A DNA stretch of 64,000 nucleotides, taken from the NCBI GenBank assembly GCA_027483535.1, contig JAIXUN010000002.1:186001-250000 (forward strand). Reading direction: 5' to 3'. Source of the stretch: a bacterium (GTDB taxonomy: Bacteria > Armatimonadota > Fimbriimonadia > Fimbriimonadales > Fimbriimonadaceae). Position 1 is the stretch's first letter. Every line of letters starts with the position of its first letter. Shown piece after piece: positions 1 through 64,000 of this stretch. The position numbers and the translations under genes are program-made. The notes under the pieces are model-generated. The model saw only the letters and a list, made by a program, of their open reading frames with translations, was not told where the DNA came from and searched no databases.

Positions 1-796
1 TGAAGAGGTTGTAGGCGATCCGAACCGTTAGCTCACCGTCGCCGTGAAGCTTTCGAATGATCGCGTAGTCGTCGGGATAGTTCTGGAACCCGCCTCCGGC
101 GTCGATACAAGAGGTCACGCCCAGCCGATTCAGCTCTCGCATGAAGTGGCGGGTCGAGTTCACTTGATCATCCGGGTCCAACTTGGGCCCCATGGAAAGA
201 GTCTTGTAAAGAATGAAGGCGTTGGGACGGGCAATGAGCATGCCCGTGGGGTTGCCCTGGGTATCGCGTTGAATCTCCGCACCGGGTAGGTCCGGAGTGT
301 CTTTCGTGTACCCAACAGCCTGCAACGCGGCTCGATTCAAAAGGGCGCGGTCGTACAGGTGCAAGATGAACACCGGGACGTCGCCGCTCACCGCGTTGAT
401 CTCGTCCAGAGTTGGCATGCGCCGCTCTTTGAATTGGAACTCGCTCCAGCCGCCAACCACTCGCACCCATTGCGGCGCGGGGGTTCGGATCGCCTGGTTC
501 CTCAGCATCGCAAGGGCATCGGCAAGACTATCGACGCCGTCCCAGCGAAGTTCCAAGTTGTAGTTGAGACCCGCACGGATGAGGTGCAGGTGGGAGTCGT
601 TGAGCCCCGGAATGATCGTCTTTTGCTTGGCGTCGATCACCTTCGTTGTTGAACCTGCAAGGGATCGAATCTCGGCGTCGGTGCCTGTCGCAACGATCTT
701 GCCATCAAGGCACGCGATCGCTTCGACCAAAGGCTTTGCCTGATCCAACGTGTGGATTTTGGCGTTGGTGACAATCAGGTCCGGGGCAGTGCTCAT
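1..796 (-). CDS. Amidohydrolase, YtcJ-like family 3 (3' end cut by window)
   Basis: The reading frame opens with ATG at 796 and runs off the window start with no stop, giving about 265 N-terminal residues. The start (MSTAPDLIVTNAKIHTLDQ) is the usual beta-sandwich entry of metal-dependent amidohydrolases. The metal-binding HxH appears as PGLNDSHLHLIRAG near residue 70, a form typical of the YtcJ/amidohydrolase-3 branch. These enzymes hydrolyse amide or formamide bonds of small molecules in the cytoplasm; the substrate cannot be read here. It starts 6 bases after the stop of the isochorismatase-family gene, so the two are probably one transcript. The C-terminal metal ligands lie outside the window. 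Confidence 0.85.
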   Translation of the reverse strand, partial: MSTAPDLIVTNAKIHTLDQAKPLVEAIACLDGKIVATGTDAEIRSLAGSTTKVIDAKQKTIIPGLNDSHLHLIRAGLNYNLELRWDGVDSLADALAMLRNQAIRTPAPQWVRVVGGWSEFQFKERRMPTLDEINAVSGDVPVFILHLYDRALLNRAALQAVGYTKDTPDLPGAEIQRDTQGNPTGMLIARPNAFILYKTLSMGPKLDPDDQVNSTRHFMRELNRLGVTSCIDAGGGFQNYPDDYAIIRKLHGDGELTVRIAYNLF

Positions 797-802
797 GATG
801 GG

Positions 803-1450
803 TTAGGCGCCTGCCTCGGAAGCGTGCGCCCCAAGCACTTGCTTGGCGTACTTGAGACCAATGCCGTAAGCGCCCGCGTGCTCCATGGCGATTCCGGTGG
901 TGCCGGCGTAGGTTTCGCCTCGAGCCCAGTCTCGCTGGAGTTCCAACAGATACTGAAGCCAGGTGAGCGGCACACCGCCCGCTTGAACAATCCGATCAAT
1001 GGCGTACTTGTGCGCATCGTTGCTGGTGCCACCAGAAGCATCGACCACCACGTGCACGTCCCATCCCTCGCGGATCGCGTCGATGGCGGGGAAGGCGAGG
1101 CAGACTTCGGTCCAAAGGGCGGCCATGACGATGCGCTTCTTGCCGTAAGACTTGAGGAGATCGACCACTCGGGCGTCTTCCCAGGTGTTCATCGTGGTGC
1201 GGTCGATCGGGGTTTGCTCAGGAAAGACCTCTTGGATCTCGGGCCAGATGTGGCCGCTGAACGTTTCGGCGGCGACGGTGGTGAGCACGGTCGGAACATT
1301 GAAAACCTTTGCCGACTTTGCCAGACCGACGGTGTTGTTGAGGAGGGTCTGCCGGTCGATCGACTGCACCCCGAAAGCCATCTGCGGCTGGTGATCGATG
1401 AGGAGCAAGACGTGGTCGGTTGGAGTAAGCAGAGTTCGAGCGTCGTTCAT
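803..1450 (-). CDS. Isochorismatase-family (YcaC-like) cysteine hydrolase
   Basis: This 215-residue protein has the alpha/beta isochorismatase fold. Asp19 lies in LLLIDHQ and the nucleophile Cys117 in ALWTEVCLAF, both in the expected family positions. Arg84 stands where many family members carry the catalytic lysine, which as far as I recall is also true of YcaC. The C-terminal LLELQRDWAR segment is typical of the YcaC branch. The substrate is unknown; family members act on amides, hydantoin-type or carbamoyl compounds. It is the first gene of a likely two-gene unit with the downstream amidohydrolase and is divergent from an HxlR regulator across a 132-bp gap, which suggests local control by that regulator. 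Confidence 0.85.
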   Translation of the reverse strand: MNDARTLLTPTDHVLLLIDHQPQMAFGVQSIDRQTLLNNTVGLAKSAKVFNVPTVLTTVAAETFSGHIWPEIQEVFPEQTPIDRTTMNTWEDARVVDLLKSYGKKRIVMAALWTEVCLAFPAIDAIREGWDVHVVVDASGGTSNDAHKYAIDRIVQAGGVPLTWLQYLLELQRDWARGETYAGTTGIAMEHAGAYGIGLKYAKQVLGAHASEAGA

Positions 1451-1582
1451 GGTAGGTTTCCAAAGACCCGGTCGGGTTCCCCCGTTCTACGCGAAGAAGT
1501 GAGCGACCTAAACGATTGGATGAAAAAACCTACTAACCCCCAACAGAGGTTTGGAGTAACGTTTGGAGTCTAAAGAGCAATC

Positions 1583-1957
1583 ATGTCAGCACGAGAATTC
1601 AAACGAGCACGTGTCGTAGAAGAGGCGGTACTCCGTAACGATGGCTGTGAAGTGGCGGGGCTCTTTCACCTCCTTGCAGGAAGATGGATACTACCAACCC
1701 TGTGGGAGCTTCATCGGCAAGACGGTTCGATTCGGTTTAGCGAACTCAAAAAGAACCTTAAAGAGGTCACAAATTCCGAGCTTTCACGCGCATTGCGACT
1801 GTTGGAATCCGCCCACTTAATCGATAAGAAAATCTACGCGGAAAAACCTCCCCGAGTGGAGTATTTTTGCACCGACCTTGGTCGATCTATCCGTGCGCCA
1901 ATCGATGAACTAGCGAAGTGGCAATCCGAGCACTTGGACAAGATTCTTGGTCGATAA
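1583..1957 (+). CDS. HxlR-family transcriptional regulator
   Basis: A 124-residue winged-helix protein. The N-terminal region holds a cysteine (RNDGCEVAGLFHLLAGRW), followed by a recognition region (IRFSELKKNLKEVTNSELSRALRLLE) and the wing (VEYFCTDLG). This order and length match HxlR/DUF24 regulators, which often sense electrophiles or aldehydes through the N-terminal cysteine. It is transcribed away from the isochorismatase/amidohydrolase pair, so control of that pair is a reasonable inference. No operator repeat stood out in the shared intergenic region. Confidence 0.88.
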   Translation: MSAREFKRARVVEEAVLRNDGCEVAGLFHLLAGRWILPTLWELHRQDGSIRFSELKKNLKEVTNSELSRALRLLESAHLIDKKIYAEKPPRVEYFCTDLGRSIRAPIDELAKWQSEHLDKILGR

Positions 1958-2223
1958 AATGGATAAAGTGTCGCTATTCGCAAAATGAATGGCTTGCTGC
2001 CTTAACAGAATATTCATGAATATCCCTGATTCGGGGCAATTTCCCCCGGACTGATCGGTTAGGGCTGCCGAAAAACTGTTGCAGGTTGTCGGCATTTGGG
2101 CCGCAAGGACCTGTGCATCCGCGCCCGCGCGCCTTAAAATAGGCGAAACGCGATTTTCCGGCTATGTAGAGTCGAGACGGCGCGTTTTTCTCTTGTCCGT
2201 TTCATTTCGATCAGGAATCATCT
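1958..2223. other. Intergenic region with a 14-bp palindrome
   Basis: No gene is visible here. Positions 2010-2023 are a perfect palindrome (ATATTCATGAATAT). A short GGGG-N6-CCCC hairpin lies at 2033-2046. The S9 peptidase start at 2224 is preceded by an AGGAA ribosome-binding site at about 2213. Either element could be an operator or the end of the HxlR transcript, but neither has a clear U-tract. Confidence 0.4.
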
Positions 2224-4833
2224 ATGCCAACTCTTTCTCTGCTCGCTGGGTCACTGGCACTCGCCGTCGGCTTAGGACAACCTTCTCCGGCGCTCGAGTC
2301 TCGCACGAATGTCGCCAACTGGAAACTCGCCAATCGGTTCACCGCCGAGGCGATGCGCCCCTTCCTTTATAGTTCAAGCATCTCCCCCACTTGGATCGGT
2401 AAGACCGACTTGTTCTGGTATTCGTGGCGAGAAAGCAAGGGCACCAAGTATTACAAAGTCGACCCTAAAGCAAAGTCGAAGACGTTGTTGTTCGATCCCC
2501 ATGAACTTGCGGCCGCTCTGAGCGCCACGGGTGGACGTCCCGTCGACTCGGAAACGCTGGATCTGCAGAACGTTTCGGTGGACGAGAAGGAGCATCATTT
2601 GGTGCGATTCCGAGCTCAGAACAAGAACTGGGAGTTCAACACCAAAACCAACGTGCTCAAAGAGCGTGAAGCAGGCGCGGGTGGAGAAACCCCGCCGACC
2701 GGAGGTCCCGGCGGTGGTCGCCAAGGCGGTGGTGGCGGCGGTCGACAGGGCGGCGGACAAGGCTTTGGAGGACGAGCAGGTTCCTACAAGAACAACGCGC
2801 CTGACAACAAGAGTTTTGTCTACGCTCAAGACCACAACCTGTTCTTCGTGCAGGTGGTGGATGGCAAGGAAGGCAAGCCCCTCCAGATCACGTTTGACGG
2901 TGAGCCGGAGTATTCGTTTGGATTCCGCGACCTAGAAGCAGAGCGCGAGCAACGCGAGCAGTTGCGACAGCAAATGCAACAACAGGGTCGAACCACGACC
3001 ACCGAGGGTCAAGGCGGCGCGGCTGCCCCAACTGAAACTCGGGTCCGAGCCAGCGTCACCTGGAGCAAGGATTCCAAGCGCTTCTATGTTTCCCGCTTCG
3101 ATTCCAGAAAGGTGAAGGACCTGTACCTGGTCAACTCGCTTTCGGAACCACGCCCCTCGCTTCTAAAGTACAAGTACGCCATGCCCGGCGAGCCGGACGT
3201 GACGCAACAGGAACTCTACGCCTTCGATACCACTAGCCGAAAGCTCACTAAGCTCCCGGTCGAAAAGTGGAAGGACCAGCGACTGTTCAACATCCAGTGG
3301 CAAGACACCACCTCGGACTCTTTGCGGTTCGTGCGGAGAGACCGCCTTCAGCGCAACCTGGAGCTGTGCCAGATCGATCTCGCCACGAACAAGATCGAAG
3401 TGATGCTCACTGAGAAAGTGGAGAACGCCTTCTTGGAATCGCAGAACGTGACGTACGTGAAGCCGGGCGGAGACTTCGTTTGGTTCTCCGAGCGAACCGG
3501 ATGGGGCCACTACTACCTCTATTCCAACGACGGAAAACTAAAGAACGCCATCACCTCTGGTCCTTGGCGAGCGGATGGCATTGTGCACGTCGATGCGGAC
3601 AAGAACGAGATGTGGGTGACCGGAGTGGGCAGAGAGCCGGGCGAGAACCCCTACTACAAGCACACTTACCGAGTGCCGCTCTCGGGTGGCAAGCCGAAGT
3701 TGTTAGACGGTGGCGATGCCGATCACGGTGCAACCGTGTCCCCGACCAAGCAGTATTTCGTCGACCAATACTCGCGAGTCGACATGGCTCCGGAGATGGT
3801 GGTTCGAGACATCGATGGAAACGTGGTGATGCCGCTTGAGAAGACCGATCTCTCTCGACTGGAAGAGACAGGTTTCCGAATGCCGGATCGCTTCACGGTG
3901 AAGGCCGCCGACGGTGTCACGGACATCTACGGCAACATGTGGAAGCCGATCGACTTCGACCCTAAGAAGAAGTATCCGGTGATCGCCAACGTGTATCCCG
4001 GTCCCCAAACCGAAAGCGTGTCTTCGACGTTCTCGGCTCTGGCGACCAACCACCGATTAGCTCAACTCGGGTTCATCGTCATCCAAATCGGCAACCGAGG
4101 CGGCAACCCGGCTCGCTCCAACGCGTATCACAGCTACGGCTACTACAACCTGCGCGATTACGGCCTGGCAGACAAGAAGGCGGGCATCGAGCAACTGGCC
4201 CTGCGCCACCCGTGGGTAGACGCGGAGCGAGTAGGCATCTACGGTCACTCCGGTGGTGGATTCATGACCGCCGCCGCGTTGCTGCTGCCGCCGTTCAACG
4301 ACTTCTTCAAGTGTGGAGTCTCCAGCGCGGGCAACCACGACAACAACATCTACAACCAAAACTGGAGCGAGCAGCATCACGGTCTGCGAGTCGCCGCCGC
4401 AACGCCTCCGCCCACCACGGGTGCAGGTGCAGCGGGTGCGGCTGCCGGCGCGGGTGCAGTTCCGGAGGAGTCTTATCTAGACGCCATGCTCTACGCCCTT
4501 CAGTTCGATACTGGCGAAAAGAAGGAGAGCGAGAAGAAGTTCGAGATCAAGGTTCCGACCAACCACGAACTCGCCGCGAACCTCAAGGGCAAGCTTCTGC
4601 TGGTTCACGGCGACATGGACAACAACGTCCACCCCGGCGGAACGGTTCGGCTAGTGAACGCCCTGATTCGATCGAACAAGCGGTTCGATATGATGATGCT
4701 TCCCGGAAAGGCGCACGGCTTTGCCGATATGCAGCCTTACTTCACTCAGATGCTAATGGAGTACTTCGCCGAGCACCTTCTTGGCGACTACTATCGCGGC
4801 AATGCCGACATGAACAACACCTCTGGCAAGTAA
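2224..4833 (+). CDS. Secreted S9-family prolyl oligopeptidase (DPP-IV-like)
   Basis: An 869-residue serine peptidase with an N-terminal secretion signal (SLLAGSLALAVGL), a DPP-IV-type beta-propeller and a C-terminal alpha/beta-hydrolase domain. The catalytic triad is readable: Ser676 in YGHSGGGF, Asp799 in HGDMDNNV and His831 in KAHGFADM. It probably cleaves peptides after proline or alanine in the periplasm or outside the cell. Two low-complexity inserts are unusual: a Gly/Arg/Gln-rich stretch around residues 155-190 and a Pro/Thr/Ala/Gly stretch between the Ser and Asp at about 725-755. It is monocistronic and ends at a strong bidirectional terminator shared with metK. Confidence 0.93.
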   Translation: MPTLSLLAGSLALAVGLGQPSPALESRTNVANWKLANRFTAEAMRPFLYSSSISPTWIGKTDLFWYSWRESKGTKYYKVDPKAKSKTLLFDPHELAAALSATGGRPVDSETLDLQNVSVDEKEHHLVRFRAQNKNWEFNTKTNVLKEREAGAGGETPPTGGPGGGRQGGGGGGRQGGGQGFGGRAGSYKNNAPDNKSFVYAQDHNLFFVQVVDGKEGKPLQITFDGEPEYSFGFRDLEAEREQREQLRQQMQQQGRTTTTEGQGGAAAPTETRVRASVTWSKDSKRFYVSRFDSRKVKDLYLVNSLSEPRPSLLKYKYAMPGEPDVTQQELYAFDTTSRKLTKLPVEKWKDQRLFNIQWQDTTSDSLRFVRRDRLQRNLELCQIDLATNKIEVMLTEKVENAFLESQNVTYVKPGGDFVWFSERTGWGHYYLYSNDGKLKNAITSGPWRADGIVHVDADKNEMWVTGVGREPGENPYYKHTYRVPLSGGKPKLLDGGDADHGATVSPTKQYFVDQYSRVDMAPEMVVRDIDGNVVMPLEKTDLSRLEETGFRMPDRFTVKAADGVTDIYGNMWKPIDFDPKKKYPVIANVYPGPQTESVSSTFSALATNHRLAQLGFIVIQIGNRGGNPARSNAYHSYGYYNLRDYGLADKKAGIEQLALRHPWVDAERVGIYGHSGGGFMTAAALLLPPFNDFFKCGVSSAGNHDNNIYNQNWSEQHHGLRVAAATPPPTTGAGAAGAAAGAGAVPEESYLDAMLYALQFDTGEKKESEKKFEIKVPTNHELAANLKGKLLLVHGDMDNNVHPGGTVRLVNALIRSNKRFDMMMLPGKAHGFADMQPYFTQMLMEYFAEHLLGDYYRGNADMNNTSGK

Positions 4834-4847
4834 GTAGGTGAATGGAA

Positions 4848-4886
4848 AGAGGCTCCTGACGGTACGCGTCAGGAGCCTCTTTTTTG
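4848..4886. terminator. Bidirectional rho-independent terminator
   Basis: A 13-bp perfect stem (AGAGGCTCCTGAC at 4848-4860, complement at 4868-4880) with a 7-nt loop is followed by T5GT4. It lies between the convergent S9 peptidase and metK genes. Confidence 0.92.
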
Positions 4887-4900
4887 TTTTTTGATTGCGG

Positions 4901-6067
4901 TTACCGAAGCTCGGCGGAAACTGCCGTGTTCTCCCAAGGGAACGCGGAGTTGCCGAAGTGACCGTTCTTCGCGGTCTCGATGTACCGAAGGTCGGGGTTG
5001 AGAAGACCGAGGGTGTCGATGATTCCCTTCGGCGAGAGGTCGAACTTCGCTCGAAGTCGCTTCTCGATCTCGGCTGCCGGGATCGTCTCGGTGCCGAACG
5101 TCTCCACGTTGATCGCGACCGGTTGAGCCACGCCGATAGCGTAGGCGAGTTGGATCACGCATCGCTGAGCAAGCCCTGCTGCGACCACGTTCTTGGCAAG
5201 GAACCGAGCGATGTACGCTGCAGATCGATCGACCTTTGTCGGGTCTTTACCAGAGAACGCGCCGCCGCCGTGAGGGGCCATGCCGCCGTAGGTGTCGACA
5301 ATGATCTTGCGACCCGTGACGCCCGTGTCGCCTTGCGGACCGCCGATCTCGAACGTTCCGGTTGGGTTCACGTGATACTGAATCTCACCGTTGACGTACT
5401 CGCTGTAGCGATCCAGAACGGGCTTGATGATGTGCTCGTGAACGACCTCGTGCACCTTCTTCTCGTACCGAGCGGAGTGCTGCTGAGAAAGAACGATGGT
5501 TTGAATTCGCGAAGGTCGACCGTTGTCGTCGTACTCGACGGAGACTTGGCTCTTGGCATCCGGTCGAATGTCGCCTTCTTCAATCTGCGCGTCGAAAGAC
5601 TTCGGATCCTTTCGAATCTCGGCTGATCGTCGAGTCAGCGCGTGCGCAATCGCAAGCGGAAGGGGCATTCCCTCGGGCGTTTCGTTGGTCGCGTAACCAA
5701 ACATCATGCCTTGGTCGCCTGCTCCGCCGGTATCCACGCCTTGAGCGATGTGAGCCGACTGCGGTTGAATCGCAACGAGCACGCCGCAGGTGTTTCCGTC
5801 AAAGCCGTAATCGGTTTTGGTGTAACCCGCTTGGGTGATGGTGTCTCGAACAATGCTCGCCACGTCGACGTAACCCTCGGTTCGAACCTCACCGGCAACG
5901 ATCACCGCGCCTCTCGTTAGAAGAGTCTCAACGGCAACGCGAGTTCCGCCGCTCTTGCCGAGAGCATGGTCTTGTTGTAAAAAGGCGTCGAGGAGAGCGT
6001 CTGAAATCTGATCCGCCAGTTTGTCTGGGTGTCCAACGCTCACGCTTTCCGACGTATAAATCTTCAT
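4901..6067 (-). CDS. metK: S-adenosylmethionine synthetase
   Basis: MetK makes S-adenosylmethionine from methionine and ATP in the cytoplasm, as a tetramer. The 388-residue product starts [20 protein letters not shown], carrying the conserved GHPDK ATP-binding motif. Further signatures include [10 protein letters not shown] and the glycine-rich [19 protein letters not shown]. The frame continues 23 codons upstream to an ATG at 6136, but that extension has no family similarity, so I place the start at 6067, where GGAAAG directly precedes the ATG. No SAM riboswitch is evident in front of it. The gene stands alone between two terminators. Confidence 0.97.
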
Positions 6068-6180
6068 CTTTCCAACAGAATAGGGTACCCCCAGCACGCT
6101 CAGGGGTCGCCGATTCTCAACTTCAGGGTTTCCCAAACGAAGTATTGACGCCTGCGTGTCTTTATCTTTCGAGGGTCGAG

Positions 6181-6230
6181 AAGCCCCAAAACCTCAGAGC
6201 CCAAAACCTCAAAGTGTTTGGGCTCTGAGG
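6181..6230 (-). terminator. Rho-independent terminator of the glycosylase gene
   Basis: A perfect 14-bp inverted repeat (6192-6205 with 6217-6230) is followed on the minus strand by TTTTGGGG. It sits 4 bases after the glycosylase stop and isolates that gene from metK. Confidence 0.88.
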
Positions 6231-6234
6231 CTCG

Positions 6235-6867
6235 CTAGACCTCCAGCGATCGCCACAGATACCACGAGGCAACGGATCGGTAAGGCCGCCAAGGCTCGGC
6301 GATGGCGCTCATCTCCGGGGCGTTGGGTAATTCGGAACACGGATTCCCTTGGAAGGCGAGCAGGTTCTGGAACCCTTTGCGAACTCCAAGATCCCCAACC
6401 GGAAGAACATCCAGTCTGCCCAGTCGGAAAATGAGCAGCATGTCGACCGTCCAAGGACCGACCCCTTTCAACCGAACAAGTCGTTCCGCAATCGCCTCTT
6501 CAGGCCAAGAAACAAGCTCTTCGCAGGTGGGGAGGGAGTCGATTTCATGGGCGATCCCAAGGATGGTTTTGGCTTTGGCGTTGGAGAGTCCGGCGGTGCG
6601 TAGCTCTTCAATGGTTCGCTCACGAACCCATTCGGGAGTGGGATAGGGAGGCGAAAGCGCCTTGAACTTGTTCTCGATGGCGATGGCCGCTTTCCCGGAG
6701 AGTTGCTGACCAATGACGGTTCCAACGAGTTCTTCCCACAAATCCACGTGGTCTCGGCTTTGAGCGAGAGAGCAGTCGGGGACGAGGTCAATCAGTCGGG
6801 CGAAAAAGGATTCCACCGAAGCGAGGTGCTGTTGGGCAGCTTGAATCACTCGCGAACGGTCGGACAT
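6235..6867 (-). CDS. HhH-GPD DNA glycosylase, AlkA-like (3-methyladenine)
   Basis: A 210-residue base-excision repair enzyme. The core is the HhH-GPD module: the helix-hairpin-helix LKGVGPWTVDMLLIF at about 133-147 and the catalytic Asp159 in VLPVGDLGVRKG. The N-terminal half contains VIGQQLSGKAA, typical of AlkA-type glycosylases. It lacks the extra N-terminal domain of E. coli AlkA, so it resembles the compact form found in many bacteria. It should excise alkylated purines such as 3-methyladenine. It has no operon partner. Confidence 0.9.
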   Translation of the reverse strand: MSDRSRVIQAAQQHLASVESFFARLIDLVPDCSLAQSRDHVDLWEELVGTVIGQQLSGKAAIAIENKFKALSPPYPTPEWVRERTIEELRTAGLSNAKAKTILGIAHEIDSLPTCEELVSWPEEAIAERLVRLKGVGPWTVDMLLIFRLGRLDVLPVGDLGVRKGFQNLLAFQGNPCSELPNAPEMSAIAEPWRPYRSVASWYLWRSLEV

Positions 6868-6895
6868 GGGGAGATTGTAGTCCGAGGCGTTCCAG

Positions 6896-6932
6896 AAAAA
6901 CGCCTATCTCCATGAACCCTTGAAGATAGGCG
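6896..6932 (-). terminator. Rho-independent terminator of folE2
   Basis: A 9-bp stem (CGCCTATCT at 6901-6909 with AGATAGGCG at 6924-6932) is followed on the minus strand by TTTTTC. It lies just after the folE2 stop. Confidence 0.85.
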
Positions 6933-6942
6933 TTAGGAAGGG

Positions 6943-7785
6943 TTACTTGACTCGTGCCAAGTAAGCGTAGGCGTTGTGGTCGTGGATCGACTCGTGGTTC
7001 TCGACTTCGATCTCGTACGCGGCGACTCGATCTTCGCGGTCAAACGCCAGGGCGACTTCTCGTACCATGTCTTCCACGAATCGCGGGTTGCTGTACGCCT
7101 GCTCGGTGACGAACTTCTCATCCGGTCGCTTCAGAACGGGATAGAGTTGGGCCGAACCTGCGGACTCGATCATGTCGATCACGTCTTCTAGCCACAGCTT
7201 GCCTTGCGGCTTGACCTTGACCGAGACGTATCCACGTTGGTTGTGCGCGCCAAAGCTCGAGATCTCTTTGCTGCAGGGGCAGAGGGTGGTAATCGGAACG
7301 ACCAGCCGGAGCCAGAACTCGTTCAGCTTTCCACCTGCGGCGATGAATCCCACTTCGTAGCCCATCATGCCAACCTTCTTGGTGACGGGTGCGGCTTTGC
7401 CTCGGAACAGAGTGAAGTCCACTTCAAGGTGAGCCGTGTCGGCATGGAGGCGATCCCGAAGCTTGGTGAGAATGTCGGGGATGGTCTCGACGCTGACGTC
7501 GTTGTTGTGCTCCGCCAACACCTCTAGGAATCGGCTCATGTGGGTGCCCTTGAATTCCTTGGGTAGGTCGACGGTTAAGGTGAAGGTGCCTACAGAATGC
7601 TGTGGTCCGTTGTCTCGTTCTCGCACCTGAATCGGATATTTGACTTTCTTGACGCCAACTTTATCGATGGCGATGTTGCGCTCGTCTTGCGAGCTTTGGA
7701 TGTCGACCAGCGGTGTGCCGTCGATGCCTTTGGGCGGGTTCCCTTCGGAAGAGATCCCAGTAGGAGGGTTCATTGTGCTTGCCAT
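6943..7785 (-). CDS. folE2: GTP cyclohydrolase FolE2 (type IB)
   Basis: FolE2 converts GTP to 7,8-dihydroneopterin triphosphate, the first step of folate (and queuosine) synthesis, and works with metals other than zinc. The family signature TTLCPCSKEISSFGAHNQRG, with its active-site cysteine and histidine, is clear in the second half. I choose ATG at 7785 (MASTMNPPTG) because AGAGG lies 9 bases upstream; the frame runs nine codons further but without a better site. The product is 280 residues. No folate, queuosine or zinc-regulator genes are adjacent. It is monocistronic with its own terminator. Confidence 0.95.
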   Translation of the reverse strand: MASTMNPPTGISSEGNPPKGIDGTPLVDIQSSQDERNIAIDKVGVKKVKYPIQVRERDNGPQHSVGTFTLTVDLPKEFKGTHMSRFLEVLAEHNNDVSVETIPDILTKLRDRLHADTAHLEVDFTLFRGKAAPVTKKVGMMGYEVGFIAAGGKLNEFWLRLVVPITTLCPCSKEISSFGAHNQRGYVSVKVKPQGKLWLEDVIDMIESAGSAQLYPVLKRPDEKFVTEQAYSNPRFVEDMVREVALAFDREDRVAAYEIEVENHESIHDHNAYAYLARVK

Positions 7786-7947
7786 GTTACGTTGCCTCTG
7801 AGGATTTCCCACGTGTAACTACGCGAAAAACCCGGTGCCGATGGATAAAGGAATTCCCTAAACCAAACCCAGGTTTGAACCCGGCTCGGGGGAGTAAATC
7901 ACAAAGGGTCCTACGGCTGGCGTTGGCAAACGTTTCCTGTTGGCGCC

Positions 7948-9468
7948 TTATCTCACCTGCGAGAAATACGCGAAGGCAAACACGGCGGTGTTGTTGAGCA
8001 TGTGGAGAACAATGCCCGGAACGAGGGACTTGGTGTAGTACGTCAGCACACAATTGAGTCCACCGATGGTTCCAAGGAGCAGCCACGCGCCCGGTCCTTG
8101 GGGGTGAATCGCGGCGAACAAGAGACTTGATAAAAAGACTCCCCAGGCCACCGAATTTACTTTCTTAGAAATGGCGGGGAAGAGCATTCCGCGAAACACG
8201 ATCTCTTCCCAAATGGGAGCGGCAACCGAACCCATGAGCAGAATCCGGATCATCGTGGTCGCGTCGGGGTTGGCGAGCATCTGCTCGCCCGCGGGGTGGG
8301 AGTTGGTGGGAAGAACGCGCATCAGCGGAATGCTGATGACGATCGCCAGCATGAGAAGAGCGGCGTTGGCAACCCATCCGGCGGCACCGATCCCGACTTT
8401 CGCAAGGAGCCCTTCCAGCCCCGCTCCGATCCCTTTGGTCGTGAACTTCTCTCCAAACACCGCATCCTTCGGGAGCAGTAGCACTAATCCCACCATGACC
8501 GCGTAGGGGAGCAGACCGACAACGATTTCCAGAGTCGGATTGGCCGTGACCGCCTTTACCGCTCCGATTCCCGCTCCAAAGATCATCATTCCGATGAAGA
8601 CGAGCATCAGAAAACCTGCCCGCAGAGCCAGGCGATCGCCCATCGATTCGGTGAGAGGGCCCGTTGGGAATCCCTTGGGTCGAATGCTTCCGGTGCGAGT
8701 TCCGATGATGAAGTAGAGCCAGGCGCCAACTCCGGCAAAGACCACAAACATCGCCCCGCCAATCGCTAGCAGCATAGGAGCAATTCGATCCAGCGGGAAC
8801 ACCTTCGCAGCCTCCGATTTCTTGCCTTGAGACTCTAAGACAATGGCCCGGGCGATGTCTTTCCGCAGGTCCCTCTCTGGCAAATCGCTAAGCGCCTTTG
8901 GCAGCGCAATCTTTGCGTCTTTCTTTCCGAAGTCGGGGTTCTTTAGGAACTCACCCACGGCCCGATTGCTCGCATCTTTCGACTTTGAGAGCGTGGCGAG
9001 TGATTTTTCGGCGTCCTTGGGAAGGGGTTTATCGAGCGGCGTTTCCAGGCGATCGATCAGTAATCGCCATGCAACAACCTCTTCATCTTTGCTCTCCTTG
9101 AGCAAATCCCTGGCCTGGCTGAGATTGGCCTCGCCAACTTCAGGCGAGTTTGCTCGCATGGTCAGTCCCAGAATGACCTGCGTCCGAAGTGCGCGGGAGT
9201 CTTCTAGAGGCGAACTACTTTTGCTCTTCCCGAGTCCGTTCAGAGCGGAGCCGATGGAGAACGTGAAGAAGAGAAAGAGGATCGCCCAACCAATCCAGGT
9301 GCGATGAACTGCGGCTTCTGGGGTCTCCTGGGCGAAGGGCGGAACACTCTCGGGGCGGGGTGTTGCGTAAAGAGAAAGGTCGGGCGACTCACCGAACTCG
9401 AACTGGGGCTTCCCACCTTGAGAGTTGGGCGCGTCGGAGTCCTGTGGAATCGGCGGATAGTCGCTCAT
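7948..9468 (-). CDS. CPBP-family intramembrane glutamic protease with helical N-terminal region
   Basis: A 506-residue membrane protein. Residues up to about 65 are a Pro-rich tail. A membrane segment (IGWAILFLFFTFSIGSAL) follows, then a 140-residue soluble helical region and about eight transmembrane segments. The CPBP/CAAX protease motifs are all present near the C-terminus: EEIVFRG (EExxxR), FAAIHPQGPGAW and HMLNNTAVF. Such proteases cleave within or near the membrane; in bacteria they are often linked to bacteriocin immunity or envelope stress. The soluble insert is longer than in typical CPBP proteins and may be a TPR-like partner-binding region. It reads alone, upstream of folE2. Confidence 0.88.
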   Translation of the reverse strand: MSDYPPIPQDSDAPNSQGGKPQFEFGESPDLSLYATPRPESVPPFAQETPEAAVHRTWIGWAILFLFFTFSIGSALNGLGKSKSSSPLEDSRALRTQVILGLTMRANSPEVGEANLSQARDLLKESKDEEVVAWRLLIDRLETPLDKPLPKDAEKSLATLSKSKDASNRAVGEFLKNPDFGKKDAKIALPKALSDLPERDLRKDIARAIVLESQGKKSEAAKVFPLDRIAPMLLAIGGAMFVVFAGVGAWLYFIIGTRTGSIRPKGFPTGPLTESMGDRLALRAGFLMLVFIGMMIFGAGIGAVKAVTANPTLEIVVGLLPYAVMVGLVLLLPKDAVFGEKFTTKGIGAGLEGLLAKVGIGAAGWVANAALLMLAIVISIPLMRVLPTNSHPAGEQMLANPDATTMIRILLMGSVAAPIWEEIVFRGMLFPAISKKVNSVAWGVFLSSLLFAAIHPQGPGAWLLLGTIGGLNCVLTYYTKSLVPGIVLHMLNNTAVFAFAYFSQVR

Positions 9469-9599
9469 GGAACCTTCAAAGCGGTAAACCGCCCGTTCAA
9501 ATTTACCCGTGCCCCTTGCATCCTCACCCGATCGCAGTCCAAAGGGCCCGGCTGAACAGCCGCATCCTCTAGGGTAGGTGATCCGTACCTATCAGTGAG

Positions 9600-10586
9600 A
9601 TGGCAAACCCACTACCGACAATTTTGTTCATGATTCTGGCGGCGTTGAGTTGGTTCGCCTCCGGGGTCCAAGCCGATCCGGCTACGGGATGGTGGAAGTT
9701 CGTGCTCGCGCTGTTCATCTCTGGGTTCCTGAGTTCGGCGTTGCGCGTTGCGGCTCAATGGGAAAAGGTCATCGTGTTCCGCTTGGGTCGCTATCATGCG
9801 CTGAAAGGTCCGGGGATCTTTACGGTCTTGCCGTTCTTCGATACGACTCGGCGGGTGGATACTCGGATCACCACGCTTGATATTCCGACCCAGCAAGCGA
9901 TCACGAAGGACAACGTTCCTGTCTCGCTCGACGGCGTCATTTTCTTGCGGGTAGATAACCCTGCCAACGCGATCATTCAGGTTCAAAACTACCAAAGCGC
10001 GATTCGGCAATATGCTCAAACCGCCCTTCGAGACGTGGTGGGTAGCGTGACGCTCGACCAGATTCTTGCCGACCGGGAGGCGCTTGGCGAACGGATCGAG
10101 AAGATGGTGGAGATGGAAACCGACGGTTGGGGTCTGCAGATCGCGGGTATTCGCATCCAGGACATCGTCTTGCCGGAAGACCTGAAACGAGTGATGGCTC
10201 GACAAGCGGCCGCCGAGCGGGAGAAGCGGGCGAACATCACCAAGTCGGAAGGCGACCGAGAGGCGGCAGAAAACCTCGCAGCGGCGGCAAGGGAGATGGC
10301 AACCGCGCCGGGCGCTTTGCAACTTCGAACGCTTCAGTCTTTGGATACGCTCGGTAACTCGGCGGCGAACACGGTAGTGCTCGCGATCCCAATCGACGTG
10401 GTGAACGCGTTGCAAGCCGTTCCGAAGATGGTGGAAAACCGCAATCAGAATCTCGCGCCGCAAGCTCCGCCGGAACCGGTGGTTGCTCCTGTGGTCGCAC
10501 CTCTGAACGCAAGCGCGCTCGGCGGACTTCTGCAGAGCACAAAGCAGGAACCTAAGGATAACGTTTCCTTAACAGATAACGCTTAA
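9600..10586 (+). CDS. Slipin / stomatin-like SPFH-domain membrane protein
   Basis: A 328-residue protein with two N-terminal hydrophobic segments (about 5-22 and 33-50). The SPFH domain begins at QWEKVIVFRLGRYHALKGPG and continues through RVDTRITTLDIP and ITKDNVPVSLDGVIFLRV. A predicted coiled-coil, Ala/Glu-rich region (about 200-245) follows, with the typical slipin sequence AEREKRANITKSEGDREAA, and then a Pro-rich tail. Slipins oligomerise at the membrane and organise lipid domains or proteases. The usual partner, an NfeD-type membrane protease, is not next to it here. A terminator follows 38 bases after the stop. Confidence 0.93.
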   Translation: MANPLPTILFMILAALSWFASGVQADPATGWWKFVLALFISGFLSSALRVAAQWEKVIVFRLGRYHALKGPGIFTVLPFFDTTRRVDTRITTLDIPTQQAITKDNVPVSLDGVIFLRVDNPANAIIQVQNYQSAIRQYAQTALRDVVGSVTLDQILADREALGERIEKMVEMETDGWGLQIAGIRIQDIVLPEDLKRVMARQAAAEREKRANITKSEGDREAAENLAAAAREMATAPGALQLRTLQSLDTLGNSAANTVVLAIPIDVVNALQAVPKMVENRNQNLAPQAPPEPVVAPVVAPLNASALGGLLQSTKQEPKDNVSLTDNA

Positions 10587-10624
10587 GTTGGATTACTGCA
10601 TTTGCAGAATTTAAAAAATTGATT

Positions 10625-10660
10625 AGAGAGCATCCCCATTTTTGGGGATGCTCTCTTTGC
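10625..10660 (+). terminator. Terminator-like hairpin after the slipin gene
   Basis: A 13-bp perfect stem (10625-10637 with 10644-10656) around ATTTTT is followed by only a short T-run. The stem is strong but the U-tract is weak. Confidence 0.7.
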
Positions 10661-10664
10661 ATTA

Positions 10665-10699
10665 TTGACAATGATTAGAGATACCTATGCAGGGTATCT
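10665..10699 (+). promoter_or_regulatory. Possible promoter/operator upstream of the duplicated secreted protein
   Basis: A perfect -35 hexamer TTGACA (10665-10670) is followed by a 7+7 inverted repeat AGATACC-N7-GGTATCT (10679-10699). No good -10 hexamer is at the right spacing, so the promoter call is weak. The inverted repeat would suit a dimeric regulator. Confidence 0.35.
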
Positions 10700-10847
10700 A
10701 AAAGGGAGTCGGATGAGGCGCAATTCGAGACTGAGGACCCCCAAATATGGGGATAGGGCAGCCTTCTTACCATCAGTAGACTAAGGTCGTTCTTTGTTTT
10801 GGTTCGGTGGATTTAGAAGCTGAATCAAGATGGCTTTGGAGCAAAAT

Positions 10848-11624
10848 ATGACCCTAAAGGTAATTAGCAGCGCCGCTATCGCACTCGCGATTGCAGCCTC
10901 GTCGCTCGCAACGGGCGACCGCATCGTTCTCGCATCGGGATCTCTTGTTCGGGGGAGCACGGAGTATCCAAACGCAGTAGTCACTTACAACCCGGTGATG
11001 GACGCTTCTGGTGTTGGATCCAACCCTGGTATTGAGCTATGGCCCTCGGCGGCTGCCGAAGCAGCGGGCACGGGGCGACTTTCTCGATCCAACGACAACA
11101 ACGGCCAGTGGAACTACGCTCCGACAGGCGCGTTCTTCTCCGGTGGCCAGGTCTACGTTTACGGAACGAAGACGGGTAGCCACGGTCCTCGCGGAAACGT
11201 CTGGAGTGGAGGACAAGGCATGTTCTTAACTCAAACGGGCGCTTCGTACAGCGACCAACCGACTGTTCTTGAAGACGGTCGATCGCTTTTCGGACCGTTC
11301 ACCCTTCAGCGAGGAAACACCCTCCTCACTGAGGCTTATGTCACTTACGATCCGATTTTGGACGCGGCGGGTACGGGTTCCAATCCTGGGATCAACGTGT
11401 ATTCCAGCCTGGACGGCGCACTGAATCGGACGGGAAGTATCTTCCGATCGGTCGATAACAACGGTCAGTGGAATTACCGCGTCGACTCCGTCTTTAACTT
11501 CGGAAGCCAAATCTACATTCTCGGTGGACGTGGAGCCGGTTCGGGTGTGAAGGCTCCTCGAGTCTGGACCACCTTTAGTGCAGGCGGAGGCTTCCTCTCC
11601 CAGGCAGCAGGGTTCTCGCTCTAA
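10848..11624 (+). CDS. Secreted protein with an internal duplication, function unknown
   Basis: I do not recognise a family. The start is placed at ATG 10848 (MTLKVISSAAIALAIAASS), which gives a clean signal peptide and a GGAG site 6 bases upstream; an earlier in-frame ATG at 10830 lacks both. The 258-residue product has two copies of about 95 residues. Each copy has a VTYxPxxDAxGxGSNPGI motif and ends in D-N-N-G-Q-W-N-Y; the copies start near residues 35 and 160. Unlike its neighbours it has no PEP-CTERM tail. It is probably an envelope or matrix protein. A terminator follows. Confidence 0.7.
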   Translation: MTLKVISSAAIALAIAASSLATGDRIVLASGSLVRGSTEYPNAVVTYNPVMDASGVGSNPGIELWPSAAAEAAGTGRLSRSNDNNGQWNYAPTGAFFSGGQVYVYGTKTGSHGPRGNVWSGGQGMFLTQTGASYSDQPTVLEDGRSLFGPFTLQRGNTLLTEAYVTYDPILDAAGTGSNPGINVYSSLDGALNRTGSIFRSVDNNGQWNYRVDSVFNFGSQIYILGGRGAGSGVKAPRVWTTFSAGGGFLSQAAGFSL

Positions 11625-11645
11625 GGCAGGGTTACTGGAATGGTA

Positions 11646-11684
11646 CGAGACCTGGGGGATTCTCCTAGGTCTCGTTCTGTTTTA
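11646..11684 (+). terminator. Rho-independent terminator
   Basis: The stem CGAGACCT (11646-11653) pairs with AGGTCTCG (11667-11674) and is followed by TTCTGTTTT. It ends the transcript of the duplicated secreted protein. Confidence 0.75.
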
Positions 11685-11737
11685 GTAAAAGAATTAGTTA
11701 ATTTACTAATTAATCAAAATCAATAAAGAATTCTCGA

Positions 11738-11785
11738 ATATCGGTTTCTTTATATACCGGTTCATCCTAATACCGGTAGTTCTAG
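11738..11785 (+). repeat. Three tandem 16-bp direct repeats (iteron-like operator)
   Basis: The repeats start at 11738, 11754 and 11770: ATATCGGTTTCTTTAT, ATACCGGTTCATCCTA and ATACCGGTAGTTCTAG. The first nine positions are nearly identical (ATAYCGGTT/A) and the period is exactly 16. The array lies in an AT-rich leader about 80 bp before a PEP-CTERM gene and looks like a cooperative binding site for a transcription factor. Confidence 0.65.
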
Positions 11786-11866
11786 TGATGAGGATTAGGA
11801 GGATGCCTTTGTAGACTCATTTTGTTGGTTCGAGCTGAGCCAACTTGCTTTTGCAAAGGAGTATCA

Positions 11867-12637
11867 ATGAAGAAAACAATGCTTTTCGCCTCTCTTGGGC
11901 TTAGTGTGGTGGCAAGCGCCCAGCAAGTCCATGTCAACTCGCTCGCCTACCGACCCGTTTCTGACGGTGGCACCACCGTCCTCGGCGCCAAGTTCAAGAG
12001 CGACAACAACAACTGGGACTTTTCCCTTGCGAACACGGGCAGCACGGCAACCTCCGCAAACTTCATCCAAGCACAGGTCGGAAACAACGCTTTCATCAGT
12101 GCGCGCAACTACGCTTTTGCGTTGGAGCACAAGGTTGGCGAGGGCTTCATCTGGAGCATCACCGATAAAGCAGACAGCAGCGCAAAGACCACGCTCTCGT
12201 GGGGAACGTTTACAACCCCGCCTGCCGGAACCAACGCAGCGACACTGAACGGCATCGCACCGGACCGATCGTTCAACGCCCTGCGCATTGAGAACCGAGC
12301 AAGTAGTACCGGATCGCAGAACATCTTCTCCAACCTCTCATTCACCTCGGCAGCAACGTTCAATGGTTCGTTCTTCAACGGAACCATCACGCCAAGCACA
12401 GGTTACAATCCTTTCAGCGCAGTCAGCAACGGATTCTCTGTTCAGTGGCTGGTGTCAGATACGGATCTCTCTACCTACAACTGGACTCTCGGAGGAGATG
12501 TGCAACTGGTAGGTGGTAACAACGAAGCCCTCCGCATGGACATTCAAGGTCGATCCCTCCAAGCCGTTCCCGAACCCGGAACGATGGCCGCACTGGGTCT
12601 TGGAATTGCCGCTTTGTTGAAGCGCAAGCGCAAGTAA
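11867..12637 (+). CDS. PEP-CTERM secreted protein
   Basis: A 256-residue exported protein. The start at 11867 (MKKTMLFASLGLSVVASAQ) has AAAGGAG 5 bases upstream and gives a normal signal peptide. The C-terminus VPEPGTMAALGLGIAALLKRKRK has the three parts of a PEP-CTERM anchor: the VPEP motif, a hydrophobic helix and a basic tail. Exosortase systems process such tails to place proteins at the surface or in the extracellular matrix. The central part is Asn/Ser/Thr-rich with no recognised domain. Its leader carries three 16-bp direct repeats. A strong terminator follows. Confidence 0.85.
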   Translation: MKKTMLFASLGLSVVASAQQVHVNSLAYRPVSDGGTTVLGAKFKSDNNNWDFSLANTGSTATSANFIQAQVGNNAFISARNYAFALEHKVGEGFIWSITDKADSSAKTTLSWGTFTTPPAGTNAATLNGIAPDRSFNALRIENRASSTGSQNIFSNLSFTSAATFNGSFFNGTITPSTGYNPFSAVSNGFSVQWLVSDTDLSTYNWTLGGDVQLVGGNNEALRMDIQGRSLQAVPEPGTMAALGLGIAALLKRKRK

Positions 12638-12658
12638 TCCGCTCTCGCCTGCTCATCA

Positions 12659-12699
12659 AAGGAGAGGTTGATTCAGATCAACCTCTCCTTTTCTTTTCC
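12659..12699 (+). terminator. Rho-independent terminator
   Basis: A perfect 14-bp stem (12659-12672 with 12677-12690) with a 4-nt loop is followed by a T-rich tract (TTTTCTTTT). Confidence 0.9.
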
Positions 12700-12774
12700 T
12701 CCTTCATCTGCCAGGCAGCGGAAGGGTACTGGATCCTCGCCCCTTGTTCGGTTCCTCTTTCGGATTTGCTCGAA

Positions 12775-12810
12775 ACACAAAGAAGCCCCGACCGTTAGAC
12801 GGCCGGGGCT
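12775..12810 (-). terminator. Terminator of the second PEP-CTERM gene
   Basis: Read on the minus strand, a GC-rich 11-bp stem with one mismatch (12784-12794 with 12800-12810) is followed by TCTTTGTGTTT. It lies 23 bases after the stop of the PEP-CTERM gene at 12834. Confidence 0.75.
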
Positions 12811-12833
12811 GATTGGGAGCTAAGGCGCGGACC

Positions 12834-13640
12834 TTAGGCCTTCTTGCGTCGTCGGAGAAGGGCGAGTGCGCCTGCTCCAAGAGCGGCCATCGTGCCAGGC
12901 TCAGGAACCGCTTGGTACGTGATGTTGTCGAATAGAACGCCGACTGCACCGGTAGTAGCAGCGCCACCCGCGCGGAACAGGAGTCGGTCGTAAGGAGTGA
13001 CCGTCTCGTTCACATCGACGAAGTAGTCTTCCCAGCCGATACCCGTAAAGACCGTGGAGCCGTTCAAATCCACGGTCCAGACGTCGTTGAGGGCCCCAGG
13101 AACAAACGTTTGGGTGAAGCCGAGGTTGTAGGTGGTGCCTGCAACGAGGTTAGAGGCGAGAACCGTGTTGGTGAAGGCGGTGCCGTCATAGTCGAACACG
13201 TCGACCTGCCAGGAGTTGTCGATGCCACCCGAGTTTCGAATTCGGATGTAGTTGCCTCGCTGACCGGTGCCGTTGTCGATGCTGATCACGACGTTCTCGC
13301 CTGCCTTGCCACCGGCAAGCGGTTCGAAGTCGAGGTTCATCTTGAACACGTTGTAAGCCGAAGAGGAGCTCACAGCGTTGCTCAGCGCCGGAGTGAAGGG
13401 TTGATCGCCGAACGAACCGCTCGCGACGGAGTTGCTCATTCGCCAGCTCTTGTTGCCAGAGATGGCTCCAGAGGAGACGACCTCTTGGTCCCAGGCGGAG
13501 TTGGTGATCTGCCAACCGTCGTAACCGTTGGTGATCTTCCCATCCGGGTAGGTCTCAAAGTCGAGGCTGATCATGTCAGCATGCGCGCCGGCTGCGGCGA
13601 CGCCAAGTAGCCCAAAGGCAATGAATTTCTGTTTGAACAT
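12834..13640 (-). CDS. PEP-CTERM secreted protein, lectin-like beta fold likely
   Basis: A 268-residue exported protein with signal peptide MFKQKFIAFGLLGVAAAGAHA and C-terminal anchor VPEPGTMAALGAGALALLRRRKKA. The mature part begins ISLDFETYPDG and reads like a jelly-roll carbohydrate-binding module (alternating hydrophobic strands, many Asp/Asn/Gly turns). I infer that fold from composition only. The tail is almost identical to that of the convergent PEP-CTERM gene at 11867, so both probably use the same exosortase, which is not in this window. The 220-bp leader contains an AACCGGTAT element. Confidence 0.82.
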   Translation of the reverse strand: MFKQKFIAFGLLGVAAAGAHADMISLDFETYPDGKITNGYDGWQITNSAWDQEVVSSGAISGNKSWRMSNSVASGSFGDQPFTPALSNAVSSSSAYNVFKMNLDFEPLAGGKAGENVVISIDNGTGQRGNYIRIRNSGGIDNSWQVDVFDYDGTAFTNTVLASNLVAGTTYNLGFTQTFVPGALNDVWTVDLNGSTVFTGIGWEDYFVDVNETVTPYDRLLFRAGGAATTGAVGVLFDNITYQAVPEPGTMAALGAGALALLRRRKKA

Positions 13641-13725
13641 GTCGTTTCACCATGGTTGGTCGCATGCGCGATCAACAATGGGATTTTAAGGACTAATTAG
13701 TGCCAAAAACGGGGCCGGTGGCTTC

Positions 13726-13734
13726 AACCGGTAT
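13726..13734 (-). promoter_or_regulatory. ATACCGGTT element upstream of a PEP-CTERM gene
   Basis: The minus strand reads ATACCGGTT, identical to the core of the second 16-bp repeat at 11754. It lies 86 bp before the PEP-CTERM start at 13640. Only one good copy is present, so the link is suggestive only. Confidence 0.35.
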
Positions 13735-13798
13735 TTGAACGGATGAAAGGTACCTATTTAGGGAGTCCCTTTTAGCGACCCATACTAGAGGGCTAGAC

Positions 13799-13830
13799 GA
13801 AAAAAAGCCCCTTGCGATCGCAAGGGGCTC
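13799..13830 (-). terminator. Rho-independent terminator of the third PEP-CTERM gene
   Basis: A perfect palindromic stem (13805-13830, core TTGCGATCGCAA) is followed on the minus strand by TTTTTTCG. It lies 29 bases after the stop at 13860. Confidence 0.9.
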
Positions 13831-13859
13831 CGAAGAGATTTGGTTGTGAGAAGGTCCGC

Positions 13860-14657
13860 TTACTTGCGGCGTCGTCGCTTCAACAAAGCGACCGCGCCTA
13901 CGGTGAGGGCAACCATGGTTGCGGGTTCTGGAACCACGTTCGGAGTTCCACCACCGCCGCCGGAGACCGCGATCACTCCGCCGATGCCACCGAGGACGCC
14001 TGCGATCGCTCCGATGTTTGCTCCGCCTGCGAAGGACTGCGCCAAGGGGGGAGGAATCACCGACTCGGAGGTCATGGGCGGAACCGTTCGCAACGCCATG
14101 GGCTCGCCGGGGGTAACGATCTCTTCGTCAAAGGTTTCGACGGTTGGAACCGTTGCCACGAGCGTCGACATTGCGGGTTCGGGCACGGTCGTAACCGCCT
14201 CGCGAGTTGCGAGCGAAGTTGGCTCGACGACCTCATCGCTCACCAGCGGGCTGCTGGGAGGAATCGCGTAAGCGACAACCGGGCCTCGAACGAACGGGTT
14301 ACCGCACTTGACGCGGAGGATGGGGTTGCCGTTTTTGTCAACGAAAGCTGGGGTTCCTTTCTTGAAGAAGGAAACGTGCGCCTTGATACGTCCGCCTTCC
14401 GGAACGCTGTAGATCACATAGTTGCCGCTCTTCTTGAGGGTTCCGAGCTTGAGCGACCCTAGGTAATTCACCACCTCTTCCTTATCCATGGAAAAGTGGC
14501 GCATGTAGCGATCCATGACCGTCTTGTCGGACCGAACCTGAACCATCAGCTCGGGAACCGTGTTTGCGGGCTTGTTGATGAACGCGTTCAACTCGGGGCG
14601 TGCAAGCGCACTCCCGGTGAGCGCCAGGGCCGCAACTCCAATGCAAAATCCTTTCAT
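13860..14657 (-). CDS. PEP-CTERM protein with a Pro/Val-rich stalk
   Basis: The start is placed at ATG 14657 (MKGFCIGVAALALTGSALA) with AGGAG upstream; the frame continues about 30 codons further without a signal peptide. The 265-residue product has a signal peptide and an N-terminal domain of about 110 residues that reads like a DKTVMDRYMRHF-type helical region followed by strands. A Pro/Thr/Val-rich stalk (about 120-200), a glycine run and the anchor VPEPATMVALTVGAVALLKRRRRK follow. A second VPEP motif (TTVPEPAMSTL) occurs inside the stalk without a membrane helix. ACCGG-containing elements are also found in its leader. Confidence 0.8.
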   Translation of the reverse strand: MKGFCIGVAALALTGSALARPELNAFINKPANTVPELMVQVRSDKTVMDRYMRHFSMDKEEVVNYLGSLKLGTLKKSGNYVIYSVPEGGRIKAHVSFFKKGTPAFVDKNGNPILRVKCGNPFVRGPVVAYAIPPSSPLVSDEVVEPTSLATREAVTTVPEPAMSTLVATVPTVETFDEEIVTPGEPMALRTVPPMTSESVIPPPLAQSFAGGANIGAIAGVLGGIGGVIAVSGGGGGTPNVVPEPATMVALTVGAVALLKRRRRK

Positions 14658-14778
14658 TTCCAAAACTCTCCTACGTGTACAAAGCAGTGTATCAACAGAA
14701 TTCATGCCGGTATAAGCCACAAGACCAAGAGGAATACCAATAACCGGCAATAATACTTAAAGATTGCGTTAGTATTGT

Positions 14779-15480
14779 TTATCCCTGGGCCTGGCCGGCT
14801 TTCATATGACGTCTAATCGCCTCGATCGCTTCGGATGCCGCAGCTTGCTCCGCTTCCTTCTTCGATCTGCCCCGACCCTCGCCAATGACCTCGTTGTCAA
14901 ACACGACCTCTACGATGAATTGGCGATCATGCGACCCACCAAGTTCCTTCGCGACTCGGTACGTAGGCGTTTTTCTCCAGATGGATTGCGCAATCTCCTG
15001 AAGTTTGCTTTTGAAGTCGTCCGGATTAACGTCCCCGCTGCTGATCCGCATGAGATACGGGTGCAGTTGCTCCAAGATGAACCAGCGAGCCACTTCAAGC
15101 CCGGATTCCAGGTAGATCGCTCCGAAAACGGCTTCGACGAGGTCGGCAAGAATAGAAGCGCGTTGACGGCCGCCCGTGACCTCTTCGCTTGCACTTAGCT
15201 CAAGGCAGTTCTCCAGTCCGAGCTTTTTGGCGATCTCGGCAAGCGGCGCTTCTTGCACCACGCTGCTCTTCGCTTTAGACATGAGGCCCTGATCCCAGTT
15301 CGGGTGATGCTCATACAGGTACTGAGCAACGACCAGACCCAGAACGGAGTCGCCGAAAAATTCAAGTCGCTCGTAGCTGTCGCAGACATTCGGCGTTGCC
15401 GAACGGTGTCGCATCGCTAATGCGAACAGGTGGGTGCTCTTGAGCGGGATGCCCTTCGGAATAGTGACCGTACCACTCAT
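14779..15480 (-). CDS. rnc: Ribonuclease III
   Basis: RNase III cuts double-stranded RNA and processes rRNA precursors. The signature ERLEFFGDS lies at residues 37-45, and the second metal site region LADLVEAVFGAIYLE further on. The C-terminal third is a double-stranded RNA-binding domain ending EAEQAAASEAIEAIRRH. At 233 residues the length is normal. The ATG overlaps the stop of the upstream aminotransferase gene by 4 bases (ATGA), so the two are translationally coupled. No acpP or fab genes, the usual neighbours of rnc, are present here. Confidence 0.96.
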   Translation of the reverse strand: MSGTVTIPKGIPLKSTHLFALAMRHRSATPNVCDSYERLEFFGDSVLGLVVAQYLYEHHPNWDQGLMSKAKSSVVQEAPLAEIAKKLGLENCLELSASEEVTGGRQRASILADLVEAVFGAIYLESGLEVARWFILEQLHPYLMRISSGDVNPDDFKSKLQEIAQSIWRKTPTYRVAKELGGSHDRQFIVEVVFDNEVIGEGRGRSKKEAEQAAASEAIEAIRRHMKAGQAQG

Positions 15481-16700
15481 GCAGTGCGGTCGACGATCGC
15501 CTGCTTTATCCGGCGAACGCCCTCCTCGATATTCTTTCTGCTGGTGGCGTAGCTGAGCCTAATATGCCCGGCTCCTTCAAACACCGATCCCGGTACCACC
15601 GCAACCTTTGCTTCTTCTAGAAGCCAAGAGGCGAGATCAACATCGCTCTCACCGGGCTTGAGCGCCCCGGTTACCTTCGGGAACGCATAGAACGCCCCGT
15701 GGGGAAGATTGCACTCAAAGCCAGGGACATCGTTCAGCAGGCCAACAATCAGGTCTCGGCGAGCTTCAAACTCCGCTCTCATCGCCTCAATCTGATCGGA
15801 AGGGAGATTGAAAGCAACGGCGGCACCCTTCTGCGCAAAAGAGGTGGGGTTGCTGGTGACCTGATCTTGCAGGTTGCTCATGGCTTTGGCAACGGCGAGG
15901 GGAGCGGCGGAAAAGCCGATTCGCCATCCGGTCATCGCATAAGACTTCGAGCATCCACCGATGGTGATCGTGCGATCTTGAACGTCTTGGCCGAGGGCGG
16001 CGATCGATCCCGCCTCGAATCCGTAAACCAACCGCTCGTAAATCTCGTCGGAGATGATCCAAAGGTTGTTCTTCAGAGCGACAGTCGCGATTTCCTTGAG
16101 GGTTTGTCTTGGGAATACGCCACCCGTGGGGTTGCTCGGACTGTTGAGCAAAATCGCCTTGGTTCGCGGAGTGACTGCGGCTCGGAGGTCGTCGTAGGAG
16201 GGAACGAAGTCGGTTTCCGGCCCCGTTTGCACGACAACCGGAACACCGCCCGCCAGCTTGATCTGGTCGGCGTAGGTCATCCAGTAAGGTGCGAAGAGAA
16301 TGACCTCGTCGCCCGGGTTCACCAGAACCTGGATCGCATTGTAGACGCTGTGCTTGGCGCCGCAAGAGACAATGATTTGTTCCGGTGAATACGTGAGGTT
16401 GTTCTCGCGGGCGAGTTTCCCAACAATCGCTTGCTTCAGTTCGACGATGCCCGCGCTGGGGGTGTACTTGGTGAATCCGCTATCGATGGCGGCTTTTGCC
16501 GCGTCGCAAATTTCCTGAGGGGTGTTGAAATCGGGCTCCCCTGCACCAAAGGCGATCACATCGATCCCCTGTGCTTTCATCGCATTGGCCTTAGAGGTAA
16601 TTGCCAACGTTGGGGAAGGCTTTAGCAACTCGACGCGCGAGGAAAGAGAGGGAGTTTCCACCGAGTTGAGTATAACCGTTGAACAGGACCTTGCACCCAT
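15477..16700 (-). CDS. Class I/II aminotransferase, aspartate aminotransferase type
   Basis: A PLP enzyme that should transfer the amino group of aspartate (perhaps prephenate) to 2-oxoglutarate. Recognisable motifs are the substrate loop LLKPSPTLAITSKA, NSPSNPTGGVF, SDEIYERLVYG and the PLP-lysine region GGCSKSYAMTGWRIGF. The C-terminal arginine lies in HIRLSYATS. ATG at 16700 gives 407 residues; a GTG at 16661 would give 394, closer to the family norm, and neither has a good ribosome-binding site. The longest frame (to 16820) would overlap the divergent permease gene. It is followed by rnc with a 4-base overlap. Confidence 0.92.
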   Translation of the reverse strand: MGARSCSTVILNSVETPSLSSRVELLKPSPTLAITSKANAMKAQGIDVIAFGAGEPDFNTPQEICDAAKAAIDSGFTKYTPSAGIVELKQAIVGKLARENNLTYSPEQIIVSCGAKHSVYNAIQVLVNPGDEVILFAPYWMTYADQIKLAGGVPVVVQTGPETDFVPSYDDLRAAVTPRTKAILLNSPSNPTGGVFPRQTLKEIATVALKNNLWIISDEIYERLVYGFEAGSIAALGQDVQDRTITIGGCSKSYAMTGWRIGFSAAPLAVAKAMSNLQDQVTSNPTSFAQKGAAVAFNLPSDQIEAMRAEFEARRDLIVGLLNDVPGFECNLPHGAFYAFPKVTGALKPGESDVDLASWLLEEAKVAVVPGSVFEGAGHIRLSYATSRKNIEEGVRRIKQAIVDRTA

Positions 16701-16772
16701 CTCCCTATGGAATCGTTCTCCATATGGAATCGTGGGCGTTGATTCGAAAGGTTCTTCGCGACGGATCGCACC

Positions 16773-17804
16773 ATGAACCCAACTAGAGAAAAGGTTTCGA
16801 ACTCGGTGCGTTCCTCCCAACTCTCTTGGGCTTTTTTGCCGCTGGCGCTGCTCGCGTTACTCGTTCATATCGGCATCGGCAGCTTTGAATGGTACGCACC
16901 TTGGGACGTGCTCGGCGAAATCCTTCGCGGACCCCGAGACGACACCGTCATCAACCGTATTGTTTGGAACCTTCGACTAACGCGAGGGCTAGAAGCGGGT
17001 TTGGTGGGAGCCCTCCTTGGTGGTGTTGGGGTGACTTTTCAGGCGTACTTCCGAAACCCACTCGCTGAGCCGTACATCGTTGGCACCAGTAGCGGGGCCG
17101 CTGTTGGCAGTGCGATCATCATGGTTTCCGGGCTAGGTTCGGGAATCCTGGGCGTCCTCGCGATGCCGATCGCTGCCTTCATCGGAGGGTTAGGAACGCT
17201 GCTTTTGGTCCTTGCCCTGAGTCGAAAAAGAGGGGTGACCGATTCGCAGCGATTGCTTCTGGCGGGGGTTGTGCTTTCCACTCTCTTGTACAGCGTGTTG
17301 TCGCTCATCCTGCTTGCTTCGGGGGAATCGACAACCAGGGTTCTTCAATTCTTACTCGGACACTTCGGGAACGCCCGTTGGGAAAACGTGGTCCTGCTCG
17401 CACCGACCCTCGTTCTCGGCTACATAGGATTGTTCCGACTCTCGAAGTCGCTCAACGCAACGATGGTCAGTTCGGAGACTGCAATCACGTTGGGTGTGGA
17501 TCCTAGCCGATTGCGTTGGTCGGTGTTGATCTGGGGAACCATCCTGACGTCCATTTGCGTGGGAACGGCTGGCGTGATCGGGTTTGTTGGTTTGGTCGCA
17601 CCGCATATTGCCCGGCGAATTGTTGGTCCAGACCTTCGACGGTCGCTCAGCGCATCTATCGCGATCGGCATGATCCTGATTCTCCTTGCCGATGCCCTTG
17701 CTCAGCGCGGGGTTCGGGGAATCGAATTGCCCGTTGGCGTGGTCACCGCCATTTTCGGTGCGCCGACGTTGCTTTATCTTCTTCGCCGAGAGGTTACGGC
17801 CTAG
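16773..17804 (+). CDS. FecCD/BtuC-type ABC transporter permease (orphan)
   Basis: A 343-residue polytopic membrane protein with about ten transmembrane segments. FecCD signatures are clear: RLTRGLEAGLVGALLGGVG near residue 70, AYFRNPLAEPYIVGTSSGA, and VGFVGLVAPHIARRIVGPDLR, the cytoplasmic loop that contacts the ATPase. These permeases import iron-siderophores, haem or cobalamin. Neither the ATP-binding subunit nor the substrate-binding protein is adjacent, which is unusual; ribH follows after 50 bp. The orphan may pair with subunits elsewhere. Confidence 0.92.
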   Translation: MNPTREKVSNSVRSSQLSWAFLPLALLALLVHIGIGSFEWYAPWDVLGEILRGPRDDTVINRIVWNLRLTRGLEAGLVGALLGGVGVTFQAYFRNPLAEPYIVGTSSGAAVGSAIIMVSGLGSGILGVLAMPIAAFIGGLGTLLLVLALSRKRGVTDSQRLLLAGVVLSTLLYSVLSLILLASGESTTRVLQFLLGHFGNARWENVVLLAPTLVLGYIGLFRLSKSLNATMVSSETAITLGVDPSRLRWSVLIWGTILTSICVGTAGVIGFVGLVAPHIARRIVGPDLRRSLSASIAIGMILILLADALAQRGVRGIELPVGVVTAIFGAPTLLYLLRREVTA

Positions 17805-17854
17805 AATCGCCTTCTTAGGAAACGGGCGAAATCCGCCATACTTAGAACATAGCC

Positions 17855-18316
17855 ATGGCAGAAATTCGAGGCGATATGAATCTGAGCGGTGCAAGAGTTG
17901 CCGTGGTCGTGAGTCGATGGAACGAGTTGGTCACCAAAGAACTCCTTGCGGGTGCGTTGGATGAACTGACCCGACACGGAGCCGGGGAGATCGAAATTGT
18001 TCACGTTCCGGGTACCTGGGAGATTCCGGTCGCCGTGAAAGCTCTTATCGCCAAGCATTCTGATCTTGAGGCGGTGGTTGCCCTCGGCTGCATCTTGCAA
18101 GGACAAACTCCGCACGCCAAGCTACTGGGTGGAGATGTAGGAGGCGCGCTGATGGGGCTGCAAGTCGAAGCCGCTCTGCCGATCACCTGGGGAATTCTCA
18201 CGCCGGACACGCAAGATCAGGCTCTGGATCGCGCCGGGTTGAAATTTGGCAATAAGGGGCGAGAAGCCGCTTTGGCGGCGATTGAAATGGTCGGTGTCCT
18301 TCGCAAAATCGGCTAG
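17855..18316 (+). CDS. ribH: 6,7-dimethyl-8-ribityllumazine synthase
   Basis: RibH makes the lumazine precursor of riboflavin from a pyrimidinedione and dihydroxybutanone phosphate, usually as an icosahedral shell. The 153-residue product has the expected order: VVVSRWNELVTKELLAGA at the N-terminus, the VPGTWEIPVAVK substrate loop, and GCILQGQTPHAKLL with the catalytic histidine. In that motif HAKLL replaces the more common HF(D/E)xV, a mild deviation. No other rib genes are nearby. It lies between the permease and the TauE-type exporter with short gaps, so co-transcription is possible but not functionally obvious. Confidence 0.94.
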   Translation: MAEIRGDMNLSGARVAVVVSRWNELVTKELLAGALDELTRHGAGEIEIVHVPGTWEIPVAVKALIAKHSDLEAVVALGCILQGQTPHAKLLGGDVGGALMGLQVEAALPITWGILTPDTQDQALDRAGLKFGNKGREAALAAIEMVGVLRKIG

Positions 18317-18328
18317 TCTAGCCTAGGC

Positions 18329-19105
18329 ATGGTCCAGGCACTCACTCCAACCGATTACCTCGTCATGTTCGGCGCTGGGGCAATAGCCTCGGGCGTGAAC
18401 TCGGTGGCCGGAGGGGGCTCCCTGGTTTCGTATCCAACCCTTACTCTTGGGTTGCACGTTCCAGATCGGATCGCCAACGCCACTAATGCGGTCGGACTCT
18501 TTCCGGGCTCCTTCGCAGGAGGGGTTGGGTTTCTCAACCAGATCGAGCGCACCAAGCATCACCTAAAAACGCTCTGGCTCCCAACCGTCCTTGGGTCGTT
18601 CGTGGGGGCTTGGTTGTTACTTGTCACCGACAATAACACGTTCAAGGCGATCGTTCCGTTCTTGATCCTGCTCGCCTCCGTGTTGCTGGCGGTCCAGCCA
18701 AAGATCAAGAAAGCGCTCAGCGCGAAAGGTCACCATGCGGTTTTGCCGAAGTGGGCGGGAGTGCTTTTGCAGATTCCCGTTGCCATTTACGGAGGGTTCT
18801 TTGGAGCGGGGATGGGCATCATGATGCTCGCCACTTTTTCGCTCACCATGGAAGGCGACATTCACGAGCTGAACGCGGTGAAAAACTGGCTAGGGTCGCT
18901 CATCAATCTCGCCTGTTCCCTCGTATTCATCGCGAAGGGGTTGGTGCTCGTGCCGCATGCCTACCCCTTGGTGTTGGGTTCGCTGGTGGGTGGTTACGTG
19001 GCCTCGCGGGTTTCTCAGAAGGTGAACGCCGACAAACTCCGCACCGGAATCGCGATTTACGGTTTTGGAATGACCGCCTACTATCTCTGGCGAACCTTTG
19101 GCTAG
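18329..19105 (+). CDS. TSUP-family (TauE/SafE) membrane exporter
   Basis: A 258-residue protein with seven or eight transmembrane segments. The opening AGAIASGVNSVAGGGSLVSYPTL carries the GGG-S/T-rich re-entrant motif of the TauE/SafE/YfcA family, repeated in weaker form as YGGFFGAGMGIMMLA in the second half. Members move sulfite, sulfonates or other organic anions; the substrate cannot be deduced here. It begins 12 bases after ribH and ends before a strong bidirectional terminator. Confidence 0.9.
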   Translation: MVQALTPTDYLVMFGAGAIASGVNSVAGGGSLVSYPTLTLGLHVPDRIANATNAVGLFPGSFAGGVGFLNQIERTKHHLKTLWLPTVLGSFVGAWLLLVTDNNTFKAIVPFLILLASVLLAVQPKIKKALSAKGHHAVLPKWAGVLLQIPVAIYGGFFGAGMGIMMLATFSLTMEGDIHELNAVKNWLGSLINLACSLVFIAKGLVLVPHAYPLVLGSLVGGYVASRVSQKVNADKLRTGIAIYGFGMTAYYLWRTFG

Positions 19106-19115
19106 GTGAGTCACA

Positions 19116-19149
19116 AAGAAGACCCGCAGATTGCTCTGCGGGTCTTCTT
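19116..19149. terminator. Bidirectional rho-independent terminator
   Basis: A perfect 15-bp stem AAGAAGACCCGCAGA (19116-19130) pairs with its complement at 19135-19149 around a 4-nt loop; T-rich ends exist on both strands. It separates the TauE gene from the convergent pilus operon. Confidence 0.92.
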
Positions 19150-19167
19150 CGTTTCAGAAAGCGGTGC

Positions 19168-20091
19168 TTACTGAAGCGATCGGCTCTTAAGAACCATCAC
19201 GAGGTCGAGGGTTCGATCTTCGTTGTGATAGAAGATCTGAATCTGACCCGTGGTCGGGTCGACTTCGATCCGGTCCACAACCGAGTCAAGTCGAGTGGAC
19301 TTGTACTCTCGTCGAACGGGGGCACCCACCGACGGAAGCCACCAGTCGACCGATTGGACCTCGTCGGTGGACTTGAAGATGAATCCACGAACGGGGCTCT
19401 CGCCTGCATTCAAACGATCCGAAACATCCCACTCTTTGTGAGCGGTATCGGCGTAAACCGATCGCCACGCCGTGAAGGGGCTGCTGGTGGATTGCACTGC
19501 CGAGCTACCCGTAGCCGCTAAAGAAGTGCTGATGTCGAAGAAGGCGTCCTGATACTCGGGCGTGTTCAAGAACCGTCGTTGTCCACCGATATTGGCTCCC
19601 GCTGCCCAGTTGCCCGGAATCCACGGTCGACCCGTCGCGTTGAACGTGTCGGTGTGTTGCTCTCGTCGACCAAGAATGGTGACGCTTCCGTCTGCCTCTT
19701 GCCGGACATAAGACTCGGTGTTCTCCACCCAAGTGAGTCCGCCGTTGATGGCATAAGAAAGAGAGTCGGTGACCTTAAAGACGGGTGTGCCGTTGACAGT
19801 TGCTGCGGTAAAGGTTCGAACCATTCGACCCGAAACCGGACCCTGCATCTTGCTCTGAATCTCTTCGGCGTCGTCGAAAACCTCTCGGAGCATGGTGCCC
19901 GTCACGTCGTACTCCCAAACGTCTCCGGCTCGGAAGGTGCGTGTGATCGTACCGCCATCAATGCCAGGTCCCGTGGGAAGGACAACTCGGTTGTCTGGAT
20001 CGGGGAAGCCGGACGTGATGTCCGTTCCACCACCGCAACCGATGATGATTGCGGCAAACAGGCCGCCAATAAATGCGTTCTTTCGCTTCAT
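19168..20091 (-). CDS. Lipoprotein, last gene of the pilus operon
   Basis: A 307-residue lipoprotein. ATG at 20091 (MKRKNAFIGGLFAAIIIGCGGG) gives a lipobox ending at Cys, with GGAGGAGAGG in good position. The frame extends 27 codons upstream inside the previous gene, so the longer start is rejected. No known domain is recognised. The segment TFRAGDVWEYDVTGT and a late WWLPSVGAPVRREYKS resemble the lipoprotein at 48057 in layout (Gly-x-x-Trp-x-Tyr near the start, Val-Gly-x-Val before the last strands), suggesting a shared beta-rich fold. It starts 1 base after the stop of the upstream lipoprotein gene. Confidence 0.75.
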   Translation of the reverse strand: MKRKNAFIGGLFAAIIIGCGGGTDITSGFPDPDNRVVLPTGPGIDGGTITRTFRAGDVWEYDVTGTMLREVFDDAEEIQSKMQGPVSGRMVRTFTAATVNGTPVFKVTDSLSYAINGGLTWVENTESYVRQEADGSVTILGRREQHTDTFNATGRPWIPGNWAAGANIGGQRRFLNTPEYQDAFFDISTSLAATGSSAVQSTSSPFTAWRSVYADTAHKEWDVSDRLNAGESPVRGFIFKSTDEVQSVDWWLPSVGAPVRREYKSTRLDSVVDRIEVDPTTGQIQIFYHNEDRTLDLVMVLKSRSLQ

Positions 20092-20092
20092 C

Positions 20093-20527
20093 TTAAGCCT
20101 CTCCTCCGGTGTCTCCACCAGATCCAGATCCGCCGCCTTGTGAGCAGTCGAAGAATCCGGCGTACTCAACACCCATCATCACGTAGCTGAACGAACCGAC
20201 CAGTCGACCGTTGGTGAGCTGCACGTTGCCGCCCATCACCATGTTTCCACCCGCCGCGAAACTCGCCACGGCGTTGAGCTTTCCGTTCTTCTGGATGAAT
20301 CCGGAGATCGAACCACTGCCGGAAGATCGGGCGATGGAGCCGCTCACCGAGCCATCCATAAGAACGACCAGGCTGATGGTTCCGCTGTCTCGACCGGCAC
20401 CGCTCGACCAAGTTCCGCCCCAGTTGCCCTGGTACAGACTCGGCAGGTTGGCGGTATCACCCGCTCCACCGCAACCCGAGAGCGCGATGAGGCTGAAAAG
20501 GGACCCGACTACGAGGGCTCGTTTCAT
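20093..20527 (-). CDS. Small lipoprotein of the pilus operon
   Basis: A 144-residue lipoprotein with lipobox LIALSGC at the N-terminus. The body is rich in Gly, Ser and short beta strands (GNWGGTWSSG, DGSVSGSIAR, QLTNGRLVGSFSY), consistent with a small beta-barrel or meander. It ends in a Gly/Ser tail with one late cysteine in DCSQGGG. Its ATG overlaps the PilQ stop by 4 bases, so translation is coupled to the secretin. A role as a secretin pilotin or accessory is possible by position only; the sequence does not resemble PilW/PilF TPR pilotins. Confidence 0.72.
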   Translation of the reverse strand: MKRALVVGSLFSLIALSGCGGAGDTANLPSLYQGNWGGTWSSGAGRDSGTISLVVLMDGSVSGSIARSSGSGSISGFIQKNGKLNAVASFAAGGNMVMGGNVQLTNGRLVGSFSYVMMGVEYAGFFDCSQGGGSGSGGDTGGEA

Positions 20528-23199
20528 CGAGATCCTCCCTCGTTCTTCTTCTCGTTGTTCGGCTTCTTGGCCTTTGGATCTTTGTCGTTCTGCATATCGC
20601 TCTCCATGGGGAGAACCTTCTGGCCGGTTCGTACCGGGCCATCGATGATCTTGGTGGTCACAAAGATGACCAGTTCGCTTCGATAGCGCTCAACGTCGGT
20701 TCTTCGGAAGAACTGACCGAGAAGCGGCAGGTCCTTCAAGATCGGCACACCGGAAAGGTTCTTTCGATCTTGTTGAGTGATGAGACCAGAGATGGCGATC
20801 GTCTCACCGGAACCGATGGTGACGGTTTGTTGAGCCATTCGCTCGCTGGTTTGTGGCAATCGACCGCCCAACTGCGGCACTGTTTCGAATCCTCGAAGGA
20901 AGCTCACCGAAGGACGCATGTCCATGGTGACGCTGTCCGTTCCAATTCTCGGGAAGAGCGAGAGTCGAACGCCGACTCGAACCGTGCCCGTGGTGACGCT
21001 AGGACCGTTCTGTCCGTTGATGATCGACTCGATGTACCGAATCGCGTCTCCAATGAACAGCTCCGATTCTCGACCGTCCATCGCCAGGAGGTTAGGCTTG
21101 GCAATGAGGTTGTTCTTGTTGGCAATCGAATCGAGCGATGCTGTCACATCGCCAGAAAGCGATCGTCCTTCAATACCGATTCCAACCGTGTTGTTCGGGT
21201 TCGTTTGCGAGTTGTTTAGTCGCAAGAACTTCACCGCACCACCCGTCAGGAGGTTCCAATCCAAACCGAGTCGGAGGAAGTCTTCCTTGCTCAGTTCCAT
21301 GACGCGAAGTTCAACCGCCACTTGCCTTGGGGCAACGTCGACAACCTTTAGGTACTCCTGAGCCCGTCGAATTTGGTCTGCCGTGCCTCGAAGCACAAGC
21401 TTCATCGGTACGCCGACCGTCTCGAAGTCGCTATACGGCAGGATGATGCCTTGGTCGTCAGACTTGGACGTCTTTGGCGCGAGCTGTTGAGCCATGCCGC
21501 CTTGTCCTTGCTGACCACCCATCATGCCACCTTGGGCTTGGTTGGCTCCGCCTTGAAGTCCGGTACCCGGACCTTGAGGCGCCGGAGCATCGGTTCCCCG
21601 TTGCTCGGCTTGCATTCGCGTCATTTCCGGCATGTAAAGCCGGGGATTTCCAGCGGATGCGGGCGGGATGGTGACCGAGATTCCAGGAATGCTCGAAACG
21701 AGCACTTCTCGAACCGCTCGGGGATCGACGAATTGAAGGTCGACCATTTTGAACTCGCTTTCCAGCGCGGCATCGTGAGCATCGAGTTGTTCAAGCGATA
21801 GCATCACTTGACCGACTTCGTCCTCTCTACCCTTGAGCACGATGGTTTGCTTGCTCAGGCTCTGAGCAGGCGTCGCGAACATTTCGACCGTGCCGACGGT
21901 GGTCTTGCCCTGTCCGGCAAGGGCCTGCACTAGGTCGGCTGCGCGACCGCCTTTCACCACGTACGTCTTGGAGACGGGAACCGTGGTGGTTGGAATCTTG
22001 ATGCCGAGAGCGCCGCAGATCTGGCGGTCCAGTTTCTTGACCAGACCTTCCAACTCGTCGATTCGCTTTTGCGATCCGATGAGCACCACGTAGGTGTCCT
22101 TAGCGTTCTCCGAACTGGTGACCGCAAGCATCGTTCCATCGTTCTTAGCGTCGTCGCCCGTTTTTGCATCGCCGCCAACGGCTTGCTTTTGGGAAACGCT
22201 CACTCGATCCGATGGAAGCACCACTTCAAACCGATCGGCTGCGTCTTGCAGGACCGTCTTAAGGATGGTTGCCTTAATTTGGTTGCCCTCGCCGGAGTAG
22301 ATCGGAACAACTCGAGTCTCGCTCGGCTCGTCGGCGGTGGAACCGCCTACTTGCTTGAAGGTCTCGAGGAAGTCTTCCTTGGTGGTGACTATGTAAGTTC
22401 GACCCACTTCGCCGAACTTCAAGCCTGCCATCGATGTAATGAGGTTGAGCGCCTGCCGAACAGATACGTTATCTAGTGCGACTGAGAGCTTGCCTTGAAC
22501 CTTCGGCGAGGTAACGATGTTGACCCGCGTCTGAAGCGCCAGTGCTTTAAGGATCTGCACGACTTCGGTGTTTACGAAGTCAAGGCTCACCTTAGGTCCG
22601 GCGAACTCTTGCGGAACAACCGCGTTGAGACCAGCAGTGTTCGAAGCCGTCGTTCCGTAAAAGGCAGGGGATACAGGACCGGGTTTCGGAGGGAGTTGAC
22701 CCACCACCGCTTCTGCTTGAACCTCAAAACCGTCGCTGGTGCGAATGGTCTTGGTTTGGAACGGATTGCTCGGCTTTAGTCCTTGAACGGCACCCGTGAA
22801 GGTGGCTTCGTCCATAGTGCCGAACGAGACCGTCCAGCCCATTGGGCTTTGCTCCAGTTGAGGTTGAGCGGGCTCGCTGAACTCGAACTTTAGAATAGTT
22901 CGGTTGCGACCGGCTTTCCCTTCGCCTGGTGCGGTCGATAGATACTTCAGACCAGACTTCCAAACAGGGACCTTCGAAGGAAGGTTCTCTGAGGAGGCCT
23001 GAAACTCAAGAATCAATTGTCGACCATCCGCCGAAAGGGTGGCTTTAGGCTTTTTGAGGTTATCGCCTTTCACGACGACCTCAAGCACCGGGCCTACCTT
23101 ATCGACGGTGATCTCCGTCAACTTAGCATCCGCTAATACCATTCCCGGCATTACGGCTGCGAGAGCCATTAGGCCCCATCTCGATCGATCGTTACTCAC
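20524..23199 (-). CDS. pilQ: Type IV pilus secretin PilQ
   Basis: An 891-residue outer-membrane channel protein. It starts with GTG overlapping the PilP-like stop and has a signal peptide (LMALAAVMPGMVLA). Domains in order: an AMIN-type domain (about 25-125), an STN/N0 domain (VSLDFVNTEVVQILKALALQ, about 200-280), N1-type repeats with a Gln/Gly-rich linker at about 530-570, and the secretin barrel from about 640. The barrel contains VELRVMELSKEDFLRLGLDW, GETIAISGLI and GVPILKDLPLLGQFF. It forms the pore through which the pilus (or a DNA-uptake pilus) passes. No pilB, pilC, pilT or pilin gene is in the window. Confidence 0.94.
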   Translation of the reverse strand: MSNDRSRWGLMALAAVMPGMVLADAKLTEITVDKVGPVLEVVVKGDNLKKPKATLSADGRQLILEFQASSENLPSKVPVWKSGLKYLSTAPGEGKAGRNRTILKFEFSEPAQPQLEQSPMGWTVSFGTMDEATFTGAVQGLKPSNPFQTKTIRTSDGFEVQAEAVVGQLPPKPGPVSPAFYGTTASNTAGLNAVVPQEFAGPKVSLDFVNTEVVQILKALALQTRVNIVTSPKVQGKLSVALDNVSVRQALNLITSMAGLKFGEVGRTYIVTTKEDFLETFKQVGGSTADEPSETRVVPIYSGEGNQIKATILKTVLQDAADRFEVVLPSDRVSVSQKQAVGGDAKTGDDAKNDGTMLAVTSSENAKDTYVVLIGSQKRIDELEGLVKKLDRQICGALGIKIPTTTVPVSKTYVVKGGRAADLVQALAGQGKTTVGTVEMFATPAQSLSKQTIVLKGREDEVGQVMLSLEQLDAHDAALESEFKMVDLQFVDPRAVREVLVSSIPGISVTIPPASAGNPRLYMPEMTRMQAEQRGTDAPAPQGPGTGLQGGANQAQGGMMGGQQGQGGMAQQLAPKTSKSDDQGIILPYSDFETVGVPMKLVLRGTADQIRRAQEYLKVVDVAPRQVAVELRVMELSKEDFLRLGLDWNLLTGGAVKFLRLNNSQTNPNNTVGIGIEGRSLSGDVTASLDSIANKNNLIAKPNLLAMDGRESELFIGDAIRYIESIINGQNGPSVTTGTVRVGVRLSLFPRIGTDSVTMDMRPSVSFLRGFETVPQLGGRLPQTSERMAQQTVTIGSGETIAISGLITQQDRKNLSGVPILKDLPLLGQFFRRTDVERYRSELVIFVTTKIIDGPVRTGQKVLPMESDMQNDKDPKAKKPNNEKKNEGGSR

Positions 23200-23810
23200 T
23201 CGTTTCCTCCAACTGGTAGTTCGATTGTCTTGTTATGAAATTGAACGGTCACTTTGCCCTTCTTCACTGAGATCACTTTCGCGTCTCCATCGATTGGGGC
23301 ACCTGCTTTGACTAAGATTTGGTTGCCTTGGGCATCCTTGAAAACCGCCGCCGATTGTGCGCCGACAATCACGCCGGAAACCGTGTATCCGAACTTAGGT
23401 TCTTCCACCGGCATGGGCGGAACACCACCGTCTCGCGGGCTTCCAAACTCTCCCGAGGGCGAACCCAAGGGCGGAAGATTGACGTGCCCTGGAAGTCGCG
23501 GCGGACGATAACCTCCGCCACTGGGCTTCGGTGGCTCCGGAACCGGATCTGGCTTCTTTTCAGAAAACTTCGCGGGCTGGAAGGGATCTCTCTGAGAAAG
23601 CGCTTTTGAAACCGTTGGGTTCAAAATCACTAACTTCTCCTTCTCGGCTTCCGCCTTCTTGGCTTCCTTCTCCGATTCCGTGGGTGCAGGTTCGGGCGTT
23701 GGTTCAGGCGCTGATCCGGCCGTGAATTGGAAAACTCCAACTCCCAGCATGACCACGACCAAAAGGCCGATGATCATTACTTGCTGCTTCTCTTTGGGGG
23801 CCTTGCTCAT
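23196..23810 (-). CDS. PilP-like inner-membrane pilus assembly protein
   Basis: A 204-residue protein with one N-terminal membrane helix (VMIIGLLVVVMLGVGVFQF), a Pro/Glu/Lys-rich linker with many PEP repeats (about 35-120) and a small C-terminal beta domain (FGYTVSGVIVGAQSAAVFKD) ending in short strands. Position between pilO and pilQ and the C-terminal HR-type domain (GVIVG...AVF...) match PilP, which bridges PilNO to the secretin. Classical PilP is a lipoprotein; this one has a membrane anchor instead. It overlaps both neighbours by 4 bases. Confidence 0.8.
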   Translation of the reverse strand: MSKAPKEKQQVMIIGLLVVVMLGVGVFQFTAGSAPEPTPEPAPTESEKEAKKAEAEKEKLVILNPTVSKALSQRDPFQPAKFSEKKPDPVPEPPKPSGGGYRPPRLPGHVNLPPLGSPSGEFGSPRDGGVPPMPVEEPKFGYTVSGVIVGAQSAAVFKDAQGNQILVKAGAPIDGDAKVISVKKGKVTVQFHNKTIELPVGGNE

Positions 23811-24463
23811 GCTCCTGCTCCTGCTCCTGTTTCACCCGTCGTTTTGGGGTCTCCCGCTTCTTGAGAAAGGGCCGTTTTCGGCGGCTCTTCCTTGAAGGCG
23901 TAAGCTTTAAACTCGATCTCCACGTCCAGGTTCGGCGATGCGATCGGCTTGAGCGGATCCACCTTTGGCGAGAGGTTCAGCATCTTCACCGCAACGATCT
24001 TCGGGAAGCGGTTCATTGCCTGCAGGAAGCGCATGACATTGCCGAAGGAACCTCGACCTTTGACGGTGATGATGTGTTCCTCGTAAGCCTTGGGTCGCTT
24101 GGAACCACCCTTATCGCCTGTTGGGGCGACCACGGGTTGCGGACGAACGCCCATGACCGAGATGCCTTCCTTAATGCCAACCGTCTCAAGCTCTTTGGCC
24201 ATGGTTGGAATGTAGGCATTGGCGGGTACGCCGCGCTCAAGGTGTCGGAGTTCCGACTGAAGCGTTGCGAGGGTCTCTTCGATCCCGGCAAGTTCCGTTT
24301 CAAGCTCCTTTGGGTTGCGCACTTCGGCCTGCAGGGTCCGAATTTGAGCACTCTTCTCCTCGATGCCTTGGTAGGTCATGTAGATCAGACCGGCACCGGC
24401 TAGTAACACGAGCACCGAGAATGCATACATGGATTTCGGCGTCAGATTCATCTTTCGCTTCAT
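23807..24463 (-). CDS. pilO: Type IV pilus inner-membrane alignment protein PilO
   Basis: A 218-residue bitopic protein. A short cytoplasmic start and membrane helix (MYAFSVLVLLAGAGLIYMTYQG) are followed by a coiled coil (about 35-75) and a ferredoxin-like domain. The segment IITVKGRGSFGNVMRFLQAMNRFPKIVAV is a strong PilO signature. The Ala/Pro-rich tail is longer than usual. With PilN it forms the periplasmic alignment complex of the pilus. Four-base overlaps with pilN and the pilP-like gene indicate translational coupling. Confidence 0.9.
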   Translation of the reverse strand: MKRKMNLTPKSMYAFSVLVLLAGAGLIYMTYQGIEEKSAQIRTLQAEVRNPKELETELAGIEETLATLQSELRHLERGVPANAYIPTMAKELETVGIKEGISVMGVRPQPVVAPTGDKGGSKRPKAYEEHIITVKGRGSFGNVMRFLQAMNRFPKIVAVKMLNLSPKVDPLKPIASPNLDVEIEFKAYAFKEEPPKTALSQEAGDPKTTGETGAGAGA

Positions 24464-25059
24464 GCCTTTGCTCCTTCACCCTCGGCGTTGCGTTTCTTCT
24501 CAGCGGTACCGACGATCTCGCCGCCCACCTCGAATTCCACGGCCGTGGTTGCTTCAAGAACTTTCTCTTGCGAATACTTCATCGACACTGCTTCCAGGTC
24601 CTTGGCATTCTGAGTTCGAAGAGTGAATTCGGCCATCTCTGCTTGCGTCTTGGCGAGACCAATGATGGAGAGTCCGATCGGTTTCTCCGGATCGCCCGCT
24701 TGTGCGCGCAGTGAAGTGAGCCACACGTTGGCGGGAGTATTGGTGGCGAGATGCTTCATGATTCGCCCCCATCGCCCCGTGAGGTCCCGAGCGTCAGTGA
24801 GAGTTTTTAGCCTTGGCTCGAGGTCGGACTTTTGCGACTGCATTTCCGCAATCTTGTCGACCATCGGTTTCTGCTTCTTAATCTCTTCGCGCAGCTCGTT
24901 TTCTTGGCCACCAATGTTGTTAGCCTGAATAAGTATCAGAGCGTAAGTGGCGGCGACAATGGCACCTGTTCCAGCAAAAACCATCTTGCTGACCCGAAGA
25001 GCCTGAGCGGCTTTCCTTTCAGCGATGATCCTCGATTCAATTAGGTTGATCAATGGCAT
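24460..25059 (-). CDS. pilN: Type IV pilus inner-membrane protein PilN
   Basis: A 199-residue bitopic protein that starts MPLINLIESRIIAERKA, matching the conserved cytoplasmic INL peptide by which PilN binds PilM. A membrane helix (about 26-46), a coiled coil and a ferredoxin-like periplasmic domain (ANVWLTSLRAQ...LSIIGLAKTQAEMAEFTLRT) follow. It lies 12 bases after pilM and overlaps pilO by 4 bases. Confidence 0.92.
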   Translation of the reverse strand: MPLINLIESRIIAERKAAQALRVSKMVFAGTGAIVAATYALILIQANNIGGQENELREEIKKQKPMVDKIAEMQSQKSDLEPRLKTLTDARDLTGRWGRIMKHLATNTPANVWLTSLRAQAGDPEKPIGLSIIGLAKTQAEMAEFTLRTQNAKDLEAVSMKYSQEKVLEATTAVEFEVGGEIVGTAEKKRNAEGEGAKA

Positions 25060-25071
25060 AGGAACTCTCCG

Positions 25072-26145
25072 TTAGGCCGCCTTCACGTACGCCCGCATGC
25101 CGAGTCCGGCAGCGACGGTGAGGTCGAGTCCAGCGTCCTCTCGGACTCCGGAATGGGAAACAACTGGGTTGGAATACACGCCACCCGCTTCGCAAGTGAT
25201 GCCAAGCTTGGCGGTGAAGTACTGCGCCACGCCTTTCATCTGAGCGCCGCCGCCGGAGAGAATCACCATCTCAACGGGTCGAGCGTTCGGATCGTTTTGC
25301 GACTGCGATTGGAAATAGGTGAGCGAGCGTCGAACCTCTCGAATAAGGTCATCGAGGTGAGGCTGGATCACTCGCAGCGGAGGATTCTCGCTTGCGCCTG
25401 AACCGAGCAGGTCGCTGAGATCTAAAACCGTCTTGCCTGCTTCGGCATCGGCGGTTTCAAGACCAAAGGTTCCCATCAGCGCGTCGGTAAGACTGTTTCC
25501 GCCGTACGGAATGGTTCGCTGCATGCTGTAAACGCCGCCGCTCACCACCGCTACCTTCGTGGTCGCCGCTCCGATATCGACAAGGGCGATCGCGCGATCG
25601 ACGTAATCTCGACTCGGGTCGGTCTCGACCATGGATCGGTACATGGCGAAGGGCTCTAGCTCCACAACCTCCACGTGCAAACCGGCATGGTAGCAAGCCT
25701 CTAAACGACTATTGACGGAATCTTTTGGAGCCGCGACAAGAAGAACGTTCATCTCCGCATCGCTCAGCGGACCAATGATCTCGGCTTCGCAGAAGGAGTC
25801 TTCGACCGAACCCGGCAAGTACCGAGCCGCTTCGAACTTCACCGAATCGCGGAGCATAGACGGAGACAGTTTGGGGAACGGTACCGTTCTTACGAACACG
25901 GCTCCACCTGCCGCCGCAATGATGGCTTCGTGGGCGCCGATGTGGGCCTCCTTAAGCGCGGCTTTGATGGCAAAGCCAACCACCTTCGGCTCCATGATGA
26001 TCCCATCCTTGATGGAATCCACCGGAGTGGCGAAAGTAGCCGTCTTTGCAACCTTGTAGCCCGCAGAGGTTTTCTCCACCTGCGCAACCTTTATTGAGTG
26101 GTGGCCGATATCGACCCCAACGTAATTCTTCTTCTTGATAGCCAT
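25072..26145 (-). CDS. pilM: Type IV pilus assembly ATPase-fold protein PilM
   Basis: A 357-residue cytoplasmic actin-fold protein. The phosphate-1 loop VGVDIGHHSIKVAQV, the FPKLSPSMLRDSVKFEAARYLPG segment, the second loop ALVDIGAATTKVAVV and the late VILSGGGAQMKGVAQYF are all typical of PilM. It binds ATP and the N-terminal tail of PilN and connects the alignment complex to the motor. Its ATG shares one base with the stop of the HTH-protein gene (TAATG), so these are coupled. Confidence 0.95.
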   Translation of the reverse strand: MAIKKKNYVGVDIGHHSIKVAQVEKTSAGYKVAKTATFATPVDSIKDGIIMEPKVVGFAIKAALKEAHIGAHEAIIAAAGGAVFVRTVPFPKLSPSMLRDSVKFEAARYLPGSVEDSFCEAEIIGPLSDAEMNVLLVAAPKDSVNSRLEACYHAGLHVEVVELEPFAMYRSMVETDPSRDYVDRAIALVDIGAATTKVAVVSGGVYSMQRTIPYGGNSLTDALMGTFGLETADAEAGKTVLDLSDLLGSGASENPPLRVIQPHLDDLIREVRRSLTYFQSQSQNDPNARPVEMVILSGGGAQMKGVAQYFTAKLGITCEAGGVYSNPVVSHSGVREDAGLDLTVAAGLGMRAYVKAA

Positions 26146-26726
26146 TAGGCCCCTCTCCCTCTCTGGCGATAATCAGAAGCGTCTTCACCCTCTTCGGATT
26201 CGACGGTGCTCTGAAGCGCCAACCATTCATCTAAGCCAGACTTAGAAAATCTCCATTTGCCATCCAACAGGAAGGCGGGAACTTTGCGATCCGAGGCGAG
26301 TTGCTCCAGCTTCGTAGGCGGTACGCGAAGGTAAGCCGCCGCTTCTCGAAGCGTAAGAACGCTGCGCTGCGAATGGGTCATTGCAGAAAGCAACAAATGC
26401 AACTGCTCCGGACCAAGGAACAACTCCACACGAACCATGGTGGTGTTGGTGGGCGAAGGCGTAGAGGGCGTTTGCGGCTCCTCGACTTCTTCAACCGGAC
26501 CACCCGCTACCACGGTGCCACCCTTCTTTCGGATCGCCTTCTTGGGGGCGTACTCTTCCAGCGGGGATGCATCTGCGGGAGGCGTGGGAATTGCTTCAAC
26601 TGCGGCCGCGATTTCCGGCTTCTCCACAAATGCGTGTGCTTCGGAAGGAAGCACCGTAAACTGCGGAGTTACGGTTACATGCTCGGCGCGCATGGCCGCT
26701 TTTCGGAGCGCGTCGGCAAGGTTCAT
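26145..26726 (-). CDS. Excisionase/MerR-type HTH protein in the pilus operon
   Basis: A 193-residue protein. The N-terminal 100 residues are Pro/Glu-rich and probably flexible. The middle contains VELFLGPEQLHLLLSAM, and the end holds a helix-turn-helix of the excisionase/BldC type: LTLREAAAYLRVPPTKLEQL followed by FLLDGKWRFSKSGLDEWLALQS. Such domains bind DNA. A DNA-binding protein fused by translational coupling to PilM on one side and to an AAA ATPase on the other is unusual. It may autoregulate the operon. It overlaps the ATPase gene by 4 bases. Confidence 0.82.
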   Translation of the reverse strand: MNLADALRKAAMRAEHVTVTPQFTVLPSEAHAFVEKPEIAAAVEAIPTPPADASPLEEYAPKKAIRKKGGTVVAGGPVEEVEEPQTPSTPSPTNTTMVRVELFLGPEQLHLLLSAMTHSQRSVLTLREAAAYLRVPPTKLEQLASDRKVPAFLLDGKWRFSKSGLDEWLALQSTVESEEGEDASDYRQRGRGA

Positions 26727-27538
26727 GCAGCCTCCCCTTTCACATCGCAGACCATGGAGTGCACCATGAATCCGTCGATGATCTTGGCTCGTTGGCTGAA
26801 ACCGATCATGAGGGCGTTATCGGCAAACTGGCTGATCAATCGCGGGTAACCGTCGCTCGCCTTGTGAATCTCGAAGACGGCATCCGGTGTGAACGGGCTG
26901 CTCTCGCCTTGATATCCCGCCACACGCAGACGGTGGAGAATGAGTTCTCCCGTTTCTTGCACGTTGAGCGGCTTCAGGGTCACGCGGATCGCCAAGCGCT
27001 GGTCTAAGGCCGGAACCTTTTGTAGCTTGGGAATCAATTCGTTTTGGCCCAACAAGATGAGAGAGCAAAGGAAGGAATCGTTGAGCTGACAGTTGAGAAT
27101 GAGTCGAATCTCTTCAAAGGTCTGAGTCGACTTGATGAGGTGAGCCTCGTCGATCATCAAGATCACGCGCTGACCGTTGTTGTGCAGATCGATAAGCGTC
27201 TTGTGAAGCTGATGAACCAACTGAAGCCGGTTCTTGCTCGGGTTCTCCTCTCCTAGTTGGATGAGGATCTCCTGCAGAAACTGAACGGGCGTGAGAATGG
27301 GGTTGAAAATCAAAACCACACGATCACGCGTGTAGTCGAACAACTCCAACAACTTACGGCTGATCGTGGTTTTTCCAAGTCCGATATCGCCGGCCAAGAA
27401 CGCCGCACCCTTGTTGCGACTCATGGCGTAATGCAGCATCATCAGGGCATCTTCGTGCCCTCGGCTCATGTATAGGAATCTCGGGTCTGGGGTCAGACTG
27501 AATGCCGGTTCGTTCAATCCCCAATAGGGTTCGTACAT
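26723..27538 (-). CDS. ExeA/GspA-like AAA ATPase heading the pilus operon
   Basis: A 271-residue AAA+ ATPase. The start MYEPYWGLNEPAFSLTPDPRFLY is the signature opening of ExeA/GspA-type secretion ATPases, and this fixes the start at 27538 (GGAGAG upstream). Walker A is AGDIGLGKTTISRKL, Walker B VILMIDEAHLIK, and the sensor region LILLGQNELIPKL. In type II secretion GspA with GspB helps the secretin assemble through peptidoglycan. Here no GspB-like peptidoglycan-binding partner is adjacent, and the C-terminal peptidoglycan domain of long ExeA proteins is absent. It is the first gene of the nine-gene pilus operon. Confidence 0.9.
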   Translation of the reverse strand: MYEPYWGLNEPAFSLTPDPRFLYMSRGHEDALMMLHYAMSRNKGAAFLAGDIGLGKTTISRKLLELFDYTRDRVVLIFNPILTPVQFLQEILIQLGEENPSKNRLQLVHQLHKTLIDLHNNGQRVILMIDEAHLIKSTQTFEEIRLILNCQLNDSFLCSLILLGQNELIPKLQKVPALDQRLAIRVTLKPLNVQETGELILHRLRVAGYQGESSPFTPDAVFEIHKASDGYPRLISQFADNALMIGFSQRAKIIDGFMVHSMVCDVKGEAA

Positions 27539-27840
27539 ATCGCTTTGCTCTCCAATGGGCGGGCCCGTAAAAATCCTTGGATGGCAGGGCGACAAAACTC
27601 AGGTAGATATGCAGGGTTTTTCAAGCAATTCTTACGAAGTTGCTTTAGCGTTTGCTCTTAACCACGCCAAAACGGCGTTTCGCAAGAGGGCATCCCGTCC
27701 TTGGTTTGATCGCCCTGGTCTCGCTGAGGAGATCGCAGGCCGCTTGCCACGATTGGAATTTCCCCGGTGCCAAATGCGGAACTTCGGGCGAAATACGGGT
27801 TTTGGTTCAACCCGGCAGAGCTAAAAGGGAAGACCCGTCT
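27539..27840. other. Intergenic leader of the pilus operon
   Basis: No convincing gene. The minus-strand leader of the pilus operon starts here and no clear sigma-70 or sigma-54 promoter was found. A small hairpin AACGCC-N4-GGCGT lies around 27660-27678, and an AAGACCCGTCTT palindrome at about 27830-27841 may belong to the end of the GYF-protein transcript. Open frames on the plus strand here have no recognisable family. Confidence 0.4.
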
Positions 27841-28341
27841 TTAAAGATTGACGCCGGGAATACCGCCGCCACCGAGACCCGGAACCCCAGAGAGGCCGGG
27901 AATGCCGGCAAGCGCCGAACCTGCCTGACGATACATGTAAAGGTGGATGGCAAACGCGATGGCGCACAGAACCGCAACCGCCAACCCCGCTCGTTGACCC
28001 TTCTTGTGGGCAAAGTAGCCCATGATGAGCCCCACGAGTCCCGCCAGCATGGCCGGTCCGGGCGAGCAGAAGCAAAGAAGCGTGACCGCAAGGCACGCAT
28101 AGGCGCCTCGCATCTCATTTTTGCCATCGGCGATGGCCTGAGGGGTGAACGCGGCAAAGTTTTGCCCGGTCGGGAAGACCAGCCCTTGAACCGTGGATGC
28201 TGCAATCTTCAGCGTGGTGCCTTCTGGCTGAAGCAAAGTGGTGGGCAAAAGTCGACCCTCAAGAATCCATTGATTGAGGGTCGGGATATCGGCGGGCCCG
28301 TAGACCTGCCCATCTTCTGCCAGAACGAAGTAACGATTCAC
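27841..28341 (-). CDS. GYF_2-domain membrane protein
   Basis: A 166-residue protein starting with GTG. Residues 1-60 form a GYF_2-type domain (RYFVLAEDGQVYGPADIPTLNQWILEGRL), a small module that usually binds proline-rich peptides. Two hydrophobic segments follow (CLAVTLLCFCSPGPAMLAGLVGLIMGYF and LAVAVLCAIAFAIHLYM), then a Gly/Pro-rich tail. The layout is like bacterial GYF_2-DUF4190 proteins of unknown role. It begins 15 bases after pckA and is probably co-transcribed with it, with no obvious metabolic link. Confidence 0.8.
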   Translation of the reverse strand: MNRYFVLAEDGQVYGPADIPTLNQWILEGRLLPTTLLQPEGTTLKIAASTVQGLVFPTGQNFAAFTPQAIADGKNEMRGAYACLAVTLLCFCSPGPAMLAGLVGLIMGYFAHKKGQRAGLAVAVLCAIAFAIHLYMYRQAGSALAGIPGLSGVPGLGGGGIPGVNL

Positions 28342-28356
28342 GGGTGGAAACTGAGA

Positions 28357-29916
28357 CTACACGAATTTCTTGTAGTTCGATTCAAACATATCGTGCAGTT
28401 TCTTCGCCTGAGCGTCGTAAGCCGAGGCGTCTCGCCACGTTTCTCGAGGGGCCAAAATCTCGGCGGGGACGTCTGGGCACTCGGTAGGAATGGAAAGACC
28501 GAACACGCTTTCGGTTTCGAACTCCACGTTATCGAGTCGACCATCCAGCGCGGCGTGGATCATGGCGCGCGTGAACTTGAGCTTCATTCGCGAACCCTGA
28601 AGCTCCACCGGACCACCTGCGGGTCCGCCCGTCCAACCCGTGTTCACCAACCAAACGTTCGAACCGTGCTCGTCGATCTTCTTGCCGAGCAGTTCGGCGT
28701 AAACCTTTGGTCGAAGGGGCAAGAATGGCGCGCCGAAACAGGTCGAAAAGACAGCGGTGGGCTCGGTAACGCCCGCTTCCGTGCCTGCTACCTTGGCGGT
28801 GTAGCCGTTCAAGAAGAAGTACATTGCCTGCTCTTTGGTGAGCTTGGAGATGGGGGGAAGCACGCCCATGGCGTCGCAGGTGAGGAAGATGATGTTCTTG
28901 GGGTGACCCGCCACGCTCGGCAGAACCGCGTTGGAGATGTGCTCCAGCGGGTACGCCACGCGAGTGTTCTCAGTGAGTTCAGACGAGTCGTAGTTCGGTC
29001 GACCCGCGTCGTCCAAAACCACGTTCTCCAGAATCGCGCCTTCTTTAATGGCGGCAAAGATCTCCGGCTCTTTCTCTTCGGTAAGGCTGATGCACTTGGC
29101 GTAGCAGCCGCCTTCGATATTGAAGATGCCGTTTTCGGTCCAACCGTGCTCGTCGTCGCCGATGAGTCCCCGATCCGGGTCGGCCGAGAGAGTGGTTTTG
29201 CCCGTTCCGCTGAGACCAAAGAACAGCGCCGCGTCTCCACCCTCGCCCACGTTCGCCGAACAGTGCATGCTCAGCACGCCCTTGAGCGGGAGCAGGTAGT
29301 TCATGACGGTGAAGATGGACTTCTTCATCTCGCCCGCGTATTCGGTGCCAAGGATGAGCACCTGCTTCGCGCCCATGTTCAGCGCGATGGTGGCATCGCC
29401 GGGCTGAGTGCCTTCTTTCAGAAGGTCGAGCGGATACTCCTCGGCGGTGACGGATCGCTTGCCGCAGTCGATCACCGTCCAATCGGGCTCAAAAGTTGCG
29501 AGTTCCTCTTGGGTGGGTCGAATCAGGAGTCGGTTGATGAAAAGCGCGTGGTACGGCCGCTCCACAATGAATCGCACCGAGATTCGGTGAGCCGGGTCGG
29601 CACCTGCGTAGGTATCGACCACATAAACTTGCTTCCCGTTGAGATATTCGCTGACCACTCCGGCGAGCGATTCGAACCGCTCGGGGGTCATGCGGTTGTT
29701 GTTTTCCCACCAGATGTGCGGTTCCGATTCGGAATCGGCGACGGTGAACTTGTCTTTGGGGGTTCGGCCCGTGTACTTTCCGGAATAGGCAACCACGGCG
29801 CCGTTTTCCGTGAGTCGGCAGTTGTCTCGCTCGACACAGTGCTGGATCAGATCTGATACGGCGAGATTCTTGTGTACCTCGGCAGCGTTGGCGAGGACGG
29901 TTTTACCGGCTTCCAT
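28357..29916 (-). CDS. pckA: Phosphoenolpyruvate carboxykinase (ATP)
   Basis: PckA converts oxaloacetate and ATP to phosphoenolpyruvate, CO2 and ADP, the entry step of gluconeogenesis. The 519-residue product has YSGKYTGRTPKDKF near the start, the kinase-1a P-loop LSGTGKTTLSADPDRGLIGDDEHGW, the metal/substrate segment YAGEMKKSIFTVMNYLLP, and the late adenine-binding region NVWLVNTGWTGG. Length and motifs are normal for the ATP-dependent bacterial enzyme. ATG at 29916 follows a region without a clear promoter. Confidence 0.97.
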   Translation of the reverse strand: MEAGKTVLANAAEVHKNLAVSDLIQHCVERDNCRLTENGAVVAYSGKYTGRTPKDKFTVADSESEPHIWWENNNRMTPERFESLAGVVSEYLNGKQVYVVDTYAGADPAHRISVRFIVERPYHALFINRLLIRPTQEELATFEPDWTVIDCGKRSVTAEEYPLDLLKEGTQPGDATIALNMGAKQVLILGTEYAGEMKKSIFTVMNYLLPLKGVLSMHCSANVGEGGDAALFFGLSGTGKTTLSADPDRGLIGDDEHGWTENGIFNIEGGCYAKCISLTEEKEPEIFAAIKEGAILENVVLDDAGRPNYDSSELTENTRVAYPLEHISNAVLPSVAGHPKNIIFLTCDAMGVLPPISKLTKEQAMYFFLNGYTAKVAGTEAGVTEPTAVFSTCFGAPFLPLRPKVYAELLGKKIDEHGSNVWLVNTGWTGGPAGGPVELQGSRMKLKFTRAMIHAALDGRLDNVEFETESVFGLSIPTECPDVPAEILAPRETWRDASAYDAQAKKLHDMFESNYKKFV

Positions 29917-30090
29917 AAGATGGCTAGATTGTACCGCTTGCCTTGCGGGTCGGCTGTCTAGGCAGGGTGAGGTTGTGCGGTGCTTTGCACTAGGTTTGCG
30001 ATTCGGTGGGAAGGTTCACGCCCGCTTGCCGGTTATCGGGGCGGATGACGGCTCTTTCCCGTCCCATCGCCCGACTTTTCAGGGTTGGTA

Positions 30091-30119
30091 TTGAACGGGG
30101 ATTCGGGAGCGGGTATCAT
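30091..30119 (+). promoter_or_regulatory. Sigma-70-type promoter of the tRNA gene
   Basis: TTGAAC (30091-30096) and TATCAT (30114-30119) are separated by exactly 17 bp, and the -10 box ends 12 bp before the mature tRNA. Confidence 0.75.
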
Positions 30120-30131
30120 ATCCGCTGGCTT

Positions 30132-30205
30132 TGCCGGATCGTCTAATGGCAGGACAGCGGTTTTTGGTGCCGCACGTCTAGGTTCGAATCCTAGTCCGGC
30201 AGCCA
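30132..30205 (+). tRNA. tRNA-Gln (anticodon TTG)
   Basis: A complete 74-nt cloverleaf. Acceptor TGCCGGA (30132-30138) pairs with TCCGGCA (30195-30201), followed by discriminator G and an encoded CCA. The anticodon stem GCGGT/GCCGC encloses loop TTTTGGT with anticodon TTG at 30164-30166. The T-arm is GGTTCGAATCC. The weak first pair (T-A) is typical of glutamine tRNAs. Confidence 0.95.
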
Positions 30206-30208
30206 CTT

Positions 30209-30256
30209 CAGAATAGGCAGCGCACCCGCAGGGTTGCGTTGCCTATTCTGGTTTTT
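30209..30256 (+). terminator. Terminator of the tRNA transcript
   Basis: A long stem CAGAATAGGC (30209-30218) with GCCTATTCTG (30241-30250), continued by further pairs, is followed by GTTTTTC. Confidence 0.85.
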
Positions 30257-30336
30257 CTCTCTCGTTTTCCCACAGCTAGAGCCAACCATGGCCCTTCCCT
30301 TTGTCTGATACAAGGGTTCTCACGTATCCTAACTCC

Positions 30337-31242
30337 GTGAAGCTTTTTGTGGGCATTACTGATAAGAGTTGGTTTGACCAACTCTCCTCAGTTGGTCCCG
30401 ATGAGGTCAATTTTTGGAAGCCGGGTGAGTCCGGCTCCTTCGGCGTGCTTCAACCTGGCGAACTCTTTCTTTTCAAACTGCACTCCCCTCTGAATTACAT
30501 TGTCGGTGGAGCCTATTTCTTGAGGTTTTCACGCCTGCCTGTCTCATTGGCGTGGGAGGCCTTTGGCACCAAGAATGGAGTGCGATCTCTCGGCGATTTT
30601 CGTGAACGAATCGCTAAGTACCGAAAAGAGCCGATCGGTCTCGATCCGAGTATCGGCAACATCATCCTTACTGAACCGTTTTGGTTCTCGCAGGACGCTT
30701 GGATTCCTGCGCCGTCTGACTGGCCGAAAAGCACCGTTCAAGGTAAGTCGTACGACGCACTCGAGGGGCGAGGATTTGAACTCCTCGCCTCCGTCAGGGA
30801 ACGCCTAGGAGCCAATCGATTCGAGATACTTGAGTCGAAGACCCGCTATGGGGTTACCGAATCTCGATATAGAATCGGTCAAGGTGGGTTCAGAGTATTG
30901 GTCACAGATGCGTATCAGCGTCGCTGCGCGATCACGGGTGAATCCACGCTTCCAGTTTTAGAAGCCGCGCATATTCGACCCTACGCGGCCGAGGGACCTC
31001 ATGAAGTCTCGAACGGAATTCTTATGAGATCGGATATGCATACGCTTTTTGATCGAGGACTGATTGGGGTGTCTCCGGACTACAAGATTCTTGTTAGCTC
31101 GCAGATAGGAGAGCAGTACAACAACGGGAAACGTTACTATGATCTGGAGAATCAGTCGCTCCGGCAACTACCGACCGATACCTTTGATCAACCTGATCAG
31201 GACTACCTCGCCTGGCACCAGGAGTATGTCTTCGTCCCGTAA
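30337..31242 (+). CDS. HNH endonuclease family protein
   Basis: A 301-residue protein. The N-terminal 200 residues (KLFVGITDKSWFDQLS, FLFKLHSPLNYIVGGAYFLR) form the conserved region of a widespread HNH protein family. The C-terminal HNH nuclease core is CAITGESTLPVLEAAHIRPY with the final histidine in SDMHTLFDRG. I place the start at GTG 30337 because the family begins at that KLFVG strand; a TTG at 30301 would add 12 unsupported residues. Such proteins are often linked to restriction or mobile DNA, but the biological role is not defined. It sits directly after tRNA-Gln and looks lower in GC than its neighbours. Confidence 0.85.
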   Translation: MKLFVGITDKSWFDQLSSVGPDEVNFWKPGESGSFGVLQPGELFLFKLHSPLNYIVGGAYFLRFSRLPVSLAWEAFGTKNGVRSLGDFRERIAKYRKEPIGLDPSIGNIILTEPFWFSQDAWIPAPSDWPKSTVQGKSYDALEGRGFELLASVRERLGANRFEILESKTRYGVTESRYRIGQGGFRVLVTDAYQRRCAITGESTLPVLEAAHIRPYAAEGPHEVSNGILMRSDMHTLFDRGLIGVSPDYKILVSSQIGEQYNNGKRYYDLENQSLRQLPTDTFDQPDQDYLAWHQEYVFVP

Positions 31243-31252
31243 GTGACTAGCG

Positions 31253-31744
31253 ATGGAAGTGAAAGCAAGAATTGTCATTGACTTGACAGAGGTCCAAGCC
31301 CGCCTCACCGATAACCCCGCCAAGCAGCGAGCCCTCCGGCTCATGGAAGAAACCGGCGGCGAGCCCGCCGTCGTCGGCATCGACCCCCAAACGGGTGAGT
31401 TCCTCATCTTCGACTGCTCTCCCGAATCCCCAAAAGGACGGCGCAGCCTTTGCTACGACCACAAAGCGCGGGTCGAGCGAAAAGACGCCCCGCCTGTTTC
31501 CAGCGCCGAAGAGATGGCGGTGGAAACAGGCATCGAGCTTCTGACTGAAGAGCAGTACGCCTACCTTCAAACCCTCGGCGACTTCGATCTCAAGACCTCA
31601 AGCTGGCTCAAATCGCCCGACGAGATTCGAGAGAAGGGCGGCGCGATCTTTGGCGACAAGCGGTACGGCCGCACCTTCATCTATCACAACGGAGCGCAGT
31701 CTTACTACGCGGCCCGTGGTTTCCGAGGGTGCTTAAGACTGTAG
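31253..31744 (+). CDS. DUF4256-family protein, short N-terminus
   Basis: A 163-residue protein. The segments LMEETGGEPAVVGID, IFDCSPESPKGRRSLCYD, ELLTEEQYAYLQTLGDFD and TFIYHNGAQSYYAARGFRG match what I recall of the DUF4256 family almost throughout. Family members usually carry some 15-20 additional N-terminal residues, so this copy is slightly truncated or starts elsewhere. Function is unknown. It starts 10 bases after the HNH gene and may share its transcript. Confidence 0.8.
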   Translation: MEVKARIVIDLTEVQARLTDNPAKQRALRLMEETGGEPAVVGIDPQTGEFLIFDCSPESPKGRRSLCYDHKARVERKDAPPVSSAEEMAVETGIELLTEEQYAYLQTLGDFDLKTSSWLKSPDEIREKGGAIFGDKRYGRTFIYHNGAQSYYAARGFRGCLRL

Positions 31745-31779
31745 TTGCACCAACCTCGGAGAGCGGGTTACCCTAAACC

Positions 31780-32262
31780 ATGAACTCGCATCCGGAAGAA
31801 CCGATGCGAGTTCCGCTGCTTCAATGGAACGACGAGGCCGTGGTGTTCGAGGTCCGACCGAACGTTTCCCGGCTTGGCAAGTTCTTGCTGGTAACGGGTT
31901 GGGTGCCCCTTGGGCTGTTGCTAGATGCCGCTATCTCGAAAAGCCTCGCCACGCTGGTGGCGGGTCTTGTATTCTTGCTTCTCCTGAGCCTACCGATGGC
32001 GATGTGGATTGTTGGCGTGAGGGCACGCTACCGTGTGACCTTTGACCGACAGCTTCGCACGGTTTCATTGATCGATGTCCGTGGACTCGAGAGCGCCAAG
32101 GAGTGGTCTGGAGACTGGAGCGAGATTGCTCGCCTGAGGGATTGCCCCGGTGGGTTGCAGATTGAATGGCAAGACGGCACTCTTGGTCCGGTCCTGCTGC
32201 TGCAACAGGATGCCCCAGGAGCGTTCCGGGAGATCTTCGATACAGACAAAGGTGCGCAGTAG
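31780..32262 (+). CDS. Small membrane protein, unknown function
   Basis: A 160-residue protein with a cytoplasmic start and two transmembrane helices (FLLVTGWVPLGLLLDAAI and TLVAGLVFLLLLSLPMAMWIV). They are followed by a soluble beta-rich domain (RYRVTFDRQLRTVSLIDVRG). This layout resembles bacterial-PH-like small membrane proteins, but no family is recognised with confidence. Confidence 0.65.
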   Translation: MNSHPEEPMRVPLLQWNDEAVVFEVRPNVSRLGKFLLVTGWVPLGLLLDAAISKSLATLVAGLVFLLLLSLPMAMWIVGVRARYRVTFDRQLRTVSLIDVRGLESAKEWSGDWSEIARLRDCPGGLQIEWQDGTLGPVLLLQQDAPGAFREIFDTDKGAQ

Positions 32263-32306
32263 TCCATGGGCCCACCCGTTCCTAACAGATGGGCGCGGTC
32301 CAACGA

Positions 32307-32750
32307 CTACATCCGAATCTCAGGCTCGACCAGCAGCGCCAGTAACTGCAAAGACTCCTGCCAGCCCAAGTGGCACATCTCTGGCGGAATCATGTCGGGG
32401 ATGTTCTCCTGAGTGATCCGCACTTCGGTTCCTGCCATAACGGTTCGAAACTCGGTGGTGGTCACCATGGTGCCAGGCATGTTGGGGTCTTCGAAGGTGT
32501 CCGTCGCCTTGATGAGTTCGTTGGGCACGATCTCCAGGAACGCGCCTCCGAACGCGTGGGAATCTCCCGTCGTCAGGTTTCGGAAAGACATTCGGAAATT
32601 GCCGCCCGTGTGCGGTTCGAAAACGTCGATGGAGCAAGCAAACCCGTGCGGAGGAATCCACTTGGCGTAAGCGTCTGGCTCCACAAAGGCTCGGAAAACG
32701 CGCTCGACGGGGGCTTTGAAGACTCGGTAAAGGTGAATGGTGTTGGGCAT
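32307..32750 (-). CDS. SRPBCC/AHSA1-family protein
   Basis: A 147-residue START-like protein. The opening LYRVFKAPVERVFRAFVEPDAYAKWI and the closing HLGWQESLQLLALLVEPEI are diagnostic of the AHSA1/polyketide-cyclase family, which forms a hydrophobic ligand cavity. It is the last gene of the sigma-factor group and follows the DGPF protein by 27 bases. Such proteins often sit with ECF42 sigma factors. The ligand is unknown. Confidence 0.88.
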   Translation of the reverse strand: MPNTIHLYRVFKAPVERVFRAFVEPDAYAKWIPPHGFACSIDVFEPHTGGNFRMSFRNLTTGDSHAFGGAFLEIVPNELIKATDTFEDPNMPGTMVTTTEFRTVMAGTEVRITQENIPDMIPPEMCHLGWQESLQLLALLVEPEIRM

Positions 32751-32777
32751 GATGTTTCTCGGTGAAAAGGGGGAGCG

Positions 32778-33119
32778 TTACGCGCCCGACATATCGAGCT
32801 CTCTCACCGGACGAACCTCGATGGTGCCGTGTTTGGCAGGCGGAATTCCTTCCGCAATGCGCAGGGCTTCGTTCAGGTCCTTGGCGTCGATGAGATAGAA
32901 GCCGGCGAGCAATTCCTTTGTCTCGGCGAACGGACCATCGGTGATGGAGACCTGACCGTTGCGCACCCGAACCGTGGTGGCGGTGGAGATATCGTGCAAG
33001 GGCTCTCCGTGGAGCAACTTGCCCTTATCTACCAGTTCTTGAGCGTATTGACCGCACAAATGGTCGGGGCAGGCGTTCCAATGTTCTTGGTCCAAGTAGA
33101 CGAGACAAAGGTATTTCAT
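32778..33119 (-). CDS. YCII-related DGPF-domain protein
   Basis: A 113-residue protein of the YCII/DGPF family. MKYLCLVYLDQEHW opens the fold and VSITDGPFAETKELLAGFYLI contains the DGPF motif that names the group. In ECF42 loci such proteins are encoded beside and controlled by the sigma factor; their enzymatic role is unsettled. Here it lies 16 bases downstream of the VOC gene. Confidence 0.92.
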   Translation of the reverse strand: MKYLCLVYLDQEHWNACPDHLCGQYAQELVDKGKLLHGEPLHDISTATTVRVRNGQVSITDGPFAETKELLAGFYLIDAKDLNEALRIAEGIPPAKHGTIEVRPVRELDMSGA

Positions 33120-33134
33120 GGTTTTAACACGCTC

Positions 33135-33569
33135 TTAGGAAGCGTTTTCCTCTTTGAAGCCGCCGTTGATCAGCCAGGAGACCCCAAACTTATCGTCGAC
33201 ACCCCCAAACTTCTCACTCCAGAAGGTGTCTGCCCAAGGCATGGTGATCTTTCCACCCTCGGCAAGCTTGTGGAACACGGCTTCGCCTTCGGCGACGTCG
33301 GTGTAGTTGAGGGTCAAAGAGAACCCGCTGAACTTTTCAACAGGGAAGTACGAAGGGCAATCGCCTAAGTAAAGGATCATGCCGCCTGGCAACGTTAGTT
33401 GCGTGTTGGCAATGCGGTCCCTATCTTCGTCGGGACAGGCCGGGTCCATGTCGCCAAAGGTGGTGATGGGGCCGAGAGTGGCACCCAAAATGTCGGCGTA
33501 GAACTCCAGGGTGTCACGGGAGTTACCGTGAAAATGCAGATACGGGATGGGTTGAAGGTGCGATGCCAT
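33135..33569 (-). CDS. VOC-superfamily protein, PhnB-like
   Basis: A 144-residue PhnB-type vicinal-oxygen-chelate protein. PIPYLHFHGNSRDTLEFYADILGA opens the first beta-alpha-beta-beta-beta unit, and MPWADTFWSEKFGGVDDKFGVSW is the typical closing segment. ATG at 33569 starts at the family N-terminus; the frame extends 24 codons upstream without similarity. Its function is probably small-molecule binding or modification. It lies between the sigma-factor gene and the DGPF gene. Confidence 0.9.
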   Translation of the reverse strand: MASHLQPIPYLHFHGNSRDTLEFYADILGATLGPITTFGDMDPACPDEDRDRIANTQLTLPGGMILYLGDCPSYFPVEKFSGFSLTLNYTDVAEGEAVFHKLAEGGKITMPWADTFWSEKFGGVDDKFGVSWLINGGFKEENAS

Positions 33570-33654
33570 GAGTGTCACTAAAATGCCGCCAAGGGCGGGC
33601 GCAAACAAAGGTCGAACAAGACCGACCGAAATCGACATCATTCTGAAGAAAATT

Positions 33655-34872
33655 TCACAATCCGTCCAATCGGGTCTGAATCAGGCGAATCTCGGGTGCT
33701 TGGTCGGTGTGTTGCAGGGCGTTCTGGAACGCTTCCTTCGCTTCGGAAAGCCTTCTCAACTGCAAGCAGAACTCTCCTTTCGCAACGTGGGCCAGATGGT
33801 AGTTCTGAAGGTCGCTTTCGTTCAGCAAGGCGTTCAGGGCTTCTAGAGCGTGAAGAGCCCCGTGCACTTTCGAAGCGGCTACGATGCGGTTAAGAGCCAC
33901 CACAGGGGTGGGCTCCAACCGATAGAGGAGCTCGTAAAGCCCCAAAATCTCGTTCCAGTCGGTTTCCTCCGCCGCGATCGCGGCGGCGTGAACGCCGGCT
34001 ATCGCCGCTTGGAGCGAGTAGGTGTTCGGCAGACCCTCGGCAAGCGATTCTCTGACCAACCCGTCCGCGTCGGTGATCATTTCCTGGTCCCAGCGCGAGC
34101 GATCTTGGTCTTCCAACCGAACAATTTCGCCGCTTGATCCGGTGCGAGCCACGCTGCGAGATTCATGAAACAGCATCAGCGCCAGCAGCCCCTTGGTATG
34201 CGGGCTTGGCAAAGCGGTAACGAGCAACCGGCCCAACCGAATCGCCTCTTTTGAAAGGTCGGTCCTTAAGGCAACCGCTCCGGACGAGGCGTTGTAGCCT
34301 TCGTTGAAGACCAGATACACCGTTTTCAGCACGGGCGGGAGTCGATGGGGAAGTTCCTCTTTACTGGGTGCATCGAACGGGATTTTGGCCTCCCGAATCT
34401 TCTGCTTCGCCCGAACGATTCTCTGGGCGACGGTGCTTGGCTGGGTCAGAAACGCGGAGGCGATCTCTTCGGTCGTGAGGTCGCAAACCTCGCGCAAGGT
34501 GAGCGCAATCTGCGCATCTGGGGAGATCGCGGGGTGGCAGCAGGTGAAGATCAGTCGTAGGAGTTCGTCGGAAACCTCCTCGACGGTGAATTCCGATTCG
34601 GTTTCGATGGTTCCAGGTCGGTCTTCTTCCGGCAGAGGTTGAAGGCGACTCTTTTTGCGAATGGCGTCGATCGCGCAGAATCGCGCGGTTCGATACAGCC
34701 ATGCTTCCGGAACGTTCGGAACGCCGTCTGCCGGCCATTGCTTCACCGCGGCGGCGAACGCTTCTTGCAGAGCGTCCTCGGCGAGGTCGAAGTCTTTGAA
34801 CTCGACGACCAGCCGAGCGAACACCGCCCGCGAGCAACGGCGATAGATCTCTTCAATCGACAAGGTCAGCAA
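33655..34872 (-). CDS. ECF-type RNA polymerase sigma factor, ECF42 group
   Basis: A 405-residue sigma factor. Region 2 (VFARLVVEFKDFDLAEDALQEA) and region 4 (LTTEEIASAFLTQPSTVAQRIVRA) are in the first 180 residues. A long helical C-terminal extension with TPR-like repeats (ALNRIVAASKVHGALHALEALNAL) follows, typical of ECF42. The start is TTG at 34872; no ATG in frame gives the same family length. Three downstream genes (VOC, DGPF, SRPBCC) in the same direction form the usual ECF42 neighbourhood. It has no anti-sigma gene, as is usual for this group, whose C-terminal domain takes over control. Confidence 0.9.
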   Translation of the reverse strand: MLTLSIEEIYRRCSRAVFARLVVEFKDFDLAEDALQEAFAAAVKQWPADGVPNVPEAWLYRTARFCAIDAIRKKSRLQPLPEEDRPGTIETESEFTVEEVSDELLRLIFTCCHPAISPDAQIALTLREVCDLTTEEIASAFLTQPSTVAQRIVRAKQKIREAKIPFDAPSKEELPHRLPPVLKTVYLVFNEGYNASSGAVALRTDLSKEAIRLGRLLVTALPSPHTKGLLALMLFHESRSVARTGSSGEIVRLEDQDRSRWDQEMITDADGLVRESLAEGLPNTYSLQAAIAGVHAAAIAAEETDWNEILGLYELLYRLEPTPVVALNRIVAASKVHGALHALEALNALLNESDLQNYHLAHVAKGEFCLQLRRLSEAKEAFQNALQHTDQAPEIRLIQTRLDGL

Positions 34873-34878
34873 CGCAAG

Positions 34879-37479
34879 TTACTCATCTTCGGTTTCGCCC
34901 GCGCTGGACTTCGCGCGAGGGAACGCAGTCGAGAAGCCCTTTCGGCCCACCGATCTCGGCGCTTCCGCCATCCAGACCGCTTGATTCACGAGCACCTTGT
35001 TCTGGGTGTCGAGTTCCTCCCAATCCATGGCGTAGCACGCCATCGCGAGCGCTTTGGACTCGCCCTTCAACGCGTTTGGCGAGGGGTTGAGTTCATCCAG
35101 CGGAATGTTGTTCTTCAGCGCGGCGTAGGGCGCAAGATTGGGAGCGTCTGCGAACGCGTTCACCATCGGTTTGGCGGTGGCGTCGAACCGGGTCATTGGA
35201 GGGAAGCCCAGAATCCGACCAATGGTCGCCGCGATGGTCGCGTGGTTGTAGAAGTCGCTCACGGTGGTGTTCGGCTTCGAATAGGGCGAGATCACGAACA
35301 GCACCGACCGGTGACCGTCCACGTGATCCAGTCCAAGTTGGCTATCGTCTTGCGCAACGATGATGACGGTGTCCTTCCAGTACCGACTCTTGGTGATCGC
35401 CTCGACAATCCTGCCCAGCGCCAGATCGTTATCCGCAACGGCGGCCCTTGGAGTGGGCCAACCCGCCCGAGTGCCGACGGTGTGATCGTTCGGCAGCAGC
35501 ATCATGGTGAAATCCGGCATCGATCCGTCTTTTTCCCACTGAGCGAGATCGGCAAGATACACGTCGGCGCGATACTGGTCGCTCACGTTGCTCGGGAATC
35601 CGATGTACTTTGTGTTCAATAGAGGGTTCAGCGCCGCCTGAGAAGAGTTAGCGCGAATGGTGACTTCACCCTTGCCCGACTTGTAGTCTTCCCAGCAACG
35701 CTTCCAATCGGGCGATCGCCCCGTTTTCGTATCGATCACCTGCGGAGCGTCCACAAACTCGCCGAATACTCTCACCGACTTTCCAGAGGCTTTCGCCTGA
35801 GTCCACAAGAAACCGCTCGGCGAATACGCCAGCGCGTCGCCTCCATCGTACGGGTAAGAGCGGGTCGCGGCGGAGTAGTTGTGCTCCATGTAGTCGGTTG
35901 CCATGGAACTTGCCACCCATTGGTGACCATCCGCCGAGTTCGTTCCGGAGATGTAGAAGTTGTCGAAAAGGCCAAACCGCTTCGCCAAGGCGTGGTGGTT
36001 CGGGGTGACGTTTTCGGGGAAGGTGCAAAGCGAAGGATCGCCGTTGCCGGTCGGAATATCGCCTAGCGCAACGTCGTAAGTGAGGTTCTCTTTGATGATG
36101 TAGACCACGTGCTTGAACACGCTCGGCTCGCCGAGCCGTTGGGGAACCGGAATCGGCTCTCGATTGGCGCGTGGCTTGGGTGCGGTCGTCCAATCGTTGT
36201 TGCGAGCAACCCGCTTGGTTTGCGCTCCAAGGTCTTTAAAGAGTGCGGTGGGCAGCACCTGAACCGCTCCAACGCTATCGTGGACCCCGAACCCGGTGGT
36301 TTTGGAAGGTGGTCTGGAGCCGATTCCTTTGGCGCATCCAACGAAAAGTCCCCCTTCCACTCTTTCCAGAGCGATCGGATACCAAGCGGTGGGGACGTAA
36401 CCCGCCACTTTTGGCTTCTGAATGTCTTGCAGAACGGCAACCGCGTTGGCTCCGCCGAGGGTCACATAAACGCGATTCGCGGCTTCGTCCAGTGCGACAT
36501 CGGTTGGAATCTGACCAAACACGGCGTCTTCCTTCGGCGCAAGCGGAATGCGAGCCGTGGCGGTGAGCTTCTCGGTGTCGACAATCGAAAGCGTGTCCTC
36601 ATCCGCGTTGGCAACGTACAGGGTTTTGCCGCTGGCAGAGAAGGTCGCTCCGCTGGGCTGTCGACCGACGTTCACCGTTTGCGGAGACGGGTTTTCACCC
36701 GAGAGATCGATCAGCGTGACCGATCCTCCCAGAGCGGCGTCGGTTCTTGGGTCGATTCGAACCTTGGTGCCTGCCGAATCCGCACTTGCGATCCCGGTCC
36801 CTTCAAACGGCTTCTGGGTATTGGGGTCCATCTGCTCGGCAGATGGCTGAACGATCGCTCCGCCCCGATTGCTCGCCGCAAGCTTCGATCCATCTGGGCT
36901 GAGAGTTAGGTGATACGGGCACGCATCGGTGGCAAAAGTGCGCAGAATCTCGCCCGTTTCGGAAAGCTCGACGATCTTGTTTCGAATGCTGAGCGCCACG
37001 TACAGCTTTCCGTTAGGAGCGCACGCCAAGCCCACCGGCATCGGGTTGCCTCGGGACCCAGCGGGTTCTACCGACCACTCCCCGGCTGCGGTTAACGTCT
37101 TTCCGTTCCAAGCGTAGGCTCCTACCTTGCCGTTTCCGAGCGAGGCGTAGAGTCGACCCCCTTTCGGGTCCCACGCGACCCCAAGAGCCGACCCGGTCAG
37201 CGCAACTTCGCCGACCGTCTTGCCCTCTAAATCGGTCACCAAAAGCTTTCGAGTGGTGAGAACCGCTACATTGCGCTTGTTTGGGGAGAGGGCGGTGTCC
37301 TTGGGTCGCAAACCGGGAAGCGGCGTGGTTGTGCCGAGTAACTCGATGCGCTGACCGGAGGACACCAGGTAAGAACCATCTTGCTGGGCACCCAGTTTCA
37401 TGGTCGAAATAGCTCCGGCTCCAACGAGCGAAGCCACCACGGCACTCGCAAGTCCGAACGTCGTCAGTCGGCGGTTCAT
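34879..37479 (-). CDS. Secreted YncE-like propeller plus phosphoesterase protein
   Basis: An 866-residue exported protein. A signal anchor (LASAVVASLVGAGAI) is followed by a seven-bladed YncE-like beta-propeller (about 60-410: VAVLTTRKLLVTDLEGK, LYVANADEDTLSIVDTEK). A phosphoesterase domain starts at HVVYIIKENLTYDVALGD and includes the metal-ligand region FDNFYISGTNSADGHQW and DHVDGHRSVLFVISPYS. This two-domain family is annotated as bifunctional YncE/alkaline-phosphatase proteins and probably releases phosphate outside the cell. The tail is Ser/Arg/Glu-rich. It ends 6 bases before the sigma-factor TTG. Confidence 0.88.
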   Translation of the reverse strand: MNRRLTTFGLASAVVASLVGAGAISTMKLGAQQDGSYLVSSGQRIELLGTTTPLPGLRPKDTALSPNKRNVAVLTTRKLLVTDLEGKTVGEVALTGSALGVAWDPKGGRLYASLGNGKVGAYAWNGKTLTAAGEWSVEPAGSRGNPMPVGLACAPNGKLYVALSIRNKIVELSETGEILRTFATDACPYHLTLSPDGSKLAASNRGGAIVQPSAEQMDPNTQKPFEGTGIASADSAGTKVRIDPRTDAALGGSVTLIDLSGENPSPQTVNVGRQPSGATFSASGKTLYVANADEDTLSIVDTEKLTATARIPLAPKEDAVFGQIPTDVALDEAANRVYVTLGGANAVAVLQDIQKPKVAGYVPTAWYPIALERVEGGLFVGCAKGIGSRPPSKTTGFGVHDSVGAVQVLPTALFKDLGAQTKRVARNNDWTTAPKPRANREPIPVPQRLGEPSVFKHVVYIIKENLTYDVALGDIPTGNGDPSLCTFPENVTPNHHALAKRFGLFDNFYISGTNSADGHQWVASSMATDYMEHNYSAATRSYPYDGGDALAYSPSGFLWTQAKASGKSVRVFGEFVDAPQVIDTKTGRSPDWKRCWEDYKSGKGEVTIRANSSQAALNPLLNTKYIGFPSNVSDQYRADVYLADLAQWEKDGSMPDFTMMLLPNDHTVGTRAGWPTPRAAVADNDLALGRIVEAITKSRYWKDTVIIVAQDDSQLGLDHVDGHRSVLFVISPYSKPNTTVSDFYNHATIAATIGRILGFPPMTRFDATAKPMVNAFADAPNLAPYAALKNNIPLDELNPSPNALKGESKALAMACYAMDWEELDTQNKVLVNQAVWMAEAPRSVGRKGFSTAFPRAKSSAGETEDE

Positions 37480-37513
37480 GCCGCCAGTTTAGCGATTCCA
37501 CTAAAAGTTAAGG

Positions 37514-38551
37514 TTAAGGATTCCTCTTTTTCCTCCGAATCGCCGCCCACGTACCGAAGCCCAGGACCAATAGCGTTGCGGGTTCAGGAACGGTACCGGG
37601 CACCCCGCTCAGCGAGACTCCGCCCGTGTATCCACGACCGAACGGCTCCAGAGCGAAAATCTCGTTTCCGGAGGTGGAGAATCCTTTCACCATTCCCCCG
37701 AGCGAGTCCATGGACGCGAGTACAGCGGGTCGACCGTTGACCATCGAGGTCGCAACGTTCACGCCGCCGGTGAACCCGGAACCGAACGCGAAGAAGGACG
37801 ATTGTTCCAGCCCGGTTGCCCCGCTGAAAACCTTGACGTGAGGACTCCCGCCCGCCCCTGCTCCGACAACGATATCAGACCGACCGTCGCCATCCAGGTC
37901 TCCCGCCGCAACGGTTACGCCACCGGTGAAACCGAGGTCGAAGGCAAAGAAGGAGAGTTCTTCCGCCCCGGTTTGGCCGTTGAAAACTTTCACGTGAGGA
38001 CCTGCGCCGGGACCCGCTCCCGTGATGATGTCGGGAACGCCGTCGCCCGTTACATCACCGGAAGCCACGTTAACACCGCCTGCAAACGATCCATAAGGGA
38101 AGAAGCTTTGAATCGCATCGCCAGATCGCCCGCTAAAAACCTTCACATGAGCCAATGCAGCCCCTGAACCCGTGATAATGTCGGCTCGACCGTCGCCATC
38201 GACGTCGCCGGCGGCAACTCGCACTCCTCCGGCAAAGTTTGACGGGAACGGAAAGAAGCTACTGATCAGCGCATCGGACACCCCATCGAAGGCTTTCACG
38301 TGGGGGGCCGCACCGGGCCCGGCACCGGCAATGATGTCCGCTCTCCCATCTCCGTTCACGTCCCCTGCGGCGACATTCACACCACCTGCAAAAGATCCAT
38401 CGAAAGCGAAGAACGAACGCTCAACCGCACCGGTATCGTCCATCAGCATGATATGGCCGTTGCCCGTCTTTGCTCCTACAAGGAACTGATTCTGGGCGCT
38501 AGCGCTGAACGCGGCCGAAATAAACACAAGGCAAAACAGGGAGTTTCTCAT
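37514..38551 (-). CDS. FG-GAP-repeat PEP-CTERM protein
   Basis: A 345-residue exported protein with signal peptide MRNSLFCLVFISAAFSASA, about six FG-GAP/integrin-like repeats of roughly 48 residues, and a PEP-CTERM tail VPEPATLLVLGFGTWAAIRRKKR. Each repeat carries a calcium-type loop such as DVNGDGRAD, DVDGDGRAD, DVTGDGVPD or DLDGDGRSD followed by I(I/V)xGxGxGxxxHVKVF. It is a likely extracellular matrix or surface protein with a beta-propeller-like array. The leader holds a 7-bp inverted repeat (AGTCGGA at 38594-38600 with TCCGACT at 38613-38619). Confidence 0.88.
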   Translation of the reverse strand: MRNSLFCLVFISAAFSASAQNQFLVGAKTGNGHIMLMDDTGAVERSFFAFDGSFAGGVNVAAGDVNGDGRADIIAGAGPGAAPHVKAFDGVSDALISSFFPFPSNFAGGVRVAAGDVDGDGRADIITGSGAALAHVKVFSGRSGDAIQSFFPYGSFAGGVNVASGDVTGDGVPDIITGAGPGAGPHVKVFNGQTGAEELSFFAFDLGFTGGVTVAAGDLDGDGRSDIVVGAGAGGSPHVKVFSGATGLEQSSFFAFGSGFTGGVNVATSMVNGRPAVLASMDSLGGMVKGFSTSGNEIFALEPFGRGYTGGVSLSGVPGTVPEPATLLVLGFGTWAAIRRKKRNP

Positions 38552-38635
38552 CGTTGATCCTCCCCGCCAGTGTATGCGTTTCTGGATTGAATAAGTCGGA
38601 ATCAGGAAATAATCCGACTATATTCCTATTAGGCT

Positions 38636-39853
38636 TTAAACCCCCGGCTCGACCGGAACCGGGACGCCGCCCTCCGCGCCGACCGCGAATGTGTAATCGT
38701 CCTTGTTCAGATTCTTGGCCGTGAACTTGCCCGTCTCGCCCGCCGGAAGGGCCCCTTCCCAAACCGGGGAAGAGGTCGCTCGGTAATACACCACGTACTT
38801 CACGCCGGGCTTCGACTTCCACGTAATCGTGGTGTCGTAGCTCTGTTTCAGGTCGTACTTCAGCTCGGTCGGAGCCTCGTCGGAGTTGGCGACGGTGTGC
38901 AACGCAAGAGCGTTCAGCTTGGCGACATTTGCAAGGTAGCCAAAGTCCATCGCCTCGATTAGGTCCCTATCCGTGTGCTGGCGAGTGAAGTCTTCCAGCG
39001 TCTCAATGAATCGCACCGCCGCGAACCCTTCCCGGTGGAACGGAGTGTGGTCGCCGCCTCGACCGAAGCGGTCTCGGCGAAACATCGGCCAAATCGAGAT
39101 CCCCGCGACCTTCTTTCGAGTCGTCCACTCGATGAATCGGGCCAGTTCACGGCTCTTGGGGTGATCCGTATCTTCGCTGTAAAGGCGAACGCGCTTGCGA
39201 TCCGTTCGGCCGTCCGACGCCGAACTGCTGCCGATCGTGTCGTTGTTGAAAACCCCTTCTAGGGAAGCGGTTCCGGTCTTGTACCGCTTGGCGAGAGCGG
39301 TTGCCCCAAATAGACCCTGTTCCTCGCCCGTGAACGCGACGAACACGAGGGTGTTCTTGTACCCCTCGGCGGGCTTGGCGGCGGCGAGGTTGCGAGCCAC
39401 TTCAAGGGTTGCGACCACTCCGCTGAGGTCGTCGTTGGCCCCCGGAGCCTTGGCGGTCATGGGGTCGCCTTGCAAGTTGTAAGAATCTAGGTGCCCGCCC
39501 ATCAGATAGGTTCGGTTCGATTGCCCTTTGAGCGTTGCGACCACCTGCACGACCTCTTTGGTCTTGGGAATTCGCCGACCCTCTTGGATCGTGTAGGCCA
39601 TCAGCTCGACCTCTAAGCCCGGAATCTCTTTAAACCTCTCTGCCACCCACTTCGCGGCTTCGATCAGCTCCGGCGTGTTGGTGTTTCGGGTGGGGAATGC
39701 CGAAAGGTGAGCGACAAAGTCGCGCATGCGCTTTTGATCGAACTTCGGAGCGAACGTCTTAGACGGAGAAGATTGAGCGGGCATGAGCGGACTCTCGGCA
39801 GTGCCGGTACCCGAGCTCAAGAGGACAGACAACAAAAGCGCGGCGAACGGCAT
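38636..39853 (-). CDS. Secreted M28-family zinc aminopeptidase
   Basis: A 405-residue exported metallopeptidase with signal peptide PFAALLLSVLLSSGTGTA. The zinc-site motifs are present: His/Asp in GGHLDSYN, Asp in GANDDLSGV, Glu-Glu in VAFTGEEQGLFGA and a late His in GRGGDHTPFHREG. A C-terminal fibronectin-like domain (about 320-400: SYDTTITWKSKPGVKYVVYY) follows. It probably removes N-terminal residues from extracellular peptides. It lies between the FG-GAP protein gene and ftsK. Confidence 0.9.
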   Translation of the reverse strand: MPFAALLLSVLLSSGTGTAESPLMPAQSSPSKTFAPKFDQKRMRDFVAHLSAFPTRNTNTPELIEAAKWVAERFKEIPGLEVELMAYTIQEGRRIPKTKEVVQVVATLKGQSNRTYLMGGHLDSYNLQGDPMTAKAPGANDDLSGVVATLEVARNLAAAKPAEGYKNTLVFVAFTGEEQGLFGATALAKRYKTGTASLEGVFNNDTIGSSSASDGRTDRKRVRLYSEDTDHPKSRELARFIEWTTRKKVAGISIWPMFRRDRFGRGGDHTPFHREGFAAVRFIETLEDFTRQHTDRDLIEAMDFGYLANVAKLNALALHTVANSDEAPTELKYDLKQSYDTTITWKSKPGVKYVVYYRATSSPVWEGALPAGETGKFTAKNLNKDDYTFAVGAEGGVPVPVEPGV

Positions 39854-39891
39854 ATCCGGTTTCTACCACGAATCCGGCTATGCCGTAAGCC

Positions 39892-42264
39892 CTACAGCGT
39901 GTCTTCGTCGCCGTAATCGTCGATGTTTCCGCTGAGATCGTATCGAGATGCGGTTTCCCCGCCACCGAAGATGGTCTCAAGTTCCGCCAGCGAGACGAGC
40001 ACTTCACGAGGTCGGGGACCATTGGGCGGACCGATGATCTGCCGCTCTTGCATGCTGTCCAGCAGTCTTGAAGCCCGTTGGAAGCCGATAGAGAACCGGC
40101 GCTGAATCATCGAGGTTGAAACCTGACCGCGCTCGACCACAAACCGGACGACCTCCTCCCAAAGCGGGTCGAGGTCTTCGCCAAAGTCGCCCGCTTCCTT
40201 CTTGGGCTCGGCAACGTCGAACTCGCTGGGATCGATGGAGTAGATCGGCGCCTCTTGCTTGCGCCAGAACTCGCAGATCTCTTCGATCTCCTTTTCGCTG
40301 ACGTAACAGCCCTGTACCCGCATCGGCTTGTTTGCGTCGATCGGTGCGTAGAGCATGTCGCCCCGACCAATGAGCGCCTCCGCTCCTTTCGAGTCCAAGA
40401 TGGTGCGCGAGTCGATTTGAGACGCAACGGCGAACGCGACTCGGCTGGGAATGTTGGCCTTAATGGTGCCCGTGATCACGTCTACGGAAGGTCTTTGCGT
40501 GGCGATGACGAGGTGAATGCCCACCGCTCGAGCCAACTGGGCCAACCGCACGATGGAGGTTTCCACCTCCGCCTTGGCTTGGATCATGAGGTCCGCCAAC
40601 TCGTCGATGATCACGACGATGTACGGCATTTTGTCTTGGAAAGACGCCTTGGCGTTCCACCCATCGATGTTCCGAACGCCATGCTCGCTGAGCAAGTCGT
40701 AGCGGCGATCCATCTCTCGCCAAACCGCTCGCAGTACGCCGGGAGCCTCTTTGACGTCCTTGATAACCGGGCACATCAGGTGCGGAATCTGGTCGAAGAG
40801 GGTGAGCTCCACGCGCTTCGGGTCGATCATCACCAGCCGAACATCTTTGGGGGTGTTTCGGATCAAAAGGGAGGTGATGAGCGTCGCGAGACCGATGGAT
40901 TTACCGCTATTGGTGGCACCCGCAATCAGCAAGTGCGGCATCTTGGTGAGGTCGGCGTAACGGTTCACGCCGGAAACGTCTTTGCCCAGAGCCACGCACA
41001 GTCGCGAGGGGTGCTCCATGAACTCCTTACTCTCGCAAAGTTCTCGAATAGAGACCATCGACCGGGTGGCGTTCGGAATCTCCAAACCAATCGCTGCCTT
41101 TCCAGGGATCGGCGCTTCCACCCGAACCTGCGACGCCGCCATATCCATGGCGATGTTGTCGGCGAGGCTCACAATGCGGGCAACGCGGATACCGGGGCCG
41201 AGCTGAATCTCAAATCGCGTGATGGTGGGACCCGCGGCGACTTCCACGACGTTTGCCTCGATTCCGAACTGCTCCAGCGTGCCTTCAATGGTCTCGATAT
41301 TCTTTTGAACTTCTTGCGGAGACCGTTTGACCGATCCTTGCGGCTCGGCGAGCAGGGTGATCGGAGGCAACTGATACCCCTCTTTGGGAACGGGGATATC
41401 GACGCTGAGCGGTCGCTCTTTGGGTTCGCTGGTCGCCTGGTCACGAATGATCGGCTTGGGCTTCGGTGCGGGTTCCGGCGTAGCTTCCGGCTCTTCGAAG
41501 AGACCTTTGGGGAGGGCGCGGGAGCGAAGGTCGTCGTCGGGCAGGCCGACCACGGCTCGCTTGGGTTTCTTGGGCGCTTCCTCTTCAACCGATTCTTCGC
41601 GAACGGGCAGTTTGGCGCGGTTTCGAAGCGAATCAATGACCTGTTTCAGCGGCTTATCGGCGGCAAGGACAAAACCGATGAGCCCCAGTGCTACCAGCGC
41701 AACGGCTTTTCCAACTCCGAAGAGAGATTGGAAAGCCCAGGCGAAAATGGCGCCAATGTATCCGCCAGAGGCAGCCGCCGACGCGGGGTCGAAAAAGTCG
41801 CCATTGGAAGATTGCGCAAGCAAGCCAAGGATGGTGACGAACACCATCGCGATGCCTATGCCGAACCAGGCTCGACCCGCTTTCGCGAATCCGCGAATGT
41901 AGCCGAGTCCTAAAACCGTAAATGCGATCGGAACCACCCAGGCGCCTTTCCCAAACAGGTTGGAGAACAGATTGCGCATCGCGCTTCCGATGACTCCGCT
42001 ATCCGGCGTGACAAGCGCAATGGTGGAGAGGACGGCGAGTGTGAAAAAGACGACTCCCGCGATATCAAACGGAACGTGGTGTCGCGCGGGGCGCGACGAT
42101 GCCTGAGAGCGGCGGGAGACAGATCGCGAGCCTTTATCCGATGCGTTCCTTCGCGTGGATTCGTTCTCGGTCCCTCGCCCTGCCCCATCATCCGATCCAT
42201 CTCGGCCTGTCGATCCCTCGCGGGGGTTTGTGGGAGGACTCATCCTAGTGTTCAACTTCGCCAT
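39892..42264 (-). CDS. ftsK: DNA translocase FtsK/SpoIIIE
   Basis: A 790-residue membrane-anchored motor that pumps chromosomal DNA at the division septum. After a basic Ser/Arg-rich tail it has four transmembrane segments (about 70-210), a Pro/Glu-rich linker, and the FtsK motor. Walker A is IAGATNSGKSIGLATL and Walker B VVIIDELADLM. A C-terminal gamma winged-helix (STSMIQRRFSIGFQRASRLLDSM) reads KOPS-type sequences. An ATG at 42243 is an alternative start. A TATAAT hexamer lies at 42277-42282 on the minus strand. Confidence 0.95.
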   Translation of the reverse strand: MAKLNTRMSPPTNPREGSTGRDGSDDGAGRGTENESTRRNASDKGSRSVSRRSQASSRPARHHVPFDIAGVVFFTLAVLSTIALVTPDSGVIGSAMRNLFSNLFGKGAWVVPIAFTVLGLGYIRGFAKAGRAWFGIGIAMVFVTILGLLAQSSNGDFFDPASAAASGGYIGAIFAWAFQSLFGVGKAVALVALGLIGFVLAADKPLKQVIDSLRNRAKLPVREESVEEEAPKKPKRAVVGLPDDDLRSRALPKGLFEEPEATPEPAPKPKPIIRDQATSEPKERPLSVDIPVPKEGYQLPPITLLAEPQGSVKRSPQEVQKNIETIEGTLEQFGIEANVVEVAAGPTITRFEIQLGPGIRVARIVSLADNIAMDMAASQVRVEAPIPGKAAIGLEIPNATRSMVSIRELCESKEFMEHPSRLCVALGKDVSGVNRYADLTKMPHLLIAGATNSGKSIGLATLITSLLIRNTPKDVRLVMIDPKRVELTLFDQIPHLMCPVIKDVKEAPGVLRAVWREMDRRYDLLSEHGVRNIDGWNAKASFQDKMPYIVVIIDELADLMIQAKAEVETSIVRLAQLARAVGIHLVIATQRPSVDVITGTIKANIPSRVAFAVASQIDSRTILDSKGAEALIGRGDMLYAPIDANKPMRVQGCYVSEKEIEEICEFWRKQEAPIYSIDPSEFDVAEPKKEAGDFGEDLDPLWEEVVRFVVERGQVSTSMIQRRFSIGFQRASRLLDSMQERQIIGPPNGPRPREVLVSLAELETIFGGGETASRYDLSGNIDDYGDEDTL

Positions 42265-42276
42265 CCTGGCAACCTC

Positions 42277-42282
42277 ATTATA
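42277..42282 (-). promoter_or_regulatory. -10 hexamer of the ftsK promoter
   Basis: A perfect TATAAT reads on the minus strand 13 bases before the ftsK ATG. The -35 region 17 bp further up (TCACAA) is poor, so the call is tentative, and the leader would be short. Confidence 0.35.
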
Positions 42283-42515
42283 GACTTCCGAGCCTCATCT
42301 TGTGACCTTCGACGGATGGGCTGATTTCCACTGCAAGGCAGATGTTCGCCATTTTTTCAATAAATCTTTAATTTCGTTAATTTCATTGAATGTCGGGTAC
42401 AGTGAATACGTTACGACGCATTAGTACAGACATCCTAGGCCTCCGATTCAAACCCGGTCTCCAAGATTTCAGAAAATTTGCTCTTGAGCCGGAACAATTG
42501 CATATCGGAGCCACC

Positions 42516-42809
42516 ATGGCAAATAAAACACTTTACGTCGGCAACCTGCCGTATTCCGTTAGTGAGTCTCAACTCACCTCTCACTTCGCCTCCTACGGCG
42601 CAACCAATGCTCGAATCGTCGAAGGACGAGGCTTTGGATTCGTGGATGTCGATTCGGCTCAAATGAGCCTCGCCATCACCGAGCGACACCAAACCGACAT
42701 GGGCGGTCGAACGCTCACCGTCAACGAGGCTCGTCCACGAGAAGAGAACTCCGGTGGTGGATCCTACTCCAACAACCGTTCGGGCAACTCTTCCAGCCGA
42801 CGCTGGTAA
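42516..42809 (+). CDS. RRM-domain RNA-binding protein
   Basis: A 97-residue single-RRM protein of the bacterial glycine-rich type. RNP2 is LYVGNLPY at residues 4-11 and RNP1 is RGFGFVDV at about 38-45. A short Gly/Ser/Asn/Arg tail (GGGSYSNNRSGNSSSRRW) follows. ATG at 42516 with GGAG 5 bases upstream fits the domain start; the frame extends 42 codons without similarity. Such proteins often rise at low temperature and act as RNA chaperones. The AT-rich leader of about 150 nt before it may be regulatory. A clear terminator follows. Confidence 0.92.
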   Translation: MANKTLYVGNLPYSVSESQLTSHFASYGATNARIVEGRGFGFVDVDSAQMSLAITERHQTDMGGRTLTVNEARPREENSGGGSYSNNRSGNSSSRRW

Positions 42810-42886
42810 GGTGACAGTCCCCGCATTTGGGGATTGTTAAAATCCAGAACAATTTCTTAGATTTAATTTCTTTGGCTAAAACCTTA

Positions 42887-42927
42887 ATCTTTCAACTAAC
42901 ACTTCGTTAGTTGAGAGATTTTTATTT
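42887..42927 (+). terminator. Rho-independent terminator after the RRM gene
   Basis: A 14-bp stem with one G-U pair (42887-42900 with 42906-42919) and a 5-nt loop is followed by TTTTATTT. It may also serve the convergent moxR transcript. Confidence 0.88.
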
Positions 42928-42962
42928 GCGTCCCGGTCGGCTTTTTTTGAGAGAAAGAGAAC

Positions 42963-43982
42963 CTATCTTGGGACGGTTTGTTGCTCTAGGAGGCGATTCA
43001 GAACGTCGTCCGGAGTCAAACCTTCGATCTCGGCTTCCGGTCGAAGCTGGATGCGGTGTCTTAGCACCGGCAATGCAAGCGCCTTGATGTCATCTGGAAT
43101 CACGTAGTTCCGGCCCCGAATCTGCGCGAGCGCTTTGCCACAGTTCAGCAAAGCAATTCCGGCTCGGGGCGACCCTCCCACCAGAATGTCAGAAGATTCG
43201 CGAGTGTCTTTAACGATGCTGTAGATGTAGTTGAAAACCTTGTCTTCAACGCTGGTGGTGCGAACCTGTTCGTGAACCGCTTTCAACTGATCCAGGTCAA
43301 GCACTCGCTGCACGCCTGCTGCCTGAAGCGACTGGGGTCGGAAGCCCGCGTGGTGTCGCCGCAAGACTTCAATTTCTTCGGCCGCATCGGGATAAGTGAG
43401 CGTCACCTTCAGTGCAAATCGGTCTTGCTGGGCCTCCGGAAGTGGGTAGGTCCCCTCGAACTCGATCGGGTTATCGGTGGCAAAGACCAAAAACGGCTCC
43501 GGCAGGGGATGCGAGACGCCATCGATAGTCACTCGGCGCTCTTCCATCGCTTCCAGCAGCGCGGCTTGGGTTTTCGGTGGGGTCCGGTTGATTTCATCGG
43601 CAAGCATCAACCCTACGAAAAGAGGTCCCTTTCGGAAGTGGAACTCCTGATCCTTGGGGTCGAACACCATCGTGCCCGTTACGTCGCTGGGCATCATGTC
43701 CGGCGTGAACTGAATGCGCCCGTACTGAAGGCCGAGAATTTCAGAAAGCGTTCGAACAAGAAGGGTCTTGCCGAGGCCGGGCACACCTTCCAAAAGAACG
43801 TGGCCGTTGGAGAAGAGCGCCACCAAAAGCTGCTCCAGCACCGCTCCTTGTCCGCTGATAACCTTGTTCGCTTCCGCGAGCACGCGGCGAGCGACTTCCT
43901 CTACCGAACCGGTTCCAGGAGCACTCGGGCTTGGCGAACCTAGGTTGGAGGCGTTTGTCGGAGTTTCAAAGCCGTCAGACAT
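42963..43982 (-). CDS. MoxR-family AAA+ ATPase
   Basis: A 339-residue AAA+ ATPase. Walker A is LLEGVPGLGKTLLVRTL, Walker B LMLADEINRTPPKTQ, and the pre-sensor and sensor segments are FATDNPIEFEGTYPLPEAQQDRF. The C-terminal lid is typical of MoxR (GGSPRAGIALLNCGKALAQIRGRNYVIPDDI). MoxR proteins act as chaperones for metal-centre or von Willebrand-type proteins. The usual DUF58 and VWA partners are not downstream here, where only the convergent RRM gene is found. ATG at 43982 is chosen; a TTG at 44039 is possible. Confidence 0.94.
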   Translation of the reverse strand: MSDGFETPTNASNLGSPSPSAPGTGSVEEVARRVLAEANKVISGQGAVLEQLLVALFSNGHVLLEGVPGLGKTLLVRTLSEILGLQYGRIQFTPDMMPSDVTGTMVFDPKDQEFHFRKGPLFVGLMLADEINRTPPKTQAALLEAMEERRVTIDGVSHPLPEPFLVFATDNPIEFEGTYPLPEAQQDRFALKVTLTYPDAAEEIEVLRRHHAGFRPQSLQAAGVQRVLDLDQLKAVHEQVRTTSVEDKVFNYIYSIVKDTRESSDILVGGSPRAGIALLNCGKALAQIRGRNYVIPDDIKALALPVLRHRIQLRPEAEIEGLTPDDVLNRLLEQQTVPR

Positions 43983-44169
43983 GACAAAAGCATCATACCG
44001 GGCGACAACCAAATGACCAAGGGGGAAATGGAGGGGCAAGGCCTTAGCAGCCCGTCATTTTCGTTGAACATTTTCAATCTGCGAACCCGTCAGTTTTCGG
44101 GGCGTCCTTAGACCCACCTGGCGCGCAGACCCTATCGGAAACGCTCCAACTTAGGTACAAACAAAGATC

Positions 44170-45015
44170 ATGCTCGAAGTCCGCGATCTTGGCAAACGGT
44201 TCAAAAACTTTCAAGCGGTTTCGGGGGTGAGTTTCACCATTCGACCGGGAGAGATCGTTGGGTTGCTCGGGCCGAACGGCGCGGGCAAAACCACCGCTCT
44301 GCGATGCATTTCCGGCATCCTGAGACCCACTTCGGGTCAGGTGTTGATCAACGGTCACGACCTCGCAAAAGACCAGATGAACGCCAAGAAAGGAATGGCG
44401 TTTGTTCCCGAGGTCCCCAGCCTTTACGAGCTTCTGACCGTTTACGAACACCTCAAGTTCATCGCGATGTGCTTTGACACCATCGACGTTTTTGAGCGCG
44501 AACACGAGAAAATTCTGAAGCGATACGCACTCTGGGAAAAGAAAGACGATCTTGTCGCCGGACTCTCGAAGGGTATGCGCCAAAAGCTTTCCGTGGCGTG
44601 CGCACTCATTCACAACGCGAACGTTTTCTTGTTTGACGAACCGCTGATCGGAATTGACCCGGCGGGTGCACACGAACTGAAAGAGGAGATCAAGCGGGCG
44701 CGAGATAACGGAGCCGCCGTCTTGGTCTCCACTCACCTTCTGGACACCGCAGAGAAGATGTGCGACCGGGTGATGATCGTTGCCCGAGGCAAACTTCTGG
44801 CGGAAGGAACCGTTGCCGACCTCAGGAACCTGCATGGCATGGAAGGGAAGTCGCTGGAAGAAATCTTCCTTCTGCTTACCGACGAGGCGGGAGTTTCCAC
44901 CGCTCCGGAAGAGAAGTTCTCCATCTTCGCGAATCCGGAAATCAAGACCACCGAAGCCGCGAGTCCCGAGTCAGAGAGCAACTCCGGCGATAATGGCGGA
45001 GAAGAGAAGAAGTAA
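44170..45015 (+). CDS. ABC transporter ATP-binding protein
   Basis: A 281-residue ATPase subunit. Walker A is LLGPNGAGKTTALRCI, the signature GLSKGMRQKLSVACALIH, Walker B VFLFDEPLIGIDP, and the switch histidine lies in VLVSTHLLDTAEKMC. The acidic C-terminal tail (about 250-281) is an addition to the core. It is encoded 13 bases before the permease gene and so forms an exporter pair, in the class of ABC-2/ABC exporters that move lipids, peptides or drugs. The substrate is unknown. Confidence 0.94.
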   Translation: MLEVRDLGKRFKNFQAVSGVSFTIRPGEIVGLLGPNGAGKTTALRCISGILRPTSGQVLINGHDLAKDQMNAKKGMAFVPEVPSLYELLTVYEHLKFIAMCFDTIDVFEREHEKILKRYALWEKKDDLVAGLSKGMRQKLSVACALIHNANVFLFDEPLIGIDPAGAHELKEEIKRARDNGAAVLVSTHLLDTAEKMCDRVMIVARGKLLAEGTVADLRNLHGMEGKSLEEIFLLLTDEAGVSTAPEEKFSIFANPEIKTTEAASPESESNSGDNGGEEKK

Positions 45016-45028
45016 CTAGGCGAACAAG

Positions 45029-46720
45029 ATGAAGCCGCTGGTCTATCTGTTTGTTCGGTCTCTTTTCAACGGCGTGAAGCGGGCGGTTTCGTCTCCGCGA
45101 CGGCTCATCGGCGTTCTTTTCTTCTTCGGCTACTACTGGTTGATTTTCATCAAGCCGATCGGCAGCCCCTCGCGAAACAGGCGAAAGAGCTCGGAGAGTT
45201 TCGATGCCTTCAAGTCGATGCCGTTTCCGGAGATTCCTGTCATCGAAGGGGCCGTTTTCGGCGTCTTCCTAATCTTCGGCATCATCCTGCTGTTGTCTCT
45301 CACCAGTTACAAGGTTGCGTTTAAGCAGGCAGACATCGATACGATGTTTCCCACCCCGGTGAACCCAAAGATCGTCATGGGGTTCCGGTTGGTGCGCGAC
45401 TACTTCCTGACGCTCATTTTTCCGCTCTTCATCGCGGTTCTTTCCTTCCGACCCATGGCGGAGCTTTTCACCTCCTTGATGGTGAAAGATCCGGCAAGAT
45501 CCCAGCAGTTGTACGTCATGGGTTCGCTGGCGTGGGTGCTCACGGCGCTGGCTTGGGTGTGCCTTGGGTATGCGATGAGCCTGTACGTCGGCCGATCGGA
45601 CGAGGTGAGCGAGAAAAGAGGCAAGACCATCACCTGGGCTTTGGCTTCGCTTGTTATCGGATCGGTGATCTACTTCGCCCTCGCGATCCGGGCAAATCCG
45701 ACGGGTGAAGGTCTGTTGGCTGCCCTACAATCGCCTGTCCTGCGAACCATCTACTTCATTCCAACCGCCGCAACCGCCACGGTGATGGCGCCCATCAGCG
45801 GTCAGATGCTTTGGGGAATCTTGGGCATGGGGACGCTCCTCGCGCTCACAGGGGCCGGCTTCTATCTCTCTTTTGCGCAGGCTGATTGGCTCTACGACCA
45901 AGCGAGCACCCGCGGCGGAGGGCTGACCAGCCTCAAAGAGCTCCAGCGCAAAGGCGATTTTTCCGGCATGCAAGCCGAGATGGCTCGTCAAGGAAAGATC
46001 AAAAAGGGTCGCCTGGCAACCTGGGCGTCACGACTCACTTTTCGGCGAGGCTGGGCACTGGTTTACAAGGAAGTTTTGTTGTTCCTGCGAACCCAGATTG
46101 TCGCCACGTTGATCATGGTGCTATCCCTCGGTTTCGTCTCCGTGATGTTCCTCTTCATCGAGACCGAAAAAGCCCGACCGATCATCGGCGCGCTCTATCT
46201 TGGAATGGGTGGGTTCATGCTGATGATCATGAGCCTGGGCGTGGCTCAAACTGGATTCTTGGAGACCCTCAAACGGGTCGACCTCATCAAGCCGCTCGCC
46301 TTTAAGCCCGTGGTTTTTGTCTTCAGCGAGGTCATCGGCAAATCGCTGGTGATGTGCCTTGCCTCCACCTTGCCCTACATCGTCGGGTTCTTCATCAAGC
46401 CCGCCATGTGGGACATCCACCTTGCGGGGATTATCGCTGGGCCGAGCTTAGTGATCATGATCGCCGCACTCGGGTTCCTGATCTCCGTCCTCTTCCCAGA
46501 CTTCGAGGATCCCACTCAGCGTGGCTTCAGGGGGCTCATCATGATGCTTGCAATGGCCATTGCCGTGCTACCGACGGTTGGCTTGTTGGCTTCTGCCTTC
46601 GTCATGAACTGGTACAAGAGCCTTCTTGCGCTCGTTTGTGTTCCGGTCAACATCGGGATAGCCTTGCTTGTTGGAAGCATTGCCGCCAACTTTTACGCCG
46701 ATTTCAACCCGACCGAATAG
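45029..46720 (+). CDS. ABC exporter permease with large multi-span membrane domain
   Basis: A 563-residue polytopic protein with some 12 hydrophobic segments. The first half begins FVRSLFNGVKRAVSSPRRLIGVLFFFGYYW, and a second helix cluster starts near residue 345 after a charged cytoplasmic segment (STRGGGLTSLKELQRKGDF). The pairing with an ATPase 13 bases upstream and the general layout match putative ABC exporter proteins. I cannot name the substrate. The next gene follows after 104 bp. Confidence 0.85.
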   Translation: MKPLVYLFVRSLFNGVKRAVSSPRRLIGVLFFFGYYWLIFIKPIGSPSRNRRKSSESFDAFKSMPFPEIPVIEGAVFGVFLIFGIILLLSLTSYKVAFKQADIDTMFPTPVNPKIVMGFRLVRDYFLTLIFPLFIAVLSFRPMAELFTSLMVKDPARSQQLYVMGSLAWVLTALAWVCLGYAMSLYVGRSDEVSEKRGKTITWALASLVIGSVIYFALAIRANPTGEGLLAALQSPVLRTIYFIPTAATATVMAPISGQMLWGILGMGTLLALTGAGFYLSFAQADWLYDQASTRGGGLTSLKELQRKGDFSGMQAEMARQGKIKKGRLATWASRLTFRRGWALVYKEVLLFLRTQIVATLIMVLSLGFVSVMFLFIETEKARPIIGALYLGMGGFMLMIMSLGVAQTGFLETLKRVDLIKPLAFKPVVFVFSEVIGKSLVMCLASTLPYIVGFFIKPAMWDIHLAGIIAGPSLVIMIAALGFLISVLFPDFEDPTQRGFRGLIMMLAMAIAVLPTVGLLASAFVMNWYKSLLALVCVPVNIGIALLVGSIAANFYADFNPTE

Positions 46721-46824
46721 TGCCTGCCGGTTCGGGGCGGCTACAGGTTAGAGAGAGGCTCAATCGGGAAAGTACAATTTAAAGCAGGAACTGATCGGAA
46801 TGGATCGGTTGTTCACCCAATCAG

Positions 46825-47970
46825 ATGAAGATCGCCCCCTCCACCAAAATTGCCCTCGGCTTCGTTGGGCTGGTCGCCCTTGGCTACGGAGGCTATCGAG
46901 GTTGGCAGATGTCCCAACTCGCGGGCGTGGAACTCACCCCGGTGGTGCCCGGAAAGGTTTCCATCATCGGCGTTTCTCCAGAGGCAGGAGTATCGGTGAT
47001 TGTCGCCAACAAGATGGCTCAGTTGGTGGAGAGCGACAACGCCAACTTTTCGGCGGGCGATAGCTCCAACGGTGGCGGCGCTACCCAAGGAGCCATCAAA
47101 AAGCGAATCCCCGTTCGCGAATGGATCGGCGTTCTGAGTGGCGATCAGAATTCGCTGGGCAAGTTCGTCATGATCATGGCCAACAAGCGTGAAGATGAAA
47201 AGTGGCCGTCTGAGCGAGTCATCTGGAAGCAGGAAGATGTCGAGAAGGCCATTGCCGGAGATGCCGCTCTCAAAAAGAAGCTAGAGGAGGACATCAACAT
47301 GACCCTCGACGGTCGACCTCTGAGCCAACTCTCGTTGCGAGCCTTTTATAACGGCATCGTCCTGGACTATCCCGTCACGCTCAAAATTCGACTCGGTAAA
47401 GAAGAAAAGACTCTCGTCGGGCGATTCCAAGAGCCTTACCAGCCGCGATTCATTGCCGAGCTAGAAAAGAGCCTCTCCGAGAAGAACGTCGACGAATCGA
47501 TGATTGCGGGCACCTACCGCCAGGCAGCGGAGCAACTCTTGAGCCCGGACGCCGAGGGTCGAAAGCGACCTCTTGAGAACATCGCCGAGACGATTCGTAC
47601 GGTGTACGATCCCGCCAAAATTCGAGGGTACATCGCTAAGGCCGAACCGCTCGTGAAGGGCTCGACCGTGGTTGTCAGCGCGGACATGATCAAAACCGCG
47701 GTGTCGAATCGGGTCGAAACCAACGAGGGACCCCGCTGGGAAATTCGTGTGAAACTTACCGATGAGGGTCGGAAGAGACTGTGGAAGTATTCTCTCGATA
47801 ACGTGGGCAAGCGAGTTCTTCTCATCGCGAACGATATTCCGATCGCAGCCGCCTCGATTTCTCACGAACTCATGCAGGGTGAGCTGATCATCACCCAACT
47901 GGAAGATGAATCGTTGGTCGAAGAAGCGATCGAACTCATCTCTGGTGTTAAAACTGCTTCAACCCCGTGA
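46825..47970 (+). CDS. Membrane-anchored protein with SecD P1-head-like domain
   Basis: A 381-residue protein with one N-terminal membrane helix (IALGFVGLVALGYGGYRGW) and a long periplasmic part. The C-terminal segment RWEIRVKLTDEGRKRLWKYS, followed by LDNVGKRVLLIANDIPIAAAS and then GELIITQLEDESLVEEAIELI, follows the order of the SecD/SecDF P1 head subdomain (a strand, a TxEGxxx helix, the (N)xGKR strand, then a final GxI..L helix). The transmembrane RND domains of SecD are absent, so this is not SecD itself. Similarity is my own reading and should be checked by structure comparison. It may share a transcript with the upstream ABC genes. Confidence 0.55.
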   Translation: MKIAPSTKIALGFVGLVALGYGGYRGWQMSQLAGVELTPVVPGKVSIIGVSPEAGVSVIVANKMAQLVESDNANFSAGDSSNGGGATQGAIKKRIPVREWIGVLSGDQNSLGKFVMIMANKREDEKWPSERVIWKQEDVEKAIAGDAALKKKLEEDINMTLDGRPLSQLSLRAFYNGIVLDYPVTLKIRLGKEEKTLVGRFQEPYQPRFIAELEKSLSEKNVDESMIAGTYRQAAEQLLSPDAEGRKRPLENIAETIRTVYDPAKIRGYIAKAEPLVKGSTVVVSADMIKTAVSNRVETNEGPRWEIRVKLTDEGRKRLWKYSLDNVGKRVLLIANDIPIAAASISHELMQGELIITQLEDESLVEEAIELISGVKTASTP

Positions 47971-48056
47971 AACCGGCACAAAAGTTGCCATACACTCTGT
48001 GAATGCGATTCTGTGGAAGTCAGAACGCTTGTTTGGTCTGTCTCAAAGGAAAATCT

Positions 48057-48842
48057 ATGGTCTCAAAAGTCTCTTCTGTCGCTTCGCAAGTTCGTTTGGT
48101 TGGCTATACCGGGGCATTTATTCTTGCACTGAGCCTTGCAGCCTGCGGAAAGAAAGATGAAGCCCCAGTGGCAGCGAAGGTCGCTGCGCCTGCTCCGGTT
48201 GAGATCACCAAAGACAACCAACGACTTCTTATTCCAATGGCGACCGGGAACACCTGGACCTATGACCTGGAAATCAACGCATCTGCCCAAGGTCAACCTG
48301 CCCGTGTCACCAAATCTGAGCTCAAGTACACCGTGAACAACACCGTCGCCGAAGGGGCGGATGGCACCAAGGCAATTCTGTTCGTTGAGCGAGACGGAGA
48401 GAAGACCGACGAGCAAGTCTGGTTCAAAGACGGCTCAGGCATCTATCAGTTGGCGCTCACGATGAACCGGATTCCGTACGAGCCTAAGCAACCGCTGATC
48501 AAATTCCCGGTGGTCGCAGATTCGGAACTCAAGTGGGAAGGAAAGGGACTCACCCCAGCGGGCACCCCCGGAAAGATTTTCTCGACCTACACCACGGGTG
48601 CCGTCGAACAAGTCGATACGGGTGCAGGTCCTTTCAACGCGCTCGCCGTCCGGTCGGAGTCCACTTTCATCACCAAGGGTCGGGACCAAACGGGCAAAGA
48701 GTTCGATGTTCAGGGCAAGGCAGAGTCTTCAACTTGGTACTCCCCGAACGTCGGAATCGTCCGGTATCGACAAACGATGGAACTTCCCGGAGCAAGAACG
48801 GTGATAACGCTACGACTTCGAAACTACAATGTAGCGAAGTGA
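48057..48842 (+). CDS. Lipoprotein, beta-rich
   Basis: A 261-residue lipoprotein. ATG at 48057 has AAAGGA 6 bases upstream and gives a signal sequence ending in LALSLAACGKK. The mature part is beta-rich with MATGNTWTYDLEINAS, DGSGIYQLALTMN and SSTWYSPNVGIVRYRQTMEL. No known domain is recognised. It is the first of two translationally coupled lipoprotein genes: its stop (TGA) overlaps the ATG of the next gene by 1 base. The layout resembles that of the lipoprotein at 19168. Confidence 0.75.
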   Translation: MVSKVSSVASQVRLVGYTGAFILALSLAACGKKDEAPVAAKVAAPAPVEITKDNQRLLIPMATGNTWTYDLEINASAQGQPARVTKSELKYTVNNTVAEGADGTKAILFVERDGEKTDEQVWFKDGSGIYQLALTMNRIPYEPKQPLIKFPVVADSELKWEGKGLTPAGTPGKIFSTYTTGAVEQVDTGAGPFNALAVRSESTFITKGRDQTGKEFDVQGKAESSTWYSPNVGIVRYRQTMELPGARTVITLRLRNYNVAK

Positions 48843-49603
48843 TGAAAATTCGTTCTGCTCAACCCACGTTTTGGCTCGCCGCAACTTTGGCGAGCCTTTT
48901 CGTCGTCGGCTGCATGGACTCTAAAGCGAAGCCAGAGGAAAATAAGCCGGAGACTCCCGAAGTAACAGCCGATGCGAACGCGCCTGCCGTTGCTCCTTCC
49001 GAAAAGCCGGCTCTGGATCTTGCGACTCTCCCCGCCGAACTGAAGAACGATGCCTTCGCCTACTACGGACTCGGCCGAACCAGCCCGATGACCCTGAAAG
49101 TGAAAGCGGGTGAAACCGAAAGCGTTGGCTCTCAGTCGGTGAAGTTCGTTGAAATGGCGAACGGTAAAGCCACCTTTGTCATCAAGAACGGGGACGCGCT
49201 TTCCGCGATGGGTGACAACACGGTTACTCTTGAAGCAGGCGGCATCAAGGTTCTCTCCAGCGAGCGGGCAAAAACCAACCCGGACGAGTGGGAGCTCCCG
49301 GCGAATCTTGCCCCGGGCCAAACCTGGAAAACGACAAGCGAACTGAACACGGGCACCGACTCCGTGAAGATCACGCTCACCAACAAAGTGGTTGGCGTGG
49401 AAAAAGTGAAGACTGAGGTCGGCGAGTACGCCGATGCGCTCTTCATCTCTGCTTCCGGTGGCGGCGAGCGAAACGGCAAGAAGCTCAAAATGGAAACCAA
49501 GAGCTGGTTCGTCAAGGATCGCGGAGCCGTGAAGGTTGAGATCACGACCACTCCGTCTGAAGGCAAATCGGAAGTCGTTACGCTAGAAGAAGCGAAAGGT
49601 TGA
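48842..49603 (+). CDS. Lipoprotein coupled to the upstream lipoprotein gene
   Basis: A 253-residue lipoprotein starting MKIRSAQPTFWLAATLASLF with lipobox VVGC. A Pro/Glu-rich linker of about 35 residues leads to a beta-rich domain. That domain has the same pattern as the previous protein: an early WELPANLAPGQTWKTTSEL strand region and a late SWFVKDRGAVKVEITTTP. The two proteins may therefore be paralogues or partners. Function is unknown. A GC-rich hairpin near 49669-49704 may end the transcript. Confidence 0.72.
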   Translation: MKIRSAQPTFWLAATLASLFVVGCMDSKAKPEENKPETPEVTADANAPAVAPSEKPALDLATLPAELKNDAFAYYGLGRTSPMTLKVKAGETESVGSQSVKFVEMANGKATFVIKNGDALSAMGDNTVTLEAGGIKVLSSERAKTNPDEWELPANLAPGQTWKTTSELNTGTDSVKITLTNKVVGVEKVKTEVGEYADALFISASGGGERNGKKLKMETKSWFVKDRGAVKVEITTTPSEGKSEVVTLEEAKG

Positions 49604-49668
49604 TCGCCTCTCGTTAGCGTGTAGACCTGCCGAAACGGATGGGAGTCGTCTTTTAGGACCTCTTCCCC

Positions 49669-49706
49669 AAAGGCGCGGCGAGATTTCATCCTCCCCGCGC
49701 CTTTAT
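49669..49706 (+). terminator. Weak terminator-like hairpin
   Basis: AAAGGCGCGG (49669-49678) pairs with CCGCGCCTTT (49695-49704), followed by ATTCG without a clear U-tract. It lies between two lipoprotein genes. Confidence 0.45.
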
Positions 49707-49764
49707 TCGTCTGGGCACGAACCGACTCGCGAGTCACGTAGTTGATGAGAAGGGAGCACTCTCC

Positions 49765-50514
49765 ATGAACCGCACCTGTATTCGATTGCTGACGAAACTC
49801 CTGCTAGGCGGGATGGCTGTCGTCGCGATCTTGAGCGGTTGCCAAGAAATCTCGGCGGCACATGCCGAAATGCCGTACATCCCGGATTCGGCAACCCTGG
49901 GCGGATTGCAGAATCCTCCCGCATCGGCGGTGCTCAATCTTGCTGGGACCCCGGTGGTTGTCGAGGTCCGGGCAGAAGATCACAACGGCGGCGTTCCGAC
50001 CAAGTGCTACGAACTCCTGAAGCATGGAGAAATGCTCGACCGCGAGTGCTACAGCAGTTCGAGCGAGTCTTTCGCCTTGGTGGAAGCATCGAACCTCACC
50101 TTCATGCCCGCGATCCCTCTGGTCCACTATGGCGATCGGCTAGGGAAAGACCTTGTCTGGCGGGGCATGGCAGAGGAAGGCTCCACCCGATATAAGGCGT
50201 CCGCGAAGATCAAAAGTGGTGAGGCATCGCTCTCGGTCAACGGAGTCGATCATGATACGACCCTGGTGACGATGGACCTTGTTCTGGACGCCAGTGGAGT
50301 TGGCGGCATGTCGAGCAACTCCGTCACGAAAAGACTCACGCTCTGGATTCATCCGAAATTTGGCGTGATCCAACGCGAATTCGGCACCACGAAGCGCAGC
50401 CCGGCTGGAGACAGCGGGATGATTTCCGGCGAAGGACCTAGTGAAAGAGTCTCGGAAGTCGCGCCTTCAGAGAAAAAGGGGGAAACTATCCCCAGCGTTT
50501 CTACGAGCAAATGA
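49765..50514 (+). CDS. Lipoprotein upstream of the RodA/FtsW gene
   Basis: A 249-residue lipoprotein with lipobox AILSGC. The mature part holds VPTKCYELLKHGEMLDRECYSSS with two cysteines that could form a disulfide, and a strand-rich second half ending in a Ser/Glu-rich tail. No family is recognised. It ends 28 bases before the RodA/FtsW start, so both may be on one transcript. That does not by itself show a role in cell-wall synthesis. Confidence 0.7.
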   Translation: MNRTCIRLLTKLLLGGMAVVAILSGCQEISAAHAEMPYIPDSATLGGLQNPPASAVLNLAGTPVVVEVRAEDHNGGVPTKCYELLKHGEMLDRECYSSSSESFALVEASNLTFMPAIPLVHYGDRLGKDLVWRGMAEEGSTRYKASAKIKSGEASLSVNGVDHDTTLVTMDLVLDASGVGGMSSNSVTKRLTLWIHPKFGVIQREFGTTKRSPAGDSGMISGEGPSERVSEVAPSEKKGETIPSVSTSK

Positions 50515-50542
50515 AGGGCGCGCCAACCGGCGCAGAGTGATC

Positions 50543-51694
50543 ATGGCGGCCATCTCTTTCCGATCCAAAGCGGACCAGCGAAGATCGTCCGGAGGGTTTG
50601 ACCCTTGGATGGTGATTTTCGCGGGCGCCCTGATCGGCATCGGTTTGCTCGCCATCTTCAGCACCGGAATGGGCGGGAGCCAAACCAACTTCAAGAAGCA
50701 GGTGTTCAACGTTCTGCTCGGCTTGGTTCCGGCAGGCATCTTTGCCTTTGTTCACCCTAAAACATGGCTAAGGATGGTGAACACCATCTACACCACCAAT
50801 CTTGTGCTCTTGGCACTGGTCTTGGTGAAGGGCTCGACCGTGAAGGGCGCGGAGCGGTGGATCAACTTTGGACCCTTGCAGTTCCAGCCCAGCGAGCTCT
50901 CCAAGATTCTGTTGGTTCTCACTCTGGCTTCCTTTTATGCCGCCCGGCGAGAGGAGATTCACAAGTTCTCGACCTTTGCCCTTTCGATCCTGCACATTCT
51001 GCCGCCCGCCGTACTGATCCTGATGCAGCCGCACTTGGGTGCCACGCTCGTGGTGATCTCTGTCTGGCTCGCGATCAGTCTTGTTGCGGGCGTGCCAGGG
51101 AAGTTTGTTGCCTCGGTAGTTGGCGGCGCGGCGATTCTCGCCACCCTCGTTTTGGCGGTCCCTCCCGTGAGAAACTTTGTCCTTCGCGACTACCAGAAAC
51201 AGCGGGTAGAAGCGATGCTCACCAAGGGGCAAGACAAGAAGGGGCGGAACTACCATAGCGAGCAGTCCAAGATCGCCTTTGGTGTAGGCGGACTCACGGG
51301 CAAGGGATTTGGTCACGGCGAAAGAAAAGCGGGCAAGTTCATTCCCGAACAAGACACCGACTTCATCTTCTCGGTCATAGGTGAAGAGTTTGGGCTGTTC
51401 GGATGCACCCTGGTGCTTCTTCTCTTTGGCGGACTCTTCCAGCGCATCTGGCTGGGCATGATAGGCGACTATGAGCCCTTCTATCAGATGATCGCCGCCG
51501 GATCGCTCACCGTGCTCGCCTTCCATACCGTGGTGAACATTGGCATGGTGCTAGAGATTCTGCCCGTGGTGGGTCTGTGGCTACCGTTTTTGAGCCGAGG
51601 AGGCACCGCTATTTGGCTGTGCATGTCCCTCGTGGGCCTCATGCTCAACGTGCGAAGCAAAGAGCAGTCGGTGCTGTATCGAAGCGACGTTTGA
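50543..51694 (+). CDS. RodA/FtsW/SpoVE-family glycosyltransferase
   Basis: A 383-residue SEDS-family peptidoglycan polymerase with about ten transmembrane segments. Motifs include FGPLQFQPSELSKILLVLTLASF, VLIMQPHLGATLVVIS, FIPEQDTDFIFSVIGEEFGLFG and LPFLSRGGTAIWL. The motif FQPSELSK and the length fit either RodA or FtsW; a SEDS phylogeny would be needed to decide. ATG at 50543 is the first with similarity; the open frame extends 34 codons upstream into the lipoprotein gene. No mre or pbp genes are adjacent. Confidence 0.9.
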   Translation: MAAISFRSKADQRRSSGGFDPWMVIFAGALIGIGLLAIFSTGMGGSQTNFKKQVFNVLLGLVPAGIFAFVHPKTWLRMVNTIYTTNLVLLALVLVKGSTVKGAERWINFGPLQFQPSELSKILLVLTLASFYAARREEIHKFSTFALSILHILPPAVLILMQPHLGATLVVISVWLAISLVAGVPGKFVASVVGGAAILATLVLAVPPVRNFVLRDYQKQRVEAMLTKGQDKKGRNYHSEQSKIAFGVGGLTGKGFGHGERKAGKFIPEQDTDFIFSVIGEEFGLFGCTLVLLLFGGLFQRIWLGMIGDYEPFYQMIAAGSLTVLAFHTVVNIGMVLEILPVVGLWLPFLSRGGTAIWLCMSLVGLMLNVRSKEQSVLYRSDV

Positions 51695-51700
51695 GGTCGC

Positions 51701-53341
51701 TTACTTCGTAATCAGGAACAACACCTGGGCAATCAGAATCTTGGCGATCGTCGCGAGGGGATAGACCGTGGCGAAGCTGGCGTTGGGAATCTCGTTCTCC
51801 GTGTGCTGCCGAGAAACCGCCAACACCACGGGTTGAGTGCACGCTCCCGCATAGACCCCAAACAGGGTGTTGAGCGGCAACTTCATTGCCTTGTAACCAA
51901 CCACCATCACCACGAAGCCGACGGTCACCGAAACCGCCGCGCCACCGATGAAAATGGGGGCGGGACCACCCGTCTTCATCATGTCCATCAACTGCGCGCC
52001 CGCCTTCAGGCCGATTCCTGCCGCAAAGGTCGCGAGGCCAAACTCTCGCAGCGTCATGTTTGCGCTGTACGGAATGTTCCACACGATGGGACCCGTGCGC
52101 TGAATCTTGCCCAACGCCAGGGCGACCAGGAGCGGACCGCCTGCAAAGCCGAGCTTAAAGGTCGATCCCCCCGGGAGAGGGATGGGAACCTCGCCAAGGA
52201 GCAAGCCAAGAGCCAGCCCCAAACAGAGGGTCAGAAGGTCGCTTTCCGTGAGCGATCGGTAACGGTCGCCAAAGAATCGAGAGACCTTGGCCTGATCGTC
52301 GTGAGCGGCCAAAACTCGAACACGGTCGCCGAGTTGCAGAATCGTTTTGCCAGAGGGCAAAAACTCCACGTCGCCGCGACGAACCCGGGTAACGACCGCT
52401 CCGAGCTTGTTCGGAAGGTCGAGCTCTTCCAGAGTCTTGCCCGCAATATCCTCGTTGGAAACGAAGACTCGTCGATAGTCCACTTGCTGGCGATCCCGCT
52501 CGATGTGGAGGTCGCTACGATCGCCCATTTTCGTGATGACCATCGAGATCACGCTCGCAGGTCCGACCACGGTCACTAGGTCGTAAAGTTGGAAAACCGT
52601 CTCACCGGTCGTGATTTCGGTGGTTCCGTCGCGCTGGTATCGACCGAAGGTGAATCCGGGCTCCATGCTTTTCACGAGTTCCTTCACCGGAATGCCCGTC
52701 ACGCCGGGATCGGTGATGAAGACCGTTTCAACCCCCAACTTTTGGTCGAGCGTTCGGAACTCGGCGATGGTCTCCGCCTCTTCCTTGAGATTGACCTTGA
52801 ACAACTTCTTGCTAAAGCTCAGCCAGAAAAGGGGAATGAAGGCGCCTAGCGGATAGGCGATTGCGTACGCCACCACCAGCAGCCCTTCTTCGGCAGCAGG
52901 CAGATTCGAATCCTTCGCGCTTTGCACCACTCCCGCGAGAGCCGGGGTGCTGTTCATGGCACCGCAGAACATGGTGGCGATCTGCCGAGGGGCGACTCCG
53001 AGCGCTTTTCCTAGCAGTAGGGCGATAGAAGCTCCCGCGATCAGCGCGAGAATGGCCAGGCCGGTTTGTCGAAGCCCTTTTCGGTTCAGCGAGTTGAAGA
53101 ATCCTTGGGCGCTGGAGAGTCCCACGCAGAAGATGAACAGCGCGAGCCCAAGCAGATAGAAATCGTCCGGGACCTTCAACCGGTGATCGATGGCGCCGAG
53201 GGCGATCCCCACGAACACCACCATGGCCACGCCCAGCCCAACACCTCCGATCTTGATTCGACCCAAAGGAAGGCCGATTGCGGCGGTGAGGAACAAGACC
53301 ACCAAGTGGTTCTTGCTTAGGACTTCCATCAACTGTTCCAT
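51701..53341 (-). CDS. AspT/YidE-type membrane transporter with two TrkA-C domains
   Basis: A 546-residue transporter made of two membrane halves of about five helices each. They flank two RCK_C/TrkA-C regulatory domains (VETVFITDPGVTGIPVKELV with VTVVGPASVI, and IAGKTLEELDLPNKLGAVVTRVRRGD with RVRVLAAH). The half-repeats end in FCGAMNSTPALAGVVQSAKD and VYAGACTQPVVLAVS, the AspT/AAEx signature of putative anion antiporters. The gene is convergent with the RodA/FtsW gene only 6 bases away and shows no terminator between them. The substrate is unknown. Confidence 0.9.
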   Translation of the reverse strand: MEQLMEVLSKNHLVVLFLTAAIGLPLGRIKIGGVGLGVAMVVFVGIALGAIDHRLKVPDDFYLLGLALFIFCVGLSSAQGFFNSLNRKGLRQTGLAILALIAGASIALLLGKALGVAPRQIATMFCGAMNSTPALAGVVQSAKDSNLPAAEEGLLVVAYAIAYPLGAFIPLFWLSFSKKLFKVNLKEEAETIAEFRTLDQKLGVETVFITDPGVTGIPVKELVKSMEPGFTFGRYQRDGTTEITTGETVFQLYDLVTVVGPASVISMVITKMGDRSDLHIERDRQQVDYRRVFVSNEDIAGKTLEELDLPNKLGAVVTRVRRGDVEFLPSGKTILQLGDRVRVLAAHDDQAKVSRFFGDRYRSLTESDLLTLCLGLALGLLLGEVPIPLPGGSTFKLGFAGGPLLVALALGKIQRTGPIVWNIPYSANMTLREFGLATFAAGIGLKAGAQLMDMMKTGGPAPIFIGGAAVSVTVGFVVMVVGYKAMKLPLNTLFGVYAGACTQPVVLAVSRQHTENEIPNASFATVYPLATIAKILIAQVLFLITK

Positions 53342-53645
53342 GTTTGTTGCTCGCGGCTCCTGGGCGAGAAGAGGACTCGCTCGAAGAACCTTATCTTGTC
53401 GCCGCAGGAACCGCTAGACCGTCGTTGTCTCTCGATGACCGGCAACCTCCGTCTTCTTTGATGGATTCCTCTACAGAGTAGTTGGCGCAAGGGTGATGGA
53501 TGCGTGAACCCTTCCGCGTCCAACAAAGTAGGGACGGAGAATCGGTCGCGGGCTCAATCGTTTAGGATTCGTAACCGCACATCTCGGGAATCGTCTATGC
53601 CGGTAACACGTACAATGGATGGGTCTTCTAAGGACCCTTGAGCCT
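53342..53645. other. Intergenic region without visible gene
   Basis: This 304-bp stretch lies between the divergent transporter and parvulin starts. I see no open frame with a family signature, no RNA gene and no strong inverted repeat. AAGGAC at about 53630 may be the parvulin ribosome-binding site. Confidence 0.4.
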
Positions 53646-54539
53646 ATGCTGCTTTCTGCCACCGCAACCGCCCTCACGCTCGCGCTTCAGACAACGCTGT
53701 TCTCTCACCGCGTCCCCAACGTGCCTGTGCCTCCGAAAGGGGCAGAAATCCTTGCCGTAGTCGGCGATGTCGCCATTCGTGCGTCCGACGTCGAGGGATT
53801 TCTCTGGGAAGCCCGGGGCGATGAAGTTCTTGAGCAACTAATGACCTTCCAGATTGTGAAGGCGGAGGCCGACCAAGAGGGCATCCTAGTCACCGACCAG
53901 CAAGTCAACGAAGAGGTTCTGAAAAAGCTGAAGGACATCGAGGCAATGCTTCCGGTGGGCACCAACCCGCGCGACTACCTTCAGTATCAGCAGGGACTGG
54001 GCCCCAGCCGGCTGTATCTAGGATCCAAAACCGACCTGCTCATGACCAAACTGGCGGAAAAGCGATTCCGACCCGAGCGGTATCTCAAGGTTTCAATGTT
54101 CCAGATTGTGCCGCTCAGCAATACCAACGCCGATGTGGAGGTTGCCAAGCGCAAGATCAACGCGGCGAGAGATCGCGTCTCTAAGGGCGAAGATTGGGCG
54201 AAAGTTTTCAAAGAGACGATCACCGACCCTCAGGCTCCTAAAGACGGATCGATGGGTTGGGTGAACATCGACCTCTTCCCTCCGATCGTACGATCGGAGG
54301 TGCTGAACCTGAAACCGGGCCAAATCAGCACGGTGAGCCAAACCGACGACGGCGTTCAGTTCTTCCGTTTAGATGGTGTTGGGTCGGAGGCGAAAGATCA
54401 GGCCCTGGAAGACATGAAGGCTCAGGTGATGCCGCTGTTCAGACAGCAGTTGTTCAACGATCTCAGAACGAAGGCTAAGATCGAGAAGAAGTTCGGTTAC
54501 CGTCCCGCTCCGCTTCCGCAAAGACCGCCCGGCAACTAG
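53646..54539 (+). CDS. Parvulin-type peptidyl-prolyl isomerase, secreted
   Basis: A 297-residue exported foldase. A signal peptide (MLLSATATALTLALQTTL) leads into a SurA-N-like helical domain (VVGDVAIRASDVEGFLWEA, VTDQQVNEEVLKKLKDIEA). The PpiC domain follows: KVSMFQIVPLSN, FKETITDPQAPKDGSMGWVN, VLNLKPGQIS and DDGVQFFRLDGV. It assists folding of exported proteins. ATG at 53646 is preferred because it begins the signal peptide; another in-frame ATG lies at 53619. A bidirectional terminator follows. Confidence 0.9.
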   Translation: MLLSATATALTLALQTTLFSHRVPNVPVPPKGAEILAVVGDVAIRASDVEGFLWEARGDEVLEQLMTFQIVKAEADQEGILVTDQQVNEEVLKKLKDIEAMLPVGTNPRDYLQYQQGLGPSRLYLGSKTDLLMTKLAEKRFRPERYLKVSMFQIVPLSNTNADVEVAKRKINAARDRVSKGEDWAKVFKETITDPQAPKDGSMGWVNIDLFPPIVRSEVLNLKPGQISTVSQTDDGVQFFRLDGVGSEAKDQALEDMKAQVMPLFRQQLFNDLRTKAKIEKKFGYRPAPLPQRPPGN

Positions 54540-54575
54540 CGGGTAGCGGCTAGTCTCAAGCGGAAGGGAAGGTGA

Positions 54576-54614
54576 TGCAAAAAAACGCCCTAGGTTAAAC
54601 CTAGGGAGTTTTCA
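54576..54614. terminator. Bidirectional terminator
   Basis: CCCTAGGT (54588-54595) pairs with ACCTAGGG (54599-54606). TTTT lies downstream on plus and TTTTTTT on minus. Confidence 0.8.
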
Positions 54615-54640
54615 TGTTCAAACTGATCGGCTGAAGAGGC

Positions 54641-54817
54641 TTACTCTTCGGTCTTGGTCTCTTCGACCTTCTTAGCCGGAGCCTTCTTCGCGGGAGCCTT
54701 GGCCGCCTTCGCGGTCTTCTTGTCGCCCTTGTTGGCCTTCAATTCTTTGATGATTTCCTTTACTCGCTCCTCTTTTCGGTGGCGGCGCGAGCGGAGTTCT
54801 CGGTTTCGAATTCGCAT
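54641..54817 (-). CDS. Tiny Lys/Arg-rich basic protein
   Basis: A 58-residue protein. ATG at 54817 with AGAGGAA upstream starts MRIRNRELRSRRHRKEERVK. The first half is an Arg/Lys-rich helix and the second an Ala/Lys/Pro-rich tail (AKAPAKKAPAKKVEETKTEE). The RRHRKEER pattern is reminiscent of the small RxxELRRRRHRxxK proteins annotated as DUF6800 in planctomycetes, and the Ala/Lys/Pro tail recalls histone-like or ribosome-associated tails. It may bind nucleic acid. The ORF is supported by its ribosome-binding site, terminator and codon pattern. Confidence 0.72.
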   Translation of the reverse strand: MRIRNRELRSRRHRKEERVKEIIKELKANKGDKKTAKAAKAPAKKAPAKKVEETKTEE

Positions 54818-54995
54818 CCTTCGTTCCTCTGAATGAAATAGGATACCCAACTTGCGCCGGACGTTCCACAACCGGTAATCGATTCAACCTCTCTCAAAGA
54901 TTGCAAATGGTGCATAAAGTCGGCAATTTGCGCACCCGAATCCCGAAATTCGCGTTAAGTTGAGTTAGGAGATCCTAAAACTAGGAAAGCCCACC

Positions 54996-56909
54996 ATGGA
55001 GCCAAATTCCGACGCCGCTCATCCGCAAGGAGAGTTCCCCCTGCTGGAAGGCATCGCTCAACCAAGCGACCTGCATCGACTGGACGTGAAACAGCTCAAA
55101 GAGGTGGCCGCCGAAGTGCGCCGAGCCATCTTGGAGAAGGTGAGCCAAACGGGCGGGCACTTCAGCTCGAACCTCGGTACGGTGGAGCTCACCGTGGCGA
55201 TGTACGCCGCCTATTCGCTTCCGCCCGACAAGGTGGTTTGGGACACCGGTCACCAGGCCTACCCACACAAACTTCTCACAGGTCGATTGAATCGCTTCGA
55301 CACCCTACGTAAGCATCGCGGACTCCGAGGCTTCCTCTCCCGAGACGAACACGAACTGGATGCGTTCGGCGCGGGTCACGCGGGTACAGCCGTTTCCGCC
55401 GCCCTCGGATTTGCCCTTGCCAGAGACCGGATGCAGGAGACTTACCGAGTCGCCGCCGTTGCCGGAGACGCCTCCATCGTGAGCGGCATGAGCTGGGAAG
55501 CGCTCAACCATGCGGGAGAACTGGATACTCAGCTAACCGTAGTGCTGAACGACAACCGCATGTCGATTGCGCCCAACGTCGGCGCGCTCCACAACTATCT
55601 CGCCAAGCTGCGATCCAGGCCACAGCTTCAAGACATCGCCTATCGAGCCAAATCTCTCGCGGAGAAAATGCCCGACCCCATCACGCGGGTCGCTGCGGGC
55701 TTGCGGCACGGAATCACCCACTACCTAGCGCCGGAAGAGACGGGCACCATCTTTGAAGAGATGGGCTTTGAATACATCGGCCCGTTGGATGGTCACGATC
55801 TGGAGACCATGCTCGAGGTCTTCCGCAACGTGCGAGACCTCAAGCGACCCGTGTTCGTGCACGCCCTCACCGTAAAGGGCAAGGGGTACGAGGTTGCCGA
55901 ATCGGACGCGACCAAGTGGCACGGCGTGATCCCGTTTGATCTAGATAGGTGCGAAATGGTGAAGGTTGCGGGTCCGCAAACTTACACCCAAGCGTTCGGA
56001 TCGGCAGTGATGGACCTTGCCGAAAAGGATTCTAAGGTCGTGGCGATCACCGCCGCGATGCCGGATGGCACGGGTTTGATCCCGTTTTCTAAGAAGTACC
56101 CCGAGCGATACTACGACACGGGCATTGCCGAACAGCACGCCGTAACCCTTGCCGCAGGCATGGCCGCCGCCGGCCTCAAGCCGTTCTGCGCCATCTACTC
56201 CACCTTCCTGCAACGCGCGTTCGACCAAGTGCTTCACGACGTCGCGCTTCAACGCCTCCCGGTTCGATTCTGCTTGGACCGAGCCGGATTGGTGGGCGAC
56301 GACGGTCCCACTCACCACGGCGCGTTCGATCTTTCTTATTTAGGTCTCATCCCCGGAATGGTGCTCATGGCTCCTCGTGACACCACCGAGCTTCAGGAGA
56401 TGATGTCGTTCATGGCGGGGTTCGACTCTGGTCCCACCGTGGTGCGATACCCACGCGGCACCGACGAGGGTCGAGTGCCGGAACGACGCACCCCAATCGA
56501 ACTCGGCAAGGCCGAGATTCTTCGCAAAGGAACCGACGTGGCGTTTGTGGCGATCGGCTCGATGGTCGGCGCGGCATGGGACGCCGCCGAGCATTTGGCA
56601 GAGAAGGGAATCCACGCGACCGTGGTCAACGCCCGATTCGCTAAGCCGATCGACGTCGCGACCATTCGCGCCGTGGTGGAATCTCACCCGATGACGTTTG
56701 TGCTGGAAGAGAACGCCCTGGTGGGCGGGTTCGGTCAGCAGGTGCTCATGGCAATGCCGGAGTTTGCGGGCAAACTGCGGCTCAAGGGTCTGCCGGATGC
56801 GTTTGTGGAGCACGGCGCGCAAGGGATTCTGCGCTCGGAATGCGGTCTCGACGCGCTTTCGATTGCGGACGAGGCAGAGGAGACTCTGCAAGGTCTGAAG
56901 AAGAACTAA
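54996..56909 (+). CDS. dxs: 1-deoxy-D-xylulose-5-phosphate synthase
   Basis: Dxs joins pyruvate and glyceraldehyde 3-phosphate in a thiamine-dependent reaction, the first step of the MEP isoprenoid pathway. The 637-residue product has the early loop TGHQAYPHKLLTGR, the thiamine site GDASIVSGMSWEALNHAG continuing to LNDNRMSI, EYIGPLDGHDL, DTGIAEQHAVTLAAGMA and DRAGLVGDDGPTHHGAFDLSYL. All are normal for the family, with GDA in place of the common GDG. AGGAAAG precedes the ATG. The stop codon overlaps that of the convergent photolyase gene. Confidence 0.97.
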   Translation: MEPNSDAAHPQGEFPLLEGIAQPSDLHRLDVKQLKEVAAEVRRAILEKVSQTGGHFSSNLGTVELTVAMYAAYSLPPDKVVWDTGHQAYPHKLLTGRLNRFDTLRKHRGLRGFLSRDEHELDAFGAGHAGTAVSAALGFALARDRMQETYRVAAVAGDASIVSGMSWEALNHAGELDTQLTVVLNDNRMSIAPNVGALHNYLAKLRSRPQLQDIAYRAKSLAEKMPDPITRVAAGLRHGITHYLAPEETGTIFEEMGFEYIGPLDGHDLETMLEVFRNVRDLKRPVFVHALTVKGKGYEVAESDATKWHGVIPFDLDRCEMVKVAGPQTYTQAFGSAVMDLAEKDSKVVAITAAMPDGTGLIPFSKKYPERYYDTGIAEQHAVTLAAGMAAAGLKPFCAIYSTFLQRAFDQVLHDVALQRLPVRFCLDRAGLVGDDGPTHHGAFDLSYLGLIPGMVLMAPRDTTELQEMMSFMAGFDSGPTVVRYPRGTDEGRVPERRTPIELGKAEILRKGTDVAFVAIGSMVGAAWDAAEHLAEKGIHATVVNARFAKPIDVATIRAVVESHPMTFVLEENALVGGFGQQVLMAMPEFAGKLRLKGLPDAFVEHGAQGILRSECGLDALSIADEAEETLQGLKKN

Positions 56910-58477
56910 AACTCCAAAGATGGCTGGTCGGCGGGTTTCTTGCTCGCCGATCTCGTTCCTTTGGGCGGCTTGGGACGCTCAATCGGTCGCCTTCTCGATC
57001 CGTGTTTCTGAGTCACCCCGCGCACTTCCGACCAATATTCCGGCTGAGAAGCCCGGTGCGCCGCGATCCGCCGCTTCGCCTCGGCGACCGCCGCCAAATG
57101 ATCCACCACTGGAGCCGGATAATCTCGCCCGATCCGCACCCCGCTGGATGCCTGAAGCTCGTCTGGCATAAGCCAAGGGGTGTGAATCCACGTGCTGCTC
57201 ACCCCGGCGAGTTCGGGAATCCAGCGCCGTAGAAACACCCCGTCTGGATCATGATCTTGGCTTTGCTTGGTGGGGTTGTAAATGCGCAGCGTGTTGATTC
57301 CCGTGGTTCCGGATTGCATTTGGAACTGGCTGTAGTGGATGCCGGGTTCGTAGTCTAGCCATGCCTTAGCCGTGAACAGCGCGGTGGGTTTCCAATGCAG
57401 CCACAACTGATAGGCGGCAAAAGAGGCGAGCATGGCGCGCATGCGAAAGTTGAGCCACCCGGTTTCCACCAGGCACCGCATGCAGGCATCGATCATCGGG
57501 TACCCGGTTTTGCCCTCGCACCACGCCGCAAGGAGATCTTCGTTGAGAGATTCTTCGCGCAGACCATCGAGCGCGCGGACGAAGTTGTGATGCTCGATCG
57601 CGGGTTCCGATTCCAACTTCTGAACGAAGTGGCATCGCCAGTGCAGACGCTCGTCGAACCCGCGCAGACTCCGTTTCCAGCGGGTGGTTCGAGGGTCGTC
57701 CGGGTCCAGTTGGGCGATCCGGGCTCGGGTGGCTTGGATCACTTGTCGGCTGCTGAGGTTGCCGAATGCCAGATACGGGCTCAGCCGACTCCCCGCCTCA
57801 AAAGCGGTGATCGGAGAACTGATCCCGCCCAGAAACTTCACCCCTCGCCGCTGAAGGAAGTCGTCTAGTACCAAGTGCGCCGCATCTTCGCCCCCGCGCT
57901 GTTCCACCTGACGTACGGAAGCGAAGCCGAGGTCTTGCAAGGTTGGGAGTTTTGAAGAAACCTCCAGCGGAGTGTCTATGGAAGCCGGAGGCGGGGTGAG
58001 GGGTTCGGCCATGCGCTGCTCCCAAGTACGCGCCCAGCCGTCTCTCGACCGTAATCGTCGGACCACGCCATTGGTCGGCCACTCTGTAAAAGGAATCCGA
58101 TTCGCCTTGCACCACCGATGTACGGCAAGGTCGCGAGCAAAGGTGATCGCGTTGCCGGTCTCTTCGTGAGCGCAAATCTCTTCGATCTCGTACTGGGTGG
58201 ATAGCTCTTGGAAGACGTCTACCGCCTCTCCGACCCTTAGGCAGAGTCTGCCGCCGCGTTCCTCCAGGGCGCTCCTGAGTGCTTTGAGCGATTCCAGCAG
58301 GAACCGAACGTGGATCGCGTCGCAGTCCGGTGCCCGCAGAACCGAGGGCTCAAACATGAAAAGCGGAAGCACGGTCCCGCGCTCGCAGGCGTGGACGAGT
58401 GGGCGATGATCGGAGAGGCGCAGGTCCTTTTTGAACCAAACAATCCGAACCCTGGGTTTGGTCGTGTTGGCTCCCAT
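56906..58477 (-). CDS. Cryptochrome/photolyase-family flavoprotein
   Basis: A 523-residue DNA photolyase-like protein. The N-terminal Rossmann-like antenna domain starts RIVWFKKDLRLSDHRPL, and the FAD-binding half contains KTGYPMIDACMRCLVETGWLNFRMRAMLASF and INTLRIYNPTKQSQDHDPDG. This form, with the NPTKQSQDHDP segment, fits the FAD-binding cryptochrome/photolyase type seen in many bacteria. It likely repairs UV dimers or senses blue light; specificity cannot be read here. ATG at 58477 starts at the family N-terminus, and the frame extends 38 codons upstream. It overlaps dxs tail-to-tail by 4 bases. Confidence 0.92.
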   Translation of the reverse strand: MGANTTKPRVRIVWFKKDLRLSDHRPLVHACERGTVLPLFMFEPSVLRAPDCDAIHVRFLLESLKALRSALEERGGRLCLRVGEAVDVFQELSTQYEIEEICAHEETGNAITFARDLAVHRWCKANRIPFTEWPTNGVVRRLRSRDGWARTWEQRMAEPLTPPPASIDTPLEVSSKLPTLQDLGFASVRQVEQRGGEDAAHLVLDDFLQRRGVKFLGGISSPITAFEAGSRLSPYLAFGNLSSRQVIQATRARIAQLDPDDPRTTRWKRSLRGFDERLHWRCHFVQKLESEPAIEHHNFVRALDGLREESLNEDLLAAWCEGKTGYPMIDACMRCLVETGWLNFRMRAMLASFAAYQLWLHWKPTALFTAKAWLDYEPGIHYSQFQMQSGTTGINTLRIYNPTKQSQDHDPDGVFLRRWIPELAGVSSTWIHTPWLMPDELQASSGVRIGRDYPAPVVDHLAAVAEAKRRIAAHRASQPEYWSEVRGVTQKHGSRRRPIERPKPPKGTRSASKKPADQPSLEF

Positions 58478-58758
58478 CGCACCGGGTTCTACGTGAGTTT
58501 TTGAGGGGTCGGTGCCCGAATCGGGCTTGCTCCGTCCAGGACGGCGAACAGGGAGCCTTTGCAAGAAAGTATCGTCCGCGATCTTTTGCAAAGAGGGATT
58601 CGTTTACCAACGTTAAGAAATACAAAAGGCTGGTTCCGTATCCACAAATACCTGTTACTATAGAGACCGGAGACGTTTTCAACGATGAAACAAATCCCCC
58701 CAGCCGCTTTTACAGCTTGCCTCAATGTTGGCAACCTTTCCGTTTTCGACAGGGTTGC

Positions 58759-59922
58759 TTGGTCAGTGAACTTTTGCCGAAAGCCCTTCGCCCGGTTCTA
58801 ACCTCTGCGTGTGCTCTTGTCGCCCTGACGTTTGGAGTTGCCGAACAGGCGAGCGCTCAGGGTCCCGGCGGCGCGCAGCCCGCCCTGGTTTCGATCGATC
58901 TCAAGGGGTCGAATCACTACCGTTGTAAGACAAATCTTGGTGGTCTCCTACCAACGGTCGAATTCCAGATAGCTGGACAGCAATTGCCTCAGTTTGTGAC
59001 TAGCGCTGCCAAGTTAGGAACCACTATTGATGCCGACATCACCTACAAGAATCCGAGCCTGTTCCTCACGGTCTCTTCCACTACTGTCAGAGCCGAGTAC
59101 AACGGCGTCACCTGTGGTCCCACCCGGACAATTACTTTCAGTCCTCCGTTGGCTCCACTGGAGACGCGTACAGTGACCACTCAAGTTGGAGCTCTCCCCA
59201 ATCGTGTTGACGATGGAACTCTGCTAGTACTAACCGCGTCAACCGGCATTCCCTTAAAACTCTTCTTGGTTTATGATTCACCTCGCGACCAAATGAACCA
59301 GCCGTGGCTGGGCATGCTCCAGCGTGCATGTGCTTGGGCAAGGGGTAAATCGACGCCCGACGAAATTGCTCGAGAGGTTGTTTTCGACTTTTTCTACAGC
59401 CAGGAAGCAGCGTACGATAGCACAGTTAATAACTATTTTATTCCTGATACAGTAACTGGTACAGGAACATACCTCTTGACAGAGTGGTTAAACAATTCTG
59501 GGTACAGAATGATGGACTGCAAGGACGTTGCTGGGCTGACTTCCCTTTTCCTCAAAGCGGTAGGGTTGCAGAGCGAGCCTGAAGTTTGGGGTGAGTTTTC
59601 CGGTGTAAACGACAACAACGGAAATCTAATCTTTTGGGACTTCCTGACAAAACCGCTATGCGGAATCGGAAGCGACTCGACTGATCCGGCAAACTACAAC
59701 GTTTATACCTTCACTCACCACGCCATGGTCTCGCTTCATAACGGCAACTACGCCGACGTTGCTGCTGCTCAGCAGTACCACTTCTCAACATTTGGTGGCT
59801 ATTGGAATCCACCATGCGACTGGCCGTTTATTGGTTACTGGGACATTGGACTTGTTGTATTACCCAATCCGTCTAACCCCAAGAAGTACCCAATAAGCAT
59901 GTTGGGCATGCCCGTTATTTAG
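58759..59922 (+). CDS. Secreted transglutaminase-like cysteine protein
   Basis: A protein of about 387 residues. No in-frame ATG precedes the signal peptide, so I place the start at TTG 58759 (MVSELLPKALRPVLTSACAL then ALTFGVAEQASAQ), with AGGG upstream. The N-terminal domain is beta-rich. The C-terminal half reads like a transglutaminase fold: CAWARGKSTPDEIAREVVFDF, the probable nucleophile in YRMMDCKDVAGLTSLFLKAVGL, and His in YTFTHHAMVSLHNG. Transglutaminase-like proteins cross-link or cleave peptides. It starts a group with two small secreted proteins, and its GC is visibly lower than that of the neighbouring dxs/photolyase genes. Confidence 0.65.
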   Translation: MVSELLPKALRPVLTSACALVALTFGVAEQASAQGPGGAQPALVSIDLKGSNHYRCKTNLGGLLPTVEFQIAGQQLPQFVTSAAKLGTTIDADITYKNPSLFLTVSSTTVRAEYNGVTCGPTRTITFSPPLAPLETRTVTTQVGALPNRVDDGTLLVLTASTGIPLKLFLVYDSPRDQMNQPWLGMLQRACAWARGKSTPDEIAREVVFDFFYSQEAAYDSTVNNYFIPDTVTGTGTYLLTEWLNNSGYRMMDCKDVAGLTSLFLKAVGLQSEPEVWGEFSGVNDNNGNLIFWDFLTKPLCGIGSDSTDPANYNVYTFTHHAMVSLHNGNYADVAAAQQYHFSTFGGYWNPPCDWPFIGYWDIGLVVLPNPSNPKKYPISMLGMPVI

Positions 59923-59930
59923 GAAATGCT

Positions 59931-60527
59931 ATGAGTCATCTACTCAAACTCGTCGTGAGAAATCTCACAATCTCCGTCTCTCTTTTAGGATTTTCAAGCG
60001 GCACCTTGGCTGCTGATCTTGCAAAGTTCTTGCCAAACCCAAGCTCTATAGGTCTCCGAATGGACCTCGACAGTGAGAGATTATCGTCTCTTCCCGGAAA
60101 ACTGTTCGCACGCTTCACAGGCATAACACCTGCTGACGGAAGCCATCCGGAACGAATAACGTTCTCTGCATACCGAGTAAATGATATTCAACGAATCATG
60201 AGTGCCAGCACCGACCGACGCAATGCAAACTCCGTCGGACAAACTGCAAAAGATTACAGCACGGCGTTTGCGACAAACGGTTGGAAGCTGGTGAGCTTTT
60301 GGACCCCCGAGTCAACCAGTTATTCTTTCAGGTTAACCGCCTACCTTCCCGTAAGCCCAGGAACTTCCGATGGATGGGTCATATCAGCGCTCTGGACAAG
60401 TACGAACGGTAAGCGAGTGAAGGGCAAGCCAGACGGCAGGAAACTGACCAAAGAGGACTTAGCCGTTGCCGCAAAGTTGATCGAAAAGTTCATTCAGAAC
60501 GGTCGTAAGGAAGGCTGGCCAAACTAG
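59931..60527 (+). CDS. Small secreted protein of the transglutaminase-like cassette
   Basis: A 198-residue protein with a signal peptide (LTISVSLLGFSSGTLAA). It begins 8 bases after the transglutaminase-like gene. No family is recognised. The C-terminus DGRKLTKEDLAVAAKLIEKF followed by IQNGRKEGW resembles the C-terminus of the next protein (LAKEHSILAAEILKEVFEQG then KRLKVW), which suggests the two are distant paralogues. The rest is beta-rich with a SFWTPESTSYSFRLTAYLP strand pair. Confidence 0.68.
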   Translation: MSHLLKLVVRNLTISVSLLGFSSGTLAADLAKFLPNPSSIGLRMDLDSERLSSLPGKLFARFTGITPADGSHPERITFSAYRVNDIQRIMSASTDRRNANSVGQTAKDYSTAFATNGWKLVSFWTPESTSYSFRLTAYLPVSPGTSDGWVISALWTSTNGKRVKGKPDGRKLTKEDLAVAAKLIEKFIQNGRKEGWPN

Positions 60528-60538
60528 GCAGGTCTTCG

Positions 60539-60567
60539 CAAGGTGAGGAATTTCATTCCTCACCTTG
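60539..60567 (+). other. Intercistronic hairpin
   Basis: A perfect 12-bp stem (60539-60550 with 60556-60567) lies between the two small genes. It lacks a U-tract, so it is more likely an mRNA-stabilising or processing hairpin than a full terminator. Confidence 0.6.
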
Positions 60568-60597
60568 GGTTGTTCGAGCAGATCTATTAGAAGAAAC

Positions 60598-61251
60598 ATG
60601 TCCACTTTGGCTATTGCTAGCTGTTATCTGACCACAATGATTTGCGGACTTCCTCAGGCGTCTTCCAGTCAAGACACAGCCATGCATCCAGACATATGGA
60701 AGTCGGTATCTTGTAGCGCCTTAGTCCAGACTCTCAGAAAGCTCCCAAATGTTTCAGGAGTGACCGTTTATGACACACCAGGAAACCCCGTCTACGTCTT
60801 TCAGGTCGAGTACCAGTTCTCACCCCGACTCGCAATGCCGAAAGGACGGTACACCGTAAGCCTGTATCCCAGCCAGAACATCGTTCTTGAACAGGAACGA
60901 AGGGTGAATAGGCACTTCTCTAGTATTCCGAACCCACCAAAAATGGTAGATCTGAGTAAAACCTTCAATGTTCAGGGATTTGCTCTGTTCGATGACGTTC
61001 AAGGAGATCCTCTTTTCAACCTTGGCTGGGCGGCATTCGTCCGAGTTGCACCCGAAACCAAGATAGGTTTGGAGATGAAAATCGTTACGAGCGGCCGTCT
61101 TAATCTAGGCGAAGACGGAAAGCCTATTTACCTTGCCGATGGGAAGCAAGATCGGCTTCCGCTCGCCAAAGAGCACTCTATCCTGGCCGCGGAGATTCTT
61201 AAAGAAGTTTTCGAGCAGGGCAAACGACTGAAGGTTTGGAAAGGAGAGTAG
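60598..61251 (+). CDS. Small secreted protein, second of the cassette
   Basis: A 217-residue protein with signal peptide MSTLAIASCYLTTMICGLPQ from ATG 60598 (AGAAG upstream); a TTG-type start at 60565 would spoil the signal. It has a central beta-rich region (VYVFQVEYQFSPRLAMPKGRY, LFNLGWAAFVRVAPETKIGL) and a C-terminal helix (ILAAEILKEVFEQGKRLKVW) similar to the upstream protein. Two cysteines lie in the signal peptide and one just after it (SVSCSALVQ). Function is unknown. A terminator follows about 70 bases later. Confidence 0.68.
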   Translation: MSTLAIASCYLTTMICGLPQASSSQDTAMHPDIWKSVSCSALVQTLRKLPNVSGVTVYDTPGNPVYVFQVEYQFSPRLAMPKGRYTVSLYPSQNIVLEQERRVNRHFSSIPNPPKMVDLSKTFNVQGFALFDDVQGDPLFNLGWAAFVRVAPETKIGLEMKIVTSGRLNLGEDGKPIYLADGKQDRLPLAKEHSILAAEILKEVFEQGKRLKVWKGE

Positions 61252-61318
61252 GAGGGAGTCGTTTGACCCAGTTCTGCCTAGGCGTGACATCTCCCCCCAC
61301 ACAGCAGTGGACCATCAT

Positions 61319-61344
61319 CAGCCCCTAACTTGGGGCTGTTTTTT
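61319..61344 (+). terminator. Rho-independent terminator of the cassette
   Basis: CAGCCCC (61319-61325) pairs with GGGGCTG (61332-61338), followed by TTTTTT. Confidence 0.85.
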
Positions 61345-61437
61345 CGAAAATGCCCATCCGGAAAGAGATGAGGTCAAAAGAGTGCGGTTTTCTTTCTCTG
61401 TGACAACATCAGCAAACGGGTGAGGTAACACCGGGTC

Positions 61438-62457
61438 ATGCAAGGGCGCGCCATTTTGTTCACCGGAGTCGGAGAAGTTGGACTCGGACAATTCGAGATT
61501 CCGACCCTGGAACCCGGTGAGGTTCTGATCGAGGTTCACGCCTCCGCGATCTCTCCCGGCACCGAAATGCGCTCCCTCGCTGGACAGCAGCCAAACAGCG
61601 AATCCTTCCCGTTCATCCCTGGCTATGCCGCTGCGGGCAAAGTGATTGCCACAGCCGAAGAGACCGAAGAGTGGGCGGGCAAGGCTGTCTTCACCAGCGG
61701 CACGCAGCGAGTCAGCATCACCAGAATGTGGGGCGGTCACGTCTCCCACGCGGTCGTGAAGCCGGGGCGAACGCTTCAGGCGTTCGACGAAAAGGTCCCG
61801 GTTCGACACGCGGCTCTGGGAAAGATGGCGGGGATCGCGCATCGAGGGCTGGTGATGGCTTCTCACCACGGCGCCGATGACTTGAAGGGCGCGAAGGTGG
61901 CGATTGTTGGCTTGGGGCTCATCGGTCAGCTATCCGCAAGGTGGTTTCACCGAGCGGGTGCGGACGTTCTCGCCCTCGACCTCACTGCCTCACGAAGAAC
62001 CTTGGTTGAAAAAATAGGTGTGCGGGCGATTGCTCCCGAAGGAACCGTCAGTGAAACCGTCCGATCCGTTTGGGAAGCCGGGGCAGACGTGGTGGTGGAC
62101 TGCACAGGCGCGCCGGGAGTTCTGCCCGAATCTATTCGCGCCATGCGGCAAGACCCCTGGCCGGAATGGGGCGCGGGTCCTAAGCTCGTTATTCAAGGCA
62201 GCTACCCGGAAAACGTGGTGTTCAACTACCAAGAGGCGTTCCTCCACGAGTCCACCATTCTCATGCCTCGCGACTGCGCCGCCAGCGATGTTCGCGCCTC
62301 GCTCGACGCAATGGCGGATGGGTCTTTCGACGTGAACGGTCTGGTCACCGAGTTCGTGACGCCCGAACAGGGTCAGGCAACCTACAACCGTCTGCGATCG
62401 CCCAGCCAGGGTGGCGACCCCGAAGCCCTCACCTTCGCGTTCAACTGGCGGGCGTAG
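61438..62457 (+). CDS. MDR-superfamily oxidoreductase lacking the catalytic zinc cysteine
   Basis: A 339-residue medium-chain dehydrogenase/reductase-like protein. The GroES-like part reads VLIEVHASAISPGTEMRSLAG, where the normal zinc cysteine of the ADH motif is replaced by SPGTEMR. The Rossmann fold has the nucleotide motif VAIVGLGLIGQLSARWF and DVVVDCTGAPG. Zinc-less members of this type act on bulky substrates such as bacteriochlorophyllide or sugar derivatives. The product cannot be named. A repeat region follows its stop. Confidence 0.87.
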   Translation: MQGRAILFTGVGEVGLGQFEIPTLEPGEVLIEVHASAISPGTEMRSLAGQQPNSESFPFIPGYAAAGKVIATAEETEEWAGKAVFTSGTQRVSITRMWGGHVSHAVVKPGRTLQAFDEKVPVRHAALGKMAGIAHRGLVMASHHGADDLKGAKVAIVGLGLIGQLSARWFHRAGADVLALDLTASRRTLVEKIGVRAIAPEGTVSETVRSVWEAGADVVVDCTGAPGVLPESIRAMRQDPWPEWGAGPKLVIQGSYPENVVFNYQEAFLHESTILMPRDCAASDVRASLDAMADGSFDVNGLVTEFVTPEQGQATYNRLRSPSQGGDPEALTFAFNWRA

Positions 62458-62462
62458 TTCGA

Positions 62463-62529
62463 ACCCCCCGAGTAACCCCTAGTAGTAGCCCCGAGTAAGA
62501 ACCCCTAGTAGAAGCATTGGGTCGGGGGT
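62463..62529 (+). repeat. Two direct repeats bracketed by an inverted repeat
   Basis: Two imperfect copies of the unit CCCGAGTAA..CCCCTAGTAG (62467-62488 and 62489-62514) lie between the dehydrogenase stop and the next start. ACCCCC at 62463 and GGGGGT at 62524-62529 could pair around them. Confidence 0.6.
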
Positions 62530-62532
62530 ACC

Positions 62533-62877
62533 ATGATAGCTAAGATGGTGAAGTGGAAAGAAGGCGATCAGGTTCGCATTGTAGAGCGAGAGGCGACCGC
62601 CGAAGATCGGAAGAATCACCGCTACTACGCCCACATGGCCAACTTGGTCGGAACGGTGCAAAACATTTACGCCGAGAGTGAGATCGCGGTTCGAATCGAT
62701 CCGGCGACCCTCACGCCCGTCACCCGAGACGTGCTGGACACCGCCACCAGGCGCATGCGAGAACGATTCCTAGACGGCGTGAGCGAAGAGCAAAAGAAGC
62801 TGCTCACCAAAGAGGAACTCGAGTTCGACGTTCACTACATGCTGCTTTGCCACCAAGACGACTTGGTTAAGCCCTGA
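62533..62877 (+). CDS. Small SH3/KOW-like hypothetical protein
   Basis: A 114-residue protein. Residues 5-50 (MVKWKEGDQVRIVEREATAE then MANLVGTVQNIYAESEIAVRI) have the pattern of a small SH3-like barrel as in KOW domains. The rest is helical with MRERFLDGVSEEQKKLLTKE and LEFDVHYMLLCHQDD. I do not recognise the family. It starts 75 bp after the oxidoreductase and 30 bp before yajQ. Confidence 0.7.
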   Translation: MIAKMVKWKEGDQVRIVEREATAEDRKNHRYYAHMANLVGTVQNIYAESEIAVRIDPATLTPVTRDVLDTATRRMRERFLDGVSEEQKKLLTKEELEFDVHYMLLCHQDDLVKP

Positions 62878-62907
62878 TTTCCACTTTTCATCGGTACCTA
62901 AACAGCC

Positions 62908-63405
62908 ATGCCTCCTTCTGATTTCAGTTTCGACATCGTTTCCCGCGCCGACATGATGGAGCTCAAGAACGCGGTGCAACAAGCACAGCGCGAGCTTGAG
63001 AATCGGTACGACTTCAAGGGCTCTAAGGCCGATATCCAGTTCGAGAAAGACAAGCTCACTCTAGTCGCGGACGACGAGTTCAAGATGGACCAGCTCAAGG
63101 ACATCGTGTTCTCCAAGATGCTCAAGCGCGGCATCGACTCTCGCCAGATCAGTTGGACGAAGCTAGAGCCCGCCGCCGGAATCACCGTGAAGTGCGACCT
63201 GGAACTTCAAACCGGTATCTCGCAAGACAAGGCCAAGGCGCTCGTCAAGCAGATTCGAGACAACAAGGCTCTCAAGGTCCAGCCGCAGATTCAGGGCGAT
63301 GAAGTTCGCGTGAGTTCCAAGAGCAAAGACGACCTGCAGAAGGCGATCACCTTCGTGAAGGGTCTGGATTTGGACTACCCGGTCGACTTCGTCAACTTCC
63401 GCTAA
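62908..63405 (+). CDS. yajQ: YajQ-family nucleotide-binding protein
   Basis: A 165-residue protein with the YajQ double ferredoxin-like fold. The start PSDFSFDIVSRADMMELKNAVQQA, the middle NRYDFKGSKADIQFE and the end LDLDYPVDFVNFR are family signatures. YajQ proteins bind nucleotides and RNA, and in some bacteria c-di-GMP, and then affect transcription. The function here is not visible. The next gene is convergent. Confidence 0.95.
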   Translation: MPPSDFSFDIVSRADMMELKNAVQQAQRELENRYDFKGSKADIQFEKDKLTLVADDEFKMDQLKDIVFSKMLKRGIDSRQISWTKLEPAAGITVKCDLELQTGISQDKAKALVKQIRDNKALKVQPQIQGDEVRVSSKSKDDLQKAITFVKGLDLDYPVDFVNFR

Positions 63406-63426
63406 CTGAACGCTAGGCCAGACGAA

Positions 63427-63732
63427 CTAGGGAAGCGAGGTCACCACCGCGTAACCACTGCGCATCGTCGGCCGAATCGAAGAGACGGTTACGTTCTGCG
63501 GCACCATGGTGCTTGGCAGAGCGTTCTTGCACTGCTCAATGATCTCCTGTTCGGTGAATCGGTTGGCCTCGTGCAGGCATACGTGGGCGCACAGGTTTCC
63601 CTGATGGAGCCAAACGGACGCATCAGCCACATCGTCCAGCCCAAGCAGGAACGATTCCACCTTACGAAGCACGGCGCCGTTGCCGGTAGTGGTTTGCATG
63701 GCGATATTGTCCAGCAAATTTGATGAATTCAT
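63427..63732 (-). CDS. Stand-alone AMP-binding C-terminal-like domain
   Basis: A 101-residue protein. VESFLLGLDDVADASVWLHQGNLCAHVCL and EQEIIEQCKNALPSTMVPQNVTVSS follow the AMP-binding enzyme C-terminal (ANL) mini-domain. The A10 motif, normally P-x-T-x-S-G-K, reads IRPTMRSGYAVV, so the catalytic lysine is replaced by tyrosine. No adenylation domain is attached or next to it. The reading is by motif only. It may be a regulatory or binding remnant. Confidence 0.6.
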   Translation of the reverse strand: MNSSNLLDNIAMQTTTGNGAVLRKVESFLLGLDDVADASVWLHQGNLCAHVCLHEANRFTEQEIIEQCKNALPSTMVPQNVTVSSIRPTMRSGYAVVTSLP

Positions 63733-63844
63733 CAGTCCAATGTTCAGATATACAAGAAATCAGTGACATATCCCGCAATCTTTATCATCAGTGATGGGTT
63801 GAACGGCGTTGAAGCCTAATCATTGAGTTCAAAACAACGAATCA

Positions 63845-63865
63845 TCCCCGTACAACCACCGGGGA
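63845..63865 (-). terminator. Possible terminator of the truncated last gene
   Basis: TCCCCG (63845-63850) pairs with CGGGGA (63860-63865); on the minus strand TTGTTTT follows about 8 bases later. It lies 6 bases after the stop of the gene cut by the window edge. Confidence 0.45.
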
Positions 63866-63870
63866 CGGAA

Positions 63871-64000
63871 CTAATCCACAACCGTGAGGGTGCTCTCGGT
63901 GGATTCTAGCCGGGTGAGCGACCGGCAAGCCTGCACCCATGGGCACTCTTTGCTCAGGGCTTCGGCTGCTTTCTGCGCACTTGCCTCATCCGTGAATCGA
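63871..64000 (-). CDS. C-terminal end of a gene cut by the window edge
   Basis: The minus strand reads an open frame from the window edge to a TAG at 63871-63873. The last 42 residues end SLTRLESTESTLTVVD and contain two cysteines in ECPWVQACRSL. They are too short for a family assignment. The frame is supported by codon pattern and a following hairpin. Confidence 0.5.
   Translation of the reverse strand, partial: RFTDEASAQKAAEALSKECPWVQACRSLTRLESTESTLTVVD

Follow-up and report, generated by a model that had tools for sequence, protein, structure and literature searches.

The array considered here lies in a 64,000-nucleotide stretch of DNA (the window), between a terminator-like hairpin at 11645-11675, 3′ of the upstream gene, and a PEP-CTERM gene on the forward strand at 11867-12637 (PF07589, E = 1.9e-6). 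The start of this focal gene was chosen by a script from the signal peptide and the ribosome-binding site, while the ORF list opens it at 11822. A second, neighbouring PEP-CTERM gene (12834-13640) and a third (13860-14657), taken from the ORF list and a Pfam scan, lie on the reverse strand; the start of the third was again script-chosen from signal peptide and ribosome-binding site, its ORF opening at 14750 in the list. The array consists of three copies of ATAYCGGTW on the forward strand, namely ATATCGGTT at 11738-11746, ATACCGGTT at 11754-11762 and ATACCGGTA at 11770-11778, starting at -129, about -113 and about -97 relative to the focal ATG. The original prediction of three such iterons upstream of a PEP-CTERM gene, at a period of exactly 16 bp, is confirmed in both place and spacing. 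The copies agree over 9 bases, 2 of which are variable positions. The focal leader also carries a hairpin with a T-rich tail (11824-11844), directly before the ribosome-binding site.

Exact matches to ATAYCGGTW number 46 genome-wide, against 30 for the reversed pattern. Outside the array, the window holds two of them, both on the reverse strand (13726-13734 and 63210-63218), and the first belongs to the neighbouring PEP-CTERM gene's leader. The pattern of two copies 16 bp apart occurs exactly at the array only in the whole 3.77-Mb genome. That there is no second exact pair bears out the claim that the arrangement goes beyond chance for such a pattern, this being a single case. At two mismatches the pair search of the same genome returned 18 matches against 6 for the control; four of the 18 are the array itself on both strands, and of the 14 others one (C1:467010) falls in another PEP-CTERM leader. 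Among 19 further genomes of the genus the pair had no exact match, and with one mismatch it gave 15 matches in 10 of the 19, the 9 matches of the reversed control being little fewer. Among the matches listed in a scan of named genomes, the best for MetK was in a MAG called Fimbriimonas ginsengisoli, at 64% identity, so that the organism probably belongs to that lineage.

PEP-CTERM genes of the genome were collected with PF07589, which gave 99 matches at E-values up to 1; we used 95, of which 93 passed the cut-off and two narrowly missed it, and omitted the four weakest. Their starts were likewise script-chosen from signal peptide and ribosome-binding site, and some clearly lie inside the gene. 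The test originally suggested was whether copies of the motif at 16-bp spacing precede PEP-CTERM or exosortase genes. For the exact motif it fails: 2 of the 95 genes (the focal gene and its neighbour) have a copy within the 300 bp upstream, and spaced pairs precede one other PEP-CTERM gene only, with two mismatches. The exact iteron is therefore no general PEP-CTERM element. With one mismatch allowed, 23 matches were found in 28,500 leader bases, where 12.4 (sd 3.8) were expected and the largest of 50 shuffles gave 21; four of the 23 are the array itself. Moreover, the array cannot be traced by orthology, since the focal gene gave partial matches only, spanning no more than roughly its C-terminal half. 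They came from 15 of 60 relatives and from two further loci of the own genome; no orthologue was found in named genomes. A DNA similarity search of the own genome with the leader returned the leader itself only.

A 16-bp palindrome in PEP-CTERM leaders

The k-mers enriched in the leaders include TTGCCGGT and TAAATTTA, whose contexts suggested a palindrome. Expectation-maximisation seeded with the enriched 6-mers and three seeds of our own, with no dyad imposed, converged from several seeds on CCnGCAAATTTGCnGG-like motifs, which were then refined with the dyad imposed. The resulting motif is a 16-bp palindrome, CYnGYAAWWTTRCnRG, mostly found 50-130 bp upstream of the start codon. At a full-operator score of at least 11, the threshold used throughout unless stated, it is present in the last 200 bp of 49 of the 95 leaders, the same leaders having trained the matrix. 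A de novo palindrome search of 93 de-duplicated leaders, with all 256 eight-base palindromes as starting points, reached a log-likelihood of 216.6, compared with 55.6-62.2 in four shuffled sets. In a two-fold held-out test at a score of at least 10 the site was recovered in 20/46 and 21/47 genes, against means of 1.0 and 1.1 (maxima 8 and 5) for column-permuted matrices. These results establish that the motif exists, where it lies and that it is linked to PEP-CTERM genes, and we hold it almost certain that the regulon motif itself is real. The original idea of a regulator site tied to PEP-CTERM genes thus stands in the form of a degenerate palindrome with an iteron-like half-site, and fails in the form of the exact motif.

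Sites were much denser in leaders than outside them. In the own genome we counted 55 in 18,975 distinct leader bases and 12 in the 167,738 distinct bases that make up the rest of the same stretches, a 40-fold difference. Two related genomes on which the matrix was not trained (G005 and G031) together gave 42 sites in 14,000 leader bases and 7 in at most 129,187 bases outside, the outside density being a lower bound in that overlapping stretches were counted twice. Because the outside bases are mostly coding, the contrast is partly one between leaders and genes. Across the 64-kb window the matrix found 4 sites, close to a permuted mean of 3.2, and one of the four is the operator of the third PEP-CTERM gene.

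Leaders of relatives within the order were tested as well. G005 belongs to the same genus (35 of 64 PEP-CTERM matches used) and G031 to another genus (35 of 63), while G046 (15 of 24) and G049 (14 of 28) represent two other families; the matches used were mostly those with the best profile scores, and in G049 one of 15 loci was dropped for want of upstream sequence. De novo searches of the G005 leaders and of the G031 leaders each returned the same palindrome. With the matrix of the own genome, 20 of the 35 leaders in G005 (permuted mean 0.43, maximum 6) and 19 of the 35 in G031 (permuted mean 0.23, maximum 3) carried a site, and restricting the search to the last 200 bp left 19 leaders in each. 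In G046 and G049 the counts were 8/15 and 5/14, with permuted means of 0.15 and 0.10. The de novo search was suggestive in the 15 leaders of G046, and in the 14 of G049 it did not return the motif.

In 70 of 81 genomes, the own genome included, raw consensus counts are higher than for the reversed pattern. These counts alone are no evidence for a PEP-CTERM regulon, unlike the leader tests, because a PEP-CTERM gene was seen downstream of the exact site at 1 of 29 sampled loci in relatives. The sample took one listed exact site per genome with crude ORF picking, 18 of the 29 sites lying inside the picked ORF and several picks looking spurious. By eye, some of the 29 sites precede other secreted proteins. 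A genus relative (G010) has an exact operator (L192, 1501-1516) approximately 167 bp upstream of a gene that appears by eye to be flagellin-like.

Sites elsewhere in the genome and promoter signals

Exact matches to the consensus CYnGYAWWWWTRCnRG number 19 in the own genome, compared with 1 for its reversed control. With one mismatch the counts are 91 and 58, so most of the looser matches are background. Twelve of the exact sites fall in the 200 bp upstream of a PEP-CTERM gene; they belong to 11 such genes, of which one did not reach the PF07589 cut-off. The other 7 lie elsewhere. It may be, then, that the regulon extends beyond PEP-CTERM genes, or that part of the remaining sites is background. 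No clear autoregulated regulator was seen among the genes beside these 7 exact sites and beside 18 of the one-mismatch stretches. The exosortase neighbourhoods of three genomes likewise contained no obvious regulator, as judged from the N-terminal 60 residues of ORFs picked crudely, many of the G031 picks looking spurious.

Several individual sites were observed away from PEP-CTERM genes. An exact operator (L160, 1501-1516; G000:C1:693058) lies between the end of a regulator gene that is MarR-like by eye and the start of a HAD-phosphatase-like gene. One-mismatch operators at L374 1523-1538 (G000:C1:1780622) and L373 1507-1522 (G000:C1:1710506) lie before or just inside the starts of two proteins whose C-termini resemble, by eye, GGDEF diguanylate cyclases, and a link to c-di-GMP is possible. 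A further exact operator (L155, 1501-1516; G000:C1:116939) precedes a gene and immediately follows a TTAGCACT-n-AGTGCTAA inverted repeat that resembles the CIRCE element. Two one-mismatch operators 38 bp apart (L360; G000:C1:282220 and 282258) have no recognised PEP-CTERM gene nearby.

Opposite positions of the palindrome showed no covariation across 87 sites from 165 leaders. Because the halves vary independently, the palindrome is read as the DNA operator of a dimer and not as an RNA stem, and the possibility that it forms an RNA hairpin was rejected. The distribution of operator centres has its peak in the bins between -120 and -80. TAnnnT hexamers are in excess 30 and 31 bp after the dyad (5 and 8 of 74, with about 1.3 expected), and a second excess occurs at 46 bp (8/74). 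The former would place the dyad near -42 of the transcription start, which is only suggestive, because about 130 offsets were examined and there are two peaks.

Promoters of the sigma-54 type (-24/-12) showed no general enrichment in the 165 leaders: a scan with a simple consensus, as distinct from motif 1 of Haft et al., found 19 at up to two mismatches against 13 for the reversed pattern, with 84 against 81 at three mismatches and 6 against 0 at one. The palindrome is missing from 4 of the 6 leaders with a near-perfect sigma-54 site. Near-perfect promoter sequences in leaders without the palindrome are found at G000:C4:522812, G000:C2:113307 and G005:C2:291208. RpoN (PF04552) was over the cut-off in 5/5 genomes searched. 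A small separate RpoN-dependent group of PEP-CTERM genes is possible.

The array as a candidate variant operator

Under our preferred reading the focal leader would be part of a PEP-CTERM regulon controlled by a putative dimeric DNA-binding protein, whose usual operator would be the palindrome. The array would be an atypical operator, in which half-sites (TRCnGG inside ATACCGGTT) are arranged head to tail at a period of one operator length (16 bp), and neighbouring dimers could sit side by side with one good half-site each. Iterons 2 and 3 are indeed strong half-site matches (TATACCGG, score 8.53, and AATACCGG, score 8.12), at -114 and -98, where operator positions have their peak. As a half-site iteron 1 is weak, scoring 2.95 of a possible 10.2. 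The focal leader has no full 16-bp dyad at a score of 11 or above, and at the array the scores are 7.7 or less: iteron 3 as a left half gives 7.7 (11770-11791), and iterons 1, 2 and 3 as right halves give -7.4, 1.0 and -2.8, with no matching left half. The best full-operator score in the leader, 10.7-10.8, belongs to a sub-threshold palindrome, GAATTAGTTAATTTACTAATTA, on the forward strand at 11691-11712, which is 176 bp before the focal ATG and away from the usual operator position. Since the array is not palindromic and iteron 1 is a poor half-site, we put the link between array and regulon at roughly even odds, a probability of about 0.5 that the array is a variant operator of the regulon's putative dimeric regulator.

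An operator-like site with an RCCGGTT half precedes each of the other two PEP-CTERM genes. That of the second gene (TCATCCGTTCAAATACCGGTTG, reverse strand, 13725-13746) is a weak palindrome that contains an exact copy of ATACCGGTT, scoring 10.1, below the threshold of 11, at -106. That of the third gene (CTTTAAGTATTATTGCCGGTTA, reverse strand, 14741-14762) scores 13.0 and lies 105 bp before the ATG. Furthermore, the leader at C1:467695 has two CCGGTT cores 16 bp apart. Direct half-sites at 16-bp spacing are no clear general form of the operator, being modestly frequent at most: they occur in 7 genes, the focal gene included, where other spacings have a mean of 3.2 (sd 1.8), and a spacing of 24 occurs in more (8 genes). 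In the 46 leaders that lack the palindrome, half-sites scoring 7 at -140 to -60 are present in 16 genes against 8.4, with 9 of 300 permutations as high; at scores of 7.5, 8 and 8.5, 88, 31 and 49 of 300 permutations were as high, and the half-site excess in these leaders is weak.

It is unlikely, if a serious contender, that the array serves another regulator, a local one, and that its resemblance to the PEP-CTERM half-site is due to chance. The copies agree over 9 bases, 2 of them variable, so that ATAYCGGTW is much more narrowly defined than the half-site consensus and might belong to another protein. The lack of a full palindrome at the array and the restriction of the exact motif to 2 of 95 leaders, the focal one and the neighbour's, fit such a regulator as well. 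However, no regulator gene was recognised in the ORF list from 6000 to 18000 (read by eye, four proteins being Pfam-scanned), and the neighbour's ATACCGGTT is the right half of the weak palindrome at the regulon's usual position.

Slightly less probable is chance or decay, whereby one or two of the half-sites would work or be relics, with coincidence accounting for the third copy and the exact spacing. Iteron 1 is, as noted, a poor half-site, the half-site excess in palindrome-less leaders is weak, and at the score of the weakest copy the half-site matrix leads one to expect 9.4 equally spaced triples in the window by chance. Against this, the exact 9-base pattern at 16 bp occurs nowhere else in 3.77 Mb, while the reversed control has no match in the own genome when one mismatch is allowed and 6 when two are.

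We consider it very unlikely that the array acts as an RNA leader element, with iterons 2 and 3 pairing as a 5′ UTR hairpin upstream of a structured ribosome-binding site. The copies contain ACCGGT, which is its own reverse complement, and iterons 2 and 3 can therefore pair; they do so in the minimum-energy structure, and 11690-11880 folds better than shuffled sequence (z = -3.28, 1/200 as good). However, no Rfam family reached its gathering threshold here, the only match in the window being a tRNA, and the independence of opposite positions in the 87 operators argues that the related sites form no RNA stems. Nor does structure before the start codon much exceed that further upstream when PEP-CTERM leaders are taken together (9 against 6 of 95 with z < -2), and a common pre-start hairpin, suspected from similar hairpins noticed by eye in other leaders, was rejected on this comparison. 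That the copies are replication iterons, bound by Rep, is scarcely credible: short repeats at exact tandem spacing would suit them, but the copies here are short and just three in number, they occupy a gap of promoter size that separates a terminator-like hairpin from a PEP-CTERM gene, the 2.46-Mb contig is probably chromosomal, and no Rep gene was recognised when the ORF list from 6000 to 18000 was read by eye.

Returning to the variant operator, we infer that a dimer binds, that the same protein would act at the array and that it would bind there cooperatively. Activation as the direction of control is a guess, made because -10-like hexamers are weakly over-represented 30-31 bp past the dyad. 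As a whole, we tentatively propose, at a little under even odds, a PEP-CTERM regulon that spans the order and is separate from the proteobacterial sigma-54 system, with one putative dimeric regulator and the array as its cooperative variant site.

Dimeric regulators are known whose half-site is used either as a palindrome or as a direct repeat of fixed spacing, and the proposed arrangement resembles such tandem half-site operators in general. Another regulator site at a PEP-CTERM gene is that of ZepA of Anabaena, reportedly a PEP-CTERM protein with a Zur site; the Zur box, TGATAnnnnTATCA, differs in sequence from the palindrome, and the gene is one of zinc uptake. Zur regulation of ZepA has been described (PMC10957091). 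In Desulfovibrio vulgaris the response regulator DVUA0057 binds upstream of PEP-CTERM genes (PMC3333781), which similarly links a single regulator to several PEP-CTERM targets. It is, however, one of several predicted regulators of the box of Haft et al., the portion of that source available describes no such palindrome, and a figure legend states that the binding motifs were not validated for the regulator group shown. Likewise, pepA of Aquincola tertiaricarbonis is RpoN-dependent with a mapped, regulated promoter (PMC9850573); it too is a regulated PEP-CTERM gene, but one with a sigma-54 promoter in a proteobacterium, and no such palindrome is described in the accessible text.

According to the sections available of Haft et al. 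2006 (PMC1569441), 99 of 167 proteobacterial PEP-CTERM genes have an upstream box, associated with sigma-54 and PrsK/PrsR and made up of a predicted activator site and a -24(GG)/-12(GC) sigma-54 promoter, in Proteobacteria only. The palindrome resembles this box as a common upstream DNA site at many PEP-CTERM genes (49/95 here), and differs from the two motifs of the box in being a single 16-bp palindrome, in another lineage and without general sigma-54 enrichment. A PEP-CTERM palindrome of this kind was not recognised in the literature searched, which covered few subscription journals. In the same sections, Haft et al. 2006 (PMC1569441) left further regulators and motifs to be found in and outside Proteobacteria, and with them the control of PEP-CTERM genes outside that group. 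The five genomes examined closely here hold between 24 and 99 PEP-CTERM matches each, and one operator common to about half of the PEP-CTERM genes in three genomes, and present in leaders of two more, makes their control directly testable.

Follow-up and report, generated by a model that had tools for sequence, protein, structure and literature searches.

A conserved bacterial cassette encoding a predicted exported transglutaminase-fold enzyme and its exported partners

The animal transglutaminases TG2, TG3 and factor XIII-A place a catalytic core behind a beta-sandwich, and enzymes of this type carry two further C-terminal beta-barrels. In bacteria, PMC4359373 describes LapG, one of the BTLCP proteases, as an exported transglutaminase-fold cysteine enzyme under the control of a binding partner, LapD. 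Polymorphic toxin systems include transglutaminase-fold toxins and PsbP/MOG1-like neighbours, and type VI secretion (T6SS) operons place PsbP/MOG1-like proteins beside toxin genes, according to PMC3482391. In the T6SS pair Tse3-Tsi3, the partner Tsi3 occludes the active site of its enzyme; a similarity of Tsi3 to MOG1P and PsbP is pointed out in the same paper (PMC3792639).

The cassette analyzed here occupies positions 58759–61251 of a 64,000-nucleotide stretch of bacterial DNA, which is referred to as the window. As in Tse3-Tsi3 and TplE-TplEi, an enzyme gene is accompanied by an exported partner whose predicted fold resembles that of immunity proteins; the enzyme is of another type, and inhibition is what we propose for it here. 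Compared with LapG, the first gene product has no Pfam match to any transglutaminase family, and no membrane receptor for c-di-GMP serves as its partner. We recognized no description of this enzyme-partner pair in the literature consulted.

Cassette layout and the fold of the first gene product

Three co-oriented ORFs on the plus strand make up the cassette, as the first-pass annotation had reported. Gene 1 (58759–59922; 387 aa, TTG start) encodes the predicted exported transglutaminase-fold enzyme. Gene 2 (59931–60527; 198 aa) begins 8 nt past gene 1 in the partner position and is a probable divergent partner, and gene 3 (60598–61251; 217 aa, or 228 aa from an alternative TTG start at 60565) is a probable paralogue of gene 2 and a second partner. 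Each of the three begins with a signal-peptide-like stretch, as judged by eye. The low GC content noted earlier is borne out: the cassette has 50.3% GC versus 56.7% for the window (51.3, 49.9 and 49.4% for genes 1, 2 and 3), none of 1131 equally long, non-overlapping windows is as GC-poor, and no stretch of this length in the window has a lower GC content. Further 500-bp stretches at 48–49% GC are located at 1501–2000, 10501–11000 and 11501–12000.

The cassette had also been credited with a start and a terminator of its own, of which the terminator stands, as a terminator-like hairpin followed by TTTTTT lies at 61319–61338 of the plus strand. A scan by consensus gave no plus-strand promoter site for the cassette, with sites no commoner than in shuffled sequence, and its own promoter is thus not established. 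Between genes 2 and 3 lies an inverted repeat (60540–60566, plus strand) whose 12-bp arms pair perfectly around a 3-nt loop; it lacks a T-run and has no second copy in the 64-kb window at up to 3 mismatches. A photolyase-family gene (56906–58591) adjoins the cassette, and the second copy in the genome is only 31% identical to it. Those genomes of the genus that have both the photolyase and the dehydrogenase gene flanking the cassette do not carry them side by side, so that no empty insertion site is available for comparison.

The gene 1 product is divided into a beta-sandwich (residues about 41–171) and a core (about 181–385). Its AlphaFold model (pLDDT 80.1) presents the beta-sandwich followed by a papain/transglutaminase core, for which Foldseek returns TG3, TG2 and factor XIII as the best matches (top E 1.3e-8). 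The model can be superimposed on TG2 (VIA) with a Z of 13.7 and an rmsd of 4.0 over 271 residues, which covers both domains, with residues 37–385 lying on TG2 1–430. When A1, a 23-row profile of the family, is compared with the PDB, TG3 ranks first, a result that is weak by itself (E 0.27), and the alignment sets the GQCW cysteine and the NFHV histidine of TG3, which we take to be its catalytic residues, opposite the family Cys and His. Searches of Pfam and NCBIfam and a single-sequence search of the PDB yielded no match that names gene 1; none of 23 family members matches Transglut_core or its sister models in Pfam at E 0.1, and the only transglutaminase-related Pfam match of gene 1 is Transglut_C (E 0.29).

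The predicted triad, Cys254, His321 and Asp333, is invariant in the alignment of relatives, even though the family rows are only ~25% identical to the gene 1 protein of the window. Among all six-frame matches, the Cys, the His and the Asp are each found in 65 of the 65 segments that cover the position; each position is missing from 17 of the 82 segments because those segments are fragments. The Cys-x-Asp and His-His arrangement described previously is present as Cys254-Lys-Asp256 and His320-His321; of the two histidines, His321 alone is conserved, and Asp333 completes the triad. A transglutaminase-type active site is well supported by the invariance of the triad together with the fold match and the alignment to TG3. 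In contrast to the animal enzymes, the gene 1 product is bacterial, exported and 387 aa long, shares about 12% identity with them, and stops after the core without the C-terminal barrels; the spacing between its His and Asp is shorter than the generally known spacing in TG2.

The partner gene directly behind the enzyme

Relatives of gene 1 occur in 18 of 100 related genomes, and the search with profile A1 locates the enzyme in 38 of the 291 genomes that represent the phylum, presumably the Armatimonadota, its own genome included. None was found in the plasmids, phages or viral contigs searched. A motif search of named genomes gave one relative, a contig of genome G094, which encodes the closest relatives of the enzyme (about 35% identity to gene 1). 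One enzyme ORF (L177:7071–8759; 562 aa) has a start that by eye resembles a transposase N-terminus, possibly a joined insertion element.

In the relatives, an exported ORF lies directly behind the enzyme gene, often with a 4-nt overlap. A census of 69 enzyme genes, from which the weakest, below-threshold matches in G153, G196 and G205 were left out, places a match to the partner core downstream of 54; those three weak matches each have a downstream ORF as well. Of the other 15, 6 reach the contig end and 9, the window included, carry an unrecognized exported ORF. The 63 enzyme genes with enough contig downstream are thus followed by a recognizable partner (54) or an unrecognized exported ORF (9; L038, L061, L110, L166, L184–L186, L191 and the window, where the adjoining ORF was judged exported-looking by eye). 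A partner gene directly downstream of the enzyme is near-universal. Two consecutive partner cores follow 9 enzymes, including those of G006, from the genus of the window, and of G146–G148, whose partners are short, as are genes 2 and 3.

The partner profile was built from enzyme-adjacent genes and then used in a genome search that is blind to position, in which it matches 40 of 291 genomes. Both families are present in 32 genomes, the enzyme only in 6 and the partner only in 8 (odds ratio 163, Fisher p 4e-29, uncorrected for the relatedness of the genomes). The enzyme and the partner are two exported families that have no Pfam or NCBIfam models and whose pairing is conserved across one phylum. 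Among 81 partner genes in the fetched loci, 18 do not lie behind an enzyme, and a part of these 18 sit at the end of a contig. In G141, exported proteins that each contain two partner cores are encoded away from any enzyme gene (L161:3597–6127 and L162:4052–5173), and in G012 and G019, which belong to the same genus, a stand-alone partner core (L159:827–2068 and L160:3670–4371) is found close to a presumably TraB/GumN-like gene that has a YLLGSIHLGSKKMYPL motif.

The 55-row alignment of the partner core (A2) reveals an SG-x-P-x-G motif and a terminal helix as conserved features, and no conserved Gln or Lys. A C-terminal Cu_amine_oxidN1 domain is detected at E <0.05 in 6 of the 10 partners scanned, 3 of which exceed the Pfam cut-off; genes 2 and 3 of the window have no match to it. 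The core of a G094 partner was modelled with a pLDDT of 88.8 and a pTM of 0.84. Its closest structural matches are TiME (Z 9.5), an Rv0999 orthologue and the PknH sensor, all at Z 9.0–9.5, followed by Tsi3 (7.5), TplEi (6.8), PsbP (6.6) and Mog1 (6.5), while Foldseek is weak (best E 5.6e-3). The predicted partner core thus resembles TiME, the PknH sensor, PsbP and Mog1 as well as Tsi3, an immunity protein of the T6SS. It may share its fold with the PsbP, Mog1, LpqN, TiME and PknH-sensor domains (Z of about 5–9.5), but it has no sequence match to them and its gene context differs.

Of 28 cassettes picked by hand from the fetched loci, 26 are GC-poorer than their flanks (Wilcoxon p 9e-6; mean difference -5.2 points), the comparison being with flanks and not with exported genes in general. 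In 89 of 104 pairs, which are not independent and include some short partner alignments, the partner is less identical than the enzyme. Enzyme genes are split over frames in 10 of 72 cases and partner cores in 0 of 85, where about 5.5 splits would be expected after scaling by length; these breaks come from draft genomes, to which sequencing errors may contribute, and one partner (L178) is apparently broken outside the scored core. The G094 contig (L043:1–9584) holds three tandem enzyme-plus-partner units, the third with an enzyme split over two frames and an intact partner core.

Relation of genes 2 and 3 to the partner family

Genes 2 and 3 had been described as paralogues, which is likely, if short of certain. 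BLASTP aligns them at E 0.003, the likeness spans their length, the score is equalled in 3 of 4000 shuffles (local) and 1 of 2000 (semi-global), and it is matched by 1 of 1160 decoys with either one as query. Gene 3 is therefore probably a paralogue of gene 2, as far as sequence comparison tells. No recognizable orthologue of either turned up beyond chance level in any other of the 291 genomes: at E <= 0.1 per genome, gene 2 finds 36 genomes and gene 3 finds 10, their own included, whereas about 29 would be expected by chance. A match to gene 3 in G006, of the same genus (E 0.006), was dropped, as its frame contains stops. The literal three-gene set is consequently known from this genome only. 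What recurs across the phylum is the unit defined by position, an enzyme with one and sometimes two small exported partners, so that the proposed association is supported by position, but not by recognizable orthologues of the two small genes.

The link to the partner family differs between the two genes. By phmmer neither matches the family, and hhalign gives probabilities of 0.3 and 0.9% for genes 2 and 3 as single sequences and 0.5% for the profile-profile comparison. The mean likeness of gene 2 to the partner cores is reached by none of 300 shuffles. Against the HMM cterm, gene 2 scores 7.3 bits, which is reached by 0 of 2524 decoys (1781 scored) and, in another test, by 1 of 1160; results as good are obtained by 4 of 1160 decoys and 3 of 2000 shuffles with the HMM hB, by 18 of 1160 and 18 of 2000 with hA, by 53 of 1160 and 111 of 2000 with hC, and by 35 decoys and 24 of 2000 shuffles with a block model. 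Gene 3 alone gives nothing significant (32 of 300 shuffles; HMM tests), and with gene 2 included in the model it is equalled by 27 of 1160 decoys and 19 of 2000 shuffles. Gene 2 is probably a member of the partner family, mainly on account of its position, with a weak sequence link, and gene 3 is probably a second partner in view of its position and its likeness to gene 2. Both would share the partner fold. The faster divergence of partners than of enzymes would explain the weak signal of the two genes.

Possible roles of the partner

The triad, the fold and the export of gene 1 point to a cysteine enzyme that would perform acyl transfer outside the cytoplasm. Cys254, assisted by His321 and Asp333, may form a thioester, either with the side chain of a Gln or with a peptide carbonyl, and the acyl group would pass either to an amine, which results in a cross-link, or to water, which results in cleavage or deamidation. 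The product of gene 2, and probably that of gene 3, would be cognate partners that are made and exported together with the enzyme, bind it and restrain it, which would protect the producer or limit the site at which the enzyme acts. We infer the activity, the binding and the inhibition alike, and we favour an enzyme with its cognate inhibitor, possibly akin to a toxin-immunity pair, at a probability of about 0.45. An inhibitor or immunity protein accounts better than a substrate or a helper for the constant co-encoding, the fold class, the tandem and orphan copies, the rapid divergence and the one-sided decay, though these observations do not prove binding. Proteins with the Mog1/PsbP-like fold have many roles, as a photosystem subunit, in Ran binding, as sensor domains and as T6SS chaperones, and the fold is therefore no proof of inhibition. 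It also speaks against an inhibitor that TiME, which gives the best Z for the partner core, is no immunity protein, and that gene 3 alone does not match the partner family and gene 2 matches it weakly.

A partner that serves as the dedicated substrate or scaffold of the enzyme, cross-linked or trimmed into a surface layer and anchored to the envelope in the relatives by Cu_amine_oxidN1, is rather unlikely, though it accounts for the constant adjacency, the export of both proteins and the C-terminal domain of the six partners, and the rapid divergence of the partner also fits it. A substrate would not be expected to occur in 8 of 291 genomes without the enzyme, to leave frame breaks within the scored cores to the enzyme side, or to have a core devoid of conserved Gln or Lys, and the extra domain is not matched in the window.

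The inhibitor reading has a special case, with which its figures overlap, in which the enzyme attacks the envelope proteins of competitors as an antibacterial toxin and the tandem partners shield the producer. The tandem partners, the enzyme arrays in G094 and G189, the orphan partners, the low-GC cassettes, the similarity of the partner core to Tsi3 and TplEi and the composition of the polymorphic toxin systems cited above all agree with it; a stand-alone enzyme with simple Sec-type export, in which we see neither a trafficking domain nor the architecture of a multi-domain toxin, does not, and neither PADLOC (at E 0.1) nor PHROGs (below E 0.03) yielded a match. We regard this case as unlikely. 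Its fullest form is just as doubtful, namely an undescribed two-component antagonism system of the phylum, in which a Sec-exported animal-type transglutaminase weapon would be paired with tandem, fast-diversifying Mog1/PsbP-like immunity proteins, in low-GC cassettes whose decay would begin with the enzyme, so that orphan immunity genes stay behind.

Least probable is a chaperone, activator or sensor needed for enzyme folding or action, or a controller as LapD is of LapG, which would suit the fold class of the PknH and TiME domains, the T6SS gene neighbourhoods and the control of LapG described above, and the Eag chaperones that reportedly act in T6SS, but would leave unexplained why broken enzymes retain intact partner cores, unexpected for a mere helper, and why partner-only genomes occur.

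The beta-sandwich-plus-core layout of the animal transglutaminases in a predicted bacterial enzyme bears on the origin of that layout. Should the partner act as an inhibitor, it would provide a natural example of a protein that inhibits a transglutaminase-type enzyme, and the pairing of the enzyme with its partner makes the function directly testable.
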